A DNA stretch of 64,000 bases from contig JAJCXO010000234.1 of the NCBI GenBank assembly GCA_029263395.1, positions 1 through 64,000 on the forward strand, given 5' to 3'. The notes under the pieces are model-generated. The model did not search any database and was not told where the DNA came from. It saw nothing but the letters and a program-made list of their open reading frames with translations. The first letter of the stretch is position 1. Every line of letters begins with the position of its first letter. Origin of the DNA: Acidobacteriota bacterium. GTDB lineage: Bacteria > Acidobacteriota > Thermoanaerobaculia > Multivoradales > J023. Shown piece by piece: positions 1-64,000 of the stretch. Both the position numbers and the translations under genes were made by a program.

Positions 1-151
1 GCTTATTTCGGCGGAAGTTCTGCGGCGCAGCAAAAGAGTCCTTACGGTAGCGGACAAACGCCTGTTTTGGTGATTTAGGCGCGAGTATAGCCGAAGCCAA
101 GCACCATTCGAGATCCGATAGACAGCACCTCAATGCTCTTAGCCGACCAAC
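1..151. other. Window edge, no callable gene
   Basis: Two plus-strand frames stay open from the window edge for about 70-80 bases before stopping, so the end of an upstream gene could lie here. Neither tail has a recognisable motif. The rest is the short 3' flank of the minus-strand peptidase gene. No terminator hairpin with a T-run was seen. Confidence 0.3.
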
Positions 152-2182
152 TCAAGCCAACCCGCGACGCTCGAGTAAAGGCTCGATGACCGGTGCCCGA
201 CCGCGGAACTCCTGGTAGAGATCCATCCCCGGTCGCGCCCCACCCTGGCTCAACAAGTGTCGATACTTGCTAGCGGTTGTCGGATCAAACAGGCTGGTTT
301 CGCGAAACGCCTCAAAACCGTCTGCGTCCAACACTTCCGACCACAGGTAACCGTAATAACCCGACGCATAACCACCGGCAAAGATGTGGGAAAAGTAGGT
401 GCTTCGGTAACGCGGCAAGATCTCGTCGATCAACCCGATACGCGCCATCTCACGGGCCTCGAAAGTAGCGGGGGGAAGGTCCGGAGCGGCAGTCAACGTA
501 TGCCAAGCAAGATCGAGATAACAAGCCGCCATGTATTCGACGGTGGCGAAACCCTGATTGAACTTCGCCGACGCCTTCAATTTGGCGATCAAGGCATCAG
601 GAATGACCTCGCCGGTCTCAAAATGTCGGGCGTAAAGACGCAGCACTTCCGGCTCACTCAGCCAATTCTCGAGCACCTGCGACGGAAACTCGACAAAGTC
701 TCGGGGCACATTGGTACCAGACAACGACCCGTAAGTCACGCTGGAGAGCAACCCATGTAAGGCATGGCCAAACTCGTGAAACACCGTTTCGGCGTCTCGG
801 AACGAAAGCAATGACGGACTGTCCTCGGTGGGCGGCGGAAAGTTGAACTCATTGGTGATGATCGGCGCCACATCGCCGTCGAGCTTGGACTGAGAACGCA
901 GCGCGTTCATCCAGGCACCCGGCTTCTTGCTCTCGCGGGCGAAAAAATCCATGTAGATGAGGCCCACATGCGTACCATTCGCCTCGAGGACTTCGAACGC
1001 CTGCTGTTCGGGATGGCGCACCGGTATGCCTTCGAGCTCCCTCACCTCGAGGCCAAAAAGCTTGCGTGCGATCAGGAAGGCACCGTTTCGCACCGCGGTG
1101 AACTCAAAATACGGTCTCAGCTCGTCCTCGTCGAGCGCAAAGCGCGCTTGCCGCACCTTCTCGGCGTAATAGCGCCAATCCCAACCACGCAAAGTGTCGT
1201 CCAACCCGTCGTCATGCATCATGGCCTGCAGGGCGTCGCGCTCGGCCTTGGCCATGCGCAATGCCGACGGCCACATCTTGTCCAGCAGCTCATAAACCCG
1301 TTCGGGGGTCTCGGCCATGGCATCGGACAGCACATAGTGGGCGTGGCTGCTGTAACCCAGCAGTCCAGCTCGTTCACAGCGCAACGCCGCGAGCCGGGTC
1401 AAGGTGGCGTTGTTGTCGTGCTCATCGGCATTGTCACCCCGCCGCGCGTAGGCCTCGAATATCCGCTGCCGAAGCTCGCGATTCGGCGAGTACTGCAAAA
1501 ACGGTTCGATGCTGGGCTGCGCTAGGGTAAACGACCAGCCGTCCTCATGACCACGACGCCGGGCCTCACTCGCTGCCGCGGCTACCAGGCTGCCAGGAAG
1601 ATTGCCGAGATCCACACCTCGTATCACGTGGACCTCGAAGCTATTGGTGTCGGCCAACAGATTCTGCGCGAAGGTCTGCGACAGTAGAGCAATCTCACTG
1701 TTGATCGCTCGCAAACGTCCCTGTGCGGACGTCTCGAGATTAGCACCGGCGCGCACAAAACTCTTGTACGTCTCGTCCAAGAGGCGACGTTGCTCGGGGT
1801 TCAACGACAGGCGTTCTGCCTGCTGGAAAACCTCGTCGACGCGAGCAAACAGAGTCGCGTCAAGTGAAATGTCATCACGATGGGCTGCTAGCTCCGGGGC
1901 AATCTGCCGCGCCAAGTCGCGGATCTCATCATTCGAGTTGGAGCTGTTGAGACCAAAAAACACTCGTGAAATACGAATCAATCTTTGACCGCAGCGTTCT
2001 AGCTGTTCGATCGTATTGGAAAAATCCGGCACCTCCTGGCAGGCAGTGATGGCGTCAACTTGGGCTCTTTCTTCGGCCATCGCGGCACGGAAGGCGGGCA
2101 GATAGTGGCTCGTCTCAATCGCCCCAAAGGGCGGCACGCCGAAGGGTGTATCCCAGTCGGCTAGTAGCGGATTCGAAGTCAT
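152..2182 (-). CDS. M3 family zinc oligopeptidase (oligopeptidase A / dipeptidyl carboxypeptidase type)
   Basis: Encodes a predicted cytosolic zinc metallopeptidase of the thimet oligopeptidase family, which degrades short peptides, including cleaved signal peptides. The zinc motif HEFGHALHG is at about residues 469-477 of a 676-residue product, the usual length and motif position for OpdA/Dcp. The conserved Tyr/Gly-rich C-terminal segment YASGYYGYLWSEVLDADGF is present. The frame opens further upstream at 2251, but the ATG at 2182 (MTSNPLLADW) gives the normal family N-terminus and is preferred. No signal peptide is seen. It diverges from the sigma-factor gene at 2383, so the 200 bp between them must carry promoters for both. 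OpdA and Dcp cannot be separated by eye, so no symbol is given. Confidence 0.93.
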   Translation of the reverse strand: MTSNPLLADWDTPFGVPPFGAIETSHYLPAFRAAMAEERAQVDAITACQEVPDFSNTIEQLERCGQRLIRISRVFFGLNSSNSNDEIRDLARQIAPELAAHRDDISLDATLFARVDEVFQQAERLSLNPEQRRLLDETYKSFVRAGANLETSAQGRLRAINSEIALLSQTFAQNLLADTNSFEVHVIRGVDLGNLPGSLVAAAASEARRRGHEDGWSFTLAQPSIEPFLQYSPNRELRQRIFEAYARRGDNADEHDNNATLTRLAALRCERAGLLGYSSHAHYVLSDAMAETPERVYELLDKMWPSALRMAKAERDALQAMMHDDGLDDTLRGWDWRYYAEKVRQARFALDEDELRPYFEFTAVRNGAFLIARKLFGLEVRELEGIPVRHPEQQAFEVLEANGTHVGLIYMDFFARESKKPGAWMNALRSQSKLDGDVAPIITNEFNFPPPTEDSPSLLSFRDAETVFHEFGHALHGLLSSVTYGSLSGTNVPRDFVEFPSQVLENWLSEPEVLRLYARHFETGEVIPDALIAKLKASAKFNQGFATVEYMAACYLDLAWHTLTAAPDLPPATFEAREMARIGLIDEILPRYRSTYFSHIFAGGYASGYYGYLWSEVLDADGFEAFRETSLFDPTTASKYRHLLSQGGARPGMDLYQEFRGRAPVIEPLLERRGLA

Positions 2183-2382
2183 AATGTGCTGAATCCCGGT
2201 GTCGTTAGCTATAGTGGGCCCTAAAGAAGGAAAGGTCCTGATGCTCCCCAAAGGCTTCGGCGGGGGCGATATCTTCTCACGTTCCGGTCAGGCCGCCGCG
2301 CTTGATCGGTGGGTCGTGAAAGAAATCCACACGAATCTCAGAAAGAACGAAGGATTCGGCGAAAAACCGCCTCTTACGGACG

Positions 2383-3042
2383 ATGGTTGTTGAATTCCGC
2401 CAACGCGGTGACCAAATTCGTGAAGACAAGATTCTCGTTCGACGCCTGTTGGCAGGAGACGAGCAGGCCTTCGATCGCCTGTTCGACGACTACTTCAACG
2501 CCGTCTTTCGATTTGCCCTGACACGCCTCGACTTCGATGAGACCCTGGCACAAGAAATGGTTCAAGCTACCGTGTTGAAAGCCATCGAAAAGCTCGATAC
2601 CTATCGCGGCGAGGCCGCATTCTTCAGCTGGTTATGCAGTATTTGCCGCTTCGAAATCACTGCCCACTTTCGACGGGAAAATCGCACTCCAACCATGGTC
2701 GAGCTGGTCGAAAACACACCGGAGACCCGCACGCTGCTAGATATGTTGGCGGAAGGCACCACCGGCCCCGAAGACACGTTACGGCGGAAAGAGCTGGTTC
2801 GCCTTGTACACTTGACTCTTGACCACTTGCCGCCCCGTTACGGGCGTGCCCTGGAGTGGAAATACTTCGAGGGCCTTTCGGTCAAAGACATCGCCGAACG
2901 TCTCGAGGTGAGCCCAAAGGCTGCAGAATCTGTCATGACACGAGCAAGAGATGCGTTCCGCAATGGCTTCAGCGCACTGGTGAAGAATCTAGGAAGTGGC
3001 TATCTCGGCCTCCGTACAGCACCTGAGACAAGGAACGTCTAA
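2383..3042 (+). CDS. ECF-type RNA polymerase sigma factor
   Basis: A 219-residue group IV sigma factor. Region 2 is at about residues 20-95, with AFDRLFDDYFNAVFRFAL and the WLCSICRFEITAHFRRENR segment of regions 2.3-2.4. Region 4 is at about 140-195, with LDHLPPRYGRALEWKYFEG followed by the helix-turn-helix VKDIAERLEVSPKAAESVM. The stop codon overlaps the start of the FecR-like gene (TAATG), so the two are translationally coupled, as is usual for an ECF factor and its membrane regulator. The likely role is iron- or nutrient-responsive cell-surface signalling, judged from the FecR partner and the TonB-dependent receptor nearby. The target promoters cannot be named. Confidence 0.93.
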   Translation: MVVEFRQRGDQIREDKILVRRLLAGDEQAFDRLFDDYFNAVFRFALTRLDFDETLAQEMVQATVLKAIEKLDTYRGEAAFFSWLCSICRFEITAHFRRENRTPTMVELVENTPETRTLLDMLAEGTTGPEDTLRRKELVRLVHLTLDHLPPRYGRALEWKYFEGLSVKDIAERLEVSPKAAESVMTRARDAFRNGFSALVKNLGSGYLGLRTAPETRNV

Positions 3043-4124
3043 TGGTGTCCGAACAAGGGAAACGCCCCGACTCAGAAGCGCGGGAAGCCGAACTACCGGA
3101 TAACAGTCGATCGCGGGAAGACAGCGGATCGACCGATGATCCAGCACTGCGCTGGTTGCAGCTTGCGGGACCACGGCCGGACGCCCCCAGGCGGGCACTA
3201 GCCGAGATCAAGCGCACGGCCTATCCTGCCTGGCAAGAGAAGGTCGCAGCGGTGGCCAAATCGCGACGGCAACGCCGAGGCCGCATCTTGGCTCTTGCTG
3301 CCAGCGTGCTACTGAGCGTGAGCGGTATTCTGCTGTGGCGCCAAGGATTGGACCGCCTGCCGGAAAAAACCGAAGGACCTCGCGTCGCAACGGTTGAGAT
3401 CGCACACCTCGCAGACTATTCGACGAGCGGACAATCCAAGTCTGTCCTGACTGCCGACATGACTCTCAGTCCCGGGTCGACAGTTGAAACTGGGGCCGAC
3501 GGTTGGGCAAGACTGAGTCTTTCAACAGGCTCCTCGGTTCGACTCGGTGCCGACACCACCCTGCGGATCAACTCCACAGCCGACCTCGCACTGCTCCACG
3601 GAGCCGTCTATATGGACACCGGCCCGGCAGTCACCGGCACCACAGTGGCCATCGAGACCCCCTTCGGTATCGCCCGGGACATTGGCACCCAATTCGAAGT
3701 GCGGTTGCTCTCGGAAGGCTTGAGGGTTCAAGTCCGGGAAGGTGAAGTAGAAGTCGATCTGGGCGATACAACCCACAGCGCACCAGCAGGGACCCTACTG
3801 ACCATCGATAAGAACGGCATCGTGGAGCATGAAGACATCCCACACCACGGTACAGCCTGGAGTTGGATACTCGACACCTCTCCAGTCTTCGAACTCGAAG
3901 GCCGCAACCTCGGTGAGTTCCTCGACTGGGTAGCCCGGGAGACCGGCTGGCAACTCTCCTTCAGCGATCCGCAGCTCGAGCGGGAAGTCCGGAACACCAT
4001 CGGCCACGGCTCTCTCGGCAACTTGAGACCCGATCAGGCTCTCAGTGCTGTTTTGACGACCTCTGGCTTCGACTACCGCCTGATCGACGGCACGGTTGTT
4101 ATCGGACGCAGTCCAGCGCCTTGA
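3042..4124 (+). CDS. FecR-domain membrane regulator with C-terminal STN-like domain
   Basis: A 360-residue protein. A charged cytosolic N-terminus of about 85 residues is followed by one membrane helix (about 86-102, ILALAASVLLSVSGILLW). A periplasmic FecR domain (about 110-250) contains the GARGWARL-like and TPFGIARDIGTQFEV segments typical of the family. The last 80 residues (FLDWVARETGWQLSFSDP ... ALSAVLTTSGFDYRLIDG) resemble the STN/secretin short domain found at the N-terminus of signalling TonB receptors. FecR proteins receive a signal from such receptors and control their cognate sigma factor. The overlap with the ECF gene supports that pairing. Having an STN-like fold on the anti-sigma side as well as on the receptor at 4208-6868 is notable. 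Confidence 0.9.
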   Translation: MVSEQGKRPDSEAREAELPDNSRSREDSGSTDDPALRWLQLAGPRPDAPRRALAEIKRTAYPAWQEKVAAVAKSRRQRRGRILALAASVLLSVSGILLWRQGLDRLPEKTEGPRVATVEIAHLADYSTSGQSKSVLTADMTLSPGSTVETGADGWARLSLSTGSSVRLGADTTLRINSTADLALLHGAVYMDTGPAVTGTTVAIETPFGIARDIGTQFEVRLLSEGLRVQVREGEVEVDLGDTTHSAPAGTLLTIDKNGIVEHEDIPHHGTAWSWILDTSPVFELEGRNLGEFLDWVARETGWQLSFSDPQLEREVRNTIGHGSLGNLRPDQALSAVLTTSGFDYRLIDGTVVIGRSPAP

Positions 4125-4207
4125 TGGATCAACCAACCGATCGATCACAGCCTGACGGGTAACCGGATAACTAATCCAACAGGACACTAGGCCAAGCGCG
4201 TGGCGAA

Positions 4208-6868
4208 CTAAAACACCCAGCGGACCCCGAAGCTCGGGGCGATCGGCGACCAGTGTTTATCTTTCTTTTCGACTTGGACCTCGCCGCTGTCGGTGGTTTC
4301 GAAGTTGACATCGAAGCCACGAACATTCCGCGCATCGGTAAGGTTTTGGATGTCGAAAAAAAGCTCCAGCTCACCGCGACGGATCTCGAAACGACGACTG
4401 CCCCGCAGATCCACCCGGCGATAGTCTGACAGTCGTTCGCCGTACAGTGGGCCAAGCACCGGGGTAACCTCCGAAGCGTCATCCGGTCCTACCTGGTTTC
4501 GGGCCGCGATAGCGGTTGTCGGCCAGCCGCGACGCAACTCAAAGGCCAGGTTGAGTTGCCATTGCCAAGGCGCTCGGTAGCGCAAATCGAGTTTCAACGC
4601 AAAGGGTTGATCGATGTTCCGCGGCACCGTAAGCTGATCGATCTGGTCTTCGATTCGAGCCCGACTAACACTCGCTAACCAGTCGACCCGGTCGCCGAGG
4701 CTACCGGATAACGAAAGCTCGAGGCCTGAGGATCGACTGCTGGACGGCACGACGCGCACTCGATCGGCCTCGATTTCAGGGGCGAGACTGATCGGGTCGA
4801 AAAGATTCTCGAAGCGGGGGCGCGGATCCGAGATGTGGTGATCATAAATCTCAGCACGCATGGTGATCGGTCGGCGCTTGGACGCTGCCTCGGGTTCGAA
4901 GACATGTTCATACCCGACGATCCGGTGTTCGGCGCGCTCAGCCGGGAAAAACTGTGTCACACCGTCTTCTACTTGTAGCTCGTAAACTCGTTGGCTCTGG
5001 TAAAAATACCCCCAGGCCAACAGCCATCGACTTCGAGAGCTGGCTTGGTAGCTCAAGCTGAACCGCGGACTGATGTGCTCGTCGTCGAGAATTGTGTTTT
5101 CATCAAAGCGAACGCCGACATCCGCGGTGACCCGGGCCGAAGGACGAATCCGGTCGGTGAAGTACACCGCAATTTGTTCACCTTCGAACCGCTGATCAAA
5201 ACGTGTTGTCCCTTCTCTCGGCTGGTCTCGGATTGCTGCCAGGGGATCGGCGAGATCGCGGTCATGGATGTAGTCGTAGTCAACGTCTAGCCGACGTAGC
5301 TCGAAACCCCACTTGAGATCATGGCGCTCGGCTGCTTTTGCCGCCCAATCCTGGGCGACGGCAGCCCCCCTGAGAAACCGACGATCACGCAGGGCAAACT
5401 CGATCGCTTCGGCCAAGGTGTCGCCTCGGCGATCCCGTTCGATCCGGCTGTAAGAGGCTCGACTTTCGATCGTCAGGCCGCGCTGCAAAACGTGCAGATG
5501 ACTGAGCCAGACGTAGGCGTTGACATAACTGGTCTGAAATTGGATCAGGTCGATCTCTTCTTCGTCGTCCCCATCGTCTGAAACTTCGAGCTCACCGGTC
5601 TGCTCGGTGAAATCGAGCTCGTCTTCTGAGACCAGGAGGTTGGCTCGTAGGCTCTTGTTTGGTGCGAGCGTAAAATCGACTTTGCCGAAGAGGTCGGAAA
5701 ATCGTGGGTCTCGGGGTTCGTTCCCGACAGTCGAAGCGAGCTCGAACGAACCCAGTCGAAACGCACCCAACCAATGGCCCCGCTCCTCCGGTAGTGTGCC
5801 CGAGTGGGCAGCTACCGCGTGCAGCACGCTCAGACCAAGCTCGGTACGTTGTCGCCAATCCGGCTCTCGAGTGGTCAGTTCGAGCACCCCGCCCATGCGA
5901 TCGCCGTATTGGGCAGGGAAGCCGCCGGTGAGCAGTCGTGCGCTGCCAATGGTGTCGGGAGCCAGGATGCTGAGGGCGCTGTCAAAATCCTTGAGATGAT
6001 ACGGCTCGAGAATCTCGAAGCCGTCGAGCGTGACCATCACCTCATCGGCACGACCGCCACGAATGTGGAATTTGGCCGACAGATCATTACCCGTGGTGCC
6101 GGGCAACATCGTCAACGGCCGCAGTACATCGTCACCAACGCTCGGCATGGCGAGGAGTTGTGCCCGTTCGAAGTTGAGGGTCGAAATTTCGCCCGCGAAC
6201 AATCCAGAGGTGCGGGCGCGTACGTCAATCTCCTCGATCGTCAATGGGATCGGCTGCAACTCGATAGCGAGGGCGGTGACCGCCTCCGGCGTCACCTGGA
6301 TCTCGGACTGCAGCACCACATACCCTGGCTGGCTGGCCTGCAGAAAGTAACGACCGGCGACGACACCGGGGAGTCGAAACCTACCTTCGCCGTCGGTTGT
6401 AGTCTCGTGGTCACCCTCGACGATCTCGACCGTCACACCGGGCAGGACCCGGCCGCTGGTCCGTTCCCGAACCCGTCCTTCAACCACCGATTCCGCCGCG
6501 GACGCCGGCACAACGAGCAACACTCCCCCTGCACCCAACCGGGCAGCGAGGCCGTGGGGCCGCAGCAGCTCGTCGAGGATCAACCGGGGGTCGCCGACCG
6601 TAGGCTCGACGGTCACCCGCATATCGGGCCGCACCACACGGTCGGTAAAAACCAGCTCCAAGCCTAAATCGGTCAGCGTCAGGAGCGCTTGTTGGAGCGT
6701 TTGACCAGCAAAGGTGGCAGCCGGCACACTGGGTTCAGCGGCGTTCGCTCGCGGTGCCGCTGAAACCGCCAGCATGAACCCACAGATCCACAACAGCACC
6801 GTTGGCCGCAGGAACGCCGTTCGGCGCAACGCGTGTTGTTGAAATCTTGTCGAAACAGCCTGGATCAC
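4208..6868 (-). CDS. TonB-dependent receptor with STN and carboxypeptidase-regulatory domains
   Basis: An 886-residue outer-membrane receptor. A signal peptide ends near residue 43 (AAPRANA). An STN domain lies at about 50-105 (LQQALLTLTDLGLELVFTDR), a carboxypeptidase-regulatory-like beta-sandwich at about 128-205 (GRVLPGVTVEIVEGD, DGEGRFRLPGVVAG), and a plug at about 215-330 (FHIRGGRADEVMVTLDGFEI, GGFPAQYGDRMGGVLELTT). The rest is a beta-barrel ending in a C-terminal Phe (VRWVF), the usual signal for outer-membrane insertion. The STN domain marks it as a transducer type able to signal to a FecR protein, and the ECF/FecR pair lies just downstream in convergent orientation. The ligand is unknown. 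There is no TonB, ExbB or ExbD gene in the window. Confidence 0.93.
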   Translation of the reverse strand: MIQAVSTRFQQHALRRTAFLRPTVLLWICGFMLAVSAAPRANAAEPSVPAATFAGQTLQQALLTLTDLGLELVFTDRVVRPDMRVTVEPTVGDPRLILDELLRPHGLAARLGAGGVLLVVPASAAESVVEGRVRERTSGRVLPGVTVEIVEGDHETTTDGEGRFRLPGVVAGRYFLQASQPGYVVLQSEIQVTPEAVTALAIELQPIPLTIEEIDVRARTSGLFAGEISTLNFERAQLLAMPSVGDDVLRPLTMLPGTTGNDLSAKFHIRGGRADEVMVTLDGFEILEPYHLKDFDSALSILAPDTIGSARLLTGGFPAQYGDRMGGVLELTTREPDWRQRTELGLSVLHAVAAHSGTLPEERGHWLGAFRLGSFELASTVGNEPRDPRFSDLFGKVDFTLAPNKSLRANLLVSEDELDFTEQTGELEVSDDGDDEEEIDLIQFQTSYVNAYVWLSHLHVLQRGLTIESRASYSRIERDRRGDTLAEAIEFALRDRRFLRGAAVAQDWAAKAAERHDLKWGFELRRLDVDYDYIHDRDLADPLAAIRDQPREGTTRFDQRFEGEQIAVYFTDRIRPSARVTADVGVRFDENTILDDEHISPRFSLSYQASSRSRWLLAWGYFYQSQRVYELQVEDGVTQFFPAERAEHRIVGYEHVFEPEAASKRRPITMRAEIYDHHISDPRPRFENLFDPISLAPEIEADRVRVVPSSSRSSGLELSLSGSLGDRVDWLASVSRARIEDQIDQLTVPRNIDQPFALKLDLRYRAPWQWQLNLAFELRRGWPTTAIAARNQVGPDDASEVTPVLGPLYGERLSDYRRVDLRGSRRFEIRRGELELFFDIQNLTDARNVRGFDVNFETTDSGEVQVEKKDKHWSPIAPSFGVRWVF

Positions 6869-7131
6869 GGCTGGAAATCTTAGCGGGACCTAGAACACCT
6901 GTCGACTCGGGCCCAATCTAGGCTACTCCGACAGATCGGACGCCTGTTTTCCGACTTCTACAAGGCGTAGGCGTCGAGGGCGCTTGGTGGAAGCCAGTCA
7001 ACAAACTTCGACGCCTCAAGAAACCGGCCAAGTCAACATAGAGAGTCATTGAGTTGCGACGGTCGTAGGATGCAAGAGCTTCCTTGACTACGAGCCGATC
7101 GCCTTGAATAGATGGACTCTCCACGGCGTTG
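6869..7131. other. Intergenic region upstream of the TonB receptor gene
   Basis: A 263-bp stretch without a credible gene. It separates the 5' end of the minus-strand receptor gene from the 3' end of the minus-strand lipoprotein gene, so it should hold the receptor's promoter. No Fur-like palindrome or terminator with a T-run was recognised. Confidence 0.4.
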
Positions 7132-7569
7132 TTAAGAGGGAACCTTCTTGAGGTCGTAGCGGCTCGAGGCATCTGGAAAACTTGTCGGAGGCGCGTCGGA
7201 CCCGTCGTCCACGGCCAAGGTGAGTGTCCCGTCCTCAATCTTGAAGATGGCGAAGACCACATGGCCGATGTCCTTCGCTGGTGGCGAACTATTCTTGATA
7301 ATGGCGCGTAGCTGCAGTGGGTCTTCGCCGGCTGGCAATGTAAAGGTCGTCTCATACCAAAAGTCTGTTCGCGCATGAAAACGGAGCGAGTTACCCGTAA
7401 TGGTTACTGAGATTTTGCCTGGCGGCCCTTCGCCTTCCCAATAGCCCTGGAGACGGTCCAGATCGGAAGTGGTTCGTAGGTGGGTGGAACAACCGGCTTG
7501 CAGACAAAGGAGAAGACACGGTATCAGCAGGAAAGACACCGTGAAGCCGAGTGATGCTTTGAAGATCAT
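7132..7569 (-). CDS. Small predicted lipoprotein, function unknown
   Basis: A 145-residue protein with a lipoprotein signal peptide: a hydrophobic stretch at residues 8-24 ends in the lipobox LQAGC, with the acceptor Cys at about 27. The mature part reads like a small beta-sandwich (LQGYWEGEGPPGKISVTITGN, ETTFTLPAGEDPLQLRAIIK, IEDGTLTLAVDDG). This recalls the short lipocalin-like domains that begin with a Trp-x-Gly segment and measure the effect of a compound on mass or energy terms, but that family call is weak. It stands alone on its strand with about 330 bp of empty DNA upstream. Confidence 0.65.
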   Translation of the reverse strand: MIFKASLGFTVSFLLIPCLLLCLQAGCSTHLRTTSDLDRLQGYWEGEGPPGKISVTITGNSLRFHARTDFWYETTFTLPAGEDPLQLRAIIKNSSPPAKDIGHVVFAIFKIEDGTLTLAVDDGSDAPPTSFPDASSRYDLKKVPS

Positions 7570-7904
7570 GTTCGTTTCTGTTCCGCTAGCTGTCGATCAA
7601 AGGATGTGCGCAGGAACTCTCCTGGCATGAATGCTGTCCGCAGGCACTGTATACCACCAGCGTTCTCGCACCTGTGGCCGAGTTGATTCTGAGCTGTAGA
7701 AAGCCTGTAAAACAATGCGGGTGCCGCAGACGTACCGCAGAGTGGCATGCGGCTCAAGGGTGCGCCATCTTTGCGGTTTCCGTTTCTAGATGGCAGGGTT
7801 CTGCGCACAATCTCGTGAACAGGGTTGGTGAGGTACAGAACCGTCTTGCGCCAAGGATATAGTCCCGAAGACGAGATCAGGAACCATGAACGAGAGGTAA
7901 AACC
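7570..7904. other. Intergenic region between divergent lipoprotein genes
   Basis: About 335 bp with no convincing gene on either strand. It must carry promoters for both divergent lipoprotein genes. Immediately before the PD40 gene there is a five-codon mini-ORF (ATG at 7885, Met-Asn-Glu-Arg-stop) that contains the GAGAGG ribosome-binding site of the next gene. Confidence 0.4.
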
Positions 7905-8900
7905 ATGAAGCTAGGGCCCCCGCGAAGATTCAACGAAGGTACTTTATCCGCGCTGATGGGATGCTTGGCGCTGCTTGGGAGCCAAAGCCTGGCTGGATGT
8001 CTCGGCCACTCCGGGGACCAGGAGACAGCCCCTGAATCCGCCGCTAAATCCGCCCCTGAATCCGCCCCTGAATCCCACTTTTACTTCCACCAGACTCCTC
8101 CTCAACAGGTTCCTGAGATCTTTGCCCCGGGGGAGATTTCTTTGCCGGACCGTGGCGAGTTCGCCTCTGTGTTCTCGGCGGACGGTACTGAGTTCATCTT
8201 CGGCGTTAGTGAAGGCAAAAGCGCCGAGATCCGCTCCGCGCGATTGATCGGCGAGACCTGGGCCGAGCCTCGGACGATCGTCTCCCACGACCGCTACAGC
8301 TTCATGGACGCCGCCTTGTCTCCGGACGAAACCAAGCTCTATTACATCTCGAACCAGCCCCTCGACGGCAAGGGCGAACCGAAGGATCCTGATCTCTGGT
8401 TCTCGGTTCGGACGGAAGACGGCTGGGGACCGCCACAAAACGCCGGTCCAGTGCTCAACTCCGATCGAACCGAGTACTACGTATCGTTTACCGACGAGGG
8501 AACCCTCTACTTCACTTCGAATCGCGCGGCAGCCGAGGGCCAAGAGATCAACTTCGACATCCACGCGGCCTCCATGGTCGACGGTGAATTTCAAAAGCCG
8601 GTGCGGCTTGGGGACTCCGTGAACTCGGAGGGATATGACGGGGACGTCTTCGTGGCACCGGACGAGTCTTATCTCATCTTCTCCTCTGGTCGCACAGATG
8701 GTCTGGGGGAGGGCGATCTCTATATAAGTTTCCGGATGGCAAATGGAGAGTGGACAGAAGCGAAGAATATGGGGGCCGAGATCAACACCGAAGCTCAGGA
8801 CTACTGTCCTTTTGTGACTCGGGACGGTCGCTACTTCTTCTTCTCCAGCAAACGGGACATTTATTGGGTCGATGCGTCGATCCTCGACACGTATCGCTGA
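7905..8900 (+). CDS. PD40 (TolB-like) beta-propeller lipoprotein
   Basis: A 331-residue predicted lipoprotein. The signal peptide ends in the lipobox LAGC with Cys about 32. A Ser-Ala-Pro-Glu-rich linker (about 40-58) is built from tandem copies of Pro-Glu-Ser-Ala. The rest consists of PD40/WD40-like blades with the typical x-LSPDETKLYYISNQ, TDEGTLYFTSNR, APDESYLIFSSGR and TRDGRYFFFSSKR strands. Such proteins are extracytoplasmic and act in binding or as TolB-like adaptors. No catalytic residues are visible. GAGAGG eight bases before the ATG is a good ribosome-binding site. Substrate and partner are unknown. Confidence 0.85.
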   Translation: MKLGPPRRFNEGTLSALMGCLALLGSQSLAGCLGHSGDQETAPESAAKSAPESAPESHFYFHQTPPQQVPEIFAPGEISLPDRGEFASVFSADGTEFIFGVSEGKSAEIRSARLIGETWAEPRTIVSHDRYSFMDAALSPDETKLYYISNQPLDGKGEPKDPDLWFSVRTEDGWGPPQNAGPVLNSDRTEYYVSFTDEGTLYFTSNRAAAEGQEINFDIHAASMVDGEFQKPVRLGDSVNSEGYDGDVFVAPDESYLIFSSGRTDGLGEGDLYISFRMANGEWTEAKNMGAEINTEAQDYCPFVTRDGRYFFFSSKRDIYWVDASILDTYR

Positions 8901-8907
8901 GGCCCTA

Positions 8908-9453
8908 TTACCTCATCCCGTTGCTTGGGACCAGGCAACCCCCCTCTTCGCAGGCTGACGGCTCCAGATCACTTTCACCGTCCTCTTGCAGCCGCGCTTC
9001 TTGAAGCAGGCCCATGATCTCGGCTCCCAGGGCGAGGTCATCCACGGAGCCGAACGCCTTTTTCCTCAGCCGTCCCTTCCGGTCGATGAGTAGGAGTGTC
9101 GGGGTGCCGCGCAATTCGTAGGCCGCCATCGTTTTCGGAACGTCACGACCCGATGGTGCGTCCATAGCTATGGGAAAGCCGATCCGATACTCGTGGAGGA
9201 ATGCTTCGAGAGCTTCGCGGCGGCCTTGGACGTCATGATGCTCGAAGACACAGTGAAGGCCGATGACGGCGACGTCGTCTGGGCTGAAGGTATCGGCGAT
9301 GCGTCGGGCCTGAGGCAGGCCGTGGGAGACACAACCGGGGCAGAGCATCTGAAACGCCTCGATAGCCACCACCTTGCCGCGTAGGTCGCGGAGAGTTAAT
9401 GGTTGCTCGGTGTTGAGCCAGTGGCTCGTCATGAGCTCGGGGGCAACGATCAT
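8908..9453 (-). CDS. Thioredoxin-fold redoxin (TlpA/AhpC-TSA-like)
   Basis: A 181-residue thioredoxin-fold protein. The redox motif CPGC (about residues 38-41, after VVAIEAFQML) is followed by a peroxiredoxin-like strand (VAVIGLHCVFEHH) and the cis-proline loop (LRGTPTLLLIDRKGRLRK). There is no signal peptide, so a cytosolic location is likely, unlike membrane-attached TlpA. A second Cys pair (CEEGGC) lies in the C-terminal tail and could act as a resolving or metal-binding pair. The gene converges on the PD40 gene with only 7 bp between them. The specific substrate cannot be read from the sequence. Confidence 0.83.
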   Translation of the reverse strand: MIVAPELMTSHWLNTEQPLTLRDLRGKVVAIEAFQMLCPGCVSHGLPQARRIADTFSPDDVAVIGLHCVFEHHDVQGRREALEAFLHEYRIGFPIAMDAPSGRDVPKTMAAYELRGTPTLLLIDRKGRLRKKAFGSVDDLALGAEIMGLLQEARLQEDGESDLEPSACEEGGCLVPSNGMR

Positions 9454-9605
9454 GCGTCGTCTCCTCGGTGCGCAACGTGCCTCGAGTCGTTGGCGGCTCG
9501 CGGTTCTAACGTCGCCTGAACATGGTTGGTTCGTCGTTGAGTTAGTGATTATAGTTTCGACTGCTAGCTGAGCCCAGTCGCACTCTCCGACACCCCTGGC
9601 AGGGG

Positions 9606-9621
9606 CTCGGCTAAAGCCGAG
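9606..9621. other. GC-rich hairpin in intergenic DNA
   Basis: A perfect 6-bp inverted repeat (CTCGGC / GCCGAG) around a TAAA loop, with a further partly paired outer stem (CACCCC ... GGGTG). There is no T-run on either side, so it is not a canonical intrinsic terminator. Confidence 0.35.
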
Positions 9622-9716
9622 GGTGTGGAAGTGCCAGCCTGAATCACGTTCTGAAATGAAACGTCACCGTTTCTGATCTTGGTTCAACTTTCAGCTTGAT
9701 TTCCCGAGGCGGTAGA

Positions 9717-10106
9717 TCAAGGCGGCCCCCAAGACCAGATAGGACGCCGAACTTTGGCGTAGACCCCGAAGCGTGGGCAACTTTCGACCACTTCCTTGAT
9801 GAACTCGAGGAATCCACGCGAGGAAGCTTCTCTATCTGAAGAGTCATTTCGGCTGCCAGCCGCCTGGTTGGACGGCGGTTCGCGAAGAGATGCTGCCACG
9901 TCCGCGGAACTGGACCGAGGATTCAATGACTCGAAGAAGACGCGCTCCACGTCGTCGAAGTGGTCCTTCTCCGGTTCTGGGCACTCAATCGACTGATTAT
10001 GGGCTCCGTTACCGATGTGGAGGAGTTGCGCACCGTACAGTGAACCACCGTGTTCTATGCCGAGCATCAGCAAGATATTGATAATGATCAAGACAGCGCC
10101 AGCCAT
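9717..10106 (-). CDS. Hypothetical small membrane-anchored protein, possibly frameshifted
   Basis: A doubtful gene. From the ATG at 10106 the product has about 129 residues: a hydrophobic N-terminal helix (MAGAVLIIINILLMLGIEHG), then a polar region with credible composition (HFDDVERVFFESLNP, FLEFIKEVVESCPRFGVY). The frame ends just after a run of five G at about 9724-9729. One base shift there would continue into a protein-like stretch ending at 9644 (RLDLPPREIKLKV, TVTFHFRT), which suggests a frameshift. The frame also opens upstream to 10244. No family was recognised. Confidence 0.35.
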   Translation of the reverse strand: MAGAVLIIINILLMLGIEHGGSLYGAQLLHIGNGAHNQSIECPEPEKDHFDDVERVFFESLNPRSSSADVAASLREPPSNQAAGSRNDSSDREASSRGFLEFIKEVVESCPRFGVYAKVRRPIWSWGPP

Positions 10107-10270
10107 GCGGTCTCTTCGTGGCTCACGCACCTTTCGTTTTCTTTCGAAGGTGCTTAGGTGATGTGGAATTCGTGCCAATACCGCACTCAAGGAAGAGGGG
10201 CAGCTCAAGTTCTGCTGCCGCCTCGGTGCAACCACGGAAACCATTCATCCAACGAATCTAGGAGACCTTG

Positions 10271-13200
10271 ATGATCAAGCGCGCAACGCTGCTATCGGCA
10301 GTCTTGATGCTGTTCACAGCTACGACTTTGGCGGCTGAAGAGCCCCTCAACCCCCTCGACTCCCTGCGCGGCTGGCGTAGTAACGAACCCTTTGTGACTG
10401 GAGAAGGGATCGAGGCGATCAATACAGCTAACGGCAACCTGCTGCTCACGGTGCCGTTGGGACAAGAGTACAAAGTGGGCCCAATTCTCAGTTATCGGTT
10501 CCAAGCCATCAACAACTCAGATGCTTGGGACCACGCTCGGATCGACTGTGAATACTCCAGTAACCCGGCAGCCTGTGAGGCGGTGTTTCAGCCGGTCAGT
10601 TTTGCGATTCCCAACCCCAACAGCAATGCCGGGCTGGGGTGGGAAGTTCACTTCGGCCAGCTTTACCAGCCAGTGCCGCCGCCCGGCTTGGGCGGTGTCG
10701 AGTTCCAGACCTGGCCGAATCGGGACGCCGACGTGGTCGACACCGGCTCGGACCGCCGTTGGCTATATGTCAGCCCGAGCGGCTCGTCCCACTACCTCTA
10801 CAAGCTAGCCGATCGCGGCACGCCGCACTTCAGTAAAGACAATAGCCAGTTACGCATGGTCGTCAAGGACGCATCAACAAGGGAGATTCATCAGCCGAAC
10901 GGCTTGATTTCGACCTTCAAACTGGTCAACGAACAAGCCGGAACCCTAGTTTGCGACGGCACCGGGCAAGCCTCATGTTGGCGCTTCGAGGAAACCCGCG
11001 ACCCTTACGGCAACTACGTGCGGGTGGGCTATTCCATCCAAGGATACGAAGAGATCTGGACGATCACAGACTCGACACAACGCAGCCATCGGATCGTCTT
11101 TTCAATCGACCCCGCGGACACCGCTGGCGGCGATTTGGAGGCCGGGCAGTGGGCCAACATGCACGGTGACCAGCTCGGTGATGTTCGGCGGGTGGTGGAC
11201 CGTGTTGAAGTTGCTGCCTTCGGCGACAACACAGCCGTCTATACCTTCGACTACGGCATCAATCGCATCACCCGTGGCTGTCCAAACAACCAGAGTGTCG
11301 ACGGTGTGCCCCAGCTTCCGGTCTCCAATAACACCATCCGCGTGCCGATCTTACGCGGTATCAGCTTTCCGGAGGGGCAGGGTTTCACCTTCGAGACGAA
11401 CACGGCTCAGAGCGGCGAGTGCTACAACCTGAGCGGCCGGATCCGAGCTGTCAACACGCCGACCCAGGGGCGCATCGAGTACACCTACCAGCGGTGGGGG
11501 TTCCCGACGCCATGTATTTATGTCAACAATGATGATGCTGAGCTCGAGACGTCGCGTTGGGGTATTAAAGCCAAAACCGTGATCGATCGTTTCGGAGCGG
11601 TGGAAGGGGTGTGGACATACTCGAGCACGCTACTCCCAGCGATCCTCGATCATGAGCTGAGTGGCCCTTTATGTAAACGTGCCGACTACCGTCGGACAAC
11701 GTTGAGCGGTCCAACATCCGAAAATCGATACACCAGAGAACTCTTCTTCAACGCCGTCCATCAGGGGCCCGAGGATCCTAGCGAGTTGGACCCGGTTGAT
11801 GAGTGGCAGGTTACAGACAATGGCTTGCCATACACCAAGACCGTCAAAGTCGGCAGTGGCGGCAGCGCCCGGTTTCTCTCTCAACAGACCTGGGACTGTG
11901 CGGTCGGCGGCGCATGCACCAAGCAGCGCTCCAAGTACGTCCGCTATGAGATGGGCTACCGTGACTGCGTCCGAAATCGCTTCCTCAAGGACACGCCGGG
12001 GTGTTTTCAAGTCAACCCACGGCGCACTGCAGAACGGACGGTTTTCCACACCGATGGTGCGCGATTCATCGAGCGCCAATGGATCAATTGGGACGGAGTT
12101 GGAAACCCTAGACGCCAGATCGTGCGCGATAACTTCCCGGGCGGCTCTGGGCCGGTAACGACGCTCACTGACTACACCACTACCAACGAAAACTTCGAAC
12201 ATGATCCTGCGACCGGCTATTTCAACTTCGGCACGCCGACGAATTATCTGCCGGCGCCCACCAGCCCGTGGATCCTCCACCGCTACAAGAAGCAAACCGT
12301 GACCGACAGCGGCAAAAGTTACGTCACTGAAGCCCAGTTCAACGGCCAAGGGTCTCTGACCTGTACTCGGGCTTGGAAGTCCGGCGGCCGGAGCCCTCAG
12401 GATGTGGTCTCCTTCCGTGGTCTCAGCGCTCAGGGGCTACCGACAACGCAGACGGTGGCAGGTGGTGATCAGGCTGCACTGGAAACGAATAGGCTGTGCT
12501 CGTTGATAGGCAGCTCGGCCGCTGGAACTCGCTTTGACACCACTAATACGTTCCAGTATTTGACACTGTCGAAGTCCCGCATCGGCACCATTGCAGAAGA
12601 CTTCCCCCTCTCCTACCATGCGAATATCGACCGCAACACCGGGTTTGAGAACGCGGTGTTCAACCCGGCGGGGCAGAAGACCACCCTCAACTTCGACCTC
12701 CTGGGCAGGATCCAGGCAGTCACTCCCGAGGCTTCGTTGAACCAAGCACGGACCAGCGTGCTCTATACGAACAATGTGGGAAAAGCCCCGCAAGTCAAAA
12801 TCACTCTGATTGAGGGCATCAAGAAAGTTGATCAGTTGCGGCAGATCTACGATCATCGCGGGCGGCTGTACCGCGAGCTCGTCCGCCGCCCAACGGGCCA
12901 GATTCCATGGACCGACTCGGCTGAGTCCGAGACTCGACGGCTCTACGATGCCTACGGCAATCTCATGACGTTGACCACTCAACAGGCCACGGGCACGACG
13001 AACTATACTCAGTCGACACGTTATGCCTCCTACGACCCCTTTGGCCGAGCCCATCGCATCACCAGCCCGGATGGCCAAATCGAGAGGTTGACGTTTCAAG
13101 GCGTGCGACGCTCGACGAGCACGGTCCAGGCCCGGACGTCCGAGACGGCGTTTTCCGATGTCGTGACCGCCAGGACCTTTGACAATCAGGGGCGCGAAGT

Positions 13201-15493
13201 CTCCATGGAGACGCCAAACTACACGCTGAGCCGAGTTTATGATCCGGATAGCAATGTGGTGTCCGCAACCCGGGTGGCAGGCGCCTCGAGCCAGACCCGT
13301 GCCTTCAAGTGGGATCATCGTGGTTTCTTGGCTGAGGAGGTCCTCCCTGAAGTGGGTGCAGGAGCTGGCAATGGCCGAGTTTTCTTCACCCGGGACGTCC
13401 TGGGGAATCCTCGAGCTCGCGTCGACGATCAGCGAACCCTGACGTTTGACTACGACAACGCGGGGCGGTCTCTGCGTACTTGGGAAGGATCACGGTTGTG
13501 GAGCGAACAAGAATGGGGAACTAATAACGTTTTCGGCGACTATCGTAAAGGCAAGTTGGTCAAAGCCGTGCGGCACAACTACCAAAATAATGGCGATGCC
13601 TGGCCGATCGCGGAAACCTATGAATATCGCGGCCGGTTGGGTTTGTTGAGTCACAAAACGACGCAGCTGCTGCATCCAGACGGACCCGGTGGTCCACCGA
13701 TTGACGGGGCCAAGTTCATTCAGAGTTTCGGCTATGATGCCCTTGGTCAGCGGACGGAGACGACCTATCCGGCCTGTGTGACGCCGCCAGGTGGTGATCA
13801 GTACTGCGATGATCCCAACCAAGGGCCAGCTCACACGGCAAATACCGCTTTCAACGTTGGGCAACCTGTGAGCGTCAGCTCGAGCCTGGGTGCGGCGTCG
13901 GCGACGTACACCTACCATGTCAATCGTCAGCTTGCCCGCGCCGACTATGACAACGGCGTGCAAACTTTTTTTGATCAGGGGACGGCGGGGATGCCGCGTC
14001 CGCAGCGCATCCACACCCATCGCACCAGCGGAAGTGGTTTGTTGTTCGATACCGGCGCGTACCAATACGATGGCGCCGGCAATATCTGGGCGATTGGCGC
14101 CGATCGGTACACCTACGATGGCGCAGGTCGTCTGCTTTCCGGCACTGTGAAACACGCCCCGGGTAGTCGTCGCGAGGACTACACCTACGATGCGTTCGAC
14201 AACTTGACCGGTAGTCGTCGCGATTCTGGGAGTTGGAGCAACCTCCAGATCGACAACAAGAATCGCGTGCTTGGCCCGCTGGGTGGACCCATCGACACCT
14301 TCTATGACGCGGCTGGCAACATGCTTGCCAAGGGCCAGGGTGTCAACGGCCTACCCCTTTTGGAGATGGACCATGACGCATTCAACATGATGACGCAGGT
14401 CACTCTCAATCAGACCACCAGCCCCAAGAACTACCACTACCTGTACGGCCCCGGGAACTACCGCATCATGACCTTCATCCCGCACGAACAAAAGCGGACC
14501 TTCCGTCTGCGGGATCTCAACGGCAAGGTCTTGCGGGAGTACTCGGTGGCTGGCTGGGGCCCGCCAACCGCAACCACCCCCGGCGAAGTGTGGACCTTCG
14601 AGAAGGACTTCCTCTACGGCCCCGACGGTATGTTTGCCACCGTTGGTCTCGGCAACGTGCCGCGCTATTTTCACCGCGACCACCTTGGGTCGACGCGGAT
14701 GATCACCGGCAATGCTAGCCAAGTTGCCTACCAGGCGGCCTTTTATCCTTATGGTGGCGAGATCGCGATTGTGAGTGGCGGTCCCGAGTGGGCGTCCAAG
14801 TTTACCGGCCACGAGCGGGATGCTCACGGTCGCACCGACTACATGTTGGGACGGACCTACCACCTGGCGACCCACCGGTTCACCAGTGTCGATCCAGCGC
14901 GGGACGGCTGGAACTTGTACGGGTATGTTGGCGGGAACCCGATCAATAGGGCAGATCCCACGGGTCTCGTGGATGTTGACTTGTCAAAGGAAATTGCCGC
15001 GACCGGCGGCCTCACCGTCACCAGCGTAGCAGCAGATCAGGCTGGACTTTACTACTCGCGTGTTGCCACATCAGCTGGAACGGGAGAGGCTTTTGTCCGA
15101 TCCCTCGCAGAAACCAAACACGCAGCCAGAATTTCTAACCTCAAGAATGTTACGTTGAAGCCTGGCCAGCAAAGGCTCTTGAGCCGTGCTGGGCAGCTCG
15201 GTGCGCAGAAGAAGGTTGCCACCTCGACCGTCGGCCGCCTCGTGACTCTCGGTAAGGCTGTGAATTGGGTTGGCTTTGTGGCTCTCCTCGCGGATGGAGG
15301 AATCACTCTGCACAAAACTGGAGACCAACTGATTTTCGAGGCAGAGGCGGGAACCAATAGCGCGGTTCTGCCAGAGGCCCCCCTCAGGGTCAAGCTACGC
15401 TTTCTTGCACTGCGTAGGGCTGCGGCAGAGCGCAAGGCAGCCGAGGAGAAGCAGGCGGCGACCGCTGACGATGAGGAAACCCAAGAAGAGTAG
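10271..15493 (+). CDS. RHS/YD-repeat protein with unique C-terminal tail
   Basis: A 1740-residue secreted RHS-type protein. A signal peptide (about residues 1-21, ending TTLAA) is followed by an N-terminal beta-rich segment and many YD repeats (YDAYGNLMTL, YDPFGRAHRITSPDG, YDYDNAGRSL-type). The canonical RHS core is YFHRDHLGSTRMITG ... AAFYPYGGE ... LGRTYHLATHRFTSVDPA, ending NRADPTG at about residue 1565. The last 175 residues differ completely: a small hydrophobic helix (VNWVGFVALLADGGITL) and a charged Ala/Glu/Arg-rich end. In polymorphic-toxin RHS proteins this is the toxin position, but no nuclease or ADP-ribosyltransferase motif is visible and no plus-strand immunity-like gene follows. 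The ATG at 10271 has GGAG six bases upstream. A TTG at 10268 is the alternative. Confidence 0.9.
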   Translation: MIKRATLLSAVLMLFTATTLAAEEPLNPLDSLRGWRSNEPFVTGEGIEAINTANGNLLLTVPLGQEYKVGPILSYRFQAINNSDAWDHARIDCEYSSNPAACEAVFQPVSFAIPNPNSNAGLGWEVHFGQLYQPVPPPGLGGVEFQTWPNRDADVVDTGSDRRWLYVSPSGSSHYLYKLADRGTPHFSKDNSQLRMVVKDASTREIHQPNGLISTFKLVNEQAGTLVCDGTGQASCWRFEETRDPYGNYVRVGYSIQGYEEIWTITDSTQRSHRIVFSIDPADTAGGDLEAGQWANMHGDQLGDVRRVVDRVEVAAFGDNTAVYTFDYGINRITRGCPNNQSVDGVPQLPVSNNTIRVPILRGISFPEGQGFTFETNTAQSGECYNLSGRIRAVNTPTQGRIEYTYQRWGFPTPCIYVNNDDAELETSRWGIKAKTVIDRFGAVEGVWTYSSTLLPAILDHELSGPLCKRADYRRTTLSGPTSENRYTRELFFNAVHQGPEDPSELDPVDEWQVTDNGLPYTKTVKVGSGGSARFLSQQTWDCAVGGACTKQRSKYVRYEMGYRDCVRNRFLKDTPGCFQVNPRRTAERTVFHTDGARFIERQWINWDGVGNPRRQIVRDNFPGGSGPVTTLTDYTTTNENFEHDPATGYFNFGTPTNYLPAPTSPWILHRYKKQTVTDSGKSYVTEAQFNGQGSLTCTRAWKSGGRSPQDVVSFRGLSAQGLPTTQTVAGGDQAALETNRLCSLIGSSAAGTRFDTTNTFQYLTLSKSRIGTIAEDFPLSYHANIDRNTGFENAVFNPAGQKTTLNFDLLGRIQAVTPEASLNQARTSVLYTNNVGKAPQVKITLIEGIKKVDQLRQIYDHRGRLYRELVRRPTGQIPWTDSAESETRRLYDAYGNLMTLTTQQATGTTNYTQSTRYASYDPFGRAHRITSPDGQIERLTFQGVRRSTSTVQARTSETAFSDVVTARTFDNQGREVSMETPNYTLSRVYDPDSNVVSATRVAGASSQTRAFKWDHRGFLAEEVLPEVGAGAGNGRVFFTRDVLGNPRARVDDQRTLTFDYDNAGRSLRTWEGSRLWSEQEWGTNNVFGDYRKGKLVKAVRHNYQNNGDAWPIAETYEYRGRLGLLSHKTTQLLHPDGPGGPPIDGAKFIQSFGYDALGQRTETTYPACVTPPGGDQYCDDPNQGPAHTANTAFNVGQPVSVSSSLGAASATYTYHVNRQLARADYDNGVQTFFDQGTAGMPRPQRIHTHRTSGSGLLFDTGAYQYDGAGNIWAIGADRYTYDGAGRLLSGTVKHAPGSRREDYTYDAFDNLTGSRRDSGSWSNLQIDNKNRVLGPLGGPIDTFYDAAGNMLAKGQGVNGLPLLEMDHDAFNMMTQVTLNQTTSPKNYHYLYGPGNYRIMTFIPHEQKRTFRLRDLNGKVLREYSVAGWGPPTATTPGEVWTFEKDFLYGPDGMFATVGLGNVPRYFHRDHLGSTRMITGNASQVAYQAAFYPYGGEIAIVSGGPEWASKFTGHERDAHGRTDYMLGRTYHLATHRFTSVDPARDGWNLYGYVGGNPINRADPTGLVDVDLSKEIAATGGLTVTSVAADQAGLYYSRVATSAGTGEAFVRSLAETKHAARISNLKNVTLKPGQQRLLSRAGQLGAQKKVATSTVGRLVTLGKAVNWVGFVALLADGGITLHKTGDQLIFEAEAGTNSAVLPEAPLRVKLRFLALRRAAAERKAAEEKQAATADDEETQEE

Positions 15494-15543
15494 GACCCAC
15501 CGGCTGTCGAGCCAGGATTCGACAGCAGCCTTGATTAGGCCTT

Positions 15544-15573
15544 GGCCAGCCGTTGCGCCTCCGACGGCTGGCC
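15544..15573. terminator. Possible bidirectional terminator hairpin
   Basis: A perfect 10-bp inverted repeat (GGCCAGCCGT / ACGGCTGGCC) with a 10-base loop between two convergent genes, the RHS gene and the kinase gene. A second hairpin (CTGTCGA / TCGACAG) lies 20 bp to the left. No T-run follows on either strand, so the terminator call rests mainly on position. Confidence 0.4.
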
Positions 15574-15766
15574 TCGACATCAGCTTGTTCGAGGATCTCT
15601 GTAGCGCCTGAGCACTCAAGCACCGAATTTGAGCAGCTGCCGAGTGGCAACGCTTTCACGGTGGTCAGGGCCGTAAGCCGTCGTCAGCAGTTCAAGAGCT
15701 CGTTCGACTCACTCTTGGCCACATTCGCTTTGCCCACGATGGAAATCGACGGACTCCTGGTCTTGG

Positions 15767-18379
15767 CTACAGTGGACCTTCGATGTCAATCTGAGCAAGA
15801 AGCTCTCGCCACTCCGCGATCTCGACACGGTGATCGATCCGCTCTTCGTAGCCCGCCTCGACGACTGAGCCAAAGATACTTCGCATTCGCTCCACGCTGG
15901 TCTCGCGATCACCGAGTTGCCACTGACAGAAGGCGATATACCATCGACTCGAGTGCATCTGATAGTTCGGCTGGTCCCGAAGAGACTCCAAGATCTCGAC
16001 CCCTTCCTGAAGCAGCGGTAACGCTTCTTTGCATTGCTCAGTTCCAGCCAACGCTTCCGCCAAGTAGAGAGTGGGGAATGCCAGGTCATAGGATTCAGGT
16101 TCGACGTTGAGTCGAGATATCTCCCAGGCGCGCCGGTGAAACTCGACGGACTCTTGGCGTTTTCCCTGGCGCCAAAGAGCGTGACCGAGCCCTGACTCGA
16201 TGACCGCCAAAACGAAGTGCTGCTCGTCGAAGAGCAGCTCCTGCATCGCCTTGGCTTGGCGAAAGAATTCCTCCGCCGCAGAGAATTGGTAAGCGCTGAT
16301 GTTCCCGCTTCCCAAATCTGTCAGGGTCCATACGATCTGTTCATGAGGTTGGCCGAAGAATGCTCGTTGATCTTTGAGCAGTCGTTCTAGAATGGGAAGG
16401 CCCTGCTGGTTATCGGTTGCCTCTTTGGACATCCCTACCTTGGCAGCGAGCAGACGGCGAGCCTCGAAGATTTCCGGGTGGAGAGGGCCATGGGCTAGAG
16501 TCAAGAGTTCAAGGGAGCGTCGGATTCTCTCCTCGGCGCGGTCAATGTTGCCACGGTAGAGATCCATCGACGCGAGCTCCCGGATCACAATTCCTGCCAA
16601 GGTGGGGTGATCTTCCGACCGCGGGCCCAACTGGGAGAGTGCCTCATCGAGGGCAGTCTCAGCAGCGTCGAGATCCCCTAGGCTTCCTTGGGAGCGCCCC
16701 AACAGCATGAGGGATTCGGCCAAATCCAACCGCTCGGGAAGGGGACGAAGCAAGTTGGCTGCTGCCTCAGCGTGACTAGCGGCTGCCGGGTAATCCGAAT
16801 CGCTCCATTCTAGCCGCGCCATCAGCCGGTGGCTCTCGGCGAGTCCCGACGGATCTGCGAGCGTCTTCCGCACCGCCAGTGCAGGCTCGAGCAAGCGCCG
16901 CGCTTCGGGCTGTGCCGACAGCTCGAGGTAGGCTTTGCCGATCGCCGTGGCCAAAGCGGCGCGTGTCGCTTGGGGCTGATTCTCTGACGAGTTCCAAACT
17001 GCGGCACCGCGATCCAGCAACTGGCGAGCAGTGAGCTCTTGCCCCTGGTGCACGTCGGGCTCTGCGCCCTCGAACAAGCCACCCAGGAAACGGACCACCT
17101 CACGGGCGGTCCTGGTTTCGGCTTCGGTGCGTGCCTTTTCAATCTTGAGCCGTCGGGCGGCGAGCGTCATACTGATGGAGAAGCCGACGAGCAGCAGAAG
17201 GAGCGTTGCCGCAGCTGCGACAGCAAGTCGATTGCGTCCAACGAAACGGTGCAGCGTGTAGGGAAGGCTAGGTGCGCGGGCGAGAATGGGGAGGCCGTTG
17301 CGAAAGCGGTCGAGGTCCTCCGCCATCGCTCGGGTTGACCCGTAGCGGCGATGCGGTTCCGTCTCCAGCGCCTTGAGTGTTATGGTATCGAGGTCGCCTT
17401 GCAACGCCCTCGTCGGTACTGCGTCGTCAAGGGCGTTTGCCACCGCGGCGCTCGGTGGCGGGATTGTACCCGTGCCTTGCGCCCAACGTTTGGCTTCCTC
17501 GCCCACACCAACGCTCAGCTTGTACGGCAATGTTCCAGTCAGGAGCTCATAAAGTACGAGCCCTAGCGAGTAGACGTCGCTAGCGGTGGTCACGTCGTCA
17601 CCGCGCAGTTGTTCGGGGCTGGCATATTGCGGAGTCATGGGTTGTTGGAAGGTGCGGGTCAAGCGCTGCTCTTCAGGCTCGTCACCGGGCAACACCCGTG
17701 CAATGCCAAAGTCCAACAACTTGGGCTCACCTCGAGCGGTGACCAGAATGTTGGCCGGCTTCAGGTCGCGATGCACGACCAGGTTGCGGTGGGCAAAGGC
17801 TACGGCTTCGCAGATCTCTGAAAACATGGCCAGCCGCTGATCTAAAGTTGGCTGCTGCTGGCTGCGCCAGGCGTCTAATCGGACCCCTTCGACCCATTCT
17901 AGGACGATGTAGGGAATGCCGTTGTCCGTCGTTCCGGCGTCGTAGAGTTGGGCGACATGAGGATGCTCGAGGTTGCCGAGAATACGGCACTCGGTCTTGA
18001 AGCGTTCGATGGCCCGTTGGGTGAGCAGCGCTTGGTTGAGAAACTTGATGGCGACCCGGCGCTCGTAGCGCTCATCATCGCGTTCGGCCTCGAAGACAAC
18101 TCCGCCGCCGCCTTCGCCAACCACTTCTCCAAGTCGCCACGGACCAATACGGTCCCCTGGACTGACGGCAAGGGGTGTGTCTCCACGCAACATGATTCCC
18201 CCGGATTGATCCAGCATCGTCAATCCATCGACGTCATGTGCCAGTAGGGCCTCGACCTCTGCTCGCAGCTCCTGATCCTGACCGCATTTGACGTCGAGTG
18301 CGGCTGACTGCTCAGCGATCGGTAGGTCCGCGACAGACCTGAAAATATCGTCGATTTGACGCCAGCGTTCGTGGTTCAT
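15767..18379 (-). CDS. Membrane Ser/Thr protein kinase with C-terminal TPR region
   Basis: An 870-residue Hanks-type kinase. The glycine loop GEGGGGVV is at about residues 88-95, the catalytic Lys in VAIKF at about 112, HRDLKPANI at about 203-211, DFGIA at 223-227 and the SPE motif at about 254-256. A single membrane helix (about 385-405, LAVAAAATLLLLLVGFSISM) places the kinase domain inside the cell and the remaining 460 residues outside. That outer part consists of helical tetratricopeptide-like repeats, probably a sensor. The gene starts 15 bp after the stop of the ECF sigma gene on the same strand, so they form an operon. This sigma/kinase arrangement is frequent in Acidobacteriota and Planctomycetota. 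The phosphorylation targets are unknown. Confidence 0.95.
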   Translation of the reverse strand: MNHERWRQIDDIFRSVADLPIAEQSAALDVKCGQDQELRAEVEALLAHDVDGLTMLDQSGGIMLRGDTPLAVSPGDRIGPWRLGEVVGEGGGGVVFEAERDDERYERRVAIKFLNQALLTQRAIERFKTECRILGNLEHPHVAQLYDAGTTDNGIPYIVLEWVEGVRLDAWRSQQQPTLDQRLAMFSEICEAVAFAHRNLVVHRDLKPANILVTARGEPKLLDFGIARVLPGDEPEEQRLTRTFQQPMTPQYASPEQLRGDDVTTASDVYSLGLVLYELLTGTLPYKLSVGVGEEAKRWAQGTGTIPPPSAAVANALDDAVPTRALQGDLDTITLKALETEPHRRYGSTRAMAEDLDRFRNGLPILARAPSLPYTLHRFVGRNRLAVAAAATLLLLLVGFSISMTLAARRLKIEKARTEAETRTAREVVRFLGGLFEGAEPDVHQGQELTARQLLDRGAAVWNSSENQPQATRAALATAIGKAYLELSAQPEARRLLEPALAVRKTLADPSGLAESHRLMARLEWSDSDYPAAASHAEAAANLLRPLPERLDLAESLMLLGRSQGSLGDLDAAETALDEALSQLGPRSEDHPTLAGIVIRELASMDLYRGNIDRAEERIRRSLELLTLAHGPLHPEIFEARRLLAAKVGMSKEATDNQQGLPILERLLKDQRAFFGQPHEQIVWTLTDLGSGNISAYQFSAAEEFFRQAKAMQELLFDEQHFVLAVIESGLGHALWRQGKRQESVEFHRRAWEISRLNVEPESYDLAFPTLYLAEALAGTEQCKEALPLLQEGVEILESLRDQPNYQMHSSRWYIAFCQWQLGDRETSVERMRSIFGSVVEAGYEERIDHRVEIAEWRELLAQIDIEGPL

Positions 18380-18394
18380 ATCGAATTGTTGATC

Positions 18395-18949
18395 CTACGT
18401 AGACGTCAACGCGCCGCCTGATGCCTGGTCCTCGGCCAGCATTTTGGCAATCCATGCCCGTGCAGACCGCCACTCACGGTTGACGGTGGAGGTCGACGTA
18501 TCGAGCTCTGAGGCCAGCTCTGGCACGGTCATTCCGCCGAGGACCCGTAGCTCGACGAGTCGGGCCTTGCGTTCGTCGAATTCAGCCAGCCGAGTGAGGG
18601 CGCGATCGAAGGCGAGGATTTCGAGCGGGCGTGGCATCTCGAGTTGATGTTGGTCGTCGAGGGTGATCCGGTGGCGGTCGCCACCCCGTTTCTGCCGTCC
18701 TCGGTCGCGCGCCCAGTCGACCAACACCTGGCGCATGACGTTGGCGGCAACACCAATAAAGTGTCCGCGATTTTGCCAATCAGCTCCGTGCTTGGAGAGT
18801 CTCATGTAGGCTTCGTGGACCAGTGCAGTTGGCTGTAGGGTATGTTCCGACCGCTCTCGACGAAGATGTCGCTCAGCCAACATCTTCAGTTCCGAGTAGG
18901 TCTGCAGAAACAGGCGGTCGATGGTAGGGGAGTCTTGGACCAGCGACAT
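18395..18949 (-). CDS. ECF-type sigma factor paired with Ser/Thr kinase
   Basis: A 184-residue sigma factor of the short ECF class often found beside Ser/Thr kinases. Region 2 contains LAERHLRRERSEHTLQPTAL and VHEAYMRLSKH ... GHFIGVAANVMRQVLVDWAR. Region 4 contains LTRLAEFDERKARLVELRVL followed by the helix-turn-helix MTVPELASELDTSTSTVNREW. It is the first gene of a two-gene operon with the kinase at 15767-18379. No anti-sigma factor is adjacent, so the kinase may control its activity by phosphorylation. That is inference from gene order. Confidence 0.93.
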   Translation of the reverse strand: MSLVQDSPTIDRLFLQTYSELKMLAERHLRRERSEHTLQPTALVHEAYMRLSKHGADWQNRGHFIGVAANVMRQVLVDWARDRGRQKRGGDRHRITLDDQHQLEMPRPLEILAFDRALTRLAEFDERKARLVELRVLGGMTVPELASELDTSTSTVNREWRSARAWIAKMLAEDQASGGALTST

Positions 18950-19181
18950 GTTGAATACTCGATGAATGAAGGCGCAGCAGTCGCAGGAGATACCTAGAAG
19001 TTCAGCGATGAGGGCGCGCGACCAGCTGCCAAAGGTGTCGCGCTGAGTGCCGCGAAGAGTCTGCTGGCAGGCTTCGCAAGACGAACCCTGCGCTCCTCGT
19101 TGTACGAAGAGCCTGAAGTATAGTTGCTGCTCGTTGGCTGGTAGCTAGGAGAACGGGCTCGGCCGGGCCCCATCAAAGACC
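18950..19181. other. Upstream region of the sigma/kinase operon
   Basis: About 230 bp without a gene, between the start of the minus-strand ECF gene and the repeat array. It should contain the sigma/kinase operon promoter. No clear -35/-10 pair was identified. Confidence 0.35.
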
Positions 19182-19961
19182 GTAGACCCTCAACAGCGCC
19201 AGTTGTTGTCGGCACCAAGCGTTGATGACCCTCAGCAAGACACGCTGCGCCTGGCAACTGCGATCGGCGAACTCAACAACACGATCTGCATCAGCAGGAA
19301 ACGTTGATGAGCCTCAACAACTCCAGTTGTCGTCCGCACTAAACGTTGATGACCCTCAACATCCCAGTTGTCGCCCGCACCAAGCGTTGATGAGCCTCAA
19401 CAGCTCCAGTTGTTGACCGCGCCAAGCGTTGATGAGCTTCAGCAAGCCTCCCATCACGGCCAGCACGTGTTGCTGAGATCTGGCTAAACATCTGCCGCAC
19501 GCGCCGAACGTTGATGAGACTCAGCAAGGCTGCCGGCGCGGCCAGGACATCTTGCTGACATCCAGCTAAACATCTGCCGCACGCGCCGAACGTTGATGAG
19601 ACTCAACAGCTCCCGTTGTTGGCCGTAACAAGCGTTGATGAGCCTCAGCAAGCCTCCCACCACGGCCAGAACGTGTTGCTGGGATCTCGCAAAACATCTG
19701 CCGGCCGTAACAAGCGTTGATGAGCCTCAGCAAGCCTCCCACCACGGCCAGAACGTCTTGCTGGGATCTCGCAAACGATCTGCCGGCCGCAACAACCGTT
19801 GATGAGCCTCAGCAAGGCTCACGCCACCGCCAGAACGTGTTGTTGAGATCCCGCTAAACATCTGCCGTCCGCGCCAAGCCTTGATGAGCCGCACCAACAC
19901 GATCGGCAACATCGCCACCTTCTGCCGGCCTTCAACAGCCAAGGATCAACAGTGATAACTT
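19182..19961. repeat. 41-bp-periodic tandem array with covarying inverted repeats
   Basis: A non-coding array of two unit types. Short units are 41-42 bp, long units 82 bp. Each opens with GTTGATGA (at 19221, 19303, 19345, 19386, 19428, 19510, 19592, 19634, 19716, 19798; degenerate CTTGATGAG at 19880). All spacings are 41-42 or 82 bp. Short units hold a small hairpin (TCAACA, 8-base loop, TGTTGA). Long units hold TCAGCAA and TTGCTGA about 24 bases apart. The A-T to G-C exchange in both arms is covariation. The units at 19182, 19221 and 19880 are degenerate. The period is not a multiple of three, so it is not a coding repeat. It lies upstream of glyS. Confidence 0.9.
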
Positions 19962-20155
19962 CGTCGTAGCTTTTGCCAGAACCTTGGCGAAAGCTCCAAG
20001 GCGAAGTTCCAGCGCGCTGCCATCGTTTTCCTGGCGCCCTCCAGCCGAGGATTGAATCCAACGCCGTCGGGTGGTAGAACTGGCTGCCTGTCAGTCCCAC
20101 CGAGGCCAAACGCTACCCATTTCTTCAATTCCCCAACATCTCAAAGGGTGATCTC
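19962..20155. other. Upstream region of glyS
   Basis: About 195 bp with no gene, between the array and glyS. It should contain the glyS promoter. No T-box leader (specifier stem, T-box sequence) was seen. AAAGGG lies eight bases before the GTG start. Confidence 0.4.
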
Positions 20156-21736
20156 GTGAGCAGCAACGATTCGCTTTCCATGCAAAAGATTGTCTCCCTC
20201 GCGAAACGTCGCGGCTTCGTTTACCAGAGTTCCGAGATCTACGGCGGCCTGCGTTCGGCTTATGACTACGGTCCGATGGGGGTTGAGCTCAAGCGCAACC
20301 TGATGAACGAGTGGTGGCGGGCCATGGTGCATAGCCGCGAAGATATCGTCGGCCTCGATGCCTCGATCATCATGCATCCTAAGGTCTGGCACGCCAGTGG
20401 CCACTTGGCGAACTTTGCCGACCCACTGGTCGACTGTAAGCTGTGTGGTGACCGCTTCAGGGCCGACAAGGCACCAACGCTGGCAGAAGGCGAACCGGCG
20501 CCGATCACCCTCGCCGACAAGGGACGCGCCAAGGCTGCGCTGGAAAAAGCCGAGCGGGTGCTGGGCGTCACCCTGACCCGTCGTGGTAAAACCTTGGACG
20601 GTGCCGTCGCTGGCGACCGTGGCTACGTCTGCCCCAACTGCGGCGCACCCTTTCTGAGCGAAGAGCGGCAATTCAATCTCATGCTGCGCAGCTTCCTCGG
20701 CCCGGTGGATCCGATCGGCGCGGTGGTTGCGGCGGTGCGCCAGGCGGTGGAAAACGGCCAAGATGCCGACGCCCAACGCGCGGTGGCCGAAGACGTGCTG
20801 GCCGAAAGCTCAGTCTACCTGCGCCCCGAGACCGCCCAGGCGATGTTTGTGCAATTCCCCAACGTCTTGCAGTCAACCAGTGCCAAGGTGCCGTTTGGCA
20901 TCGCCCAGATGGGCAAAAGCTTCCGCAATGAAATCAAGGTGGAGCACTTCATTTTCCGCTCGGTGGAGTTCGAGCAAATGGAGATGGAGTTTTTTGTGCC
21001 GCCGGGCGAGGGGCCGAAATGGCTCGACTACTGGAAGGAAGCTCGTCTCGCTTGGTGGAAAACCCTTGGCCTGAAAAGCGACAGCCTGCGTTTGCGTCCC
21101 CATGACGACGATGAGCTTGCCCATTATTCCGACGGCTGCTTCGATGTCGAGTACCTCTTCCCCTGGGGTTGGGATGAGCTCGAAGGTATCGCCTCCCGGA
21201 CCGATTTTGATCTCAAAGCCCACGGCGAAGGCTCGGGCAAAAAGCTGCAATATTTTGATCCCGAAGCTATCAACCCCGAAACCGGCAAGAAGGGCTGGCG
21301 CTACATGCCCCACGTGATCGAGCCGGCGGCGGGCGCCACCCGCGGTGTACTTGCGGTGTTGTGTGACGCCTACCACGAAGAGGAGGCAGACGCCGACGGT
21401 AAGGGCCAACGCACCGTGCTCAAGCTGCATCCACGGCTGGCACCGATCAAGGCGGGTATTCTGCCGCTGGTGAAAAAAGACGGTATGCCAGAGGTTGCTC
21501 GCAAGATTGTCGACGACTTCATGAAAGCCGGAATCAACGCCAAGTACGATGCTCAACACTCGATCGGCAAACGGTATGCCCGCCACGACGAGGTGGGTAC
21601 GCCGTATTGTTTGACCGTCGATGGCCAGACCAGCGAGGACGGCCAAGTGACGATCCGCTACCGCGACGACCGACGCCAGGAACGGATCAAAGTGGAAGAA
21701 GCGGTCGACGTCGTGCAGAAAGCTTTGCGGGTTTAA
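20156..21736 (+). CDS. glyS: Glycyl-tRNA synthetase, dimeric class II type
   Basis: A 526-residue enzyme that attaches glycine to tRNA-Gly in the cytosol. The N-terminus (LAKRRGFVYQSSEIYGGLRSAYDYGPMG) is diagnostic of the single-chain (alpha2) GlyRS. Class II motif 2 is FRNEIKVEHFIFRSVEFEQMEMEFF and motif 3 is IEPAAGATRGVLAVLCDAY. An inserted zinc-binding module has two Cys pairs, CKLC at about 99-102 and CPNC at about 161-164. The C-terminal anticodon-binding domain runs from about 415. Translation starts at GTG 20156 with AAAGGG eight bases upstream. It appears monocistronic. Some databases use glyQS for the other, tetrameric form; this is the dimeric one. Confidence 0.97.
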   Translation: MSSNDSLSMQKIVSLAKRRGFVYQSSEIYGGLRSAYDYGPMGVELKRNLMNEWWRAMVHSREDIVGLDASIIMHPKVWHASGHLANFADPLVDCKLCGDRFRADKAPTLAEGEPAPITLADKGRAKAALEKAERVLGVTLTRRGKTLDGAVAGDRGYVCPNCGAPFLSEERQFNLMLRSFLGPVDPIGAVVAAVRQAVENGQDADAQRAVAEDVLAESSVYLRPETAQAMFVQFPNVLQSTSAKVPFGIAQMGKSFRNEIKVEHFIFRSVEFEQMEMEFFVPPGEGPKWLDYWKEARLAWWKTLGLKSDSLRLRPHDDDELAHYSDGCFDVEYLFPWGWDELEGIASRTDFDLKAHGEGSGKKLQYFDPEAINPETGKKGWRYMPHVIEPAAGATRGVLAVLCDAYHEEEADADGKGQRTVLKLHPRLAPIKAGILPLVKKDGMPEVARKIVDDFMKAGINAKYDAQHSIGKRYARHDEVGTPYCLTVDGQTSEDGQVTIRYRDDRRQERIKVEEAVDVVQKALRV

Positions 21737-21765
21737 GAAGGCTCTGCGGGTCTAGAGGTCATCGT

Positions 21766-21792
21766 CGCACGACCGACAAGGGTCGTGCGTTT
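21766..21792 (+). terminator. Probable terminator of glyS
   Basis: A perfect 9-bp stem (CGCACGACC / GGTCGTGCG) with a six-base loop, followed by a short TTT, 30 bp after the glyS stop codon. The T-run is short. Confidence 0.55.
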
Positions 21793-21825
21793 GGGTACAT
21801 CCGGTACATATCCGGTTCGTCGGTC

Positions 21826-22022
21826 GTAGGGGCGAGTCTTGTGTTCGCCCTGGTTCGATTGCGGGATAGCAACCACGGGCCGGGACAAGCCCGGCCCCTA
21901 CGGGACCAAGACAGTTCATCCGGTTCGTCCGGTTCGTCCGGTCGTCCGTTCGTCCGGTTCGTCCGGTTCGTCCGTTCGTCCGGTCGTAGGGGCGAGCCTT
22001 GTGTTCGCCCTGCTCCGGTTGC
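21826..22022. repeat. REP-like 37-bp direct repeat pair with 9-bp tandem repeats between
   Basis: Two near-identical 37-bp copies lie at 21826-21862 and 21986-22022, each starting GTAGGGGCGAG and containing a hairpin-capable GGGCGA ... TTCGCCC. They differ at about five positions. Between them is a further inverted segment (GGGCCGGGACAAGCCCGGCCC) and a run of 9-bp CCGGTTCGT-type tandem repeats at about 21916-21985. Repeats of this kind are familiar as dispersed REP-like elements in environmental genomes. That comparison is from memory, not a search. Confidence 0.75.
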
Positions 22023-22035
22023 AGGGCGTGGTCCC

Positions 22036-22986
22036 TCAATCCGGGTGAGCGCCCGGATTGTCCTGCCACAAATGTCGCGGCATCCGACCTACCAAACGCG
22101 GCAAGGTGATCAACCGATTGCCGTTGAGGTTGACCACTTTCAAAGACGGCAGCTGGTCGACGGCCGACGCGTCGACGAGTTGATTGTCGTCAACCAAAAG
22201 ATTGTGCAGGGCGGGAAGATCACTCAGGCCGTGGAGGGTGGTGAGTCGGTTTCTGCTCAGGTACAACCGTTCGAGATTGGGTAGCTGTTCGAGACCCGTG
22301 ACGCTTTTGAGCACATTACCCTGAAGATATAGCGACTCGAGTCGCTCGCGTCCGGCTAACCGATCAACGGTGGCCAAGGTGTTGTCGGCCAGGTCGAGCG
22401 TACGCAAAGCGGGCAGTTCGGCGAGCTCGCTCAGGGTGGTGAGCGCATTACTGCGCAGATCCAGAACCTGTAGTTCCCGGCAGCGCTCGAGACCGGCGAG
22501 GCTGCGTAAACCGCTGTCAGAAATGCTGAGTAGCCTCAGATGCTCAGCACCTTCCAGCCCATCGAGGGTATCGAGGCTGGCTTGATGGATACGTAAACGG
22601 CTGAGCTGGGATAAACCCGCAATCGACGCCAAGCTGTCGAGTTCTGGGACCGCCGCTAGCCCAAGAGCCCAGACGTGGCCGGCTTCGTCGATCTCGACCC
22701 AATTACCGGTAGCGTTCGCCAACTCGCCCTCGACGCCGAGCTGCCAAGGGTGGAGTCCGGCACTGTCCAGCAGGCTGCGCAAGGCGGCAATTTCGTCCGC
22801 CACAATCCTGACTCGGCCCGCTTCGACGTCGGAGAAGGTCCGAGGGCCGGAGCCACAGGCGGTGGAGAGCAGCGAAACCAGGAACGGAATCCAGTGCCAG
22901 AGGACCGCCAACGGGCCGCCATGGTTACGGGGTGCGGTGAGGACCAGATGATGACACGCCCATTCAGTATGCCGAGGACTGACCAT
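22036..22986 (-). CDS. Leucine-rich repeat lipoprotein
   Basis: Up to 316 residues. A hydrophobic segment ends in the lipobox LSTAC, so the mature protein is probably lipid-anchored. The frame from 22986 leaves about 28 residues before the hydrophobic stretch, which is long for a signal peptide. A downstream TTG (giving MAVLWHWIP...) may be the real start. After a spacer, eight or so 22-residue leucine-rich repeats follow (LQVLDLRSNALTTLSELAEL, LRTLDLADNTLATVDRLAG, LESLYLQGNVLKSVTGLEQL and others), of the SDS22/internalin-like type used for protein binding. No enzymatic domain is visible and the partner is unknown. Confidence 0.85.
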   Translation of the reverse strand: MVSPRHTEWACHHLVLTAPRNHGGPLAVLWHWIPFLVSLLSTACGSGPRTFSDVEAGRVRIVADEIAALRSLLDSAGLHPWQLGVEGELANATGNWVEIDEAGHVWALGLAAVPELDSLASIAGLSQLSRLRIHQASLDTLDGLEGAEHLRLLSISDSGLRSLAGLERCRELQVLDLRSNALTTLSELAELPALRTLDLADNTLATVDRLAGRERLESLYLQGNVLKSVTGLEQLPNLERLYLSRNRLTTLHGLSDLPALHNLLVDDNQLVDASAVDQLPSLKVVNLNGNRLITLPRLVGRMPRHLWQDNPGAHPD

Positions 22987-23090
22987 TCACAAATGATAGC
23001 CCCTCTGCTTGATACCATGCGTTCAGACCGGCACCACAGAAAATCACGTCCCGCAGTGAACGGGTCTCGCAGGAAACAGGTCCAGCTACC

Positions 23091-23160
23091 CCACCGTACT
23101 TCGATCGCCACCGTATTTCGATCCGCACCGTATTTTCGATCCCCACCGTATTTCGATTCG
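23091..23160. repeat. Four tandem copies of a 17-18-bp repeat
   Basis: Four imperfect copies of CCACCGTATTTCGATC immediately upstream of the sulfatase-like gene. The last copy ends a few bases before its ATG, so the array occupies the promoter or leader position. Confidence 0.9.
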
Positions 23161-23162
23161 GA

Positions 23163-24686
23163 ATGATCTTGCAGCTCAAATCATCAGCTCCGTACCTGCT
23201 GGCGCTGGGAATTCTGGTGTTCTTGCACGGATGCCAAGCGTCTGACCCAGAGCCAGCCCAAGCACCGATACCGACGCCGCTGCCGGTATCGGACGCGCCG
23301 GTCATTCTGATCTCTATCGACACCCTGAGGGCTGATCACCTGGGTTGTTACGGCTACTCTCGCCCGATCACGCCAGCGATTGATCAATTCCGCCAGGATG
23401 CGGTGCTGTTCGAGCAGGCGATCGCCCAAGCACCTTCGACGTCTCCGTCCCACGCCTCGATATTGTCCTCGCTCTGGCCCGAGCATCATGGCGCGTTCTC
23501 CGTCCGTAACACCGCACTGCCCGATGCTGTTCTGACCCTGCCAGAAATCCTGGCGGACCTCGGTTATCAAACCGCGAGTTTCAACGGTGGCGGCCAAATC
23601 GCCCCTGAATACGGTTTCGACCAAGGCTTCGACATCTACCAAGTGATGGGAACCACCGCCAGCACGCTGGAGACCGTCCGCCGCGCCGAACGTTGGATTA
23701 CGTCCCTGACGCAAACACAGCTCGAGCCCCAAACACAGCTCGACCCAACACAACTCGACCAAACACAACTCGAGTCTCGAGAGCAGAGCCCCTTCTTCCT
23801 CTTTCTGCACACCTACCACGTCCACCACCCCTACACTCCGGAGCTCGCGGATCTGCAGGAGCTGGCGCCGGATTATCGAGGAGCTTTGCCGCCCAAGATC
23901 TCAAAAGATCTGATCGTAGCGATCAATCGGGGTGAACGTGAGCTTGCGGACGGTGATCTGGAATACATCGTTGCGGCCTACGACGCCGAGATCCGATCCA
24001 TGGACGCAGCGTTGGGCCGGTTGTTCGCCTTTCTCCAGCAAACCGACTTATACGACCGCTCGATCATCGTCCTCACCTCGGACCACGGAGAAGAGTTTGG
24101 CGAACACGGTCAGGTCGGTTGGCACTCGCACACCCTCTTTGATGAGCTGCTGCGTGTTCCCCTAATTATCAAGCTACCCGATTCCCGTCATGCTGGGCTC
24201 AGCGTCGCTGCTCAAGTCCGCAGCATCGACATTGCACCCACGGTCCTGTCGCTACTCGGCAGACCGGCGCGCAGTGAATTTGCCGGGTTCGATTTACGCT
24301 CTTTGATCGCGGACCCAAGCTTCGATCCCGATCTGCCAGCCCTCTCCCAACAGGATACGCGGGTGGGAGTTGATCATACCTCGTTACGAGCAGGGGGCTG
24401 GAAGCTCTACCCCAACCGCCTCTTCCACATGCAGCAGCTTGGCGACGGTGGTGACCGGGCAAAATACCTCAAGGCGCGACTCGCTTGGGCGATGAAACAA
24501 GATCGCCTCTACGATCTCGCCAACGATCCTGTGGAGCAGGACGATCGCATGGAGCGGCGCACCCGGAATCGGCTGCAACAACTGCGCGCCGACCTCAAAG
24601 CAGAACGTCCGGTACCGGCTCCAGTCAGCACCACGCCCACAGCAGAGACGCTGGAGCGGCTGCGGGCTTTGGGTTATCTGGATTGA
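23163..24686 (+). CDS. Sulfatase-superfamily lipoprotein with Thr at the nucleophile position
   Basis: A 507-residue alkaline-phosphatase-superfamily hydrolase. The lipobox LHGC places the lipid-bearing Cys at 24. Metal ligands are visible in SIDTLRADHLGCYGYSRP (Asp 53) and in TSDHGEEFGEHGQVG. The active-site segment is PSTSPSHASI: Thr 93 occupies the place that Cys or Ser takes in formylglycine sulfatases, and His replaces the usual Arg. It may therefore be a phosphohydrolase, or use Thr directly. An in-frame Thr-Gln-Leu tandem repeat (about residues 180-205) forms a polar insert. No sulfatase-maturating enzyme is in the window. It is followed at 57 bp by a crotonase gene, but no functional link is evident. 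Confidence 0.87.
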   Translation: MILQLKSSAPYLLALGILVFLHGCQASDPEPAQAPIPTPLPVSDAPVILISIDTLRADHLGCYGYSRPITPAIDQFRQDAVLFEQAIAQAPSTSPSHASILSSLWPEHHGAFSVRNTALPDAVLTLPEILADLGYQTASFNGGGQIAPEYGFDQGFDIYQVMGTTASTLETVRRAERWITSLTQTQLEPQTQLDPTQLDQTQLESREQSPFFLFLHTYHVHHPYTPELADLQELAPDYRGALPPKISKDLIVAINRGERELADGDLEYIVAAYDAEIRSMDAALGRLFAFLQQTDLYDRSIIVLTSDHGEEFGEHGQVGWHSHTLFDELLRVPLIIKLPDSRHAGLSVAAQVRSIDIAPTVLSLLGRPARSEFAGFDLRSLIADPSFDPDLPALSQQDTRVGVDHTSLRAGGWKLYPNRLFHMQQLGDGGDRAKYLKARLAWAMKQDRLYDLANDPVEQDDRMERRTRNRLQQLRADLKAERPVPAPVSTTPTAETLERLRALGYLD

Positions 24687-24700
24687 AGCCACAACCTTCT

Positions 24701-24724
24701 CAACTCAACTCAACTCAACTCAAC
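24701..24724. repeat. CAACT pentanucleotide microsatellite
   Basis: Four perfect CAACT units plus CAAC between the sulfatase-like and crotonase genes, 18 bp before the crotonase ATG. A pentanucleotide run could vary in length by slippage. Confidence 0.9.
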
Positions 24725-24742
24725 CCCCGAGAGCCACCACCG

Positions 24743-25570
24743 ATGAGCCAAACGCCTGTTGTCCGCCTGGAAGCCACCGGTCCGATCGCCGAAGTGATCC
24801 TCGACCGTCCCGACAAACTCAACGCCATGGCGCCGAGTTTCTTCGATCAAATCCGTCAAGCCTTCGAACGGGTTGACCAAGAGGACACGATCCGAGTTGC
24901 AATTTTGCGCGCCGAAGGGCGCCACTTCACGGCTGGGCTCGATCTCAAGGCGGCGGCGAATAACGTGCTGAGCCCTGATGCCGATGCCGCCACCAGCCCG
25001 GTGACGGCCAACACTCGCCTCTACCGGCTCATCCGCGATTGGCAAAACAGCATCAGTGCCGCCGAGCGCTGCCGCAAGCCGGTGATCGCCGCCGTCCACG
25101 GCTATTGCATCGGTGGTGGTGTCGATCTCACCACCGCCTGCGATATTCGCCTTTGCACCGCCGACGCCACCTTCTCGATTCATGAAACCAAGCTCGCCAT
25201 GGTGGCGGACATCGGTACGCTGCAACGTATCACCGCCATCGTCGGCAAAGGGATGGCGCGGGAGATGGCCTTCACCGGCAAACAGATTACCGCCGAACAC
25301 GCCGAACGCTGTGGCCTAGTCAACGCGGTGTACGTGGATCAAAACAGCCTGCTGGCCGGCGCCCGGGCCATGGCCGAGGAGATCGCCGCCAACTCGCCGT
25401 TGGCGGTCCAGGGTACCAAGCAGGTGTTGCAATATTCGGAAGAACACACGATTGACGAAGGGCTCGACCACGTCGCCCATTGGAACGCCTCGTTCCTGCA
25501 CTCCCAAGACCTGGTTGAAGCGATGACGGCTTATATGGAGAAGCGTCCGCCGGTCTTCCAAGGACGCTGA
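24743..25570 (+). CDS. Crotonase-family enoyl-CoA hydratase/isomerase
   Basis: A 275-residue crotonase-fold enzyme acting on acyl-CoA thioesters. The first oxyanion-hole segment is RHFTAGLDLKAAAN and the second is AAVHGYCIGGGVDLTTACDIR. The GGGVDLTTACDIR wording and the acidic residues in LAMVADIGTLQRI are typical of the dienoyl-CoA isomerase (ECH1-like) branch rather than of generic hydratases. This would act in beta-oxidation of unsaturated fatty acids. The frame is open further upstream, but the ATG at 24743 gives the family N-terminus (VRLEATGPIAEVILDRPDKLNAM). No other fatty-acid genes lie nearby. Confidence 0.9.
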   Translation: MSQTPVVRLEATGPIAEVILDRPDKLNAMAPSFFDQIRQAFERVDQEDTIRVAILRAEGRHFTAGLDLKAAANNVLSPDADAATSPVTANTRLYRLIRDWQNSISAAERCRKPVIAAVHGYCIGGGVDLTTACDIRLCTADATFSIHETKLAMVADIGTLQRITAIVGKGMAREMAFTGKQITAEHAERCGLVNAVYVDQNSLLAGARAMAEEIAANSPLAVQGTKQVLQYSEEHTIDEGLDHVAHWNASFLHSQDLVEAMTAYMEKRPPVFQGR

Positions 25571-25651
25571 AAACTCCTAGGAAACAGAGCCAGATCACAG
25601 GCAGAAAAACACCTCCAACACGGAGACCGTTTCTGGTACGGTGCGCGGGCC

Positions 25652-26866
25652 ATGATAGACTCGCGCCACAAAGATACTGCCGCCTTCTTGATGCGCCTCG
25701 CGGAGGCGCTCCACGCTTACGGTACGCCGTCACACCGGCTGGAAGAGGCGCTCGGGATCATCAGCAAAAGCTTGCGGATCGAGGGTCAGTTCCTGGCGAC
25801 CCCCACCTCGATCGTCGCCTCAATAGGGCCTGAACGCGCGCAAGAAACCTTGCTGGTGCGGGTTGAGCCCGGCGAAACCAATCTCGACAAACTGACCGCT
25901 CTACACGAGATCATGCAGCGGGTCGACGCCGGCGAGCTCGACGAACGCCGCGGCTTGATCGAGCTCAACGAGGTCGTTTCGGCCGCCTCAAGGTACCGCC
26001 CCGCGACCACCGCCTTCGCCTATGCCATGACCTCCGGTACCGCCGCCATATTCTTCGGTGGCGGTTGGCGCGAAGCCTGCCTGTCGGTTGCGCTGGGTGG
26101 CCTGCTCGGCTTGCTGGCGCTGTTCGCTATCCACCGGCCTCGGTTGGCGGCGCTGTATCCCGCTTTGGCGGCTATGTTGGCGGCGGCTAGTGCCAGCTTC
26201 GCCGCTGCCTTCATCTCGCCGGTGTCGTCATCGATCACTACCTTGGCGGGCATTATCGTGTTGATCCCGGGTTTATCGCTGACTATTGCGATGAACGAGC
26301 TCGCCCACCGCCACCTGGTCAGCGGCACCGCACGCCTGGTCGGGGCCTTGATTACGTTCCTACAGATTGGCCTCGGTGGCGCCACGGGGTGGAAAATCGC
26401 CGAAGCCCTAATCGGCCAACAGATACCGAGCGAGCCGATGCCCTTGCCGACCGCTGCGCTGCTGATCGCCGGGCCGTTGGCGGCGGCCGCGTTTACGGTG
26501 CTGTTCCGCGCTCGACCGGCTGACTACGGGTGGATTCTCTTCGGATCGATGGTGGCGTTCCAAACCACCCGCACCGCTTCTGACGCCTTCGGCCCCGAAA
26601 TTGGTGCGGCTTTGGGGGCTTGGGCCCTGGGCTGTCTGTCCAACCTGCTCGCCCGCTGGCGTGGCAAACCGTCGTCAATCACCCTGGTTCCCGGCCTGCT
26701 GATGCTGGTTCCCGGCAGCTTCGGCTTCCGCTCACTCCAGGCGTTGCTGAACCACGACGTACTGGCCGGGGTCGAGACCGGTTTCTCGATGGTGCTGATC
26801 GCGATGTCGTTGGTGACCGGTTTGTTTTTATCCAATCTCACCATCGCCCCACGACGTCTGCTGTAG
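25652..26866 (+). CDS. ThrE-type threonine/serine exporter-like membrane protein
   Basis: A 404-residue inner-membrane protein. The N-terminal soluble domain carries the ThrE signature (LMRLAEALHAYGTPSHRLEEAL ... QFLATPTSI). It is followed by about ten hydrophobic helices in two sets, matching the N-terminal (DUF1212) and C-terminal (ThrE_2) halves fused in one chain as in actinobacterial ThrE. Members export threonine and serine using the proton gradient. Here the two halves join without a gap. The gene stands alone, 81 bp after the crotonase stop. The substrate is inferred from family only. Confidence 0.88.
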   Translation: MIDSRHKDTAAFLMRLAEALHAYGTPSHRLEEALGIISKSLRIEGQFLATPTSIVASIGPERAQETLLVRVEPGETNLDKLTALHEIMQRVDAGELDERRGLIELNEVVSAASRYRPATTAFAYAMTSGTAAIFFGGGWREACLSVALGGLLGLLALFAIHRPRLAALYPALAAMLAAASASFAAAFISPVSSSITTLAGIIVLIPGLSLTIAMNELAHRHLVSGTARLVGALITFLQIGLGGATGWKIAEALIGQQIPSEPMPLPTAALLIAGPLAAAAFTVLFRARPADYGWILFGSMVAFQTTRTASDAFGPEIGAALGAWALGCLSNLLARWRGKPSSITLVPGLLMLVPGSFGFRSLQALLNHDVLAGVETGFSMVLIAMSLVTGLFLSNLTIAPRRLL

Positions 26867-27113
26867 GCGGCTTGCTGAAGACGGTTGGCTGAAGACGAGT
26901 CATACCCGAGACGGTGGCACTACCGACGACCGGACGATACGTGACCAGAAAAATGGCCGTCGTAAAAGGCGGTCGTCGACCGTCACGTGACTCGTAAGCT
27001 TGCTTTGTTACCTTTCCATCACCCGTTTTTTCTCGGGAGGAGGGTTTGGTGCGTCTTGTTCTGCGGGACTCACCCCGTCGAGCTGTCGCCCACGACTCTG
27101 AATAAGTTCGAAC
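26867..27113. other. Intergenic region before the hybrid kinase
   Basis: About 247 bp without a gene. It begins with two imperfect direct copies of GGCTTGCTGAAGACG / GGTTGGCTGAAGACG. No strong ribosome-binding site is visible before the ATG at 27114. Confidence 0.35.
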
Positions 27114-30100
27114 ATGGCAACTACAATAAAGGACACATTTCGCCGCTGGCGCTGGGTCGCGGCTTTGTTGGCTTGCCAGTTGATGGGCGGGAGCAACCTC
27201 GCCTGGGCGCTCGATCCTCACAAAGCCTTCCACCAATACCGTCTCAGCTCCTGGGGTACCGAACAAGGTCTACCGCAAGACTCTGTCGCCGCCATCCTCC
27301 AAACCTCTGACGGTTATCTATGGCTCGCAACCTTCGACGGCTTGGCCCGGTTTGATGGTTTCCGCTTCACGGTGTTCAATCGTTTCAGCTCACCGGCGCT
27401 GCCCAACAACAACATCCTCGCCCTGGCTGAAGGAGCCGACGGTGCGCTCTGGATCGGTACCGACGGCGCCGGTATTACTCGCCTCGCCGACGGCGAGACG
27501 ACAACCTACACCATGGATGATGGATTGGTCGGCAACCGCGTCGAGACGCTGCTGGTTGATCGCGCAGGGGATCTTTGGGTCGGCACCCGGCAAGGCCTGA
27601 GCCGATTTGATCAGCAGGGTTTTACCAACTACACCGTCCGGGAAGGTATGTCCCACAACAGCATTTGGGCACTGCTCGAAGATCGCAAAGGAGATCTGTG
27701 GGTCGGCAGCGAAGCCGGCCTCGATCGACTGCGCGACAGCAAAATCTTGAACCATGACGTCGGCGGTGCGCCAGTACTGGCACTGGCGGAGGATCAGCTC
27801 AAGAATCTGTGGGTCGGCTTGGCAGGCAACACCCTGCTGCGCATCAGCCCCTTCGGCTCAGAGGACCGTTTCACCGTTCCGCGGGGACATGACATCCAAT
27901 CCCTGCACGAGGATCGAGACGGCAATCTGTGGATCGGTTCTTATGGCGCCGGCCTGTTCCGTCTGCGCGACGACAAGATCGATCACTTCGACTCCGGTGA
28001 CGGTTTATCCAGCGACGTCGTCTGGGCGCTGCTCGAAGACCCTAACGGTAATCTCTGGATCGGCACTGAAAATGGCGGGCTCCAACGGTTACAGGATCCT
28101 CCGATCGTTCCTTACACCACCCGCAACGGGCTTCCCCACGACCGTGTCTCGACGATCTTCGAAGACGACACGGGGCAACTCTGGGTTGGCTCCGATCATG
28201 GACTGACCCGGTTCGACGGTTCCCAATTCACCACCTTCACAACCCGCGACGGCTTGAATTCCGAAGCCATCTACGCCATCCATCCGGCAAATGACGGCGG
28301 CCTGTGGATCGGAACCGACCACGGCGTCAGCCGTTATCAAGACGGCACCTTCACTCCCCTCACCACACCGCATTTATCGCCAAACGCGTTTGTTCTCGCT
28401 CTTTTGGAAGATCAAGACGGGTTGCTGTGGGTCGGCTCGTCAGCCGCCGGCGTCATCCGCCTAGGCGGAGATGAAGAGCTCGCCTTTAACCAGGACAGCG
28501 GTTTGCCTAGCAACAGCGGTTTGCCTAGTAACACCGTGACCGCGCTCCATCAAGATCCTCGAGGGCACCTGTGGATCGGTTGTGATGGCGGTCTTTCCCG
28601 CTGGGACGGCCTCGAACTACACCGGGAAGGCCCTGATGGCATCTTCGTTCGTGATTTCTACCAAGATCCGGAAGGCACCTTGTGGATCGCCACTCGTGAC
28701 CACGGCCTGATCCGCCATCAAGAGGGTACGTTCCGCAGTTTCACAACCGCGGACGGGCTTCCGTCCGACGTCATCTATCGCATCCTCGAAGACGACCTCG
28801 GGAATTTGTGGATGAGCAGCATCCACGGGATCTTTCGAGTTGCCAAACAGGAGTTCGACAACTTCGACCAAGGCAAACAAAAGACCCTGCACGCGTCGAC
28901 CTTCGGTCGTGCCGACGGTATGAAAAGCGCCGAGTGTCTAGGCGGCAATCAGCCAGCCGGTTGGAAAAGCCGCGATGGCCGACTCTGGTTTCCGACCATC
29001 CGAGGCCTGGTGGCCATCGCCCCCGATCTGCTGGTGGGCGAGCCAACTCCTCCGGAAACTGTGATCGAAGCCATCATACTCAACGGCCAACCGATCCATC
29101 AGGAGCCCAAGATCACGCTGCCCGCCGGTCGCACGGATCTCGAAATTCACTACTCCGCGATCGACCTGAATCGTCCAGAAATGACTCGGTTCAAATTCCG
29201 GATGGAAGGTTACGACTCGGACTGGATCGACGCCGGACAACGGCGTATCGCCTTTTATGCCAACCTCGAACCTGGTGAATACGTGTTCCAGGTTGCTGCC
29301 CAACATGCGGCCGGCAGCCTGAATAGACAACCCGCCAGCCTCACCTTCTATCATCAGCCCTATGTCTACGAGACTCGGGCTTTTGTCGTCAGCAGCTTGA
29401 TTGCATTCATGCTCGCGGCTTGGGGACTCAACACCTTACGGGTCCGGCGGCTGGTGCAGCAACGCGAGCGTTTATTAGCACAGGTGTCGTCAAACAGTGC
29501 CGAGATCATCACTCAACGCGACCAATTGTTACGAGTCAACACCGATCTGCGTGCCGCCAAAGAAACCGCTGAAGCGGCCAGTCAGGCCAAGACAGATTTC
29601 CTCGCCAACATGAGCCACGAGATCCGAACGCCGATGAACGGTGTGATCGGCATGACCAGCCTCCTGCTGGGTACCAACCTGGACGACGAGCAACAGGAGT
29701 TTGTCCACACCATCCGAAACTCCGGAGACTCCCTGCTCAACATTCTCAACGATCTGCTCGACTTGTCGAAGATCGAGGCCGGTCGCCTTGAACTCGAGCA
29801 GCACCCGTTCGATCTGCGGGACTGCATCGAAGACGCCCTCGACTTGATGTCCGCCGAGGCCCGCCAAAAGGGGCTCGAGCTAGCCTACTGGATCGCTGAG
29901 AACACCCCGGAGAGCTTGATCGGCGACGCCGAGAGGATTCGTCAGGTTCTGGTCAATCTAGTGAGCAATGCGGTGAAGTTCACCACCCATGGTGAAGTGA
30001 CGGTGACCATCGACACCGTCGACGGATCAACCACCACCCATATGCTCCATCCCGAGTCGTGCCACATCCGGGTAACCGTGGAAGACACCGGCATCGGCAT

Positions 30101-31133
30101 TCCGGCGGATCGTATGGACCGGCTTTTCAAGTCTTTCAGCCAGGTCGACAACTCCACCACCCGGCGTTTTGGCGGCACTGGCCTGGGACTGGCGATCTGC
30201 AAACGACTGGTCGAGAAAATGGGCGGCACCATCTGGGTGGAAAGCGAAGAGGGCAAAGGTTCACAATTCAGCTTCACCTTCGTCGCCGAAGCGCTGAACG
30301 AGCCAATACACCAGCACAGTGGGCCACAGCCCAGCCTGATCGGCAAACCGGTGCTGATCGTCGACGACAATGCCACCCACCGACGCATCTTGGCCCTGCA
30401 AACAGAGAGTTGGGGCATGAAGGCGCATTGTTTTGCAAGTGGCCAAGCTGCCCTCGCCTGGGTCGAGCGCGACGAGCCGATCGAGCTTGCAATCCTCGAT
30501 CTACAGATGCCTGGTATGGACGGCGTATCGCTGGCCAAAGCCATCCGCCGGACCCATGATCGCGACGCCCTGCCGATCGTGCTGCTGACCGCCAGCGGCC
30601 GGCTGGCCGCCAACATCGACGCCTCGCAGTTTGCCGCCCAGCTGAGCAAGCCACTCAAACTGTCTCAACTCCACGATACGCTGCTCGAAATCTTCTTCGC
30701 CATCCGCAAGCGCCAGGGTTCACGCACCTCGGTGCCTCGCGCCGGAGATCCTCTACCTGGCGAGACCCGCCCCCTCAGCATCCTGCTGACCGAGGACAAC
30801 CTGGTGAATCAAATGGTCACGCGACGTCTGCTCGAGCTGCTGGGATACCAGGCTGACATTGCAGCCAATGGACTCGAAGCCATCGAAGCGATCGAGCGTC
30901 AGGACTATGACGTCGTGCTGATGGACGTGCAGATGCCAGAAATGGACGGCCTCGACGCCACCCGCCACATCGTCCAACAGGCCACCGACTCTCGGCCTCA
31001 GATCATCGCCATGACCGCCAGCGCCCTGCCGAGCGATCGTGAACGCTGCTTGCAGGCCGGAATGGACGACTACATCGTCAAACCGGTCTCTCTCGAAGAC
31101 CTCCACGCCGCACTCGAACGCCTCAGCTATTGA
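27114..31133 (+). CDS. Propeller-type hybrid sensor histidine kinase with two receiver domains
   Basis: A 1339-residue one-protein phosphorelay. The signal/anchor region (about 10-33) is followed by about a dozen Reg_prop repeats with the [13 protein letters not shown] and NLWVGLAGN pattern, forming two periplasmic seven-blade propellers. Then come a Y_Y_Y domain (about 665-745), a membrane helix (about 757-777), the HisKA domain with His 835 in [11 protein letters not shown], an HATPase domain ([29 protein letters not shown]), receiver 1 (phospho-acceptor Asp 1129) and receiver 2 (Asp 1271). Propeller hybrids of this design sense oligosaccharides in Bacteroidota, where they end in an AraC domain. 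This one lacks a DNA-binding domain, so output must go elsewhere. Seven residues (SGLPSNS) are duplicated in tandem. Confidence 0.95.
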
Positions 31134-31214
31134 GCGTCCCGTCGTAAACTCTCGAGTGCTTCGACGTATAAGATGGTAAGCAGCCTTTCCATCTTTTTCC
31201 AGTCGAGGATTCTC

Positions 31215-33575
31215 ATGCTGAAGCATCTGGAGCACACCACCGAGCACGCTTCCCCTCAGGTTTCCCGCACGCCAGCCGCCCGCGCGATCCCGAGTCTGGT
31301 CCTGGGACTGAGCATCATCCTGGGACTGGGCCTCATCCTGGGACTGGGCCTCATCCTGGGGCTGGGCGCCACCCCGGCACTAGCCGATGCCGGTGAGGAC
31401 CTGATCACAGCAGCACAGCGGCAAGATATCGACGCCGTCCGCAAACTGCTCGCGGCCGGGGTCGACATCAACTCGACCACCCGTTACGGCGCGACCGCCC
31501 TATTTTTCGCTAGCGACAAGGGAGACCTCGAGCTGGCGAAGCTGCTGCTCGACAAGGGCGCCGAGGTCAACGTCACCGACACCTTCTACAAAGCGACGCC
31601 GTTGACCTGGGCCTTGTTCAAGAGCGCCGAGTCCAAACCTCACCGCGACATGGTCCTGCTGTTGATTCAGCACAACGCCAACGACTCGGCGGCAGCTCTC
31701 AACTTTGGTGCTAGCCAAGGTGATCTCGAGATGGTCAAGGCGGCGGTCGACTGGGCGACGGATGATTCGGCGACGGATGATTCGGCCAAGATCGACCCCA
31801 GCAAGATCGAACCGAACGTGATGCGCGCCGCGCTCAAGGCTGCTCGTGAAGCCGAAAACGGCGACGCCGTGGTTGCGTATCTCGAACCGCGGACGCCGGC
31901 ACAAGAGTCCGGGAGCACCGTGACGGTGGCGCTAGAAAAGCTCGCCACCTATGGCGGTGATTTCAAAAATGACGATATCGGCATGCAGGCCAAGGTTTTC
32001 CTGAATGGGGAGACCCTCACTCTGCAGGCGGCTGGCCAGCAGGCTTTGGCGCTCGAGGCCAAGGGGGACGATGTCTTCGTGACGCGCGACGTTCCCGGTA
32101 TCGAGCTCGCCTTCCGAGGTCGGGCCGGTCTGATCGAAGGTTTCTTGTTACGCCAGGGTGGGCTGGAATACTTTTTTCCACGGATCGAGGTGGGCGGCGA
32201 AACCGCTGAAGCCAAGCCGACGGAGCTCCCCCCGCTAGCCGTGGCCGAACGCACGGCGCCGATTCAATGGGCAAGATTCCGTGGAGCCGGCGCCCGTGGT
32301 ATCGGTGATGGCCAAGGTGCACCGTCGAAGTGGGATCCAGAGAGCGGCCGAAACGTGCGCTGGAAAACTCGCGTTCCCGGGCTTGCTCACTCCAGCCCGG
32401 TGGTGTGGGACAACCGAATTTACCTCACCAGCGCCGTGACAGAAGGGGGCGATGAGAGCCTGCGCATCGGCGTCTATGGTGATGTCGACTCGGTGGACGA
32501 TGCGTCCAAACATCGTTGGACGGTTTTTGCCCTCGACAAACAGAGCGGTGAGATTCTATGGCAAAAAGTCGCCAGCGAAGGCGCACCACAAGCCAAACGC
32601 CACCTGAAGTCAACACACGCCAACCCCACTCCGGCCACCGACGGTGAGTATCTGGTAGCCCACTTTGGCTCCGAAGGCCTGTTCTGCTTTGATCTCGACG
32701 GCAACCAGCTGTGGCACAAGCCCTTCGGCGTCTTGGCCAGCGGCTGGTTCTTCGACTCGTCTTATGAGTGGGGTTTCAGCAGCTCGCCGATTCTGCACGA
32801 CGGCAAAGTGATTACCCAGATTGATGTCGACAAAGGCTCATTCATCGCCGCTTACGATCTCGCCACCGGCAAGGAGTTATGGAAAACCGAACGTGACGAG
32901 ATTCCAACCTGGGGTACACCAGTGGTCCTACCGGGCGCTGGTGGTGGCGCCGAGGTCATCACCAACGGCACCACAGTGCGCGGCTATCACGTCGACACCG
33001 GCCAAGAACTGTGGCGGCTCAGTCCGAACTCAGAGGTCACCGTCGCCTCGCCGGTGGTATCGGACGGCGTCGCCTACGTCACCGGTGGCTACCCACCGGT
33101 GCGGCCAATTTATGCCATCCGCCCCGGCGGTCGCGGCGATATCACCCTCGCCGAGGGCGAAACCACAAGCGACCACATCCTGTGGAGCCAATCCCGTGGC
33201 GGCACCTACATCCCAACCCCGATCGTTTATCAAGGCATCCTTTACGTGATCCACAACAACGGTCGACTCACCGCCCACGACGCGACCACTGGCGAGCTCC
33301 ACTACCGGGATCGCGTCGGCAAAGCCGGTAGCTTCAGTAGCTCTCCGGTGGCCGCCGACGGTCGCCTCTACTTCACTTCTGAGGACGGCACCACCTATGT
33401 CGTCCGTGCCGGCACCACCTATCAAGAGCTCGAGGCCAACACCGTCGGCGAAGTGGTGATGACCAGCCCCGCAATCTCCGACGGCCTGCTCTTGATCCGC
33501 GGCGCCCAACACCTTTTTGCTCTTGGCGAGAGCGAAGAGGGGGCTGAGAAAGAAGACGCTCAGGCTAGCCGCTAA
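31215..33575 (+). CDS. Secreted ankyrin-repeat / PQQ-type beta-propeller protein
   Basis: A 786-residue exported protein. The start is ATG 31215 (the frame opens at 31173). The signal peptide contains three in-frame 18-bp duplications giving a Leu-Ile-Leu-Gly-Leu-Gly repeat. Ankyrin repeats span about residues 58-150 (DLITAAQRQDIDAVRKLLAAGVDIN, GATALFFASDKGDLELAKLLL). A middle beta-rich domain (about 215-320) is followed by a PQQ-like eight-blade propeller (about 335-775: WKTRVPGLAHSSPVVWDNRIYL, LFCFDLDGNQLWHK, LATGKELWKTERD). Such propellers can be quinoprotein dehydrogenases, but the Trp-docking and catalytic Asp residues were not verified, so a binding role is equally possible. Confidence 0.88.
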   Translation: MLKHLEHTTEHASPQVSRTPAARAIPSLVLGLSIILGLGLILGLGLILGLGATPALADAGEDLITAAQRQDIDAVRKLLAAGVDINSTTRYGATALFFASDKGDLELAKLLLDKGAEVNVTDTFYKATPLTWALFKSAESKPHRDMVLLLIQHNANDSAAALNFGASQGDLEMVKAAVDWATDDSATDDSAKIDPSKIEPNVMRAALKAAREAENGDAVVAYLEPRTPAQESGSTVTVALEKLATYGGDFKNDDIGMQAKVFLNGETLTLQAAGQQALALEAKGDDVFVTRDVPGIELAFRGRAGLIEGFLLRQGGLEYFFPRIEVGGETAEAKPTELPPLAVAERTAPIQWARFRGAGARGIGDGQGAPSKWDPESGRNVRWKTRVPGLAHSSPVVWDNRIYLTSAVTEGGDESLRIGVYGDVDSVDDASKHRWTVFALDKQSGEILWQKVASEGAPQAKRHLKSTHANPTPATDGEYLVAHFGSEGLFCFDLDGNQLWHKPFGVLASGWFFDSSYEWGFSSSPILHDGKVITQIDVDKGSFIAAYDLATGKELWKTERDEIPTWGTPVVLPGAGGGAEVITNGTTVRGYHVDTGQELWRLSPNSEVTVASPVVSDGVAYVTGGYPPVRPIYAIRPGGRGDITLAEGETTSDHILWSQSRGGTYIPTPIVYQGILYVIHNNGRLTAHDATTGELHYRDRVGKAGSFSSSPVAADGRLYFTSEDGTTYVVRAGTTYQELEANTVGEVVMTSPAISDGLLLIRGAQHLFALGESEEGAEKEDAQASR

Positions 33576-33924
33576 CGCGCTTCGTGCCCGGTTTCCGGCC
33601 GCAGGAAGATCCTCCCGGCCGGGAACCGTCGCAACAGCAGGACAGCAAGAACGCGGCACGCCAGCAGCGGCAAGCGGCCGATGTCGACGGTGCTTCGTGC
33701 CCGAAGGACGGGCAAAACTCTGGGCAGGGGCGCACGGCTGTGCACCCAGTCGAGCAGCTATCCGACGCCCGCAGTGGGCATCGGTTCCTCAAGCGCCGCC
33801 AATCCGGCACGCTGCAAACGCCGTAGATCCAGGCGTCACTACGATCGATCCTTCCGGCGATCTCACTCCGTCGACCTACCTCCCGTAGATCGCTCTCTCT
33901 CCACGACCCTTTAGAAGACACACC
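33576..33924. other. Intergenic region before the TVP38/oxidoreductase fusion gene
   Basis: About 349 bp without a credible gene. A GC-rich imperfect hairpin (TTCCGGCCG ... CGGCCGGGAA, about 33594-33623) follows the PQQ gene. GCTTCGTGCCCG occurs twice (about 33581 and 33693). The short frames here look like random open frames of GC-rich DNA. Confidence 0.35.
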
Positions 33925-36900
33925 ATGAGTCAAACCACCGCTACGTTCAAGAAACTTGGCCTGCTCCTTGTCGTCGGCGTCTTATTCGCCGTCTTCTTTC
34001 AGATGGGCTGGCACGAACAGCTGACCTTCGAAAACTTGAAGGCCCAACAAGCCGAACTACAAGCCTCGACCGAAGCCAACAAACCGCTGTGGATCCTCGG
34101 CTTTGCGGTCGCCTACATCGTGATGGCTGCCGCCCAATTACCCGGCGCCGCACTGATGACGATCGCCGGCGGCGTCCTCTTCGGCCTTGTCCTCGGCACG
34201 ATTGTGGTCTCCTTCGCGAGCACAATCGGCGCCACCGTGGCCATGTTGGTGTCGCGTTATCTATTCCGCGACACGATCCAACAGCGGTATGGCCAGCGGC
34301 TGAAGTCGTTCAACGAAGGCATCGAAAAGGACGGCCCGTTTTACCTCTTCACTTTGCGCCTGATCCCAGTGGTGCCGTTTGCGCTCATCAATCTCGGCGC
34401 TGGCCTCACCGCCATGCGCACCTGGACGTTCTACTGGGTCAGCCAGATCGGCATGCTGATCGGCACCGCCATCTACGTCAACGCCGGCACCCAGATCAGC
34501 CAACTCGAGTCGGTGAGTGGCTTGCTGTCACCCAAAGTGTGGGGCGCCTTTGCCTTGCTGGCACTGTTGCCGTTCCTGGCACGCAAGATCGTCAGCTTCG
34601 CCAAAGCACGACGGGTCTATCGGCAACATTCTGCTCCCAAACACTTCGACTACAACGTGGTGGTGATTGGGGCTGGCTCCGGCGGATTGGTCGCGTCGCT
34701 GATTGCTGCCGCCGTCAAGGCCAAGGTTGCCCTGATCGAGAAACATCAAATGGGTGGGGATTGCCTCAACACCGGCTGTGTGCCGTCGAAGGCGTTGATC
34801 CGTTCCGCCAAGATGGCGCATTACGCCAAACGCGCCAAAGACTGGGGTTTCAAGTCTGCCTCCGTCGACTTTGACTTTGCCGACGTCATGGACCGGGTCC
34901 ATGATGTGATCAAGACGATCGAACCCCACGACTCGGTGGAGCGTTTTACCGGTCTCGGCGTCGACTGTGTTGCTGGCGAAGCAACCATCGAAGACCCGTG
35001 GCGGGTGCGGGTAGGAGACCGAGTCCTGACCACGAAGAATATCGTGGTTGCCACCGGCGCCTCGCCCTTTGTGCCGCCAATTCCGGGGGTCGACGAGGTG
35101 TCTCCTCTCACCAGCGACAACCTGTGGCAGCTCCGTGAGCTGCCTAAGCGCCTGGTCGTGTTGGGCGGCGGGCCGATCGGCTCTGAAATGACCCAAGCCT
35201 TCGCCCGACTGGGCTCCGAGGTGACCCAGGTCGAAATGTTGCCACGCATCCTGTCGCGCGAAGATCCCGAGATTTCCGACCTGGTCCGTGACCGTTTCGA
35301 AGAGGAAGGTATCCGGGTCCTCACCGGCCACAAAGCAACACGCTTCGGGGTGGAGGGTGATCAACGTTACATGGTGGCCGAAAACAGAGACGGTGAACCC
35401 CTGCAGATCAATTTCGACGAAGTGATCGTGGCGCTTGGCCGACGGGCTCGCATCAAGGGGTTTGGACTCGAGGAGTTGGGCGTCGAGATCGCCAAGAACG
35501 GCACTATCATGGCCGACGAGTTCATGCGCACCAACTATCCCAACATCTACGTCTGCGGTGACGTCACCGGCCCCTATCAATTCACCCACACCGCCTCCCA
35601 CCAAGCTTGGTACGCCGCCGTCAACGCCCTCTTCAGCCCGATCAAAACCTTCAAGGCCGACTATCGGGTCATCCCATGGGCAACCTTCACCGATCCCGAA
35701 GTGGCGCGGGTGGGGCTCAACGAGCTCGAAGCCAAAGAGCAAAACATCCCCTACGAAGTCTCAGAATATGGCATCGACGATCTCGATCGCGCCATCGCCG
35801 ACGGCGAAGCTTACGGTGTGGTCAAAGTGCTGACTCGACCTGGTAAAGACAAGATCCTCGGCGTCACCATCGTCGGCCCCCATGCCGGTGACTTGATGGC
35901 AGAATACGTGCTGGCGATGAAACACAACCTCGGACTCAACAAGATCCTCGGCACTATCCACACCTACCCCACCCTGGCCGAAGCCAACAAATTTGCTGCC
36001 GGGGTGTGGAAAAAGGCCAACGCGCCCCAGAAACTGCTCGCCTGGGTCGAACGGTTCCACACTTGGCGGCGCGGTCGATCCGTCAGTAGCAGCACCCGGG
36101 GCGCCGCCGCGGTAGTTTTACTGAGCTTCATCGCGCTCGGCGTCATCGCTGGCTGTTCTCAGGGCAACACCGACTCCTCGACACCCACACCCGCTGCAGC
36201 CGCCGCACCCGTCGCTGACTCGTCCGACAGAACCGTCACGGACACCGTCTCCTCAAAGGACGCCCCAACCACAGAAGACGCCCTGGCCCGTGTGCTCACC
36301 CACGTCGACGACAACGGGCTGGTGAATTATGCCGCCCTCGCTGCTGATCCGGCCGATCTCGACACTTACGTCTCAACCCTGGCCTACCTCGACAGCGCAA
36401 CCGTCAAAAGCTGGACGGAGGAGCAGCAAATCGCCTTCTGGTCCAATGCCTACAACGCGCTCACATTGAAAGCCATCGTCGAGGCGCTCCCTCTCCAGCA
36501 ACCCACCAACGACGAAGGGCATCCCCGGGGCATCCGCTGGATCCCCGGGGTCTGGGATCAGAAGAAGTTCAACCTCATCGGCCGGCAGATGACCCTCAAT
36601 GACATCGAACACCAAGTGCTGCGCGTCGAATTCGACGAACCCCGCATCCACTCGGCCCTGGTCTGCGCCGCCCTCAGCTGTCCGCCGTTGCGTAACGAGC
36701 CCTTCACTGCCGACCAGCTCGACGATCAGCTCGACGACCAGACCCGCCGTTTCCTCAGCGCCGAAGACCGTTTCCGTATCGACCGCGAGGCCGGCAAGGT
36801 TTATGTTTCCAAAATCCTCGAATGGTACGGCGAAGACTTCGTCTTCAGCTATGAAGCCGACGAAGGTTTTGCGGGCGCCAACGAAGCCGAGCGTGCGGTG

Positions 36901-37011
36901 ATGCACTTCCTCAGCGGCTACGTCGGAGACGAAGATCGTGCCTTTCTCGAAGCAGGAAACTACGCGATCGAATACCTGCCGTACGATTGGTCACTGAACG
37001 AACAAGGCTGA
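33925..37011 (+). CDS. TVP38/TMEM64 - flavin disulfide reductase - DUF547 triple fusion
   Basis: A 1028-residue protein of three normally separate modules. Residues 1-230: TVP38/TMEM64 (SNARE-associated/DedA-like) membrane domain, including FSLRLIPVVPFALINLGAG-like wording. Residues 240-700: class I pyridine nucleotide-disulfide oxidoreductase with FAD site VVIGAGSGGLVAS, redox motif GGDCLNTGCVPSK (Cys 280, Cys 285) and NAD site VVLGGGPIGSEMTQAFARLG. Its C-terminal signature reads IHTYPTLAEANK, with Tyr 681 where lipoamide dehydrogenase has the catalytic His, so it is not a standard LPD. Residues 722-744: a hydrophobic helix ending in a lipobox-like IAGC. Residues 785-1010: DUF547. The first two modules are known to be fused in some bacteria. 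The internal signal-peptide-like segment suggests in-frame fusion of a separate DUF547 lipoprotein gene. Confidence 0.93.
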   Translation: MSQTTATFKKLGLLLVVGVLFAVFFQMGWHEQLTFENLKAQQAELQASTEANKPLWILGFAVAYIVMAAAQLPGAALMTIAGGVLFGLVLGTIVVSFASTIGATVAMLVSRYLFRDTIQQRYGQRLKSFNEGIEKDGPFYLFTLRLIPVVPFALINLGAGLTAMRTWTFYWVSQIGMLIGTAIYVNAGTQISQLESVSGLLSPKVWGAFALLALLPFLARKIVSFAKARRVYRQHSAPKHFDYNVVVIGAGSGGLVASLIAAAVKAKVALIEKHQMGGDCLNTGCVPSKALIRSAKMAHYAKRAKDWGFKSASVDFDFADVMDRVHDVIKTIEPHDSVERFTGLGVDCVAGEATIEDPWRVRVGDRVLTTKNIVVATGASPFVPPIPGVDEVSPLTSDNLWQLRELPKRLVVLGGGPIGSEMTQAFARLGSEVTQVEMLPRILSREDPEISDLVRDRFEEEGIRVLTGHKATRFGVEGDQRYMVAENRDGEPLQINFDEVIVALGRRARIKGFGLEELGVEIAKNGTIMADEFMRTNYPNIYVCGDVTGPYQFTHTASHQAWYAAVNALFSPIKTFKADYRVIPWATFTDPEVARVGLNELEAKEQNIPYEVSEYGIDDLDRAIADGEAYGVVKVLTRPGKDKILGVTIVGPHAGDLMAEYVLAMKHNLGLNKILGTIHTYPTLAEANKFAAGVWKKANAPQKLLAWVERFHTWRRGRSVSSSTRGAAAVVLLSFIALGVIAGCSQGNTDSSTPTPAAAAAPVADSSDRTVTDTVSSKDAPTTEDALARVLTHVDDNGLVNYAALAADPADLDTYVSTLAYLDSATVKSWTEEQQIAFWSNAYNALTLKAIVEALPLQQPTNDEGHPRGIRWIPGVWDQKKFNLIGRQMTLNDIEHQVLRVEFDEPRIHSALVCAALSCPPLRNEPFTADQLDDQLDDQTRRFLSAEDRFRIDREAGKVYVSKILEWYGEDFVFSYEADEGFAGANEAERAVMHFLSGYVGDEDRAFLEAGNYAIEYLPYDWSLNEQG

Positions 37012-37081
37012 ACAGTCCGCTCGAGGTGAACAGTCCGCTCGAGGTGAACGGGCGCTCGAGGTAAACGGGCGCGCCCGAGGT
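37010..37081. repeat. Four tandem 17-19-bp repeats at a convergent junction
   Basis: Four copies of GAACAGTCCGCTCGAGGT-like sequence, the first two identical. The first starts on the stop codon of the fusion gene. Confidence 0.9.
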
Positions 37082-37103
37082 GAACCTTGCGGGCTTCACC
37101 TCG
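37076..37103. terminator. Hairpin between convergent genes, possible bidirectional terminator
   Basis: A 9-bp perfect stem (CGAGGTGAA / TTCACCTCG) with a 10-base loop, formed by the last tandem-repeat copy and an inverted copy. It lies between the convergent fusion gene and PQQ-propeller gene. No T-run follows. Confidence 0.45.
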
Positions 37104-37125
37104 AGAATCCGATGCTCAGTGGCGA

Positions 37126-38871
37126 TCACCTCGCGAGCGGCAGCCGGAACGCCGCCATTTCCTCGGCGTTGCGGACCAACAACAAATCGCCGACCACTAC
37201 CGGGTGGTTCCAGGTTTTGCCTTTGATCGCCGGGAAGCGGGCAAGCTCCTTGAACTGATCAGAGGTCGCCCCAACCAACGCCAATTCGCCCTTCTCCGAC
37301 AGCACCAGCAACAGGTCTTGATCAGCCAACAAAACGAGCTGGCCGCCACCGTAACGTCCACCCTTCCACTTGCGCTCGCCATCTTCGATGTTGATGGCCG
37401 CCAGGATATTGCCATCGAAGCCAAAGGCATGCCCGTTGTGAATGACAAAGTCGTTGAAATAGGACTTCAGCCCAATCGACGTCCAGCGCTCTTCGACGGT
37501 CCAAACACCAGGCCCCTGCTCACTGGGTTGATGGTCAACCGCCAGACGACGGGTCCCGCTTTTGTCGCTGACACTGATCAGGATATCGCCGTCCGGAGTC
37601 AGGGCGGGTTGCACGATCGGGTAGCCTGACCATTCGTGTTCCCACAGCTTCGTGCCGTCGAACGTGACGCCGACGATACCTGCGCCGTTCTGTTGCAGGA
37701 TCTGCTCGACACCATCAATCGTCACCAGGTGAGGCGAGCTATAACCCTCGCCACCGGTCGGGCCGGTCCAGCGCTGGTCACCGGTCTCGAGATCGTAGGC
37801 GACCAAGGCGCCGGACGCAGCAACCAAGAGCAGGTCATCCACCACCAACGGCGAAGCCGAGAAACCCCAAATCGGCAGCTCGGCACCGGTGTCTGCCGCC
37901 GCGTCACGGGACCACACCACAGTACCGTCCCGAGCGTCGAGGGCGTTCAAAAGACCGGTGGCACCGAGGGTGTAGACACGTCCGTCGTGATGGGTCGGCG
38001 TTCCGCGCGGCCCGGCACCACCTACCGACTCCCAGAAACGTGCTTTGTCTTGGTGTCTCCACACCGGCTCACCGGTGGTCGCCTGGTAGCAGGAGACGAC
38101 CTCGTCGTCACCACGCTGCTCCTGGGTGTAGAACACGTCACCGCTGACCGAAAACGACGACCAGCCCGGACCAACCGGCCGGCGCCACAACTCGACCGGC
38201 GGCGAGGTTGTCCAATCGGTTTCGATCCTCACACCGCGGACGATGCTGTCGCGATCGGGTCCGCGAAAGCTCGACCAGCTGTTGTCCGGCCTGCCAGCCT
38301 CGGCCGCCACCGTTGCCGGTAGTTGAGCCATCGACTCGTCACCCGCTTGGGCCAAAAGCCGTTCTTCGGGAGTCTGCGACCATCGCCACGAAAGATCATG
38401 GCTAAGGTCGGTGGTGTTGCCACCGGTCCGCATCAAGGCCCACAATCCACAGGCGACAACAACAGCCGCCACCATCGTGGCCCAGCGAAGTCCGCCCGTC
38501 AGATTGCGGCTGGCGACCGCCCAAGCAACGAAGGCGAGGCTGAGCACCGGGATGGCGTAAATGGGGAACATCATCCCCATATTTCCGGTCGCAATCGACT
38601 CGTGGAGGATACTCGGTGTCGCAACCATGGCGAGCACCATCACGACGAGGGCGCCGATCCGCTCCTGCCACTGCGCTCGGCTGAAGAACAGCCACCACAA
38701 CACCACAGCCAAGCCGCCGATCAGCCCACCAAATACTCCGATGAGCAAGGCATCGGGCGCAACCAGAGGCACGCCAAACCGCAATAGCCATTGCAGGGCC
38801 ACGATGACAACCCCGGGCCATAACCGAAGCGGTTTCTTCTGAGCGGATCCGTCGGTCTGCGTATTTGCCAT
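37126..38871 (-). CDS. Membrane-anchored PQQ-type beta-propeller protein
   Basis: A 581-residue protein. The first about 150 residues contain four or five membrane helices (VVIVALQWLLRFGVPLVA, LIGGLAVVLWWLFF, IGALVVMVLAMVATP and others), resembling the membrane part of quinoprotein glucose dehydrogenases. The rest is an extracytoplasmic PQQ-like propeller (SSFRGPDRDSIVRG, YTLGATGLLNALDARDGTVVW, VAYDLETGDQRW, GFDGNILAAINIEDGERKW). Many such proteins in Planctomycetota and Acidobacteriota are annotated only as PQQ-binding-like repeats; enzymatic activity cannot be claimed without the active-site residues. It shares the propeller type with the protein at 31215-33575. Confidence 0.88.
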   Translation of the reverse strand: MANTQTDGSAQKKPLRLWPGVVIVALQWLLRFGVPLVAPDALLIGVFGGLIGGLAVVLWWLFFSRAQWQERIGALVVMVLAMVATPSILHESIATGNMGMMFPIYAIPVLSLAFVAWAVASRNLTGGLRWATMVAAVVVACGLWALMRTGGNTTDLSHDLSWRWSQTPEERLLAQAGDESMAQLPATVAAEAGRPDNSWSSFRGPDRDSIVRGVRIETDWTTSPPVELWRRPVGPGWSSFSVSGDVFYTQEQRGDDEVVSCYQATTGEPVWRHQDKARFWESVGGAGPRGTPTHHDGRVYTLGATGLLNALDARDGTVVWSRDAAADTGAELPIWGFSASPLVVDDLLLVAASGALVAYDLETGDQRWTGPTGGEGYSSPHLVTIDGVEQILQQNGAGIVGVTFDGTKLWEHEWSGYPIVQPALTPDGDILISVSDKSGTRRLAVDHQPSEQGPGVWTVEERWTSIGLKSYFNDFVIHNGHAFGFDGNILAAINIEDGERKWKGGRYGGGQLVLLADQDLLLVLSEKGELALVGATSDQFKELARFPAIKGKTWNHPVVVGDLLLVRNAEEMAAFRLPLAR

Positions 38872-39096
38872 AAGGCTCTCCCAGGGTTGCGATGTTGTTG
38901 GCGGCTACGTCGCCGGTCATTGCGTGCGGCACATTCCAGGAGCGATAGCCAAGCGACCCTCCCACTACGCCGCGGCGTGTTCACATGTTTCGTTTGGGCG
39001 CCGCCCAATATTCATATTGCGATCTCATACGCGGTTAGTGATGCGATCGAGTAACAAAGGCTCTTTTCGATCGTTGAGCCTTCATAAGGCTCTCTT

Positions 39097-39187
39097 TGAT
39101 GCCCTGCCGGCCGGATCACTGGCGATTGCCATCCCAGCCTTGCGGGCGACCCGGATCAGCCCAACCGTAGCACTACGCTACGAGTAG
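39097..39187 (+). pseudogene. 3' remnant of an ADOP-type ABC permease gene
   Basis: A short frame whose last 27 residues before the stop read LPAGSLAIAIPALRATRISPT then VALRYE. This is the characteristic C-terminal end (last helix plus PARRATRxDPxVALRxE) of the orphan MacB/FtsX permease family, also seen at the end of the intact gene at 39660-42401. No membrane domain precedes it within the frame. It is therefore a gene relic, probably left by deletion or recombination between related permease genes. Confidence 0.7.
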
Positions 39188-39210
39188 CCGATCTGCTATC
39201 CGCGGGGGTT

Positions 39211-39252
39211 GCAGGCTGAAACGTGCAGGCTGAAACGTGCACGCTGAAACCC
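39211..39252. repeat. Three tandem 14-bp repeats
   Basis: Two exact copies and one near copy of GCAGGCTGAAACGT, 60 bp before the PadR gene start, in its likely promoter region. Confidence 0.9.
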
Positions 39253-39312
39253 TGGCGGCAGAGGTGCGTATCCAACGGCAGGACGATAATAACTACACCG
39301 CGAGTATTACAG

Positions 39313-39663
39313 ATGGCCGCCTACCTGCGCGACTTCGAGCACCTCCTCTTGCTGACCCTCCTCCGCCTCGATGAGCCGGCTTACGGCGTTGCCATTCGGC
39401 GCGAAATCGAGGACCGCACGGGTCGACGAGTCTCACCTGGAGCGATCTTCACAGCACTGAGACGGCTCGAGCAACGAGGGCTGGTGAGCTCGTGGCTCGG
39501 TGAGGCGACCGCGGTACGCGGCGGCAAACGCAAACGCTACTACCAGCTGGAGGCGGCAGGTGAGGAGAGCCTGCACCGCACCCAGGAGCATATGCGCCGC
39601 CTGACCGCGGGCCTGTCGATCAACTCATCGCTGGCGGACGGGCATGGAGGGTCTTCGAAATGA
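39313..39663 (+). CDS. PadR-family transcriptional regulator
   Basis: A 116-residue winged-helix repressor. The N-terminal PadR domain reads HLLLLTLLRLDEPAYGVAIRR ... VSPGAIFTALRRLEQRGLVSS followed by the wing GKRKRYYQLEAAGEESL. The start is taken as ATG 39313, which gives the normal family N-terminus; the frame is open to 39223. Its stop overlaps the ATG of the permease gene (ATGA), so both are co-translated. In Acidobacteriota PadR genes commonly precede ADOP permeases. It probably represses its own operon in response to a small hydrophobic compound; this is inferred from the family. Confidence 0.92.
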   Translation: MAAYLRDFEHLLLLTLLRLDEPAYGVAIRREIEDRTGRRVSPGAIFTALRRLEQRGLVSSWLGEATAVRGGKRKRYYQLEAAGEESLHRTQEHMRRLTAGLSINSSLADGHGGSSK

Positions 39664-42401
39664 ACGAGACGCCGTCCAGCACCCCACCGGCCAGCTCCAC
39701 ACCGTCCCGCACCACATCGGCCCGCGTTGCAGCGTCCAGCACTACACCGCCCCGTGCCGCTTTGTGGCTTCTCCGCCTGCTGATCTGGGGTGAGGCCTGG
39801 GAGGTGGTTGCCGGCGACCTCGTGGAGGAGTTCCACAGCGACACGGTGCCGCGGCTTGGCGCACGGCGTGCCCGGTTGTGGTTCTGGCGTCAAACGTTCG
39901 CTTCCGCCCTCGCTTGCTGCCACCTCGACCTGGCCTCCCTCCTCCCAACCCACACAGGAGACGGCGTCATGCCCTCTATGCTCCAGGATCTCAGCTACGG
40001 CCTCAGGATGCTTCGAAAAAACACCGGCTTTACTCTTGCTGCCGTCCTCACCCTCGCTCTCGGCATCGGCGCCAACACGGCCATCTTCAGCGTGGTCCAC
40101 ACCTTCCTGCTGCGCCCCTTGCCCTACGCTGACTCTGAGCGGGTAGCCTTCGTGCTGGGCTGGAATACGGCCCGCGATCAGATGCGCTTCAACGTCAAGT
40201 ATGCAGACTTCGTTGATCTCCAGGATCAATCCGACGTGTTCGACGACATGGCCGCGTACCGCGCGTGGAGGGCCAACGTCACGGGTGAAGGGGCGGCTGA
40301 ACGCGTCCAAGGTTACCTGATGACAACCAACACCTTTGATCTGCTCGGTACCGAACCGCTGCTCGGCCGAACCTTCCGAGCCGCCGACGCTACCGGCGAA
40401 GGGCGCCTCACCGTACTGAGTTACCCGATGTGGCAGCGCACCTTTGGCGGCAACAACGATGTCGTCGGTCGCGACATCAACCTCAACGGCGAACACTACA
40501 CAGTGATCGGCGTCATGCCTCGTGGGTTCGCGTTTCCGGTGCTCAACTTCAAGGGTGAGCTCTGGGTGCCGTTCACCAACGAACAACTGGCGGCCATCGC
40601 TCAACGTGGCAGCTCCACCTCGGTGGTCGCCGTGGCGCGGCTACGAGCCGACATCGCGACGGTCTCCGCTCAGGCAGAGCTCGACACCCTGATGCAGCGC
40701 TTCGCCGCCGACCACCCCGAGACCAACGTGGGTCTGGGAGTCAAGATCCAGCCAATTCAGGAGTTGTTGGCCTCGAACTCTGGTCCCGCCCTGCTGGTGG
40801 TCTCGGGCGCCGTCCTGCTCGTGTTGTTGATGGCCTGCGCCAATGTTGCGAACTTGCTACTCGCACGGGCGATGACGCGGGGCCGCGAGCTAGCGGTGCG
40901 GCGGGCCCTCGGAGCCGGCGGTTGGCGCCTGGTGCGTCAGCTCCTGACGGAAAGCCTCCTGCTGTCGAGTCTCGGCGCCGTCGCCGGGCTGGGTCTGGCC
41001 CACGGCATCCTTCGCGCCCTGAGCTTGGCGACCCCGGATCTGGTAGCCCGTACGATGCCGTACGCTGACGAGCTCGCCCTCGATCGCCCGACCTTGCTTT
41101 TTGCTCTCGGAGCCACGGTAGTGACGGCGATCGTCTTCGGCCTGCTTCCCGCTCTGCAGGTGGCCCGCTCCGACGTCCTCAGTCAACTCCGAGACGCAGC
41201 GCGAGGAACGTCGGCGGCACGGCGAAGGCTCCGTCAATCGCTGGTGACTGGCGAAGTGGCACTGTCGTTGTTGTTGCTAGTTGTCACCGGTTTGCTGATC
41301 CGCAGCTTTCAGAACCTGCTGGCGGTCGAACCCGGCTTCGAGGCTGAGAACGTCCTGACCCTCAGCGTGACGCTGCCGAGTTATCGCTACAACGATCCAG
41401 CCGACCAGATCGCATTCTTCGAAGACACCGCCGAAAGCCTGGCGGCCCTGCCGAACGTCAAGTCGGCGGCCTGGATCAACGTACTACCGTTCAGCACAGC
41501 GGACAACTCAACATCCTTCGTGATCGAGGGCGAGGACGAACCGGCACCAGGCGAAGCACCCGACGCCAGGTTCCGGGTGGTCAGCCCTGAGTATCTCCAA
41601 ACCCTACGCATTCCGGTCTTGCAAGGCCGAGGTCTGGAGCGCTTCGACCGTGCCGACACACCGCCGGTTGTCTTGATCAACCGATTGCTGGCCGAACAGC
41701 ACTTCCCCGATGGGTCCGCGGTCGGTCGACGGGTGCGGGTTGGTCGCGACCCGGAGGCACCCTGGAGTGAGATCGTCGGAGTGATCAGCAATGTCCAGCA
41801 CGACAGTCTGGCCGGCGACAAGCAGCCGGAGATTTACCTCGCCCTCGCCCAGGCAGCACCTTCTGAGATGACGCTTGCGGTCCGCACAACCGAATCACCA
41901 ACCCAGTTCGCCGCACTCGTTCGCAGCAACATCCACAACATCGACCCGCTGCTGCCAGTTTCAGACATCAAAACCCTCGAAAAGAGAGTTGCCGAGTCGC
42001 ATCTGGCCGAAACCGCAGCGATGTGGATGATCGCAATCTTCGCTGGCGTTGCCCTGGTGCTCGCCACCGTCGGCCTCTACGGAGTCATCACCTACGCGGT
42101 CTCCCAGGGAACCCGTGAAATCGGTATCCGGATGGCCTTAGGAGCACGCCCAGCCAACATTCTGTTCAACACCATGCGTCAAGGCTTGGCAGTGATCATC
42201 GTCGGTTCCATCTTGGGGCTTTTCGCCGCCTGGGGGTCAACACGGTTCCTCGCCAGCCTGCTTTATGGGATCACTCCTCACGATCCCGTCACCTTCCTGG
42301 TGGCAGTACCGATTCTAGTAATGGTGGCGGTAGGTGCCTGTCTACTGCCAGCACGGCGGGCGACACGGACCGACCCCGTCGTCGCTCTGCGAGCGGAATA
42401 G
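39660..42401 (+). CDS. ADOP-type orphan ABC permease (MacB/FtsX fold, duplicated)
   Basis: A 913-residue inner-membrane protein. An N-terminal extension (about 1-105) has the permease-prefix segment (LLIWGEAWEVVAGDLVEEFHSD, WFWRQTFASAL), preceded by a Ser/Thr/Pro/Ala stretch made of short tandem repeats. Two MacB-like periplasmic domains and FtsX helix sets follow. The first starts with LQDLSYGLRMLRKNTGFTLAAVLTLALGIGANTAIFSVV; the second set ends in PARRATRTDPVVALRAE. There is no ATPase gene next to it, which is normal for this family. The cargo is unknown. Cells often carry many paralogs, and the relic just upstream shows another one was once here. Confidence 0.93.
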   Translation: MNETPSSTPPASSTPSRTTSARVAASSTTPPRAALWLLRLLIWGEAWEVVAGDLVEEFHSDTVPRLGARRARLWFWRQTFASALACCHLDLASLLPTHTGDGVMPSMLQDLSYGLRMLRKNTGFTLAAVLTLALGIGANTAIFSVVHTFLLRPLPYADSERVAFVLGWNTARDQMRFNVKYADFVDLQDQSDVFDDMAAYRAWRANVTGEGAAERVQGYLMTTNTFDLLGTEPLLGRTFRAADATGEGRLTVLSYPMWQRTFGGNNDVVGRDINLNGEHYTVIGVMPRGFAFPVLNFKGELWVPFTNEQLAAIAQRGSSTSVVAVARLRADIATVSAQAELDTLMQRFAADHPETNVGLGVKIQPIQELLASNSGPALLVVSGAVLLVLLMACANVANLLLARAMTRGRELAVRRALGAGGWRLVRQLLTESLLLSSLGAVAGLGLAHGILRALSLATPDLVARTMPYADELALDRPTLLFALGATVVTAIVFGLLPALQVARSDVLSQLRDAARGTSAARRRLRQSLVTGEVALSLLLLVVTGLLIRSFQNLLAVEPGFEAENVLTLSVTLPSYRYNDPADQIAFFEDTAESLAALPNVKSAAWINVLPFSTADNSTSFVIEGEDEPAPGEAPDARFRVVSPEYLQTLRIPVLQGRGLERFDRADTPPVVLINRLLAEQHFPDGSAVGRRVRVGRDPEAPWSEIVGVISNVQHDSLAGDKQPEIYLALAQAAPSEMTLAVRTTESPTQFAALVRSNIHNIDPLLPVSDIKTLEKRVAESHLAETAAMWMIAIFAGVALVLATVGLYGVITYAVSQGTREIGIRMALGARPANILFNTMRQGLAVIIVGSILGLFAAWGSTRFLASLLYGITPHDPVTFLVAVPILVMVAVGACLLPARRATRTDPVVALRAE

Positions 42402-42474
42402 GCACGTTACAATCGACACACGTCACCGTCGCCGGTTCTAGAAGGGGCCGCGTACGACTCGAGGAGTTGAATGG

Positions 42475-42672
42475 ATGAAGATGCCAAGACTGGACAAGAC
42501 AGTGGTAGCGGTTGGTACTCTCGATGACACCCTAGAGAGGCGAGCTTACTGGCACAGTCGCACTCCGGCGGAGAGGTGGGCTGCGATAGAACAGATGAGG
42601 CGGATCAACTATGGAGAACACGCAGCTACCGGAAGACTTCAGAGAGTTCTTGAAGTTATTGAACGAAAGTGA
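42475..42672 (+). CDS. Small conserved protein preceding a nucleotidyltransferase
   Basis: A 65-residue protein (MKMPRLDKTVVAVGTLDD, YWHSRTPAERWAAIEQMRRI, TGRLQRVLEVIERK). Small basic proteins with this wording (SRTPAERWxAxExMRR ... RLQRVLEVxxR) often precede nucleotidyltransferase genes of unknown or toxin-antitoxin-like function; that is recollection of genomic context, not a search. Its last 62 bases overlap the next gene in another frame, which implies coupled translation. GAGGAG lies upstream of the start. It could be the antitoxin-like or regulatory partner of the downstream protein. Confidence 0.78.
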   Translation: MKMPRLDKTVVAVGTLDDTLERRAYWHSRTPAERWAAIEQMRRINYGEHAATGRLQRVLEVIERK

Positions 42673-43078
42673 CGTTCATTACCTGCTCATTGGCGGATAT
42701 GCGGTTGGCTACTATGGCTACCCTCGTGCCACACACGATATGGACATCTGGATCGCCGTAGATCCTGTGAATGCCGAAAAGATGGTTGAAGTGATGACCG
42801 AGTTCGGATTCGCAGAAGGCGCAGTTACCAAAGAGAACTTCCTGCAGAGCGATGGGGTTGTGCGGTTTGGTGTTCCTCCATTGAGGCTCGAAATTCTGAT
42901 GAGCATTTCGGGTGTATCCTTCGAGGATTGTTATAAGAGAGGCCTGGCTGACGACATCGACGGAGTTCCGGTAAAGCTGATTCATCTGGAGGACTTACTG
43001 AAGAACAAGATCGCGTCGGGCCGCCACAAGGACCTGGACGATGTCAGCAATTTGCCAAAGGAATGGTCGAAGGTCTAG
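42611..43078 (+). CDS. Minimal nucleotidyltransferase-fold protein (toxin-antitoxin-like)
   Basis: A 155-residue protein with the polymerase-beta-type nucleotidyltransferase core: the GG-Y segment LIGGYAVGYYGYPRATHDMDIWIAV supplies the Gly-Gly loop and the Asp-Met-Asp metal pair (about residues 39-41). The rest matches the DUF1814/DUF6036-like group (LVKLIHLEDLLKNK-type end, KIASGRHKDLDDVSNL). Such enzymes transfer nucleotides to proteins or tRNA, and several act in toxin-antitoxin pairs. The 62-bp overlap with the 65-residue gene supports a two-protein unit. A 35-bp part of this gene (42908-42942) recurs at 43700-43734. Confidence 0.83.
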   Translation: MENTQLPEDFREFLKLLNESDVHYLLIGGYAVGYYGYPRATHDMDIWIAVDPVNAEKMVEVMTEFGFAEGAVTKENFLQSDGVVRFGVPPLRLEILMSISGVSFEDCYKRGLADDIDGVPVKLIHLEDLLKNKIASGRHKDLDDVSNLPKEWSKV

Positions 43079-43147
43079 AGATGCCCGCGCAGAACCGCTG
43101 CTTGCAACGGTCGACGCAGACGCCGCCATTGAAACTTACTGTTAGAC
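43073..43147 (+). other. attC-like sequence (tentative)
   Basis: The segment begins at the stop codon of the nucleotidyltransferase gene (GTCTAGA) and ends in GTTAGAC, which fits the integron core-site consensus GTTRRRY; the two ends are inverted complements over five of seven bases. The next gene starts 15 bp after it. That layout matches an integron gene-cassette junction. There is no integrase in the window and the inner L-boxes are not clear. Confidence 0.3.
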
Positions 43148-43161
43148 AGCAGGAACGCGAA

Positions 43162-43644
43162 ATGACCGCCTTCGAGATCCGGAAAGCACTTGTCGACGAC
43201 CTGCCGTTCCTGCGAGGGATACTTGTGGAGGCGGCGTACTGGCGATCGAGCAAGGCGCCAGCCAACATCGAGGCGGCGCTCAACCGCCCGGACTTGTGCT
43301 ACCTGCTCACCGATTGGGGCCGTCCCGGAGATGCAGGAAGCATCGCTCACTCGGGCGGCACACCGCTCGGCGCCGCTTGGTACCGATTCTGGACAGAGGC
43401 GCGCCATTCGTACGGATTCGTCGACGAATCCACTCCTGAGATAGCCATTGGCGTGCTTCCAACCCACCGCGGCAAGGGTATCGGAACCGCACTCCTGCTG
43501 CGTCTCCTCGAGTCAGCCTTCTCTGCTGGAATCCGCCAGCTCAGTCTCAGTGTCGAGCCCGATAACCCTGCGTTGCGGCTCTACCAACGCCTCGGATTCG
43601 AGCACCGAGAGGGTGTCGGCGCCGCTCACACAATGGTGCTCTAG
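43162..43644 (+). CDS. GNAT-family N-acetyltransferase
   Basis: A 160-residue acetyltransferase. The acetyl-CoA-binding motif A reads IAIGVLPTHRGKGIGTALLLRLLESA, and motif B reads LSLSVEPDNPALRLYQRLGFEHR. The N-terminal part (EIRKALVDDLPFLRGILVEAAYW) is the usual start for this family. The start is taken as ATG 43162 with AGGAA upstream; the frame opens at 43063, inside the preceding gene. The substrate is unknown. It directly follows the attC-like segment, which is where cassette-borne acetyltransferases are commonly found. Confidence 0.87.
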   Translation: MTAFEIRKALVDDLPFLRGILVEAAYWRSSKAPANIEAALNRPDLCYLLTDWGRPGDAGSIAHSGGTPLGAAWYRFWTEARHSYGFVDESTPEIAIGVLPTHRGKGIGTALLLRLLESAFSAGIRQLSLSVEPDNPALRLYQRLGFEHREGVGAAHTMVL

Positions 43645-43699
43645 CTGACCGCCTCGATAGACCCTCCGTCAGCCGACTTGATGGTCGATGTGGGCTGTG

Positions 43700-43734
43700 T
43701 CGGGTGTAGCCTTCGAGGATTGTTATAAGAGAGG
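43700..43734 (+). repeat. 35-bp duplicate of an internal part of the nucleotidyltransferase gene
   Basis: It matches 42908-42942 in 34 of 35 positions (TCGGGTGTA ... TTATAAGAGAGG), 792 bp apart in direct orientation. In the first copy the bases encode Ser-Gly-Val-Ser-Phe; here they lie directly before the YdeI-like gene and supply its AGAGAGG ribosome-binding site. Confidence 0.92.
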
Positions 43735-43744
43735 AGTCTAATCC

Positions 43745-43999
43745 ATGAGTGACAAATCCAAACTGAAGCGAGAACTCCACAAGATGCCGGAGTTCGTGCT
43801 TTCCGCACTTGAGCACAGCTCACTGATGGATGCGTACAATAGCCGTCCGGCCTATCAGCAAAACGACTACATTGGCTGGATCAACGCCGCAAAACTGGAT
43901 AGCACGAAACAAAAGCGGCTCAACCAAATGCTCGACGAACTGCAACGTGGCGGCGTCTATATGAAAATGGACCACCCACCCAGCAGGAAAAGCGTGTAG
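43745..43999 (+). CDS. YdeI/OmdA-like small protein
   Basis: An 84-residue protein. It matches in wording the C-terminal domain of the YdeI/OmpD-associated family (PEFVLSALEHSSLMDAYNSR, NDYIGWINAAKLDSTKQKRLNQMLDELQRGGVYMKM). Full-length members are about twice as long with an extra N-terminal domain, so this is a short form. Family members are linked to bacteriocin and peptide resistance in enterobacteria, which is weak evidence for function here. AGAGAGG about nine bases before the ATG lies in the duplicated 35-bp segment. Confidence 0.75.
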   Translation: MSDKSKLKRELHKMPEFVLSALEHSSLMDAYNSRPAYQQNDYIGWINAAKLDSTKQKRLNQMLDELQRGGVYMKMDHPPSRKSV

Positions 44000-44245
44000 A
44001 GCACCTCATGAGTCCAGACGGAATCGAAAAAACAAGAAACCCGCGCTGTGGCGCTGTCGGATCTTGCAGCGAGCAGATCACAACCCGGAATCAATGGCAT
44101 TCGTGCGAGACTTTTTGACCTCGAAGCATTGTTCGTCCGGTGAACTGGAGGCCCTGACGGCCGCTGAGGCCCTTAACGTTAAGCATCAGGCGGGCACGTG
44201 CAGTCCCAAAAAAGGGATGAATTGCGGCTTAGGGATTGAGTAGAG
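44000..44245. other. Intergenic region in the accessory segment
   Basis: About 246 bp with no gene. A palindrome CTTAACGTTAAG sits at about 44172-44183 and includes GTTAAGC, which also fits the integron core consensus, but no paired end was found. A short G/C hairpin near 44215 (TCCCAAAAAAGGGA) precedes the next gene. Confidence 0.3.
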
Positions 44246-45490
44246 ATGACTGAACCCAGAAAGATCCTGGCCGACTCGCTGACGAAACAGATCGAGGCAG
44301 CCGCCCTGCCCCTTGTCGAGGCTAGGGGGACCGTGGGGATTGCCGTAGGCGTGGTTTGTGAAGGTGAGAATCGTGCCTGTTGCCATGGTCGCATCGAGAA
44401 AGGTGGCACGGTGGCACCGGATGAGCGGACACTGTTTGAGATAGGTTCGATTACGAAGGTGTTTACGGCGATTCTTCTCGCGGACATGCATCTTCGGGGT
44501 GAAGTTGACCTGGATGACCCTGCGAGCAAGTTCTTACCTTCAACAGTTGTTCTGCGAAGTCGGGACGGTGTTGATGTCACGCTGCGGCATCTTGCAACAC
44601 ATAGATCGGGCCTGCCGCGCATACCGTCGAACATGGGCTTCAGGAATTTACGCAGTGGTAACCCCTATGCGAATTATACCGTGGAAGACATGTACGCGTT
44701 CCTATCGAAGCGCCGGCTGGTAAGCGAGCCAGGCACGTTTTATAGTTACTCGAATCTTGGGATGGGGCTTCTCGGTCATATCCTTGCGTTGGCCGCTGGA
44801 ATGGACTTTGAAGCGTTGGTTGTCGAGCGGATTTGCGGGCCGCTTGGGATGGATGCTACCGCGATCACTCTCTCAGATGACTTGCACGACCGGCTTGCGC
44901 CGGGTCACGCGATGGGTAAGCAGGTCTCTAACTGGGACATTCCGACACTGGCGGGCTGCGGCGCCTTTCGCTCGACGCTTAATGACATGATGATTTTCTT
45001 AAGGGCGAATATGCGCCTGGAGGACACTCCAATACAGGGCGCAATCGACCTGGCGCAAGCGATCCAGCCGCGAAAGGAGAAAAGCCGTTGGAGGATCCCG
45101 TGGCGTGCAGCGATGCCCAGTACATCTACTTTGTTAATATATGTATGTTTGGCGGTGTATGCAGGGTTACTCTTTGTCCAGGGTCAGACGCTTGTGCCAA
45201 ACATGGTAGCCACGTTGATGGTGGTGAGCTTCGCGGCGACGCTGCTGTTCGGTCTTTTGCCCAAGCCAGACATGGGCCTCGGGTGGCATATTGCGCCCCT
45301 TGGCAGCGGCAAGGACGAGGGGCGGGTTTTCTGGCACAATGGCGGGACGGGTGGCTACCGAAGTTACATGGGCTTCGCGGAAGACCGAAACGTCGGCGTC
45401 GTGATTCTTTCAAACTCTACCAAGTCGCCTGACACCACGGGCCGGCGCTTGCTTGATTTATTGGTCTCGCCAATGGCGGCCAAAAATTAA
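44246..45490 (+). CDS. Serine beta-lactamase-fold hydrolase with inserted membrane hairpin
   Basis: A 414-residue class C beta-lactamase/penicillin-binding-like protein. The catalytic tetrad SITK is at 68-71, YSN at 168-170 and HNG at 364-366. There is no N-terminal signal peptide. Between the second and third motifs, two strongly hydrophobic helices (about 294-311 and 319-338) are inserted; they are absent from standard members and would pin the fold to the membrane. The domain may then be split across it, or the helices may be an intramembrane hairpin. The activity (esterase, peptidase or lactamase) cannot be assigned. AT-richer codons than the neighbours suggest recent acquisition. Confidence 0.85.
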   Translation: MTEPRKILADSLTKQIEAAALPLVEARGTVGIAVGVVCEGENRACCHGRIEKGGTVAPDERTLFEIGSITKVFTAILLADMHLRGEVDLDDPASKFLPSTVVLRSRDGVDVTLRHLATHRSGLPRIPSNMGFRNLRSGNPYANYTVEDMYAFLSKRRLVSEPGTFYSYSNLGMGLLGHILALAAGMDFEALVVERICGPLGMDATAITLSDDLHDRLAPGHAMGKQVSNWDIPTLAGCGAFRSTLNDMMIFLRANMRLEDTPIQGAIDLAQAIQPRKEKSRWRIPWRAAMPSTSTLLIYVCLAVYAGLLFVQGQTLVPNMVATLMVVSFAATLLFGLLPKPDMGLGWHIAPLGSGKDEGRVFWHNGGTGGYRSYMGFAEDRNVGVVILSNSTKSPDTTGRRLLDLLVSPMAAKN

Positions 45491-45574
45491 CGGATGTGAG
45501 TTCAGTGGAGCGCCAAGCCAAGGACAATCTTGCCAATGCCGTATCCAAACTTGAAGGGAGCGCATAACAAATCG

Positions 45575-46027
45575 TCACCCCGCGTCCTCGAGAGATTTCC
45601 GGAAACAGACAATACGGTCCACCTCGGCATACCCGAGCGCCCGATGAGCCTTCTGGCTGAGCTCGTTCACCAGGTCAGCATCGCTGGCCATTTCTCTCAA
45701 ACCCAGTCCACTGGCCCACGCCTCCGCAGCTTGCACCAAGGCACGTCCGTGTCCTTGCCCTCGAACCTCAGGATCGACCCACCAACCTTCGATGTACCCG
45801 ACCGGAGAGGTTGAACAGCCTTCGGCAGTCTCCCGGATTGCTGCTTCGAGAAATCCACTCAATCCACCACCCTCTTCTTCGATCACGAAGGTGGCCAGAG
45901 ACCCAGTCGAGTCGGCAAAAAACTGATCAACCTCGATCGGATGATCACTCGGGGATTCTGGCCACAACGCCGTCCGCATCCGAAGCCATTCGGATCTGTC
46001 GTTCGGAGTGACGGGTCGAATATTCAT
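45575..46027 (-). CDS. Aminoglycoside 6'-N-acetyltransferase-like GNAT protein
   Basis: A 150-residue GNAT enzyme whose sequence follows the AAC(6') family: N-terminus MNIRPVTPNDRSEWLRMRTALWP, acetyl-CoA motif YIEGWWVDPEVRGQGHGRALV, then EMASDADLVNELSQKAHRALG followed by Tyr-Ala-Glu-Val-Asp-Arg-Ile-Val-Cys-Phe-Arg-Lys. The last segment is close to the AAC(6') C-terminus (EVERIVCFRK). These enzymes acetylate the 6'-amino group of aminoglycosides; chromosomal members may serve other amines. It is transcribed towards the beta-lactamase-fold gene and has the 41-bp repeat array in its upstream region. Resistance activity is inferred only. Confidence 0.85.
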   Translation of the reverse strand: MNIRPVTPNDRSEWLRMRTALWPESPSDHPIEVDQFFADSTGSLATFVIEEEGGGLSGFLEAAIRETAEGCSTSPVGYIEGWWVDPEVRGQGHGRALVQAAEAWASGLGLREMASDADLVNELSQKAHRALGYAEVDRIVCFRKSLEDAG

Positions 46028-46165
46028 GAAGAACCTGCCTGCCCTCAGGTTGAAACTTGCTACGAACTATTCTCCGGCAACGGCGTGACGCGAGCAAAAG
46101 AGTCGCCCTTCGCGCTCAGACGGTAACGGTCCAATCAGCCCAATGTTATCCAAGACCGTCAAAAA
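46028..46165. other. Upstream region of the AAC(6')-like gene
   Basis: About 138 bp without a gene between the AAC(6')-like start and the repeat array. No promoter was recognised. Confidence 0.35.
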
Positions 46166-46363
46166 ACGGCCCCGATATCACCCGGTCACAACGCGAAACG
46201 TCGGTCGACAGAAGCGTTGTGACCCGGGGAAAACGCCATATGTCGGCCGACAAAAGCGATATCACCCGGTAATATCGGATTTGTCGGTCGACAAAAGCGA
46301 TATCACCGGGCTGGCAGAGTTTCTGCCCAAGGCCAGAAGCGGTATCACCCGGTGATTATCCGG
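46166..46363. repeat. Five-unit array of 41-43-bp tandem repeats with palindromic cores
   Basis: Five units with aligned GATATCACCCGG cores at 46174, 46217, 46258, 46299 and 46341 (spacings 43, 41, 41, 42). Units 2 to 4 are preceded by GTCGGTCGAC (46200, 46242, 46283). The last core reads ATCACCCGGTGAT, a perfect palindrome. The sequence is unrelated to the array near glyS although the period is the same. Unit 2 has the variant GTTGTGACCCGG. Confidence 0.88.
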
Positions 46364-46779
46364 CCAATCGACGCCAAATGGCGGAAGCCACCGAGAATCG
46401 ACCGTCTCGACATTGCACCGCCGCGAGATCCAGCGGTCATTGGGCGCTTCTGGCGAGTCTAGTAGTTCGTTCTCATCCAGAAACCCGTTTTTCGCCCCGT
46501 AGGGAGCCCCCTGTGGAGCGAGCACACGGCGAGTATGTATGAGCAAGAAGATACGCCTTCAGCATCAAGCTATTGTAACCAATAGAGTTGACTGTCTCTT
46601 AAAAGCCGAGGCGAGTCACGCAGCCGTGCGCGCAGCCCACAGGGGGCGACCGGACGACGGGCGTTCTTGGATGCGCTCTGGATCGACCTCATCCAGGAGC
46701 AGAGCTGCTGACTTCGCAGAGGCCCTGCGGACCGGACACGCAGCGAGTAAGTCGATCTCGCTCTAGCCCCCCAAACAAC
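46364..46779. other. Region between repeat array and terminator
   Basis: About 415 bp in which no gene could be supported. It contains two related C/G-rich segments (GGGAGCCCCCTGTGGAGCGA near 46503 and CCCACAGGGGGCG near 46637), partly inverted copies of each other. The short open frames have no plausible start site or motif. Confidence 0.35.
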
Positions 46780-46810
46780 AAAAAGCCGGGCGACCCTGAG
46801 GCCGCCCGGC
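46780..46810 (-). terminator. Rho-independent terminator of the coiled-coil gene
   Basis: On the minus strand: perfect 8-bp stem GCCGGGCG / CGCCCGGC with a 10-base loop, immediately followed by TTTTT. It lies 26 bp after the stop codon of the gene at 46837-47697. Confidence 0.9.
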
Positions 46811-46836
46811 AAGAACAATTCAGAACTCAGACTCAA

Positions 46837-47697
46837 CTAAGCATTCGTTGCGGGAGGGTCCGGACGGGTATCGTCCGACTCTCCAACCGGCGGCTCTCCA
46901 TCCGACGGCTCGTCAGTCGCCGGAGTCTCGGAATCCACATCCGTTGGCCCTTCACCGGTCGTTTCTTGCGTCTCCTCCGACGGACGCTTGGGGCGACGGG
47001 TCGACGAGCGAATGCGACCGGCCAGTTCCGACTCGTCGGCGAGATGGAACAGACCTTCGGCGGTCCGGCCGACCCAGAGGATCGTCCGATGCAGTTGATC
47101 GATGGCCTTGCGCCGAATCAACTGCTGACCCTCCGTCTTCTTGCGCAGGGTATTCGCCTGGTCGATCAGAGCTCGCAGCTCAGGAATGCCCGCTTCGAGG
47201 TAGGCCGCCTCACCCTCGAAGTCGAAGTGGGCATTCGGTGTTCTGGCGGTCAACGGTGCAACCGCCGGTCGCCGTAACAAGTCGGCACTCTGCTGGAGCT
47301 GTTCGAGCAGCTTGAACGGTACCCTCGGGGTTTTTCCTACCACGAAGGCCATCTCATAGGACCCGTGCGGGAAGATGCTCTCGAGAGCATCCCGGGTGGT
47401 GACCAGCTTGTTGTGATTGGTTAGAACGAGGGCGTCCCGCTCGCGTTGCGTGCGAGCGAAACGGATCCGACGGATCGAGTGCTTTTCTTCGGCGATGACC
47501 ACTTGGTCGAGGGCCGAATCGAGCTGATGGACAAGATGGCGCATCTGTGCACGGTGGTCGAAGACAGGATCGCCCTCGCCGGCCGGTTCTGGATGCTTTT
47601 CGTTGAGCAGTTCGCCAATCCGGTCGCCATCGGTTTCGAGGGCGAGACGGATTTCATTGGCGGACCGCATTAAGTCGTACGTTTCCTGTAGTTTCAT
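46837..47697 (-). CDS. Unknown coiled-coil protein
   Basis: A 286-residue protein not assigned to any family. The first about 205 residues are strongly helical and charged (QETYDLMRSANEIRLALETD, LVHQLDSALDQVVIAEEKHS, LEQLQQSADLLRR, ELRALIDQANTLRKKTEGQ), suggesting coiled coils. The last 75 residues are an acidic, Pro/Thr/Glu-rich disordered tail. No signal peptide or membrane helix. AAGGAG lies eight bases before the ATG, a long structured leader precedes it, and a strong terminator follows, so it is well expressed and separately regulated. It is next to a winged-helix protein on the same strand. Confidence 0.8.
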   Translation of the reverse strand: MKLQETYDLMRSANEIRLALETDGDRIGELLNEKHPEPAGEGDPVFDHRAQMRHLVHQLDSALDQVVIAEEKHSIRRIRFARTQRERDALVLTNHNKLVTTRDALESIFPHGSYEMAFVVGKTPRVPFKLLEQLQQSADLLRRPAVAPLTARTPNAHFDFEGEAAYLEAGIPELRALIDQANTLRKKTEGQQLIRRKAIDQLHRTILWVGRTAEGLFHLADESELAGRIRSSTRRPKRPSEETQETTGEGPTDVDSETPATDEPSDGEPPVGESDDTRPDPPATNA

Positions 47698-47963
47698 GAC
47701 ACAATCTCCTTAGTTGGTTTATTCCCCGGCGCGAGGCGCCAACCATGAGCCGGGGTGGGTCCGGACGCTGCCAGCTTGGTAGCGTCCGGTCTCGAATCAC
47801 TGCCGGTCTGACGGTGAATCAGACGACAGTCTCAAGGCAGTTCAGTCACAAGGCAGTTCACTTCGATATCGGATCTCCTTTCTCCCTGCGGGTTATGGCG
47901 CCTCCCGGCACCGGTTGAGTGGATGACGTTCCTCCGTCGCAAGCCCGTTGGAGCGTCGCAACA
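47698..47963 (-). promoter_or_regulatory. Structured leader of the coiled-coil gene, attenuator-like
   Basis: A 266-bp leader with several ordered elements on the minus strand: AAGGAG (47875-47880), a nine-codon frame (GTG 47861 to TGA 47832) inside a 17-bp direct repeat (GTGAACTGCCTTG / CTGAACTGCCTTG), then a perfect 9-bp stem (47761-47789), then overlapping stems CCCCGGC/GCCGGGG (47724-47755) and GGCGC-GAG-GCGCC (47728-47740), and finally the gene's own AAGGAG. The last two stems share bases, so only one can form. Confidence 0.5.
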
Positions 47964-48401
47964 CTAGACTGCTGAAAAGACGTACTGTGCGCCCCCAGAG
48001 CCTTTAGGTGCCGGGCGCCGTCGGATCTGCCCTGACTTCTCAAGCAGATTCAGATTGACGTTGATCGATTGTCGTGAAACCCGCTTCTTGGTGTCTTTGC
48101 GGATCGCGGTGAAAATCTGTTTGGCGGTCAACCACTGGCCGGGACGATCGCGTAGGACCTGATAAGTGAGGAGCTTGACCGGACTCTTGCGACGCCGTTT
48201 GGTCGGCTTGGGGATCCGTCCACCGTCGGGCGCAACAATCAACGTCTGCACCCAATGCAGCTTCTCTTGAAACGCTCTGAGCTTCTCGTCGCAACTGTCG
48301 AGCTGCGCGGCGAGCTGAGTCCGCTGGTCCGTCAATTCTTGGATCTTGTTGCGGTAGCTCGTTTCGAGCTCCCCCAGGGATCGATTTTTGCTGCCTTCCA
48401 T
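47964..48401 (-). CDS. Coiled-coil / winged-helix DNA-binding protein
   Basis: A 145-residue protein. The N-terminal half is a coiled coil (LETSYRNKIQELTDQRTQLA, LDSCDEKLRAFQEKLHWVQ). A basic patch (KPTKRRRKSPVK) follows, then a winged helix with the helix-turn-helix WLTAKQIFTAIRKDTKKRVSRQSINVNL and wing GQIRRRPAPKGSGGAQYVF. It looks like a dimeric DNA-binding regulator. The AT-rich region with a perfect 10-bp inverted repeat 90 bp upstream is a candidate operator. It could control the downstream coiled-coil gene or bind the nearby repeat array; both are inference. Confidence 0.78.
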   Translation of the reverse strand: MEGSKNRSLGELETSYRNKIQELTDQRTQLAAQLDSCDEKLRAFQEKLHWVQTLIVAPDGGRIPKPTKRRRKSPVKLLTYQVLRDRPGQWLTAKQIFTAIRKDTKKRVSRQSINVNLNLLEKSGQIRRRPAPKGSGGAQYVFSAV

Positions 48402-48756
48402 GATGCCCTCGTTTCGCCGCCATAGATGCTTGGGTGTCTCGACTGGTCAACCAACCTGACCAACCACCGATGAATCCACTGTAACACAACTGTGTCTATT
48501 TTAGCAAGAAAGGACAGATAATTTTTAAAATAGACATGGCGAGGGCGTTTGCCGGATGGGTGGCGGGGAGCGTGTTCTACCCAAGCGTTGCGATCCGCGC
48601 TCGCCTGAAATGGGGTGCAGCGGATCGACGGACGCCACATGCGGCCAGGGGCTGGCACGCTGGGCTAGCCAAAATTTGGCCTAGACGGTTGGAGAGGGTT
48701 GCCGACCGTGGGGCACGATTGCAGAGAGGCGGGACGCGGGCGCCTTAGAATCGAGC
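48402..48756. other. AT-rich promoter region and flanking non-coding DNA
   Basis: About 355 bp without a supported gene. The centre (48480-48540) is much richer in A and T than the surroundings and holds the inverted repeat described separately. The frame from 48536 to 48748 has no ribosome-binding site and no motif. Confidence 0.45.
48493..48536. promoter_or_regulatory. Perfect 10-bp inverted repeat, candidate operator
   Basis: TGTCTATTTT (48493-48502) and AAAATAGACA (48527-48536) are exact inverted copies with 24 bp between them, in AT-rich DNA about 90 bp upstream of the winged-helix gene. The layout fits a promoter flanked by operator half-sites. Confidence 0.6.
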
Positions 48757-49122
48757 CTACTCGCTCAGCCGATTGCGGACCAAAAGATCCTCCATCGAGT
48801 CTGCGATCGACCGCAGCTGTTTCTCGCTCATTCCCTTGAGCAGCTTGTTGACGACCATCGAGATGCCCCGCTTGGCAGTGCTGATGCCGACTTTGGCAGT
48901 ACCGAGGGCGAAGGTACCGGCCTTCGCCTGCTCGAGGGGACGCACGTAGAACTCGCGAAGCCCGACGTCGGTCAGCTTCAACACCGTCTTCACCAGCGCC
49001 GCCACGTGGTCCTTTTGGCCCGGGTCGCTGCGGAGTTGCTCGATCGTAGATAGCATCTCTTCGGTCAGCTCTTCATCGAGGCGGAATCCCAGGCGGACGT
49101 CATAATCTCTCAGTTCTGGCAT
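48757..49122 (-). CDS. Unknown 121-residue protein
   Basis: A mostly helical, charged protein (LDEELTEEMLSTIEQLRSDPG, HVAALVKTVLKLTDVGLREFY) followed by a Gly/Lys-containing amphipathic part (GTAKVGISTAKRGISMVVNKLL, SEKQLRSIADSMEDLLVRNRL). No signal peptide, cysteine pairs or known motif. GGAGGA shortly before the ATG supports expression. It is separated from its neighbours by 188 and 355 bp and is probably monocistronic. Confidence 0.7.
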   Translation of the reverse strand: MPELRDYDVRLGFRLDEELTEEMLSTIEQLRSDPGQKDHVAALVKTVLKLTDVGLREFYVRPLEQAKAGTFALGTAKVGISTAKRGISMVVNKLLKGMSEKQLRSIADSMEDLLVRNRLSE

Positions 49123-49310
49123 CAGTCCTCCTTCAGCCGATCGCGTTGACGCTTCACCGTCTCCCCTTGTACAGTCGAGCCTGTGGCTTGAATTCTATGG
49201 CTTTGAGGCCCATCAGTGTAGGTTGACTTACGCCCAGTTTCGCGAACGCTACACATAAAAAGCAAAGGTAAGATTGGAACTCCGTGCTCGGTGGTTGAAG
49301 GCTACGCCGC

Positions 49311-50198
49311 TTACATCACAGGAAGCGGCTTGCCACCACGCAGCGCCGAGAAGTAGACGTCTTCCAGGTTGGGCTCCACCGAGGCATACCCAGGCCCGGG
49401 CTGGGTCCCACTCTCGACCCGTGCGACCGTCCGCCCCGCGTTGAGATGCGTGGAAAGCAGGATCGCCTCCTCGCCGAGTTGATCAACTTCGCTCTCGTCA
49501 TCCATCTCGGCACGCCAGATTCTGCCCTCGAGCTCGGAAACCAATTCGCTCGGCATGCCCTGGACGAGGACTTGCCCTTTGTTGATCACCGCCATATCGC
49601 TGCACAACTCACGCACATCCGCCACCAGGTGGGTCGACAAAATGACGACAGCATCCTCGCCGATCTTTGATAACAGATTGAGAAAGCGACGACGTTCTTC
49701 GGGATCAAGGCCGGTGGTCGGCTCGTCGACGATGATCAACTGGGGATTGCCCAACAGAGCCTGAGCGATTCCAAACCGTTGCCGCATGCCGCCCGAGAAG
49801 GTTCCGAGCTTTTGTTTGCGCACGTCCCATAGGTTGGTGAGCCGCAACAACGACTGGACCACTTCGGCCCGCTCTTTGGCATCACCAAGGCCTTTCAAGC
49901 GGGCAAAATGTGAGAGTAACGACTGGGCGTCGATCCGCGGGTAGAGACCGAAGTCCTGGGGTAGATAACCCAGGACTCGACGCACTGCGTGTTTATCTTT
50001 CAACACATCGACATCGTCTAGAAACACGGTGCCGGTGTCTGCCTCCTGCAAGGTGGCGAGGGTACGCATCAAGCTCGATTTGCCGGCGCCGTTGGGGCCC
50101 AGCAAACCGAAGAGACCGCGGGAGATCGAAAGATTCACACCTTGCAGGGCGTGCACTCCGTTGGCGTAAGTTTTGGAAAGGTTATCGATTGTCAGCAT
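49311..50198 (-). CDS. ABC transporter ATP-binding protein
   Basis: A 295-residue ABC ATPase. Walker A is GPNGAGKSS, the Q-loop is in GYLPQDFGLYP, the signature is FSGGMRQR, Walker B is LIIVDEP and the switch His is in LSTHLV. It belongs to the ABC-2-type exporter class with a C-terminal extension (about 220-295). The start is taken as ATG 50198 (MLTIDNLSKTY); the frame extends upstream to 50300. It follows the permease/peptidase gene by 25 bp and is the last gene of a TetR-permease-ATPase operon. The cargo is unknown. Confidence 0.95.
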   Translation of the reverse strand: MLTIDNLSKTYANGVHALQGVNLSISRGLFGLLGPNGAGKSSLMRTLATLQEADTGTVFLDDVDVLKDKHAVRRVLGYLPQDFGLYPRIDAQSLLSHFARLKGLGDAKERAEVVQSLLRLTNLWDVRKQKLGTFSGGMRQRFGIAQALLGNPQLIIVDEPTTGLDPEERRRFLNLLSKIGEDAVVILSTHLVADVRELCSDMAVINKGQVLVQGMPSELVSELEGRIWRAEMDDESEVDQLGEEAILLSTHLNAGRTVARVESGTQPGPGYASVEPNLEDVYFSALRGGKPLPVM

Positions 50199-50223
50199 GA
50201 TAGGTCTCCGATAGAGCTTGACG

Positions 50224-53200
50224 TCACCGAACGGATCGCTGGGTGAGGGTTCGAACGTTATCTCCAGAATCGCGGTCGATGAGCTTGTTGTAGGGATCAA
50301 TACCCGCTCGTACGGGCTTTTGATCCACTACAAACTGGAAGCTGCCGGTTTTTGACTGTAGGTGATATTTCTCGAACGCCAACACCGTCTCTTGCATTTT
50401 GCCGTCGACTTCCTGTTCGCCGAAGACTCCGACATCCACCCAATCATCGATTGCGATCTCAGTCGTGGTGCCGTAACCGTCCCCTCGCAACTTGTGGGTT
50501 GCGGTAGCGAGCTCGACGACGAAGGTGCCGTCGGCCTGCTCGGTGTAGGTGGCCTCGACGGCACGGTTGTCGAACACGGTAATGGTTTCGAAGAGATCTT
50601 CGATCAGATGCTCATGGTCTGCCGGCACGACCTCTCGAAGATAGGCCAACAGGTCGCGGGACGTCACATAAGGCGGCCCCTGGTACTTGGCGCTTTCCAG
50701 GAAAGCCCGCAAGGCCTGATTGACCGCGTCTTCACCGATCAAATCTTTGAGCGCGTACAGCGACAAGCTGGCCTTGCTGTAGTGGACGTAAGCCTGGTTT
50801 TCGACCCGCGACAGCGGCATCTCTCGCACGCGCTCGTCACCCCGGCGTTCGAGATAACGATCGAGATGGAACTTGAGAAAGTGGCGCACCATCTCCGGAC
50901 CGTACATCTCTTCGAGGATCATCATTGCCGAATATTGCGCCAAGGATTCCGCAATCAGGGTCGCCCCTTGGACATCCCCCGGAACCACCTGATGGTTCCA
51001 CCATTGGTGGGAGACCTCGTGGGCGTGAATGGCAGTCAGCCAGTCGAGCCTAGCGGCCTCGAGGTTGGCGGTGAAACACCAGGACTCCGAGAAGGGAATG
51101 GTCTGGGCAAAGGCGAAGGCAACCTTGTCGTGGTAGTTCGGGACCTCGATGATCCGCAGCTGATCATGAGCGTAGGGGCCAAAATTGGCCGTCATGTACG
51201 TCAGGCTTTTTTTGGTGACCTCCAGGAACCGCTCGATGTTGAAGGCATGATCGGGCGCATAATAGACCTCGATCTCGACATGCTCCCAACGATCCCGCAT
51301 GACGTCGTACTCTCCGGATAAGAACGGCAGGAGATTGGTGATCGGGGCGTGGGTCTTGTAATGAAAAAAACGACGGTCGCCTTCCGTCCATTCCCGTTCG
51401 AGATTTCCGGGGGCAATTGCGACCTGATTCGCAGAGGTTGAGAGAATCGCTTCGAATTCGATCCAATCAGCATCGAGGTAGTTACGCTGCCGGGCCGACG
51501 CATCGTCGAGGTCGGCCACCCGGACGACCTCAGGCAGATCCCGCTTCTGACGCTCGGTTGGATTGATCAGCTGGTTGCTGCGGGCGTAGCCGATCATTGG
51601 CATGAAGTTACTGTTGCTGAAGAAAGTGCCGTTTTTGATCACCAGATTGTTGTGGCGACGATTGGTAAACGCTTCATGGTCCACCCGCACGGCAAAGCCG
51701 AGGTCGATCGCCTCGCCGGCAGCCAGCGGCTGTTCGAGCTCGTAAACGTAAAAGCCGAGAGCGCCGTCTTCAACAAGCACCTGATGTGGGGGTAAATCGA
51801 TCTGTTCGAGCGTCACGCCACCGTAGACCCGCAACACCCCTTCCACCCAGCGCGGCGATATCGTGATCGGTAGTTGTCGAACGGGCTCCGTACCTTGATT
51901 CTCGAGCCGATAACGTCCGCGCAACGCAACTTGGCGCGCTTCGGGAAAGATGTCAACTTCGGCAAACACCGACGTGACGCGTGGCAGCGCCACCTCTCGA
52001 TACTGGGCGTACTGCCGTTCGTAGTCAGCCAACTTCTGGGGGATTCGATTGCGATCGAGGTACTCGTTGCGCACATTGGTATTGGCGAAGATCCAGCCCC
52101 CAACTGACCCCATGCCGAGCAGTCCAACAACCATTGTGGCCATCACCGGGGTCGTCAATCGCTGACGCGCGACGGCGAGACGTTGCCGCATCGGGATCGA
52201 GGTGCCCCGCGGCCATAGCAGCAACGTGGCGGCCGCAAGCACTAAGGCTCCGAAGGTCCAATAGAGCATGAACCAGGCGAACGGTGCAGCATGGTGGCCA
52301 TAGCCGTTGATCGCCGTATAGCCGACCGCCGGGTGGCTCGCGTAGAGGTAGAGGTTGTGCTCGAAACCGAGACGCGGCAAGGCGAACCTCAGGAGCAAGG
52401 CCACAGTCATCATCAGGAGACCAGCAAACTTGTGGTTGACTAGGACCTGAAAGAAAACAGCCAGCACAATCAGAAGGAACAACGGATAGCCGAGGATGAG
52501 GAGCCCTTTGGCATATAGCCCCGGTTCGAGATTGAAGTAACCCTTGCCGAGTTGAATGAGGATCGTCGTCAAGGTGGCAGCAAACAGAAACACCCCAGCC
52601 ACCGACACCAGCGCCAACAGCTTGGCGGTCAGGAAAACCCAATTGGGCACCGGCAGTGCGTCGTAAACCTCGGACAGCTTCAAGGCGCGTTGGCTGAACA
52701 CCAACTCCCCGGCATAAAACACCAGGATCATCACCAGGGTCAATCGGACGCCGAGGCCAACGGCGCCCAGCATCAATTGGGTTAGAGGATACGACGGCAT
52801 GCCGTTGTGCTGCCCAGCGATGAAGCCGTAGACGCCAACGAACATCAAGCCGAACACCAGTAAGGTGAGAAAGGGCGTGCGCGGGACAACTTCGGAAACC
52901 TCGAGCCGAGTTTGAAGCAGCAGCTGGCGCCAGTGGTCTGCCGCGCCAAACGTCCCGTTGACCTTGGGTAACGCGATCGCCTCAGGTGGTGTGGGCGCCT
53001 CCGCGGTCACGGTCGCGAGCTTCGACTTACTTGCCTTCTTGGGTCGCCGTTCGCGCAATGTGAAGTCAAAACGCGCCAGGCTCGCCGCCAGCACCAGGAA
53101 TGCAAAACCCATCCACAGCAAACGATTCGCCAGCAACACGCCACCGAGGGCGGGCATCAAGGTGTTTTGCTCGGCGATAGTCCAGTAGCGAGCCACGGTT

Positions 53201-53853
53201 TCGAGCGCCACGATACCCGAGGGCTCCAGCAGGCTGCCCAAGGCACGATTTTCGGTATTCAAGGCTACTAGCTCGATTGCGTCCTGCATGCCGATGAAAA
53301 ACACAACACAGAGGAAGGTCACGCTCAGCCGTCGACTCCAAGTTGCTAGGGCAAAAAACAGCGCCCCCATCGCCAGCAGATTCGGGATGAGGATGACTAG
53401 GAGGCCAAACAGATAGGGTGCGAGTGAGAACGGACCGAGACGGTCGGTAGTTTGCCAGGGTGCAAAATACCCGGCGACCAGACCTGCCACCGCGGCCAGC
53501 AGCACCAATAACGAAACCGCCATCGAACCGACGAAGCGACCACCCAAGTAGTCGATCTTGGTGAGTGGCTTGGTGAAGAAGAACATGTCGCTACGCTGGT
53601 CGAAGTCCCGCAACGCCGAGTTGGCAACAAACGCAGTGATTACGAACAGCCCCAGCAAGCTGATGAGCGGCATCAGGCGGATGAGGGTGATCGGCGCGTT
53701 GCGTAGGGTTGTGCCCGGCGCATCGCCGATTGCACCGCCGATATCGGACGCGGCAAGTCCAACGGCGAGGAAGAAGAAGATCAACGCCGAGATGCTGAAC
53801 AAGGGCTGCTTCAGCTGGTAGCGAAGTTCGAAGAGAGAGATATCTTTCCACAC
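50224..53853 (-). CDS. ABC-2 permease fused to M1 family aminopeptidase domain
   Basis: A 1209-residue membrane protein. Residues 1 to about 620 contain two sets of ABC-2-type membrane helices (FELRYQLKQPLFSISALIFFFLAV; LEVSEVVPRTPFLTLLVFGLMFVGVYGF). The C-terminal half is an M1 metallopeptidase: zinc motif HEVSHQWW at about residues 945-952 and the distal Glu ligand in LIAESLAQYSAMM. The GAMEN-like exopeptidase loop was not clearly identified (AFAQTIPFSE occupies that position). A fused permease/M1 protein is a recognised but little-studied family. The start is GTG 53853, preceded by GAGG; the frame extends to 54066 inside the TetR gene. The peptidase domain is predicted to face the periplasm. 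Confidence 0.93.
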   Translation of the reverse strand: MWKDISLFELRYQLKQPLFSISALIFFFLAVGLAASDIGGAIGDAPGTTLRNAPITLIRLMPLISLLGLFVITAFVANSALRDFDQRSDMFFFTKPLTKIDYLGGRFVGSMAVSLLVLLAAVAGLVAGYFAPWQTTDRLGPFSLAPYLFGLLVILIPNLLAMGALFFALATWSRRLSVTFLCVVFFIGMQDAIELVALNTENRALGSLLEPSGIVALETVARYWTIAEQNTLMPALGGVLLANRLLWMGFAFLVLAASLARFDFTLRERRPKKASKSKLATVTAEAPTPPEAIALPKVNGTFGAADHWRQLLLQTRLEVSEVVPRTPFLTLLVFGLMFVGVYGFIAGQHNGMPSYPLTQLMLGAVGLGVRLTLVMILVFYAGELVFSQRALKLSEVYDALPVPNWVFLTAKLLALVSVAGVFLFAATLTTILIQLGKGYFNLEPGLYAKGLLILGYPLFLLIVLAVFFQVLVNHKFAGLLMMTVALLLRFALPRLGFEHNLYLYASHPAVGYTAINGYGHHAAPFAWFMLYWTFGALVLAAATLLLWPRGTSIPMRQRLAVARQRLTTPVMATMVVGLLGMGSVGGWIFANTNVRNEYLDRNRIPQKLADYERQYAQYREVALPRVTSVFAEVDIFPEARQVALRGRYRLENQGTEPVRQLPITISPRWVEGVLRVYGGVTLEQIDLPPHQVLVEDGALGFYVYELEQPLAAGEAIDLGFAVRVDHEAFTNRRHNNLVIKNGTFFSNSNFMPMIGYARSNQLINPTERQKRDLPEVVRVADLDDASARQRNYLDADWIEFEAILSTSANQVAIAPGNLEREWTEGDRRFFHYKTHAPITNLLPFLSGEYDVMRDRWEHVEIEVYYAPDHAFNIERFLEVTKKSLTYMTANFGPYAHDQLRIIEVPNYHDKVAFAFAQTIPFSESWCFTANLEAARLDWLTAIHAHEVSHQWWNHQVVPGDVQGATLIAESLAQYSAMMILEEMYGPEMVRHFLKFHLDRYLERRGDERVREMPLSRVENQAYVHYSKASLSLYALKDLIGEDAVNQALRAFLESAKYQGPPYVTSRDLLAYLREVVPADHEHLIEDLFETITVFDNRAVEATYTEQADGTFVVELATATHKLRGDGYGTTTEIAIDDWVDVGVFGEQEVDGKMQETVLAFEKYHLQSKTGSFQFVVDQKPVRAGIDPYNKLIDRDSGDNVRTLTQRSVR

Positions 53854-53873
53854 GGGTAGGCGTCCTCGACCAT

Positions 53874-54470
53874 TCAGCCGCGGGCGGGCTTGGCGGCGCG
53901 AAACAGAAATTGGATGCGTTGACGGATGAGTCCGGGAAAGTCGAACCGCGGCTGCGACCGCACCCAGGCACGGGATGAGCCGGTGAGGACGGCGGTCAGC
54001 AGACTGGCGAAAAAGTCCTCGTCGAGATCGGCGGCGAGCTCTCCTTGGTCCTTTCCGGCTGTACATTGCTGACGAACAAAAACGTCGATGGCGTCAGCTT
54101 GTGTTTGTTCCGCTTCGATCAGTAGCGGATCGGAGCTGTTCTGTGATTTGGCGACCATCAGTTCGGGGGATGCAATCGCCCGTTCCACCATGTCCACGAA
54201 TAAGTCACAGACCGCGGCCTCGGCACTCGTCGACCCACGCTGGTGCGCTGCCTCGAGCGATTCGACGGTGATGCTGTGGTACCACTCCCCGACCAGATGT
54301 TCTTTGGTGGGGAAATGATTGAAGAAGGTACCCTTGGCCACACCGACGGCTTCGGTGATTTGCTGCACCGTCGTGCTGTCGTAGCCGTGGGTCTCGAAGA
54401 GCTCCAAAGCGTTCTGGTAAAGCTGTTGTCTCAGCTCTTGTTTTTGTCGTTGTCGCCAGTCGCTAGCCAA
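53874..54470 (-). CDS. TetR-family transcriptional regulator
   Basis: A 198-residue repressor. The N-terminal helix-turn-helix is LFETHGYDSTTVQQITEAVGVAKGTFFNHFPTKEHLV. The C-terminal ligand domain ends in FDFPGLIRQRIQFLFRAAKPA. A TTG at 54470 is chosen as start because AAGGAG (54479-54484) is correctly spaced before it and the N-terminus then fits the family; the frame runs upstream to 54524. It is the first gene of the permease/peptidase/ATPase operon. A perfect palindrome 104 bp upstream is the likely operator. Confidence 0.92.
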   Translation of the reverse strand: MASDWRQRQKQELRQQLYQNALELFETHGYDSTTVQQITEAVGVAKGTFFNHFPTKEHLVGEWYHSITVESLEAAHQRGSTSAEAAVCDLFVDMVERAIASPELMVAKSQNSSDPLLIEAEQTQADAIDVFVRQQCTAGKDQGELAADLDEDFFASLLTAVLTGSSRAWVRSQPRFDFPGLIRQRIQFLFRAAKPARG

Positions 54471-54573
54471 CGTTAATTCTCCTTGTCGCCAGTTGCCTGG
54501 GTGCCAATGCGGCCACCTCGTCACGCCGCCCGGAGTCGATCACTCGAGACATACGCGCGTGACCACGATCTTT

Positions 54574-54591
54574 AAGTGACCACGGTCACTT
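54574..54591. promoter_or_regulatory. Perfect 18-bp palindrome, candidate TetR operator
   Basis: AAGTGACC-AC-GGTCACTT: eight-base perfect arms around AC, in the upstream region of the TetR gene. GTGACCACG occurs once more 16 bp to the left. Size and symmetry fit a TetR-dimer site. Confidence 0.72.
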
Positions 54592-54664
54592 TACGGCAAA
54601 TCTCGGCTGGGGTTTCAGGAAGACCAGCGGACGAGTTCGAGCTGGCCCTGGAGTGGGCTCGGAG

Positions 54665-56572
54665 TTATCCGCCGGAGCCCAGCCCCATCGTCGCCACCAT
54701 CGCCCGGACTCGGCGATCGTCGTGGAGGGTGGCCAGCATGGGGTCGACGACGGCGTAAGGCACAAAAAGATCACCCTGATCAAACGCGGCTTGTAAGGCG
54801 ACAATGGCTTCTTCACGCCGACCGAGAGCTGCGAGTTGGACGGCGATCAAATAGTCGAACCCAGGATGCCCGATCGCCCGCAACCCGGCGAGGCGCTGTT
54901 CGTGGTAGGCCGTCACACGCTCCGCGGCAGTGGTCGGGGGGCCAGGAAGCTGATCGAAGGTGCGACCCAAAAAACCGAGGGCCCGTTCGGCAGCCGCAGC
55001 AGCAGCCTCGAGGTTTCCCTCGGCTTGCCAGGTGTTGACGATGTTGGCAGCGGTGAAGTGGGGCACGATGGTGCCCAATTCCAGGCCGCGTTGGAAACGC
55101 TCTCTTGCCGAGGCCAGACGACCGGCCAGGTAATCAGCATAACCCGCGTCGATCCAGGCTTCGGGGGATAGTGGGTCGAGCTTCAGGGCAATCTCGGCGG
55201 TGGTTGCGGAGCCATCTGGATCACCATCCACCACTTGAAAGCCGGCGTACCACGACAACAAAAGGGCATCACCCGGTGTCAGTTTGAGGGCTTGCTGAAA
55301 GTGCTGTCGGGCGACGCCCAGATCCCGATCGGCATGGAAACTCAGGACCGCAGCAGCAAAATGGCCTTCTGCCAGGAGTGGATCCAAGGCTAACGCCTGC
55401 TCGGCGGCCGCTCGGGCTTCGCTCAGCCGGTCGCGATCATCGAGGAAGGAGGCTTTGACTTGCAGCATCGCTAGGGCGGCGTAAGCGGGCGCGAAGTTGG
55501 GAGCAAGCTCGGTCGAGTTGCGATAGGCAACGGCGGCACGTGACCAAGCATCAGGGGTCTGTGCGTGTTCCAGAAAACGTCCTTCGGCATACAGTCGGTA
55601 GGCTGCCGCATTCACCGGTAAGCTGATCCCTGGCTGGTGATTGCCATTTTGCATTTCGAGCGCGGTCACCACGGCGTGGGCGATCTGGTCGGTCATCGAC
55701 GCCAGATCGTCGACATCGCGATCGAAACGCTCCGACCATCGAACACTTTCTGTGGCACTGTCGATCAACGAAGCTTGGACGCGGACGCGACGATCGTCGA
55801 CGGCAACGGATCCGTCGACGATCCAGGCCACGTCGAGCAGGCGACCGGCCTCGGCGATCGACGAGCCACCGCCCGCAAACTGTTGGATCGAACGGCGGCC
55901 GATGACCGCCAGTCGCTCAGGAGCTCGTCGCACCAAATGACCGATGAGATCCGCGGTCAGGCTGCCGGCGACCGACCGATCCGCTTGGGGATTCGCCAAC
56001 GGTTCGAAGGGCAGCACCGCGATGCGGATCGCGGTGCGAGGCACCGGCTCTGGAGTCACCTCAGGCAAATCGACCGAACGACGTAACGACACCAGCCCGA
56101 GGGCCACCGTGGCGAGGAGTACCACCACCACCGCTGCCAGCAACAATCGACTTCGACCTTGCCCGGGCTCGACGACAGCAGCGTTGTCGAGGGTCGTCCG
56201 AGATGTTGCGACAGGTTCGGTGGGCTGAGTGGGTGGCACGACGGACGCTACGAATCGGTAGCCGCGGCGCGGCACAGTCTCGATAAATCGCGGCTGGCGA
56301 GCACTGTCACCGAGGACCGTACGGATCTGGTTGATGGCGAAGTTGAGGCCACGCTCGGCATCCACCGCCACCCCTTCTCCCCACACCGCGTGCCGCAACG
56401 CATCCCGCGTCACCAGCCGACCCGGGCGCTCTGCCAGGTGGGCCAGGATACTGAGCGGCTGAGGCTGGATTCGGCAAACCCGCCCGTTCTTCCTGAGCTC
56501 GACCCGCTCGGCATCAATGACGAAGGGGCCAAACGCTAGCTCGTCGTGTCCTGCCGCTGGAGGCACGTCCAT
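54665..56572 (-). CDS. CadC-like winged-helix / TPR membrane regulator
   Basis: A 635-residue transcriptional regulator anchored in the membrane. The OmpR/PhoB-type winged helix is at about residues 12-112 (FGPFVIDAERVELRKNGRV, ILAHLAERPGRLVTRDALR, VDAERGLNFAINQIRTVLGD, FIETVPRRGYRFVA). A membrane helix at about 142-163 is followed by an extracytoplasmic part with a TolB/adenylate-cyclase-associated domain (IAVLPFEPLANPQADRSVAG) and several TPRs (about 340-620). Proteins of this design sense through the periplasmic part and bind DNA from the membrane. Target genes are unknown. It diverges from the FG-GAP gene at 56723, whose promoter is an obvious candidate. Confidence 0.93.
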   Translation of the reverse strand: MDVPPAAGHDELAFGPFVIDAERVELRKNGRVCRIQPQPLSILAHLAERPGRLVTRDALRHAVWGEGVAVDAERGLNFAINQIRTVLGDSARQPRFIETVPRRGYRFVASVVPPTQPTEPVATSRTTLDNAAVVEPGQGRSRLLLAAVVVVLLATVALGLVSLRRSVDLPEVTPEPVPRTAIRIAVLPFEPLANPQADRSVAGSLTADLIGHLVRRAPERLAVIGRRSIQQFAGGGSSIAEAGRLLDVAWIVDGSVAVDDRRVRVQASLIDSATESVRWSERFDRDVDDLASMTDQIAHAVVTALEMQNGNHQPGISLPVNAAAYRLYAEGRFLEHAQTPDAWSRAAVAYRNSTELAPNFAPAYAALAMLQVKASFLDDRDRLSEARAAAEQALALDPLLAEGHFAAAVLSFHADRDLGVARQHFQQALKLTPGDALLLSWYAGFQVVDGDPDGSATTAEIALKLDPLSPEAWIDAGYADYLAGRLASARERFQRGLELGTIVPHFTAANIVNTWQAEGNLEAAAAAAERALGFLGRTFDQLPGPPTTAAERVTAYHEQRLAGLRAIGHPGFDYLIAVQLAALGRREEAIVALQAAFDQGDLFVPYAVVDPMLATLHDDRRVRAMVATMGLGSGG

Positions 56573-56722
56573 ATCTCGATCTTTCAGCCTTTTGTTTGCA
56601 GACCGTTAGGCACTAACAACTAGCTGAGATACGACTGAGGCTCTGCCCATGTTCATTGTCCGCCAACCCGATCAGGCTGGGGCGGTCTTGGCAACACGTC
56701 GAACAACAACTCAGGAGCCGAC

Positions 56723-58948
56723 ATGAACCGATCCTATCGATTTCGCTCAACCATCTCTGCGGTGGTAGTCGCGGCCATCACTCTGCTCTGCTCCCTCAAC
56801 GGGACCGCCCGTGCTGATGACTTCTTGTGGCAACAGGATCCAGAGACCGGATTGATGATTGCCCAGCTAACCGAATCCACTCCAGACAACACCGACCACT
56901 ATGCGCTGTACTACCACCAGGACAGCCTGGATGGTCAGGGACGTTATCTGATCTACCGTACCATCCAGGCCAACGCCGCCGGCACCGGCCTGGTCAACGA
57001 AACCCGTAGCTTCTGGCGTCTCGACCTGGAGACCGGCCACCGCATCGAAGTCATGCCGGTGGGTTTGGCCGGGGACGCGGTGGTCCACGGCAATCAGATT
57101 TTTCTCTATCACCGGGCGGCAGCAGGCACCCCGGTCAACCGCATCAGTGTGATGGACATGGGTACGCTGGAATACACCGAGCTCGCCAATGTCGGCAACA
57201 CCGCTCTGGCGGGCGCGATTGCGGTCAACGCCGACGCCACCTTGTTGATGTATCAAACGACCAACGATCGCGTCGAGCTGCTGGATCTGATCGATCCGAC
57301 ACAACCTACGAGCCAGACCGTGCTCATCGGCTCGACGGCCGACTACCAACACATTCAGTTCAGTCCAACCGATCCTGAGCTGTTCACCTTCATTCTGCAG
57401 GGTAATCCGGTTGGCCTACAGCGAGTCCACATCGGACGGGCCGCCCGCGACGCCGGGGGGACCCCCGTGATCACCCATCAAGCACTCCATCCTGCGAATT
57501 CCACCGACCCCATCGACAGTTATGAGCTGCCGCATCCTTTCTGGGGCATCGATGGACGCTTCTGGACGGACGCGATCGATTCCATCGCAGGGCATCCCAA
57601 TGCCCTGGTACCCCTGCAGATGAACACTGATCCCAACGGGAAATTCGCGGAGGTTTCAGCCTCTCCCCTACTGACCATCCAAGACGACGAATGGCAGCTC
57701 CACATGAGCACCAGTCGGGCGCTGAACTGGTTTGCAGGTGATGGCAGCGGTAACAATATGACTACTAATGATCTCGGAGAGCCTTTTATCCACTTGCTTC
57801 GACTCGACGACACCGGCTGCCTTCCGCTCGTCAGCTCGTCTGCTTGCGGTAGTGTCGAGCAACTCCAGTTGTCGTCGTCGTTGGGAGCAGACGCGCAGCA
57901 CGGTGGCAATTGGGAAGCCAACTCGAGGACCCTGAAAACCCTCGATGGTGTGGTGTTCAGCGCCCCATGGGACTTCGCCACCAACCAGGCGACGCCGGTG
58001 GTCGTTACCAGTCCCCATCCGAATCGCGCCCGCAACCTCTTCATGATCAAGCTTCCCAGCCGCTTGAAGGCTCGTCTCGCCCAGGACCGCGTCGACAACA
58101 CGGTCGCAGGCCCTTGGAAAGTTGGGCATCGCGTGACCGTCGACGCCGGAATATGGAATGTCGACTATGGCTCGTCGACGAGCTTTGGTGACGGCATCGG
58201 GGACGATACCGTCACCGGCACCGTCGGCGACCGTTACACGCTAGCCGATCTCAATGGTGACGATGTTGAGGATCGCGTGACCTTCCTTCGCGACAGCACC
58301 GGTGCATGGACTACCGAGGTCGCCCACAGCACCTACGATGGCCGGCTCGGTCTTGGCATCAACAGCCAACGTAACGACCCGGCAACGGCCGACTGGCTGG
58401 TATTGGACGACCTCGACGGCAACGGCTTCGACGATCTGGTGCGGGTGATACCGGACGCTGCTGGCGTCACCTGGCAAGGGTTTCTCAACCATGCAGCGCA
58501 ACTCCCAACTGCCACGTCGCCGTCGCCAGGTTATGCGGGTTCCACCTTCGGCGACTCGACCTGGACCGAACATGCCTTCCTGGCCGACGTCAACGGCGAC
58601 GGTTATGCCGACCGAATCGTCGTCGAACGTGCCGCTGACACGTGGTACTGGAAGGTCGATTACAGCCTCGCCACCGGCTTCGGTGACGGCATCGTCGATT
58701 CCGAGATGCCCTATTTCGGCTATCCCTCCCTCGACATCCCACTCGTCAATGACGTCAACGGAGATGGCCTTGCCGATCTCGTCATGTTACGCAGCTTCGG
58801 CACGCCGCAGTGGATCGCGATGCTCTCGGATGCCAGCGGATTCGGGGCCTCGGGAACCTTCTGGTTCAAGTCCGGGTTTGGCTCCGCAACTATGGTGCCG
58901 TTGATTGGCCACTTTTCTCGGTTTCCGTTGACCGGTCCATCTCGTTGA
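56723..58948 (+). CDS. Secreted FG-GAP/VCBS repeat protein with N-terminal propeller
   Basis: A 741-residue exported protein. The signal peptide ends near residue 31 (NGTARA). The N-terminal about 450 residues have propeller-like strands (FWRLDLETGHRIEVMPV, LLMYQTTNDRVELLDLIDP, HIQFSPTDPELFTFILQG) and resemble the scaffold of oligogalacturonide lyases (PL22), but no His/Gln metal site was verified. The C-terminal about 280 residues hold at least four FG-GAP/VCBS repeats with calcium-binding type DxNGDGxxD loops (LADLNGDDVEDRVTF, LDDLDGNGFDDLVRV, LADVNGDGYADRIVV, VNDVNGDGLADLVML). It is probably secreted or surface-bound. AGGAG lies upstream of the ATG. Confidence 0.88.
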   Translation: MNRSYRFRSTISAVVVAAITLLCSLNGTARADDFLWQQDPETGLMIAQLTESTPDNTDHYALYYHQDSLDGQGRYLIYRTIQANAAGTGLVNETRSFWRLDLETGHRIEVMPVGLAGDAVVHGNQIFLYHRAAAGTPVNRISVMDMGTLEYTELANVGNTALAGAIAVNADATLLMYQTTNDRVELLDLIDPTQPTSQTVLIGSTADYQHIQFSPTDPELFTFILQGNPVGLQRVHIGRAARDAGGTPVITHQALHPANSTDPIDSYELPHPFWGIDGRFWTDAIDSIAGHPNALVPLQMNTDPNGKFAEVSASPLLTIQDDEWQLHMSTSRALNWFAGDGSGNNMTTNDLGEPFIHLLRLDDTGCLPLVSSSACGSVEQLQLSSSLGADAQHGGNWEANSRTLKTLDGVVFSAPWDFATNQATPVVVTSPHPNRARNLFMIKLPSRLKARLAQDRVDNTVAGPWKVGHRVTVDAGIWNVDYGSSTSFGDGIGDDTVTGTVGDRYTLADLNGDDVEDRVTFLRDSTGAWTTEVAHSTYDGRLGLGINSQRNDPATADWLVLDDLDGNGFDDLVRVIPDAAGVTWQGFLNHAAQLPTATSPSPGYAGSTFGDSTWTEHAFLADVNGDGYADRIVVERAADTWYWKVDYSLATGFGDGIVDSEMPYFGYPSLDIPLVNDVNGDGLADLVMLRSFGTPQWIAMLSDASGFGASGTFWFKSGFGSATMVPLIGHFSRFPLTGPSR

Positions 58949-59011
58949 CCGATCTCTCAATCCCGATCCCTTAATTTCGCGGTCGCGGGATAGCCGGTTT
59001 AGAATAACCGG

Positions 59012-61132
59012 GTGTCTCGCGCCGCGGTTCTGATCTTCGTACTGTGCTTCGCACCGTCTGCCCTGACGCAGGCTCCGTTGGAGTTTGCCCAAGAAGACCC
59101 GACCAAAATCCAAACTGCCGAGACGTGTGGTGAATGCCACGTCTCGGAGTACGAGGTTTGGAAGACGACGGGACACGCCGTCGGCTTCAAAGAGCTACAC
59201 CGCACGGACGCCGCCGAGGCGATTGCGGATCGGATGGGCTTCCGGCTGATGAAGCGTGACTCCAACTGCCTGTTGTGTCACTACACGCCGACGGTGCAGG
59301 GCACGCAGCTGCGGGCCGTTTCGGGGGTGAGCTGCGAATCGTGCCATGGTGCCGCTGCGGACTGGATCGACGTCCACAATGACTACGGCGGCAAGGGCTT
59401 CGATCACACCAACGAATCCGCCGAGCACCGCGAGGCCCGCATCACCCAGAGTCGGGCAGCCGGCATGCGACGCCCGACCGATCTTTACGAGGTGGCAGCA
59501 AGCTGCTTCGGTTGCCACACGGTGCCCGACGAGCAGCTGGTGAATGTCGGCAAACATTCGATCGGTTCAGCGAGTTTTGAGCTGGTCATGCGGTTGCAGG
59601 GCGAGATCCGCCACAACTTCCTGGAGTCGTTCAAGAACGGCGACGGCACCGTCAACGCCGAGCGTCCCCCGGAGCGTAAACGCCTGATGTACGTCGCCGG
59701 ACGGGCGCTGCAGCTCGAGCACGCGATCCGTGGCGTTGCTGAAGCAACCGAGAAGGGTGTTTACCTGAAGGCGATGCAGCGACGGGTGCGCGACGCCCTC
59801 ATCGAGGTGCGTGCCATCAGCAGCCGCGGCGGTTTGGCCGAGTTCGACGAGGTTGTCGCCAGTGTTCGGACCGCCAAGCTCAAACTCGGCAACCGGGACG
59901 CCCTGTTGGCGGTTGCCGATCGCATCCGCACCATCACTAAAACCTTCCTCGCCGGCCGCAGTGGTAGCCAACTCGCCAGTCTCGATCCGCTGGTGGCGGG
60001 CACCCTTGAAGCCGGCGATGTGATTGCTGACGAAGAGCCGCTGGAGGAAGAGGACGATGCCGTTGCGTCGACGGCTCCAGGGGCCGAGCCGGCGACCGGG
60101 ACGGGCACGGCAACCACCGCAGCCGACCCCGGTCAGCCCGGCTCGACAGCCCCCGCCGCCCAGCCGATTGGCCTGCCGGCGATCGCCGCCGAAGGCGAGC
60201 GGAAATCTCGACTGCGACCGAAGTCCAAGTTCGCAACCCTGGCCGGTGATGCCTGCCAGAAGTGTCACGGTGATCAACACAATTGGTGGTATGAAGACCC
60301 CCACTATGCGTCGATCGAACCGTTCCTGGAGCGCGAACGCAAGAACTCCCAGATCGCACGGCTCTATGGCATCTCACCGGCCCGCATGGCGCGGGGGGAC
60401 GCGGTGTGTATGGATTGCCACGGCACAATCATCACCGGACGCGAGAAGCGGGAAGTCCAAGACGGCGTCAGCTGCCAAGGCTGTCATGGACCCGCCAAGG
60501 AATTTTTCGAGCCACACCAAGAAGGTGAGGGCATCGAAGGTCCGACTCGGCCGGGCTACGTCAAAGCGTTGACGTTGGGTATGGTGGAGCTCCAGAATCT
60601 CGACACCCGGGCCGAAACCTGTGCCGATTGTCACTACATTACCGATCCGCGGCTGATCTCCTCCGGGCACCCTTCCGGCATTGACTTCGATTATGTTGCC
60701 GGCATGAAAGAGATACGGCATTGGGACTCACCGCCAAAATCGGGTAGCGCGATCGAAGGCGCCGTCTCGAGTGTTCTGGCGGCCCGCGGTGCGGTGCCCA
60801 AGGTCCGGTTGGCACGGCTGGCTACCAGCCCGTCAGGCAGTGCAACGATCGCACGCTCGACCGCCGGCTTGGACGCCGAGACAAGCAGCCTCGGCGAAGA
60901 CACACCACGGACCACACGGACCTATCGCAGCCCAGGCGACTCACGGCGAGGAGCACCGCGGGCACGACCGGCCGATCGCAGGGCCCTACGCCGCCTGCCC
61001 GCAACGTTGGTCCCGCTGGCCGGATTACCGCCGTTTCCCGAGATCGACGGCTCGACGACGATCGAGGAGACCCTCCTGCTGCTCAAGGAGCGTCTCGAGC
61101 TGCTTTACAACGCGGTTCGAAAGGAGCCTTGA
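59012..61132 (+). CDS. Octaheme c-type cytochrome, c554-like
   Basis: A 706-residue periplasmic multiheme cytochrome. A signal peptide (about 1-20) is followed by eight CxxCH heme sites in two groups of four: Cys 39, 86, 108 and 165; then Cys 415, 466, 488 and 537. Each group starts with a cytochrome-c554-like segment (TCGECHVSEYEVWKTTGHA; ACQKCHGDQHNWWYEDPHY). Between them lies a helical stretch and a Glu/Ala/Thr/Gly/Pro-rich linker (about 340-395). Residues about 580-665 become Arg/Pro/Ala-rich and less protein-like, which may be a spacer or a double frameshift. The GTG start is the only one giving the signal peptide. First gene of a redox operon. Confidence 0.93.
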   Translation: MSRAAVLIFVLCFAPSALTQAPLEFAQEDPTKIQTAETCGECHVSEYEVWKTTGHAVGFKELHRTDAAEAIADRMGFRLMKRDSNCLLCHYTPTVQGTQLRAVSGVSCESCHGAAADWIDVHNDYGGKGFDHTNESAEHREARITQSRAAGMRRPTDLYEVAASCFGCHTVPDEQLVNVGKHSIGSASFELVMRLQGEIRHNFLESFKNGDGTVNAERPPERKRLMYVAGRALQLEHAIRGVAEATEKGVYLKAMQRRVRDALIEVRAISSRGGLAEFDEVVASVRTAKLKLGNRDALLAVADRIRTITKTFLAGRSGSQLASLDPLVAGTLEAGDVIADEEPLEEEDDAVASTAPGAEPATGTGTATTAADPGQPGSTAPAAQPIGLPAIAAEGERKSRLRPKSKFATLAGDACQKCHGDQHNWWYEDPHYASIEPFLERERKNSQIARLYGISPARMARGDAVCMDCHGTIITGREKREVQDGVSCQGCHGPAKEFFEPHQEGEGIEGPTRPGYVKALTLGMVELQNLDTRAETCADCHYITDPRLISSGHPSGIDFDYVAGMKEIRHWDSPPKSGSAIEGAVSSVLAARGAVPKVRLARLATSPSGSATIARSTAGLDAETSSLGEDTPRTTRTYRSPGDSRRGAPRARPADRRALRRLPATLVPLAGLPPFPEIDGSTTIEETLLLLKERLELLYNAVRKEP

Positions 61133-62820
61133 AGTCCCCCATGGTCGAAATACCTTCAAAAACGATGTTACGGCGCATCGAGCAGTACAAGGACCGGTGG
61201 AGCTCCTACGGTCTGAATACCGGTATCGTGGCGATCTCGGACAAGATGTCGGCCCACGAGCTGCGCCAATTCGAGCTCTTCCAGGACTACGACGACAAGT
61301 TTCTCGAGAAGATCAGCACCGATGTCTCGCTGGTGGCCTGGCGTGAAGGTTCGGTGTTGTTCGAGGAAGGCACTTATCTCGATTTGGCTTTTGTGGTGGT
61401 GTCGGGCTCGGTTGAGGTCTTCCTACAGAGCGTCGCCGGGCCGGGCGAAGTTGGGCAAACAAGCGGCGCGCAACCGATCTTCGATTCCTCACGCACCATG
61501 ATGATGGCGCTGCCCCCAGATCCTGGACCAGCAACCCAACCGACTCAAACCGCTCGGACGCCTCAGGCAGGCACCACGAACATTCGCACGACTTCACGTA
61601 TGCGCCGAACTTCGGCCCATGAGATCACGTTCCTGGCAACCATGGACTTCGATCTACCGCGAGGCAACAAAAGTGAGCTCGGCGAAGGCGAGCTGTTCGG
61701 TGAAATCGGCGCCATGAGCGGCTGGCCACAATCGGTCACCGCCCGCACTGGCACCGATTGCCAACTGTTGCAAATCCGCGTGCCGGCGCTACGTCTGATG
61801 AAACGCAAATCCAAGGCGCTGAAAGAGCGGGTGGATCACCTCTACCGCGAGCGTGCGCTGCTCGCCCAGCTCAAGTCGACACCGCTGTTTCGACACTCCA
61901 ACGACTTCTTTCTCCAAGGCCTGAAACAGGTAGTCGAGCTGGTGTCTTGCGAACCCGACGAAGTGGTGGTGAAGGAGGGAGAGACCGCTGATGCCATTTA
62001 CCTGGTCCGTTCGGGTTTCGTCAAACTCGCCCAACGGCTGGGCGAAGGTGACCTCGCAGTCTCCTATTTATCCAAAGGCATGACCCTCGGGGATGTCGAG
62101 ATCCTGGTCGAAGGGCTAGGTCGCTGGGAGAGTACCGTCACTTCTGTGGAGTACGCGGAGCTGGTGAAGATTCCCGCCGCCGCCTTCCACACCTTGCTCA
62201 AGGAGTCGCCAGAGATCGCCGAATCAGTTTGGCAAAACGCCGCCGCACGGCTCAAAGAGATCGGCTACAGTCGACGCAACATCGGTCAGTCGGAGTTCAC
62301 TCAAGTGGCGCTCGACACCGGCCTGGTGCAAGGCAGCAGCATCCTGGTGATCGACCTCGAACAATGTACCCGCTGCGATGATTGTGTCCGCGCCTGTGCC
62401 GCTACCCATGAGGGGCGCCCACGCTTCGTACGCGAAGGCAACAAGATCGACCAGTTGTTGGTCGCCAAGTCCTGCTACCACTGTCGGGATCCAGTGTGTC
62501 TGGTCGGCTGCCCGACCGGTGCTATCCATCGCGCTGGCGTAGACGAAGTTGTCGAGGTTGAAGACGAAATCTGCATCGGCTGCTCAACCTGTGCCAACAA
62601 TTGCCCCTACGACGCGATTCAGATGCACGACACCGGCGAGAAGTGGTCGGCGGATATGGTGCCGACAGGCCTGCGCGGCACCGACCGCCGGGTGGCGAGC
62701 AAATGTGACCTCTGTTACGACACCGGACACGGCCCCGCCTGCGTCAGCAACTGTCCGCAAGGCTGCGCTTATCGGGTCGGCTCGGTAGAGGAAATCCAAG
62801 GATTGTTGAACCATGACTAG
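61129..62820 (+). CDS. Cyclic-nucleotide-binding-domain / multi-4Fe-4S ferredoxin fusion
   Basis: A 563-residue cytosolic protein. Two CAP-type nucleotide-binding domains lie at about residues 47-205 and 246-370 (VSLVAWREGSVLFEEGTYLD, ELFGEIGAMSGWPQSVTA; VVKEGETADAIYLVRSGFV, TLGDVEILVEGLGRWESTV). The first is interrupted by a Thr/Pro/Gln-rich insert of about 60 residues. The C-terminal about 150 residues bind four [4Fe-4S] clusters (CTRCDDCVRAC from Cys 413; CYHCRDPVCLVGCPTG; CIGCSTCANNCPYDA; CDLCYDTGHGPACVSNCPQG), like the electron-transfer subunits of molybdoenzymes. No helix-turn-helix is present, so it is not a Crp-type regulator. It overlaps the cytochrome gene by its TTG (61129); ATG 61141 is the alternative start. 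Confidence 0.92.
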   Translation: MKSPMVEIPSKTMLRRIEQYKDRWSSYGLNTGIVAISDKMSAHELRQFELFQDYDDKFLEKISTDVSLVAWREGSVLFEEGTYLDLAFVVVSGSVEVFLQSVAGPGEVGQTSGAQPIFDSSRTMMMALPPDPGPATQPTQTARTPQAGTTNIRTTSRMRRTSAHEITFLATMDFDLPRGNKSELGEGELFGEIGAMSGWPQSVTARTGTDCQLLQIRVPALRLMKRKSKALKERVDHLYRERALLAQLKSTPLFRHSNDFFLQGLKQVVELVSCEPDEVVVKEGETADAIYLVRSGFVKLAQRLGEGDLAVSYLSKGMTLGDVEILVEGLGRWESTVTSVEYAELVKIPAAAFHTLLKESPEIAESVWQNAAARLKEIGYSRRNIGQSEFTQVALDTGLVQGSSILVIDLEQCTRCDDCVRACAATHEGRPRFVREGNKIDQLLVAKSCYHCRDPVCLVGCPTGAIHRAGVDEVVEVEDEICIGCSTCANNCPYDAIQMHDTGEKWSADMVPTGLRGTDRRVASKCDLCYDTGHGPACVSNCPQGCAYRVGSVEEIQGLLNHD

Positions 62821-62917
62821 CCTAGAGCCCGTCCAAGAACGCATCGAGAACTCGGTCGGTCTAGTGGCCTGCGCAGCAGCTCCGGAAACTCGCCACCCTA
62901 CGGACTCACCGACGTGA
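62813..62917 (+). CDS. Putative 34-residue coupling ORF
   Basis: A short frame (ATG 62813, stop TGA 62915) whose start overlaps the end of the ferredoxin gene and whose stop overlaps the GTG start of the membrane-protein gene (GTGA). It therefore fills the gap between them exactly. The product would be MTSLEPVQERIENSVGLVAC then 14 more residues, with no known motif. It could be a real small protein or only a device for translational coupling. Confidence 0.45.
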   Translation: MTSLEPVQERIENSVGLVACAAAPETRHPTDSPT

Positions 62918-63753
62918 AAAGTAAGGTTCGCGAAGGACAGATTCGCGAAGCCCGGCGCTGGTGGTGGGGCTTCCTCGCGCTGGCGGTGCTGTGTGTGCTC
63001 ACCTTCGGCGCCAACGTCGTGCTCACCGAAGTCCACCCCGGATCAACATTTGGCATGGCCTATGGCATCGCCGCAACAACGTTCATGGTCGGCGCGGCGC
63101 TCTACGGTATGCGTCGTCGGACACTGCGCTTCGCGTCGCGGCACGGCTTTGGCCGCTCTCGAGCCTGGCTCTACTTCCACCTCTATGGCGGCGCCTTATT
63201 CGTGCTCCTGGTGCTGATGCATTCAGGATTCAGCTGGCCGGTAGGAGCACTCAATTGGTGGCTGTGGGGGCTCAGTCTGTGGATCTTCGTCAGTGGCCTG
63301 ATCGGCCTCGGTCTGCAGACCTGGATTCCACGGGTTCTAGCCTCGGGACTGTCGGTGGAAGTCAACTACGACCGCATCCCCGAGCTCAGCGAAGAGATTC
63401 GGCAACGGGCCGAAGCCGTGGCCGCAACCTGTGACGACTCGGTCCGTGCCCTCTTCAAGAAGCGGGTCGCACCTGCCCTCACCGCCCCACGCCGCAGCTT
63501 GATCTTCTTCTTCGACCCCACCGGCGGCATCCAGTCTCGGCTCAGACCCTTTCGCTACCTCGCCGGCCGACTGCCACAAGACGAGAGGGAGAAGCTCGAC
63601 GAACTCGAACGGTTGTACCGTGGCAAACTCGAGATCGACGCGCATTACACGTTGCAACGGGCATTGCGCACCTGGATCTACCTACACGCGCCGTTGTCGT
63701 TGTTTCTAGTAGCGCTGGTGACGCTGCACATCTTCACGGTTTTGTATTACTAG
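62914..63753 (+). CDS. Four-His (bis-His heme b type) membrane protein
   Basis: A 279-residue inner-membrane protein with about five hydrophobic helices. Two helices each carry a His pair 14 residues apart: His 89/His 103 (FHLYGGALFVLLVLMH) and His 258/His 272 (HAPLSLFLVALVTLH). This spacing is typical of diheme b-type cytochromes in which four His residues bind two hemes across the membrane. A soluble loop of about 100 residues separates them. In this operon it would pass electrons between periplasmic hemes and the cytosolic iron-sulfur protein. The start is GTG 62914, coupled to the small ORF. The heme assignment is inference. Confidence 0.85.
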   Translation: MKSKVREGQIREARRWWWGFLALAVLCVLTFGANVVLTEVHPGSTFGMAYGIAATTFMVGAALYGMRRRTLRFASRHGFGRSRAWLYFHLYGGALFVLLVLMHSGFSWPVGALNWWLWGLSLWIFVSGLIGLGLQTWIPRVLASGLSVEVNYDRIPELSEEIRQRAEAVAATCDDSVRALFKKRVAPALTAPRRSLIFFFDPTGGIQSRLRPFRYLAGRLPQDEREKLDELERLYRGKLEIDAHYTLQRALRTWIYLHAPLSLFLVALVTLHIFTVLYY

Positions 63754-63775
63754 CTGCTGACGAAGAACACTACCG

Positions 63776-64000
63776 ATGGCCAAAAAACGTAAAGCGAGCA
63801 AGGGAACGTTCAGCGACGTCCGGCTGTCCGTCGCCAAGAAGTATCTTTACCCGACGCAGCGGCGGGTGTTGTGGTGGGGCGGGTTGGCGGCACTGGCCCT
63901 CGGCTTGTATTCCGCCATCGACTTTCGGTGGCGCGAGGCACGGTTCTTGTCCAACGGGCCTCTGTCGTCAGCTCACGCGATCCTAGAGCAGGACTGTGCC
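63776..64000 (+). CDS. Membrane-anchored protein, probably multiheme cytochrome, truncated by window end
   Basis: Only the first 75 codons are present. A basic N-terminus (MAKKRKASKGTFSDVRLSVA) is followed by one membrane helix (about 33-49, VLWWGGLAALALGLYSAI) and then FRWREARFLSNGPLSSAHAI leading to LEQDCA at the window edge. The ending suggests that the next residues complete a CxxCH heme motif. It lies 22 bp after the four-His protein gene and is probably the next gene of the same operon. The family cannot be fixed from this fragment. Confidence 0.7.
   Translation, partial: MAKKRKASKGTFSDVRLSVAKKYLYPTQRRVLWWGGLAALALGLYSAIDFRWREARFLSNGPLSSAHAILEQDCA

Follow-up and report, generated by a model that had tools for sequence, protein, structure and literature searches.

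The window analysed here, a stretch of 64,000 nucleotides, carries a non-coding tandem array that is a member of a genome-wide class of short intergenic arrays, which fall into about 20 groups and share a unit of 41-43 bp. What the members have in common is the length of the unit and, in many of them, its two-fold symmetry.

A class of intergenic arrays with one unit length

The window's own genome (G000) comprises 10,678,099 bases in 291 contigs. Its repeats were surveyed in 83 pieces, the window included, which were picked by contig number and from long contigs (1,598,232 bases) and which, the window excepted, exclude pieces fetched for a known array or a Y1 match. Coding and non-coding DNA were separated with a simple codon-based gene finder of our own. 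Among the non-coding tandem arrays with a period above 35 bp, 23 of 26 have a period of 41-43 bp or a multiple of it, the other three having periods of 46, 65 and 110 bp; the window contributes two of the 23, and without it the count is 21 of 24. None of the eight coding arrays with a period above 35 bp is of this kind (36, 39, 45, 54, 60, 87, 87 and 267 bp). At periods of at least 25 bp, 19 of the 21 non-coding arrays with at least 2.5 copies are of the 41-43-bp type, compared with 4 of 12 with fewer copies.

The same length emerges from a lag count made without a repeat finder. In non-coding DNA, lag 42 was scored in 1992 sequence windows, lag 43 in 782 and lag 41 in 342, with at most 20 each at lags 40 and 44. 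Multiples follow at 82-86, 124-129, 164-172 and 206-215, the highest value elsewhere being 162 at lag 30, and both peak and multiples persist with the window left out. In coding DNA, lags 41, 42 and 43 give 0, 40 and 0; lags 126 and 129 are raised (292 and 258), as expected for multiples of 3. Extrapolating this density (23 in 1.6 Mb) to the whole genome gives a total of about 150 arrays.

For grouping, 46 arrays (41 from G000 and 5 from a genome of the same genus, G001) were compared by local alignment against shuffled units; this set includes loci chosen for dyad or Y1 matches, and two arrays of a further genome (G006) were not counted. They fall into 20 groups without detected similarity to one another, the largest having 11, 7, 6 and 3 members, and some links within groups look weak (e.g., L060 in the second group). 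Our gene finder places 44 of these arrays in non-coding DNA; the other two, L135 2207-2450 and L189 947-1065, overlap called reading frames. Where both flanking genes were seen (21 arrays), 10 pairs are tandem, 8 convergent and 3 divergent, the corresponding numbers of gaps of at least 400 bp being 78, 31 and 36; judged from these raw counts, there is no clear preference. An assembly artefact is unlikely, since the units differ and the class is present in two genomes. Shorter tandem repeats of 9-18 bp are also common in G000, in coding and non-coding DNA alike, and in the window they occur at 21914-21987, 23089-23157, 23708-23773 and 31300-31367.

Layout of the window array

The array from which the analysis started lies in a 1206-bp gap between divergent genes for an ECF sigma factor and a tRNA synthetase (Table 1). 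A gene for a protein kinase with TPR repeats (15767-18379) adjoins the sigma factor gene. The initial annotation had described a strictly periodic non-coding array of eleven identical anchors with inverted-repeat symmetry and a step near four helical turns, and in these respects it was right in all but one detail. The anchors start at 19221, 19303, 19345, 19386, 19428, 19510, 19592, 19634, 19716, 19798 and 19880, and are spaced by 82, 42, 41, 42, 82, 82, 42, 82, 82 and 82 bp. Ten of them read GTTGATGA, and the eleventh (19880) reads CTTGATGA. Our gene finder calls no gene inside the array, and steps of 41, 42 and 82 bp keep no constant reading frame, so a coding repeat was rejected. In five of the six 82-bp units an arm TTG(C/T)TG(A/G) follows about 41 bp on; thus, the array has one basic step of about 41.4 bp and not two.

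The pairing proposed for the two kinds of unit holds in part. In the long units, TCAGCAA was said to pair with TTGCTGA: the match is exact in two of six (19428 and 19510), relies on wobble in three (19634, 19716 and 19798, the last as originally proposed) and is absent at 19221. For the short units, in which TCAACA was to pair with TGTTGA, the latter is exact in only one of four (19386).

CRISPR arrays also combine a regular step with a dyad in the repeat, and they have unique spacers. Here the DNA between the dyads is itself repeated: the long units are alike along their full length (mean column identity 88%), whole 82-bp units recur and there are no unique spacers, so CRISPR was rejected.

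Table 1. Coordinates of the arrays, their parts and the flanking genes in the window.
Feature	Position	Strand	Remarks
Window array	19179-19921	.	units of 41-42 or 82 bp plus a degenerate unit at either edge; outer edges set by eye
First copy of the family dyad	19221-19239	+	consensus GTTGATGAGnCTCARCAAC, with C at position 9 in this copy
Example of a long (82-bp) unit	19428-19509	+	dyad, then a diverged second arm about 41 bp further
Stretch matching G000:C102:80989-81566 (opposite strand)	19213-19790	+	87% identity; long and short units in identical order; flanks unmatched
ECF sigma factor gene	18395-18949	-	flanking gene; PF07638
Class II aminoacyl-tRNA synthetase gene	20156-21736	+	flanking gene; PF00587, PF03129; presumably glyS (glycyl)
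Second array of the class	46173-46307	.	other group; TGTCGGNCGACA dyads at 41-bp distance, separated by a second quasi-palindrome

Relatives of the two arrays

A search of the window's own genome revealed further contigs carrying stretches related to the window array. The first family numbers eleven arrays, the window array included, with ten in G000 and one in G001; among the 59 genomes searched (G000 and 58 relatives), matches occur in these two only. The dyad pattern, with one mismatch allowed, has 56 forward and 54 reverse matches in G000 (2 and 1 when the pattern is reversed as a control), and among the matches listed only those on C69, C80 and C229 lie outside arrays. Across ten related arrays (nine in G000 and the one in G001) with 84 sites, 73 of 74 dyad spacings deviate by at most 2 bp from a multiple of 41.5, and the remaining one is 39. 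The periodic spacing of the dyads is therefore beyond chance. Their conservation is partly circular, since the score threshold favours the dyad; for the 4/14 pair of the main dyad, scored with pairing and non-pairing bases both allowed, the bases are Watson-Crick in 5 of the 84 sites and mismatched in 79.

The second array in the window belongs to another group, whose spacing is equally narrow. When pairs of TGTCGGNCGACA were allowed to lie 38-46 bp apart, every one of the 46 places listed had a distance of 41 (33) or 42 bp (13), and the reversed control gave none. The listed pairs comprise 36 in G000 (21 contigs) and 10 in G001 (6 contigs), with none in the other 57 genomes. With no spacing rule at all, the neighbour spacings below 1 kb among the matches listed, again 46, are all 41, 42 or 83 bp (35 of 35 in G000, 11 of 11 in G001). 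Lone sites make up 13 of the 70 matches listed in G000 and 17 of 35 in G001, part of which is chance for a 12-base pattern (reversed control 1-5 per strand). Between the dyads, the linkers form quasi-palindromes centred on their midpoint, and the types of pair vary.

Unit types are colinear between the window array and the one on contig C102 (82, 42, 41, 42, 82, 82, 42, 82). A comparison of window positions 17600-21500 with contig C140 and with the 18 kb surrounding the C102 array gave matches in array DNA only. One array was copied as a block; L039 16046-16541 and window 19221-19880 are colinear unit by unit, as a single array in two places whose flanks are unrelated. Turnover is also seen between the two genomes. 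At two of three orthologous places, compared with flanks of about 1.5 kb, G001 has no array, which speaks against a host regulatory role. At the third, the presumed glyS, G001 has two 42-bp arrays of different sequence; at the density found in the sample, roughly 0.12-0.16 arrays per gap of at least 400 bp, this coincidence may be due to chance. A fourth gene had no close counterpart in G001.

Symmetry across the class

In the class folding test, 14 of the 23 sampled arrays fold at z <= -2 compared with 8 of 40 control stretches, and 10 of 23 compared with 1 of 40 at z <= -3 (Mann-Whitney p 0.0001). The z values of the two strands are alike (correlation 0.76). Five of the 23 (L052, L053, L058, L064 and L182) show no excess folding on either strand, and the window array, cut to 210 bases in this test, reaches only -0.81 and -1.65. 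When consensus units were set against shuffled units, only 8 of 23 fell below z -2. Palindromy was scored on 17 group representatives: for an arm of 11 it is 0.701, against 0.611 in dinucleotide shuffles (reached in 0 of 300), while 2 of 300 shuffles reach the observed value for arm 9 and 13 of 300 for arm 7. No such excess is seen in the other non-coding repeats, of 19-35 bp (0.572 against 0.582). Tested array by array, palindromy is significant for L181 only. Self-complementarity is thus enriched in the class and not in every array.

Halfway through the period, a second axis of symmetry is clear in the linkers of the second group and lies above shuffles over 32 units (2 of 300). It is not claimed for the whole class, given that the units are non-independent, one comes from G006 and many lack the axis when taken singly.

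Comparison with known systems

The nearest known kinds are BIMEs and the sopC site. BIMEs and REP elements are intergenic, palindromic and dispersed, and at times form clusters with regular spacing (PMC2817692, PMC3733652). The arrays described above are likewise intergenic and dispersed, and palindromic though not in every case, and G000 has Y1 transposase genes; they differ from BIMEs in that about 20 groups have one common 41-43-bp step and that their proximity to Y1 genes is only weak. The arrays were not filed as GTAG/CGTC REPs, as the tag test failed: of the 46 units, 4 contain GTAG and 20 contain CGTC at any position, compared with 17 and 19 in shuffles.

The F plasmid site sopC (parS-F) is made up of twelve repeats of 43 bp, and in each of them a ParB dimer binds a 16-bp inverted repeat (PMC9178275). 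The likeness lies in tandem units near 43 bp (here 41-42 bp), each with a short inverted repeat or dyad; the difference is that sopC is one plasmid array accompanied by parAB genes, whereas here many arrays of many groups lie between other genes. Four proteins encoded around the window array were scanned (the ECF sigma factor, the kinase with TPRs, the tRNA synthetase and an LRR protein), and neither ParA nor ParB is among them. The sopC site shows that such a layout can work, and by analogy the arrays described here may be bound in a similar way.

Bacterial VNTRs and satellites resemble the class in being tandem and non-coding with degenerate edges. Among the titles returned by our literature searches, to which this statement is limited, none described a bacterial class with a step shared over about 20 groups. 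We know of no case in which unrelated tandem repeats have one unit length in common.

Origin and possible role of the arrays

The fixed length with varied sequence, the symmetry on both strands and the copying as a block are consistent with mobile, BIME-like arrays carrying a dimeric protein assembled along one face of the DNA. Our preferred explanation, which we put forward tentatively and do not yet regard as probable, is that the arrays represent mobile or satellite DNA of a BIME-like kind, acting at the DNA level, in which unit length (four helical turns) is constrained more than sequence, perhaps by proteins that assemble on DNA. Symmetric sites spaced by four helical turns would all face the same side of the double helix, and this would allow a dimeric protein to assemble in a row along the array; the spacing would then be constrained while the sequence drifts. 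The main weakness of this binding model lies in the steps of two, three, five and six turns: they would place sites on a single face just as well, yet the repeat survey and lag count of G000 show no comparable enrichment of them. This argues that 42 bp itself is fixed, rather than helical phasing as such; a fixed amplification step fits equally well. The mismatch in the dyad of the first family (79 of 84 sites) is not needed by a simple dimer site and also counts against the binding model.

Such an amplification step is at the heart of a selfish explanation, which is possible although, on balance, doubtful. Here the arrays would be satellite DNA with no binding role, amplified and spread by an enzyme that processes single-strand hairpins, such as a REP-associated Y1/HUH transposase, whose reach would set the 42-nt step. 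The block copy, the confinement of two groups to G000 and G001 among the 59 genomes searched and the turnover at orthologous places all favour it. Of the 18 Y1_Tnp matches in G000, nine have class arrays within 5 kb, ten arrays in all, compared with 1.98 expected by bases (5x) and 4.22 by non-coding length (2.4x; binomial p 0.02), and three of the ten first-family arrays of G000 have a Y1 match within about 1.4 kb. However, non-coding DNA takes up a larger share of the sequence near Y1 genes, and correcting for this leaves a weak enrichment; in addition, the array L136 5163 (52% match), counted among the ten, is doubtful, and REP tags are not enriched. By coordinates, no Y1 match lies within 5 kb of any of the 23 sampled arrays, in a sample that omits the Y1-centred stretches of four contigs. 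The proximity to Y1 genes is a lead, not a result. Repeats around CCCAGGGT...ACCCTGGG occur at L133 5050-5096, L134 5026-5174 and L077 11260-11480, those in L133 and L134 less than 100 bp from a Y1 match; these repeats are possibly cognate REPs.

An improbable third explanation is common ancestry with no present constraint: a single 42-bp ancestral array would have diverged past recognition, its length drifting more slowly than its sequence. Whole units are added by tandem duplication, so a fixed step within an array needs no selection; weak similarity joins some groups, and indels inside arrays are rarer than substitutions (ratio 0.088). Furthermore, only 4 of 14 diverged class arrays are free of indels, compared with 30 of 46 other non-coding arrays, which suggests that length is not obviously guarded within arrays. 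Against this, other non-coding repeats have a higher ratio (0.148) and, by a rough estimate, saturated substitutions at 0.088 would fix several indels per unit, yet the sampled periods stay at 41-43 bp, periods beyond that range having been put outside the class by definition (3 of 26 in the sample).

That the arrays are transcribed RNA hairpins, the proposal of the initial annotation, we consider very unlikely. In its favour, the whole 660-base window array folds at z -3.65 (+) and -3.46 (-) (20 shuffles each), the array at 46173-46307 folds at z -8.01, and in the second group midpoint-centred pairing occurs in 0.572 of cells across 39 distinct linkers, with several pair types per offset (0.473 with halves redealt, 0 of 2000; 0.21-0.24 when slid), the pairing being retained despite changes in both arms. 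These linkers are related in sequence and hence not independent, and paired changes also arise by template switching in quasi-palindromes. A strand-specific RNA finds no backing in the two strands, which fold about equally, or in the five sampled arrays without excess folding. A known RNA family was rejected, as Rfam gives no match at the gathering threshold across the window and none with E up to 1 on 18950-20155; a consensus scan of the gap yields no sigma-70 promoter- or terminator-like match.

The covariation from which that proposal had drawn its strength, an A-T to G-C change in both arms, compares non-homologous pairs, because the second arm is offset differently in short and long units. 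In 11 homologous long units from three arrays, none of the seven pairs is changed on both sides, and covariation of the arms in this family was rejected. More generally, apparent covariation across classes of tandem unit calls for caution, as here it disappeared once homologous units were set side by side.

Returning to constrained BIME-like arrays, we offer as a speculation, more doubtful than not, that the well over 100 intergenic arrays obtained by extrapolation, in about 20 unrelated groups, are selected for unit length and often for two-fold symmetry while their sequence is nearly free, and would be the bacterial equivalent of satellite DNA in phase with a recurring nucleoprotein structure. 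If unit length is indeed constrained apart from sequence, the arrays point to a bacterial machine for DNA packaging or DNA processing with a fixed step of about 42 bp.

Occurrence in other genomes

The class is firm for G000 and clear in G001 for two groups and some single arrays. A G001 sample of 69,786 bases, picked by contig number, gave no array with a period above 35 bp and no lag peak at 41-43, about one array being expected at the density of G000. In G006, which belongs to the same family, a sample of 183,817 bases contains two adjacent arrays of 41 and 42 bp. These lie at L099 10352-10598 and are built on GGTGCCACGTAGTTTC, and related motifs occur in G006 at periods of 21 and 23.

The dyad-pair pattern was not found in viral contigs and has two loci in genome_contigs, a set that may not include the window's own genome. 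The first, in Roseofilum, is by eye a coding 21-bp repeat. The second (L149 1372-1490), from an unrelated phylum, is a 40-41-bp array of TTGCTGAGGCTCAGCAA dyads in Bacteroidales bacterium Barb4; three copies are seen near the contig end, apparently directly past the end of a gene.
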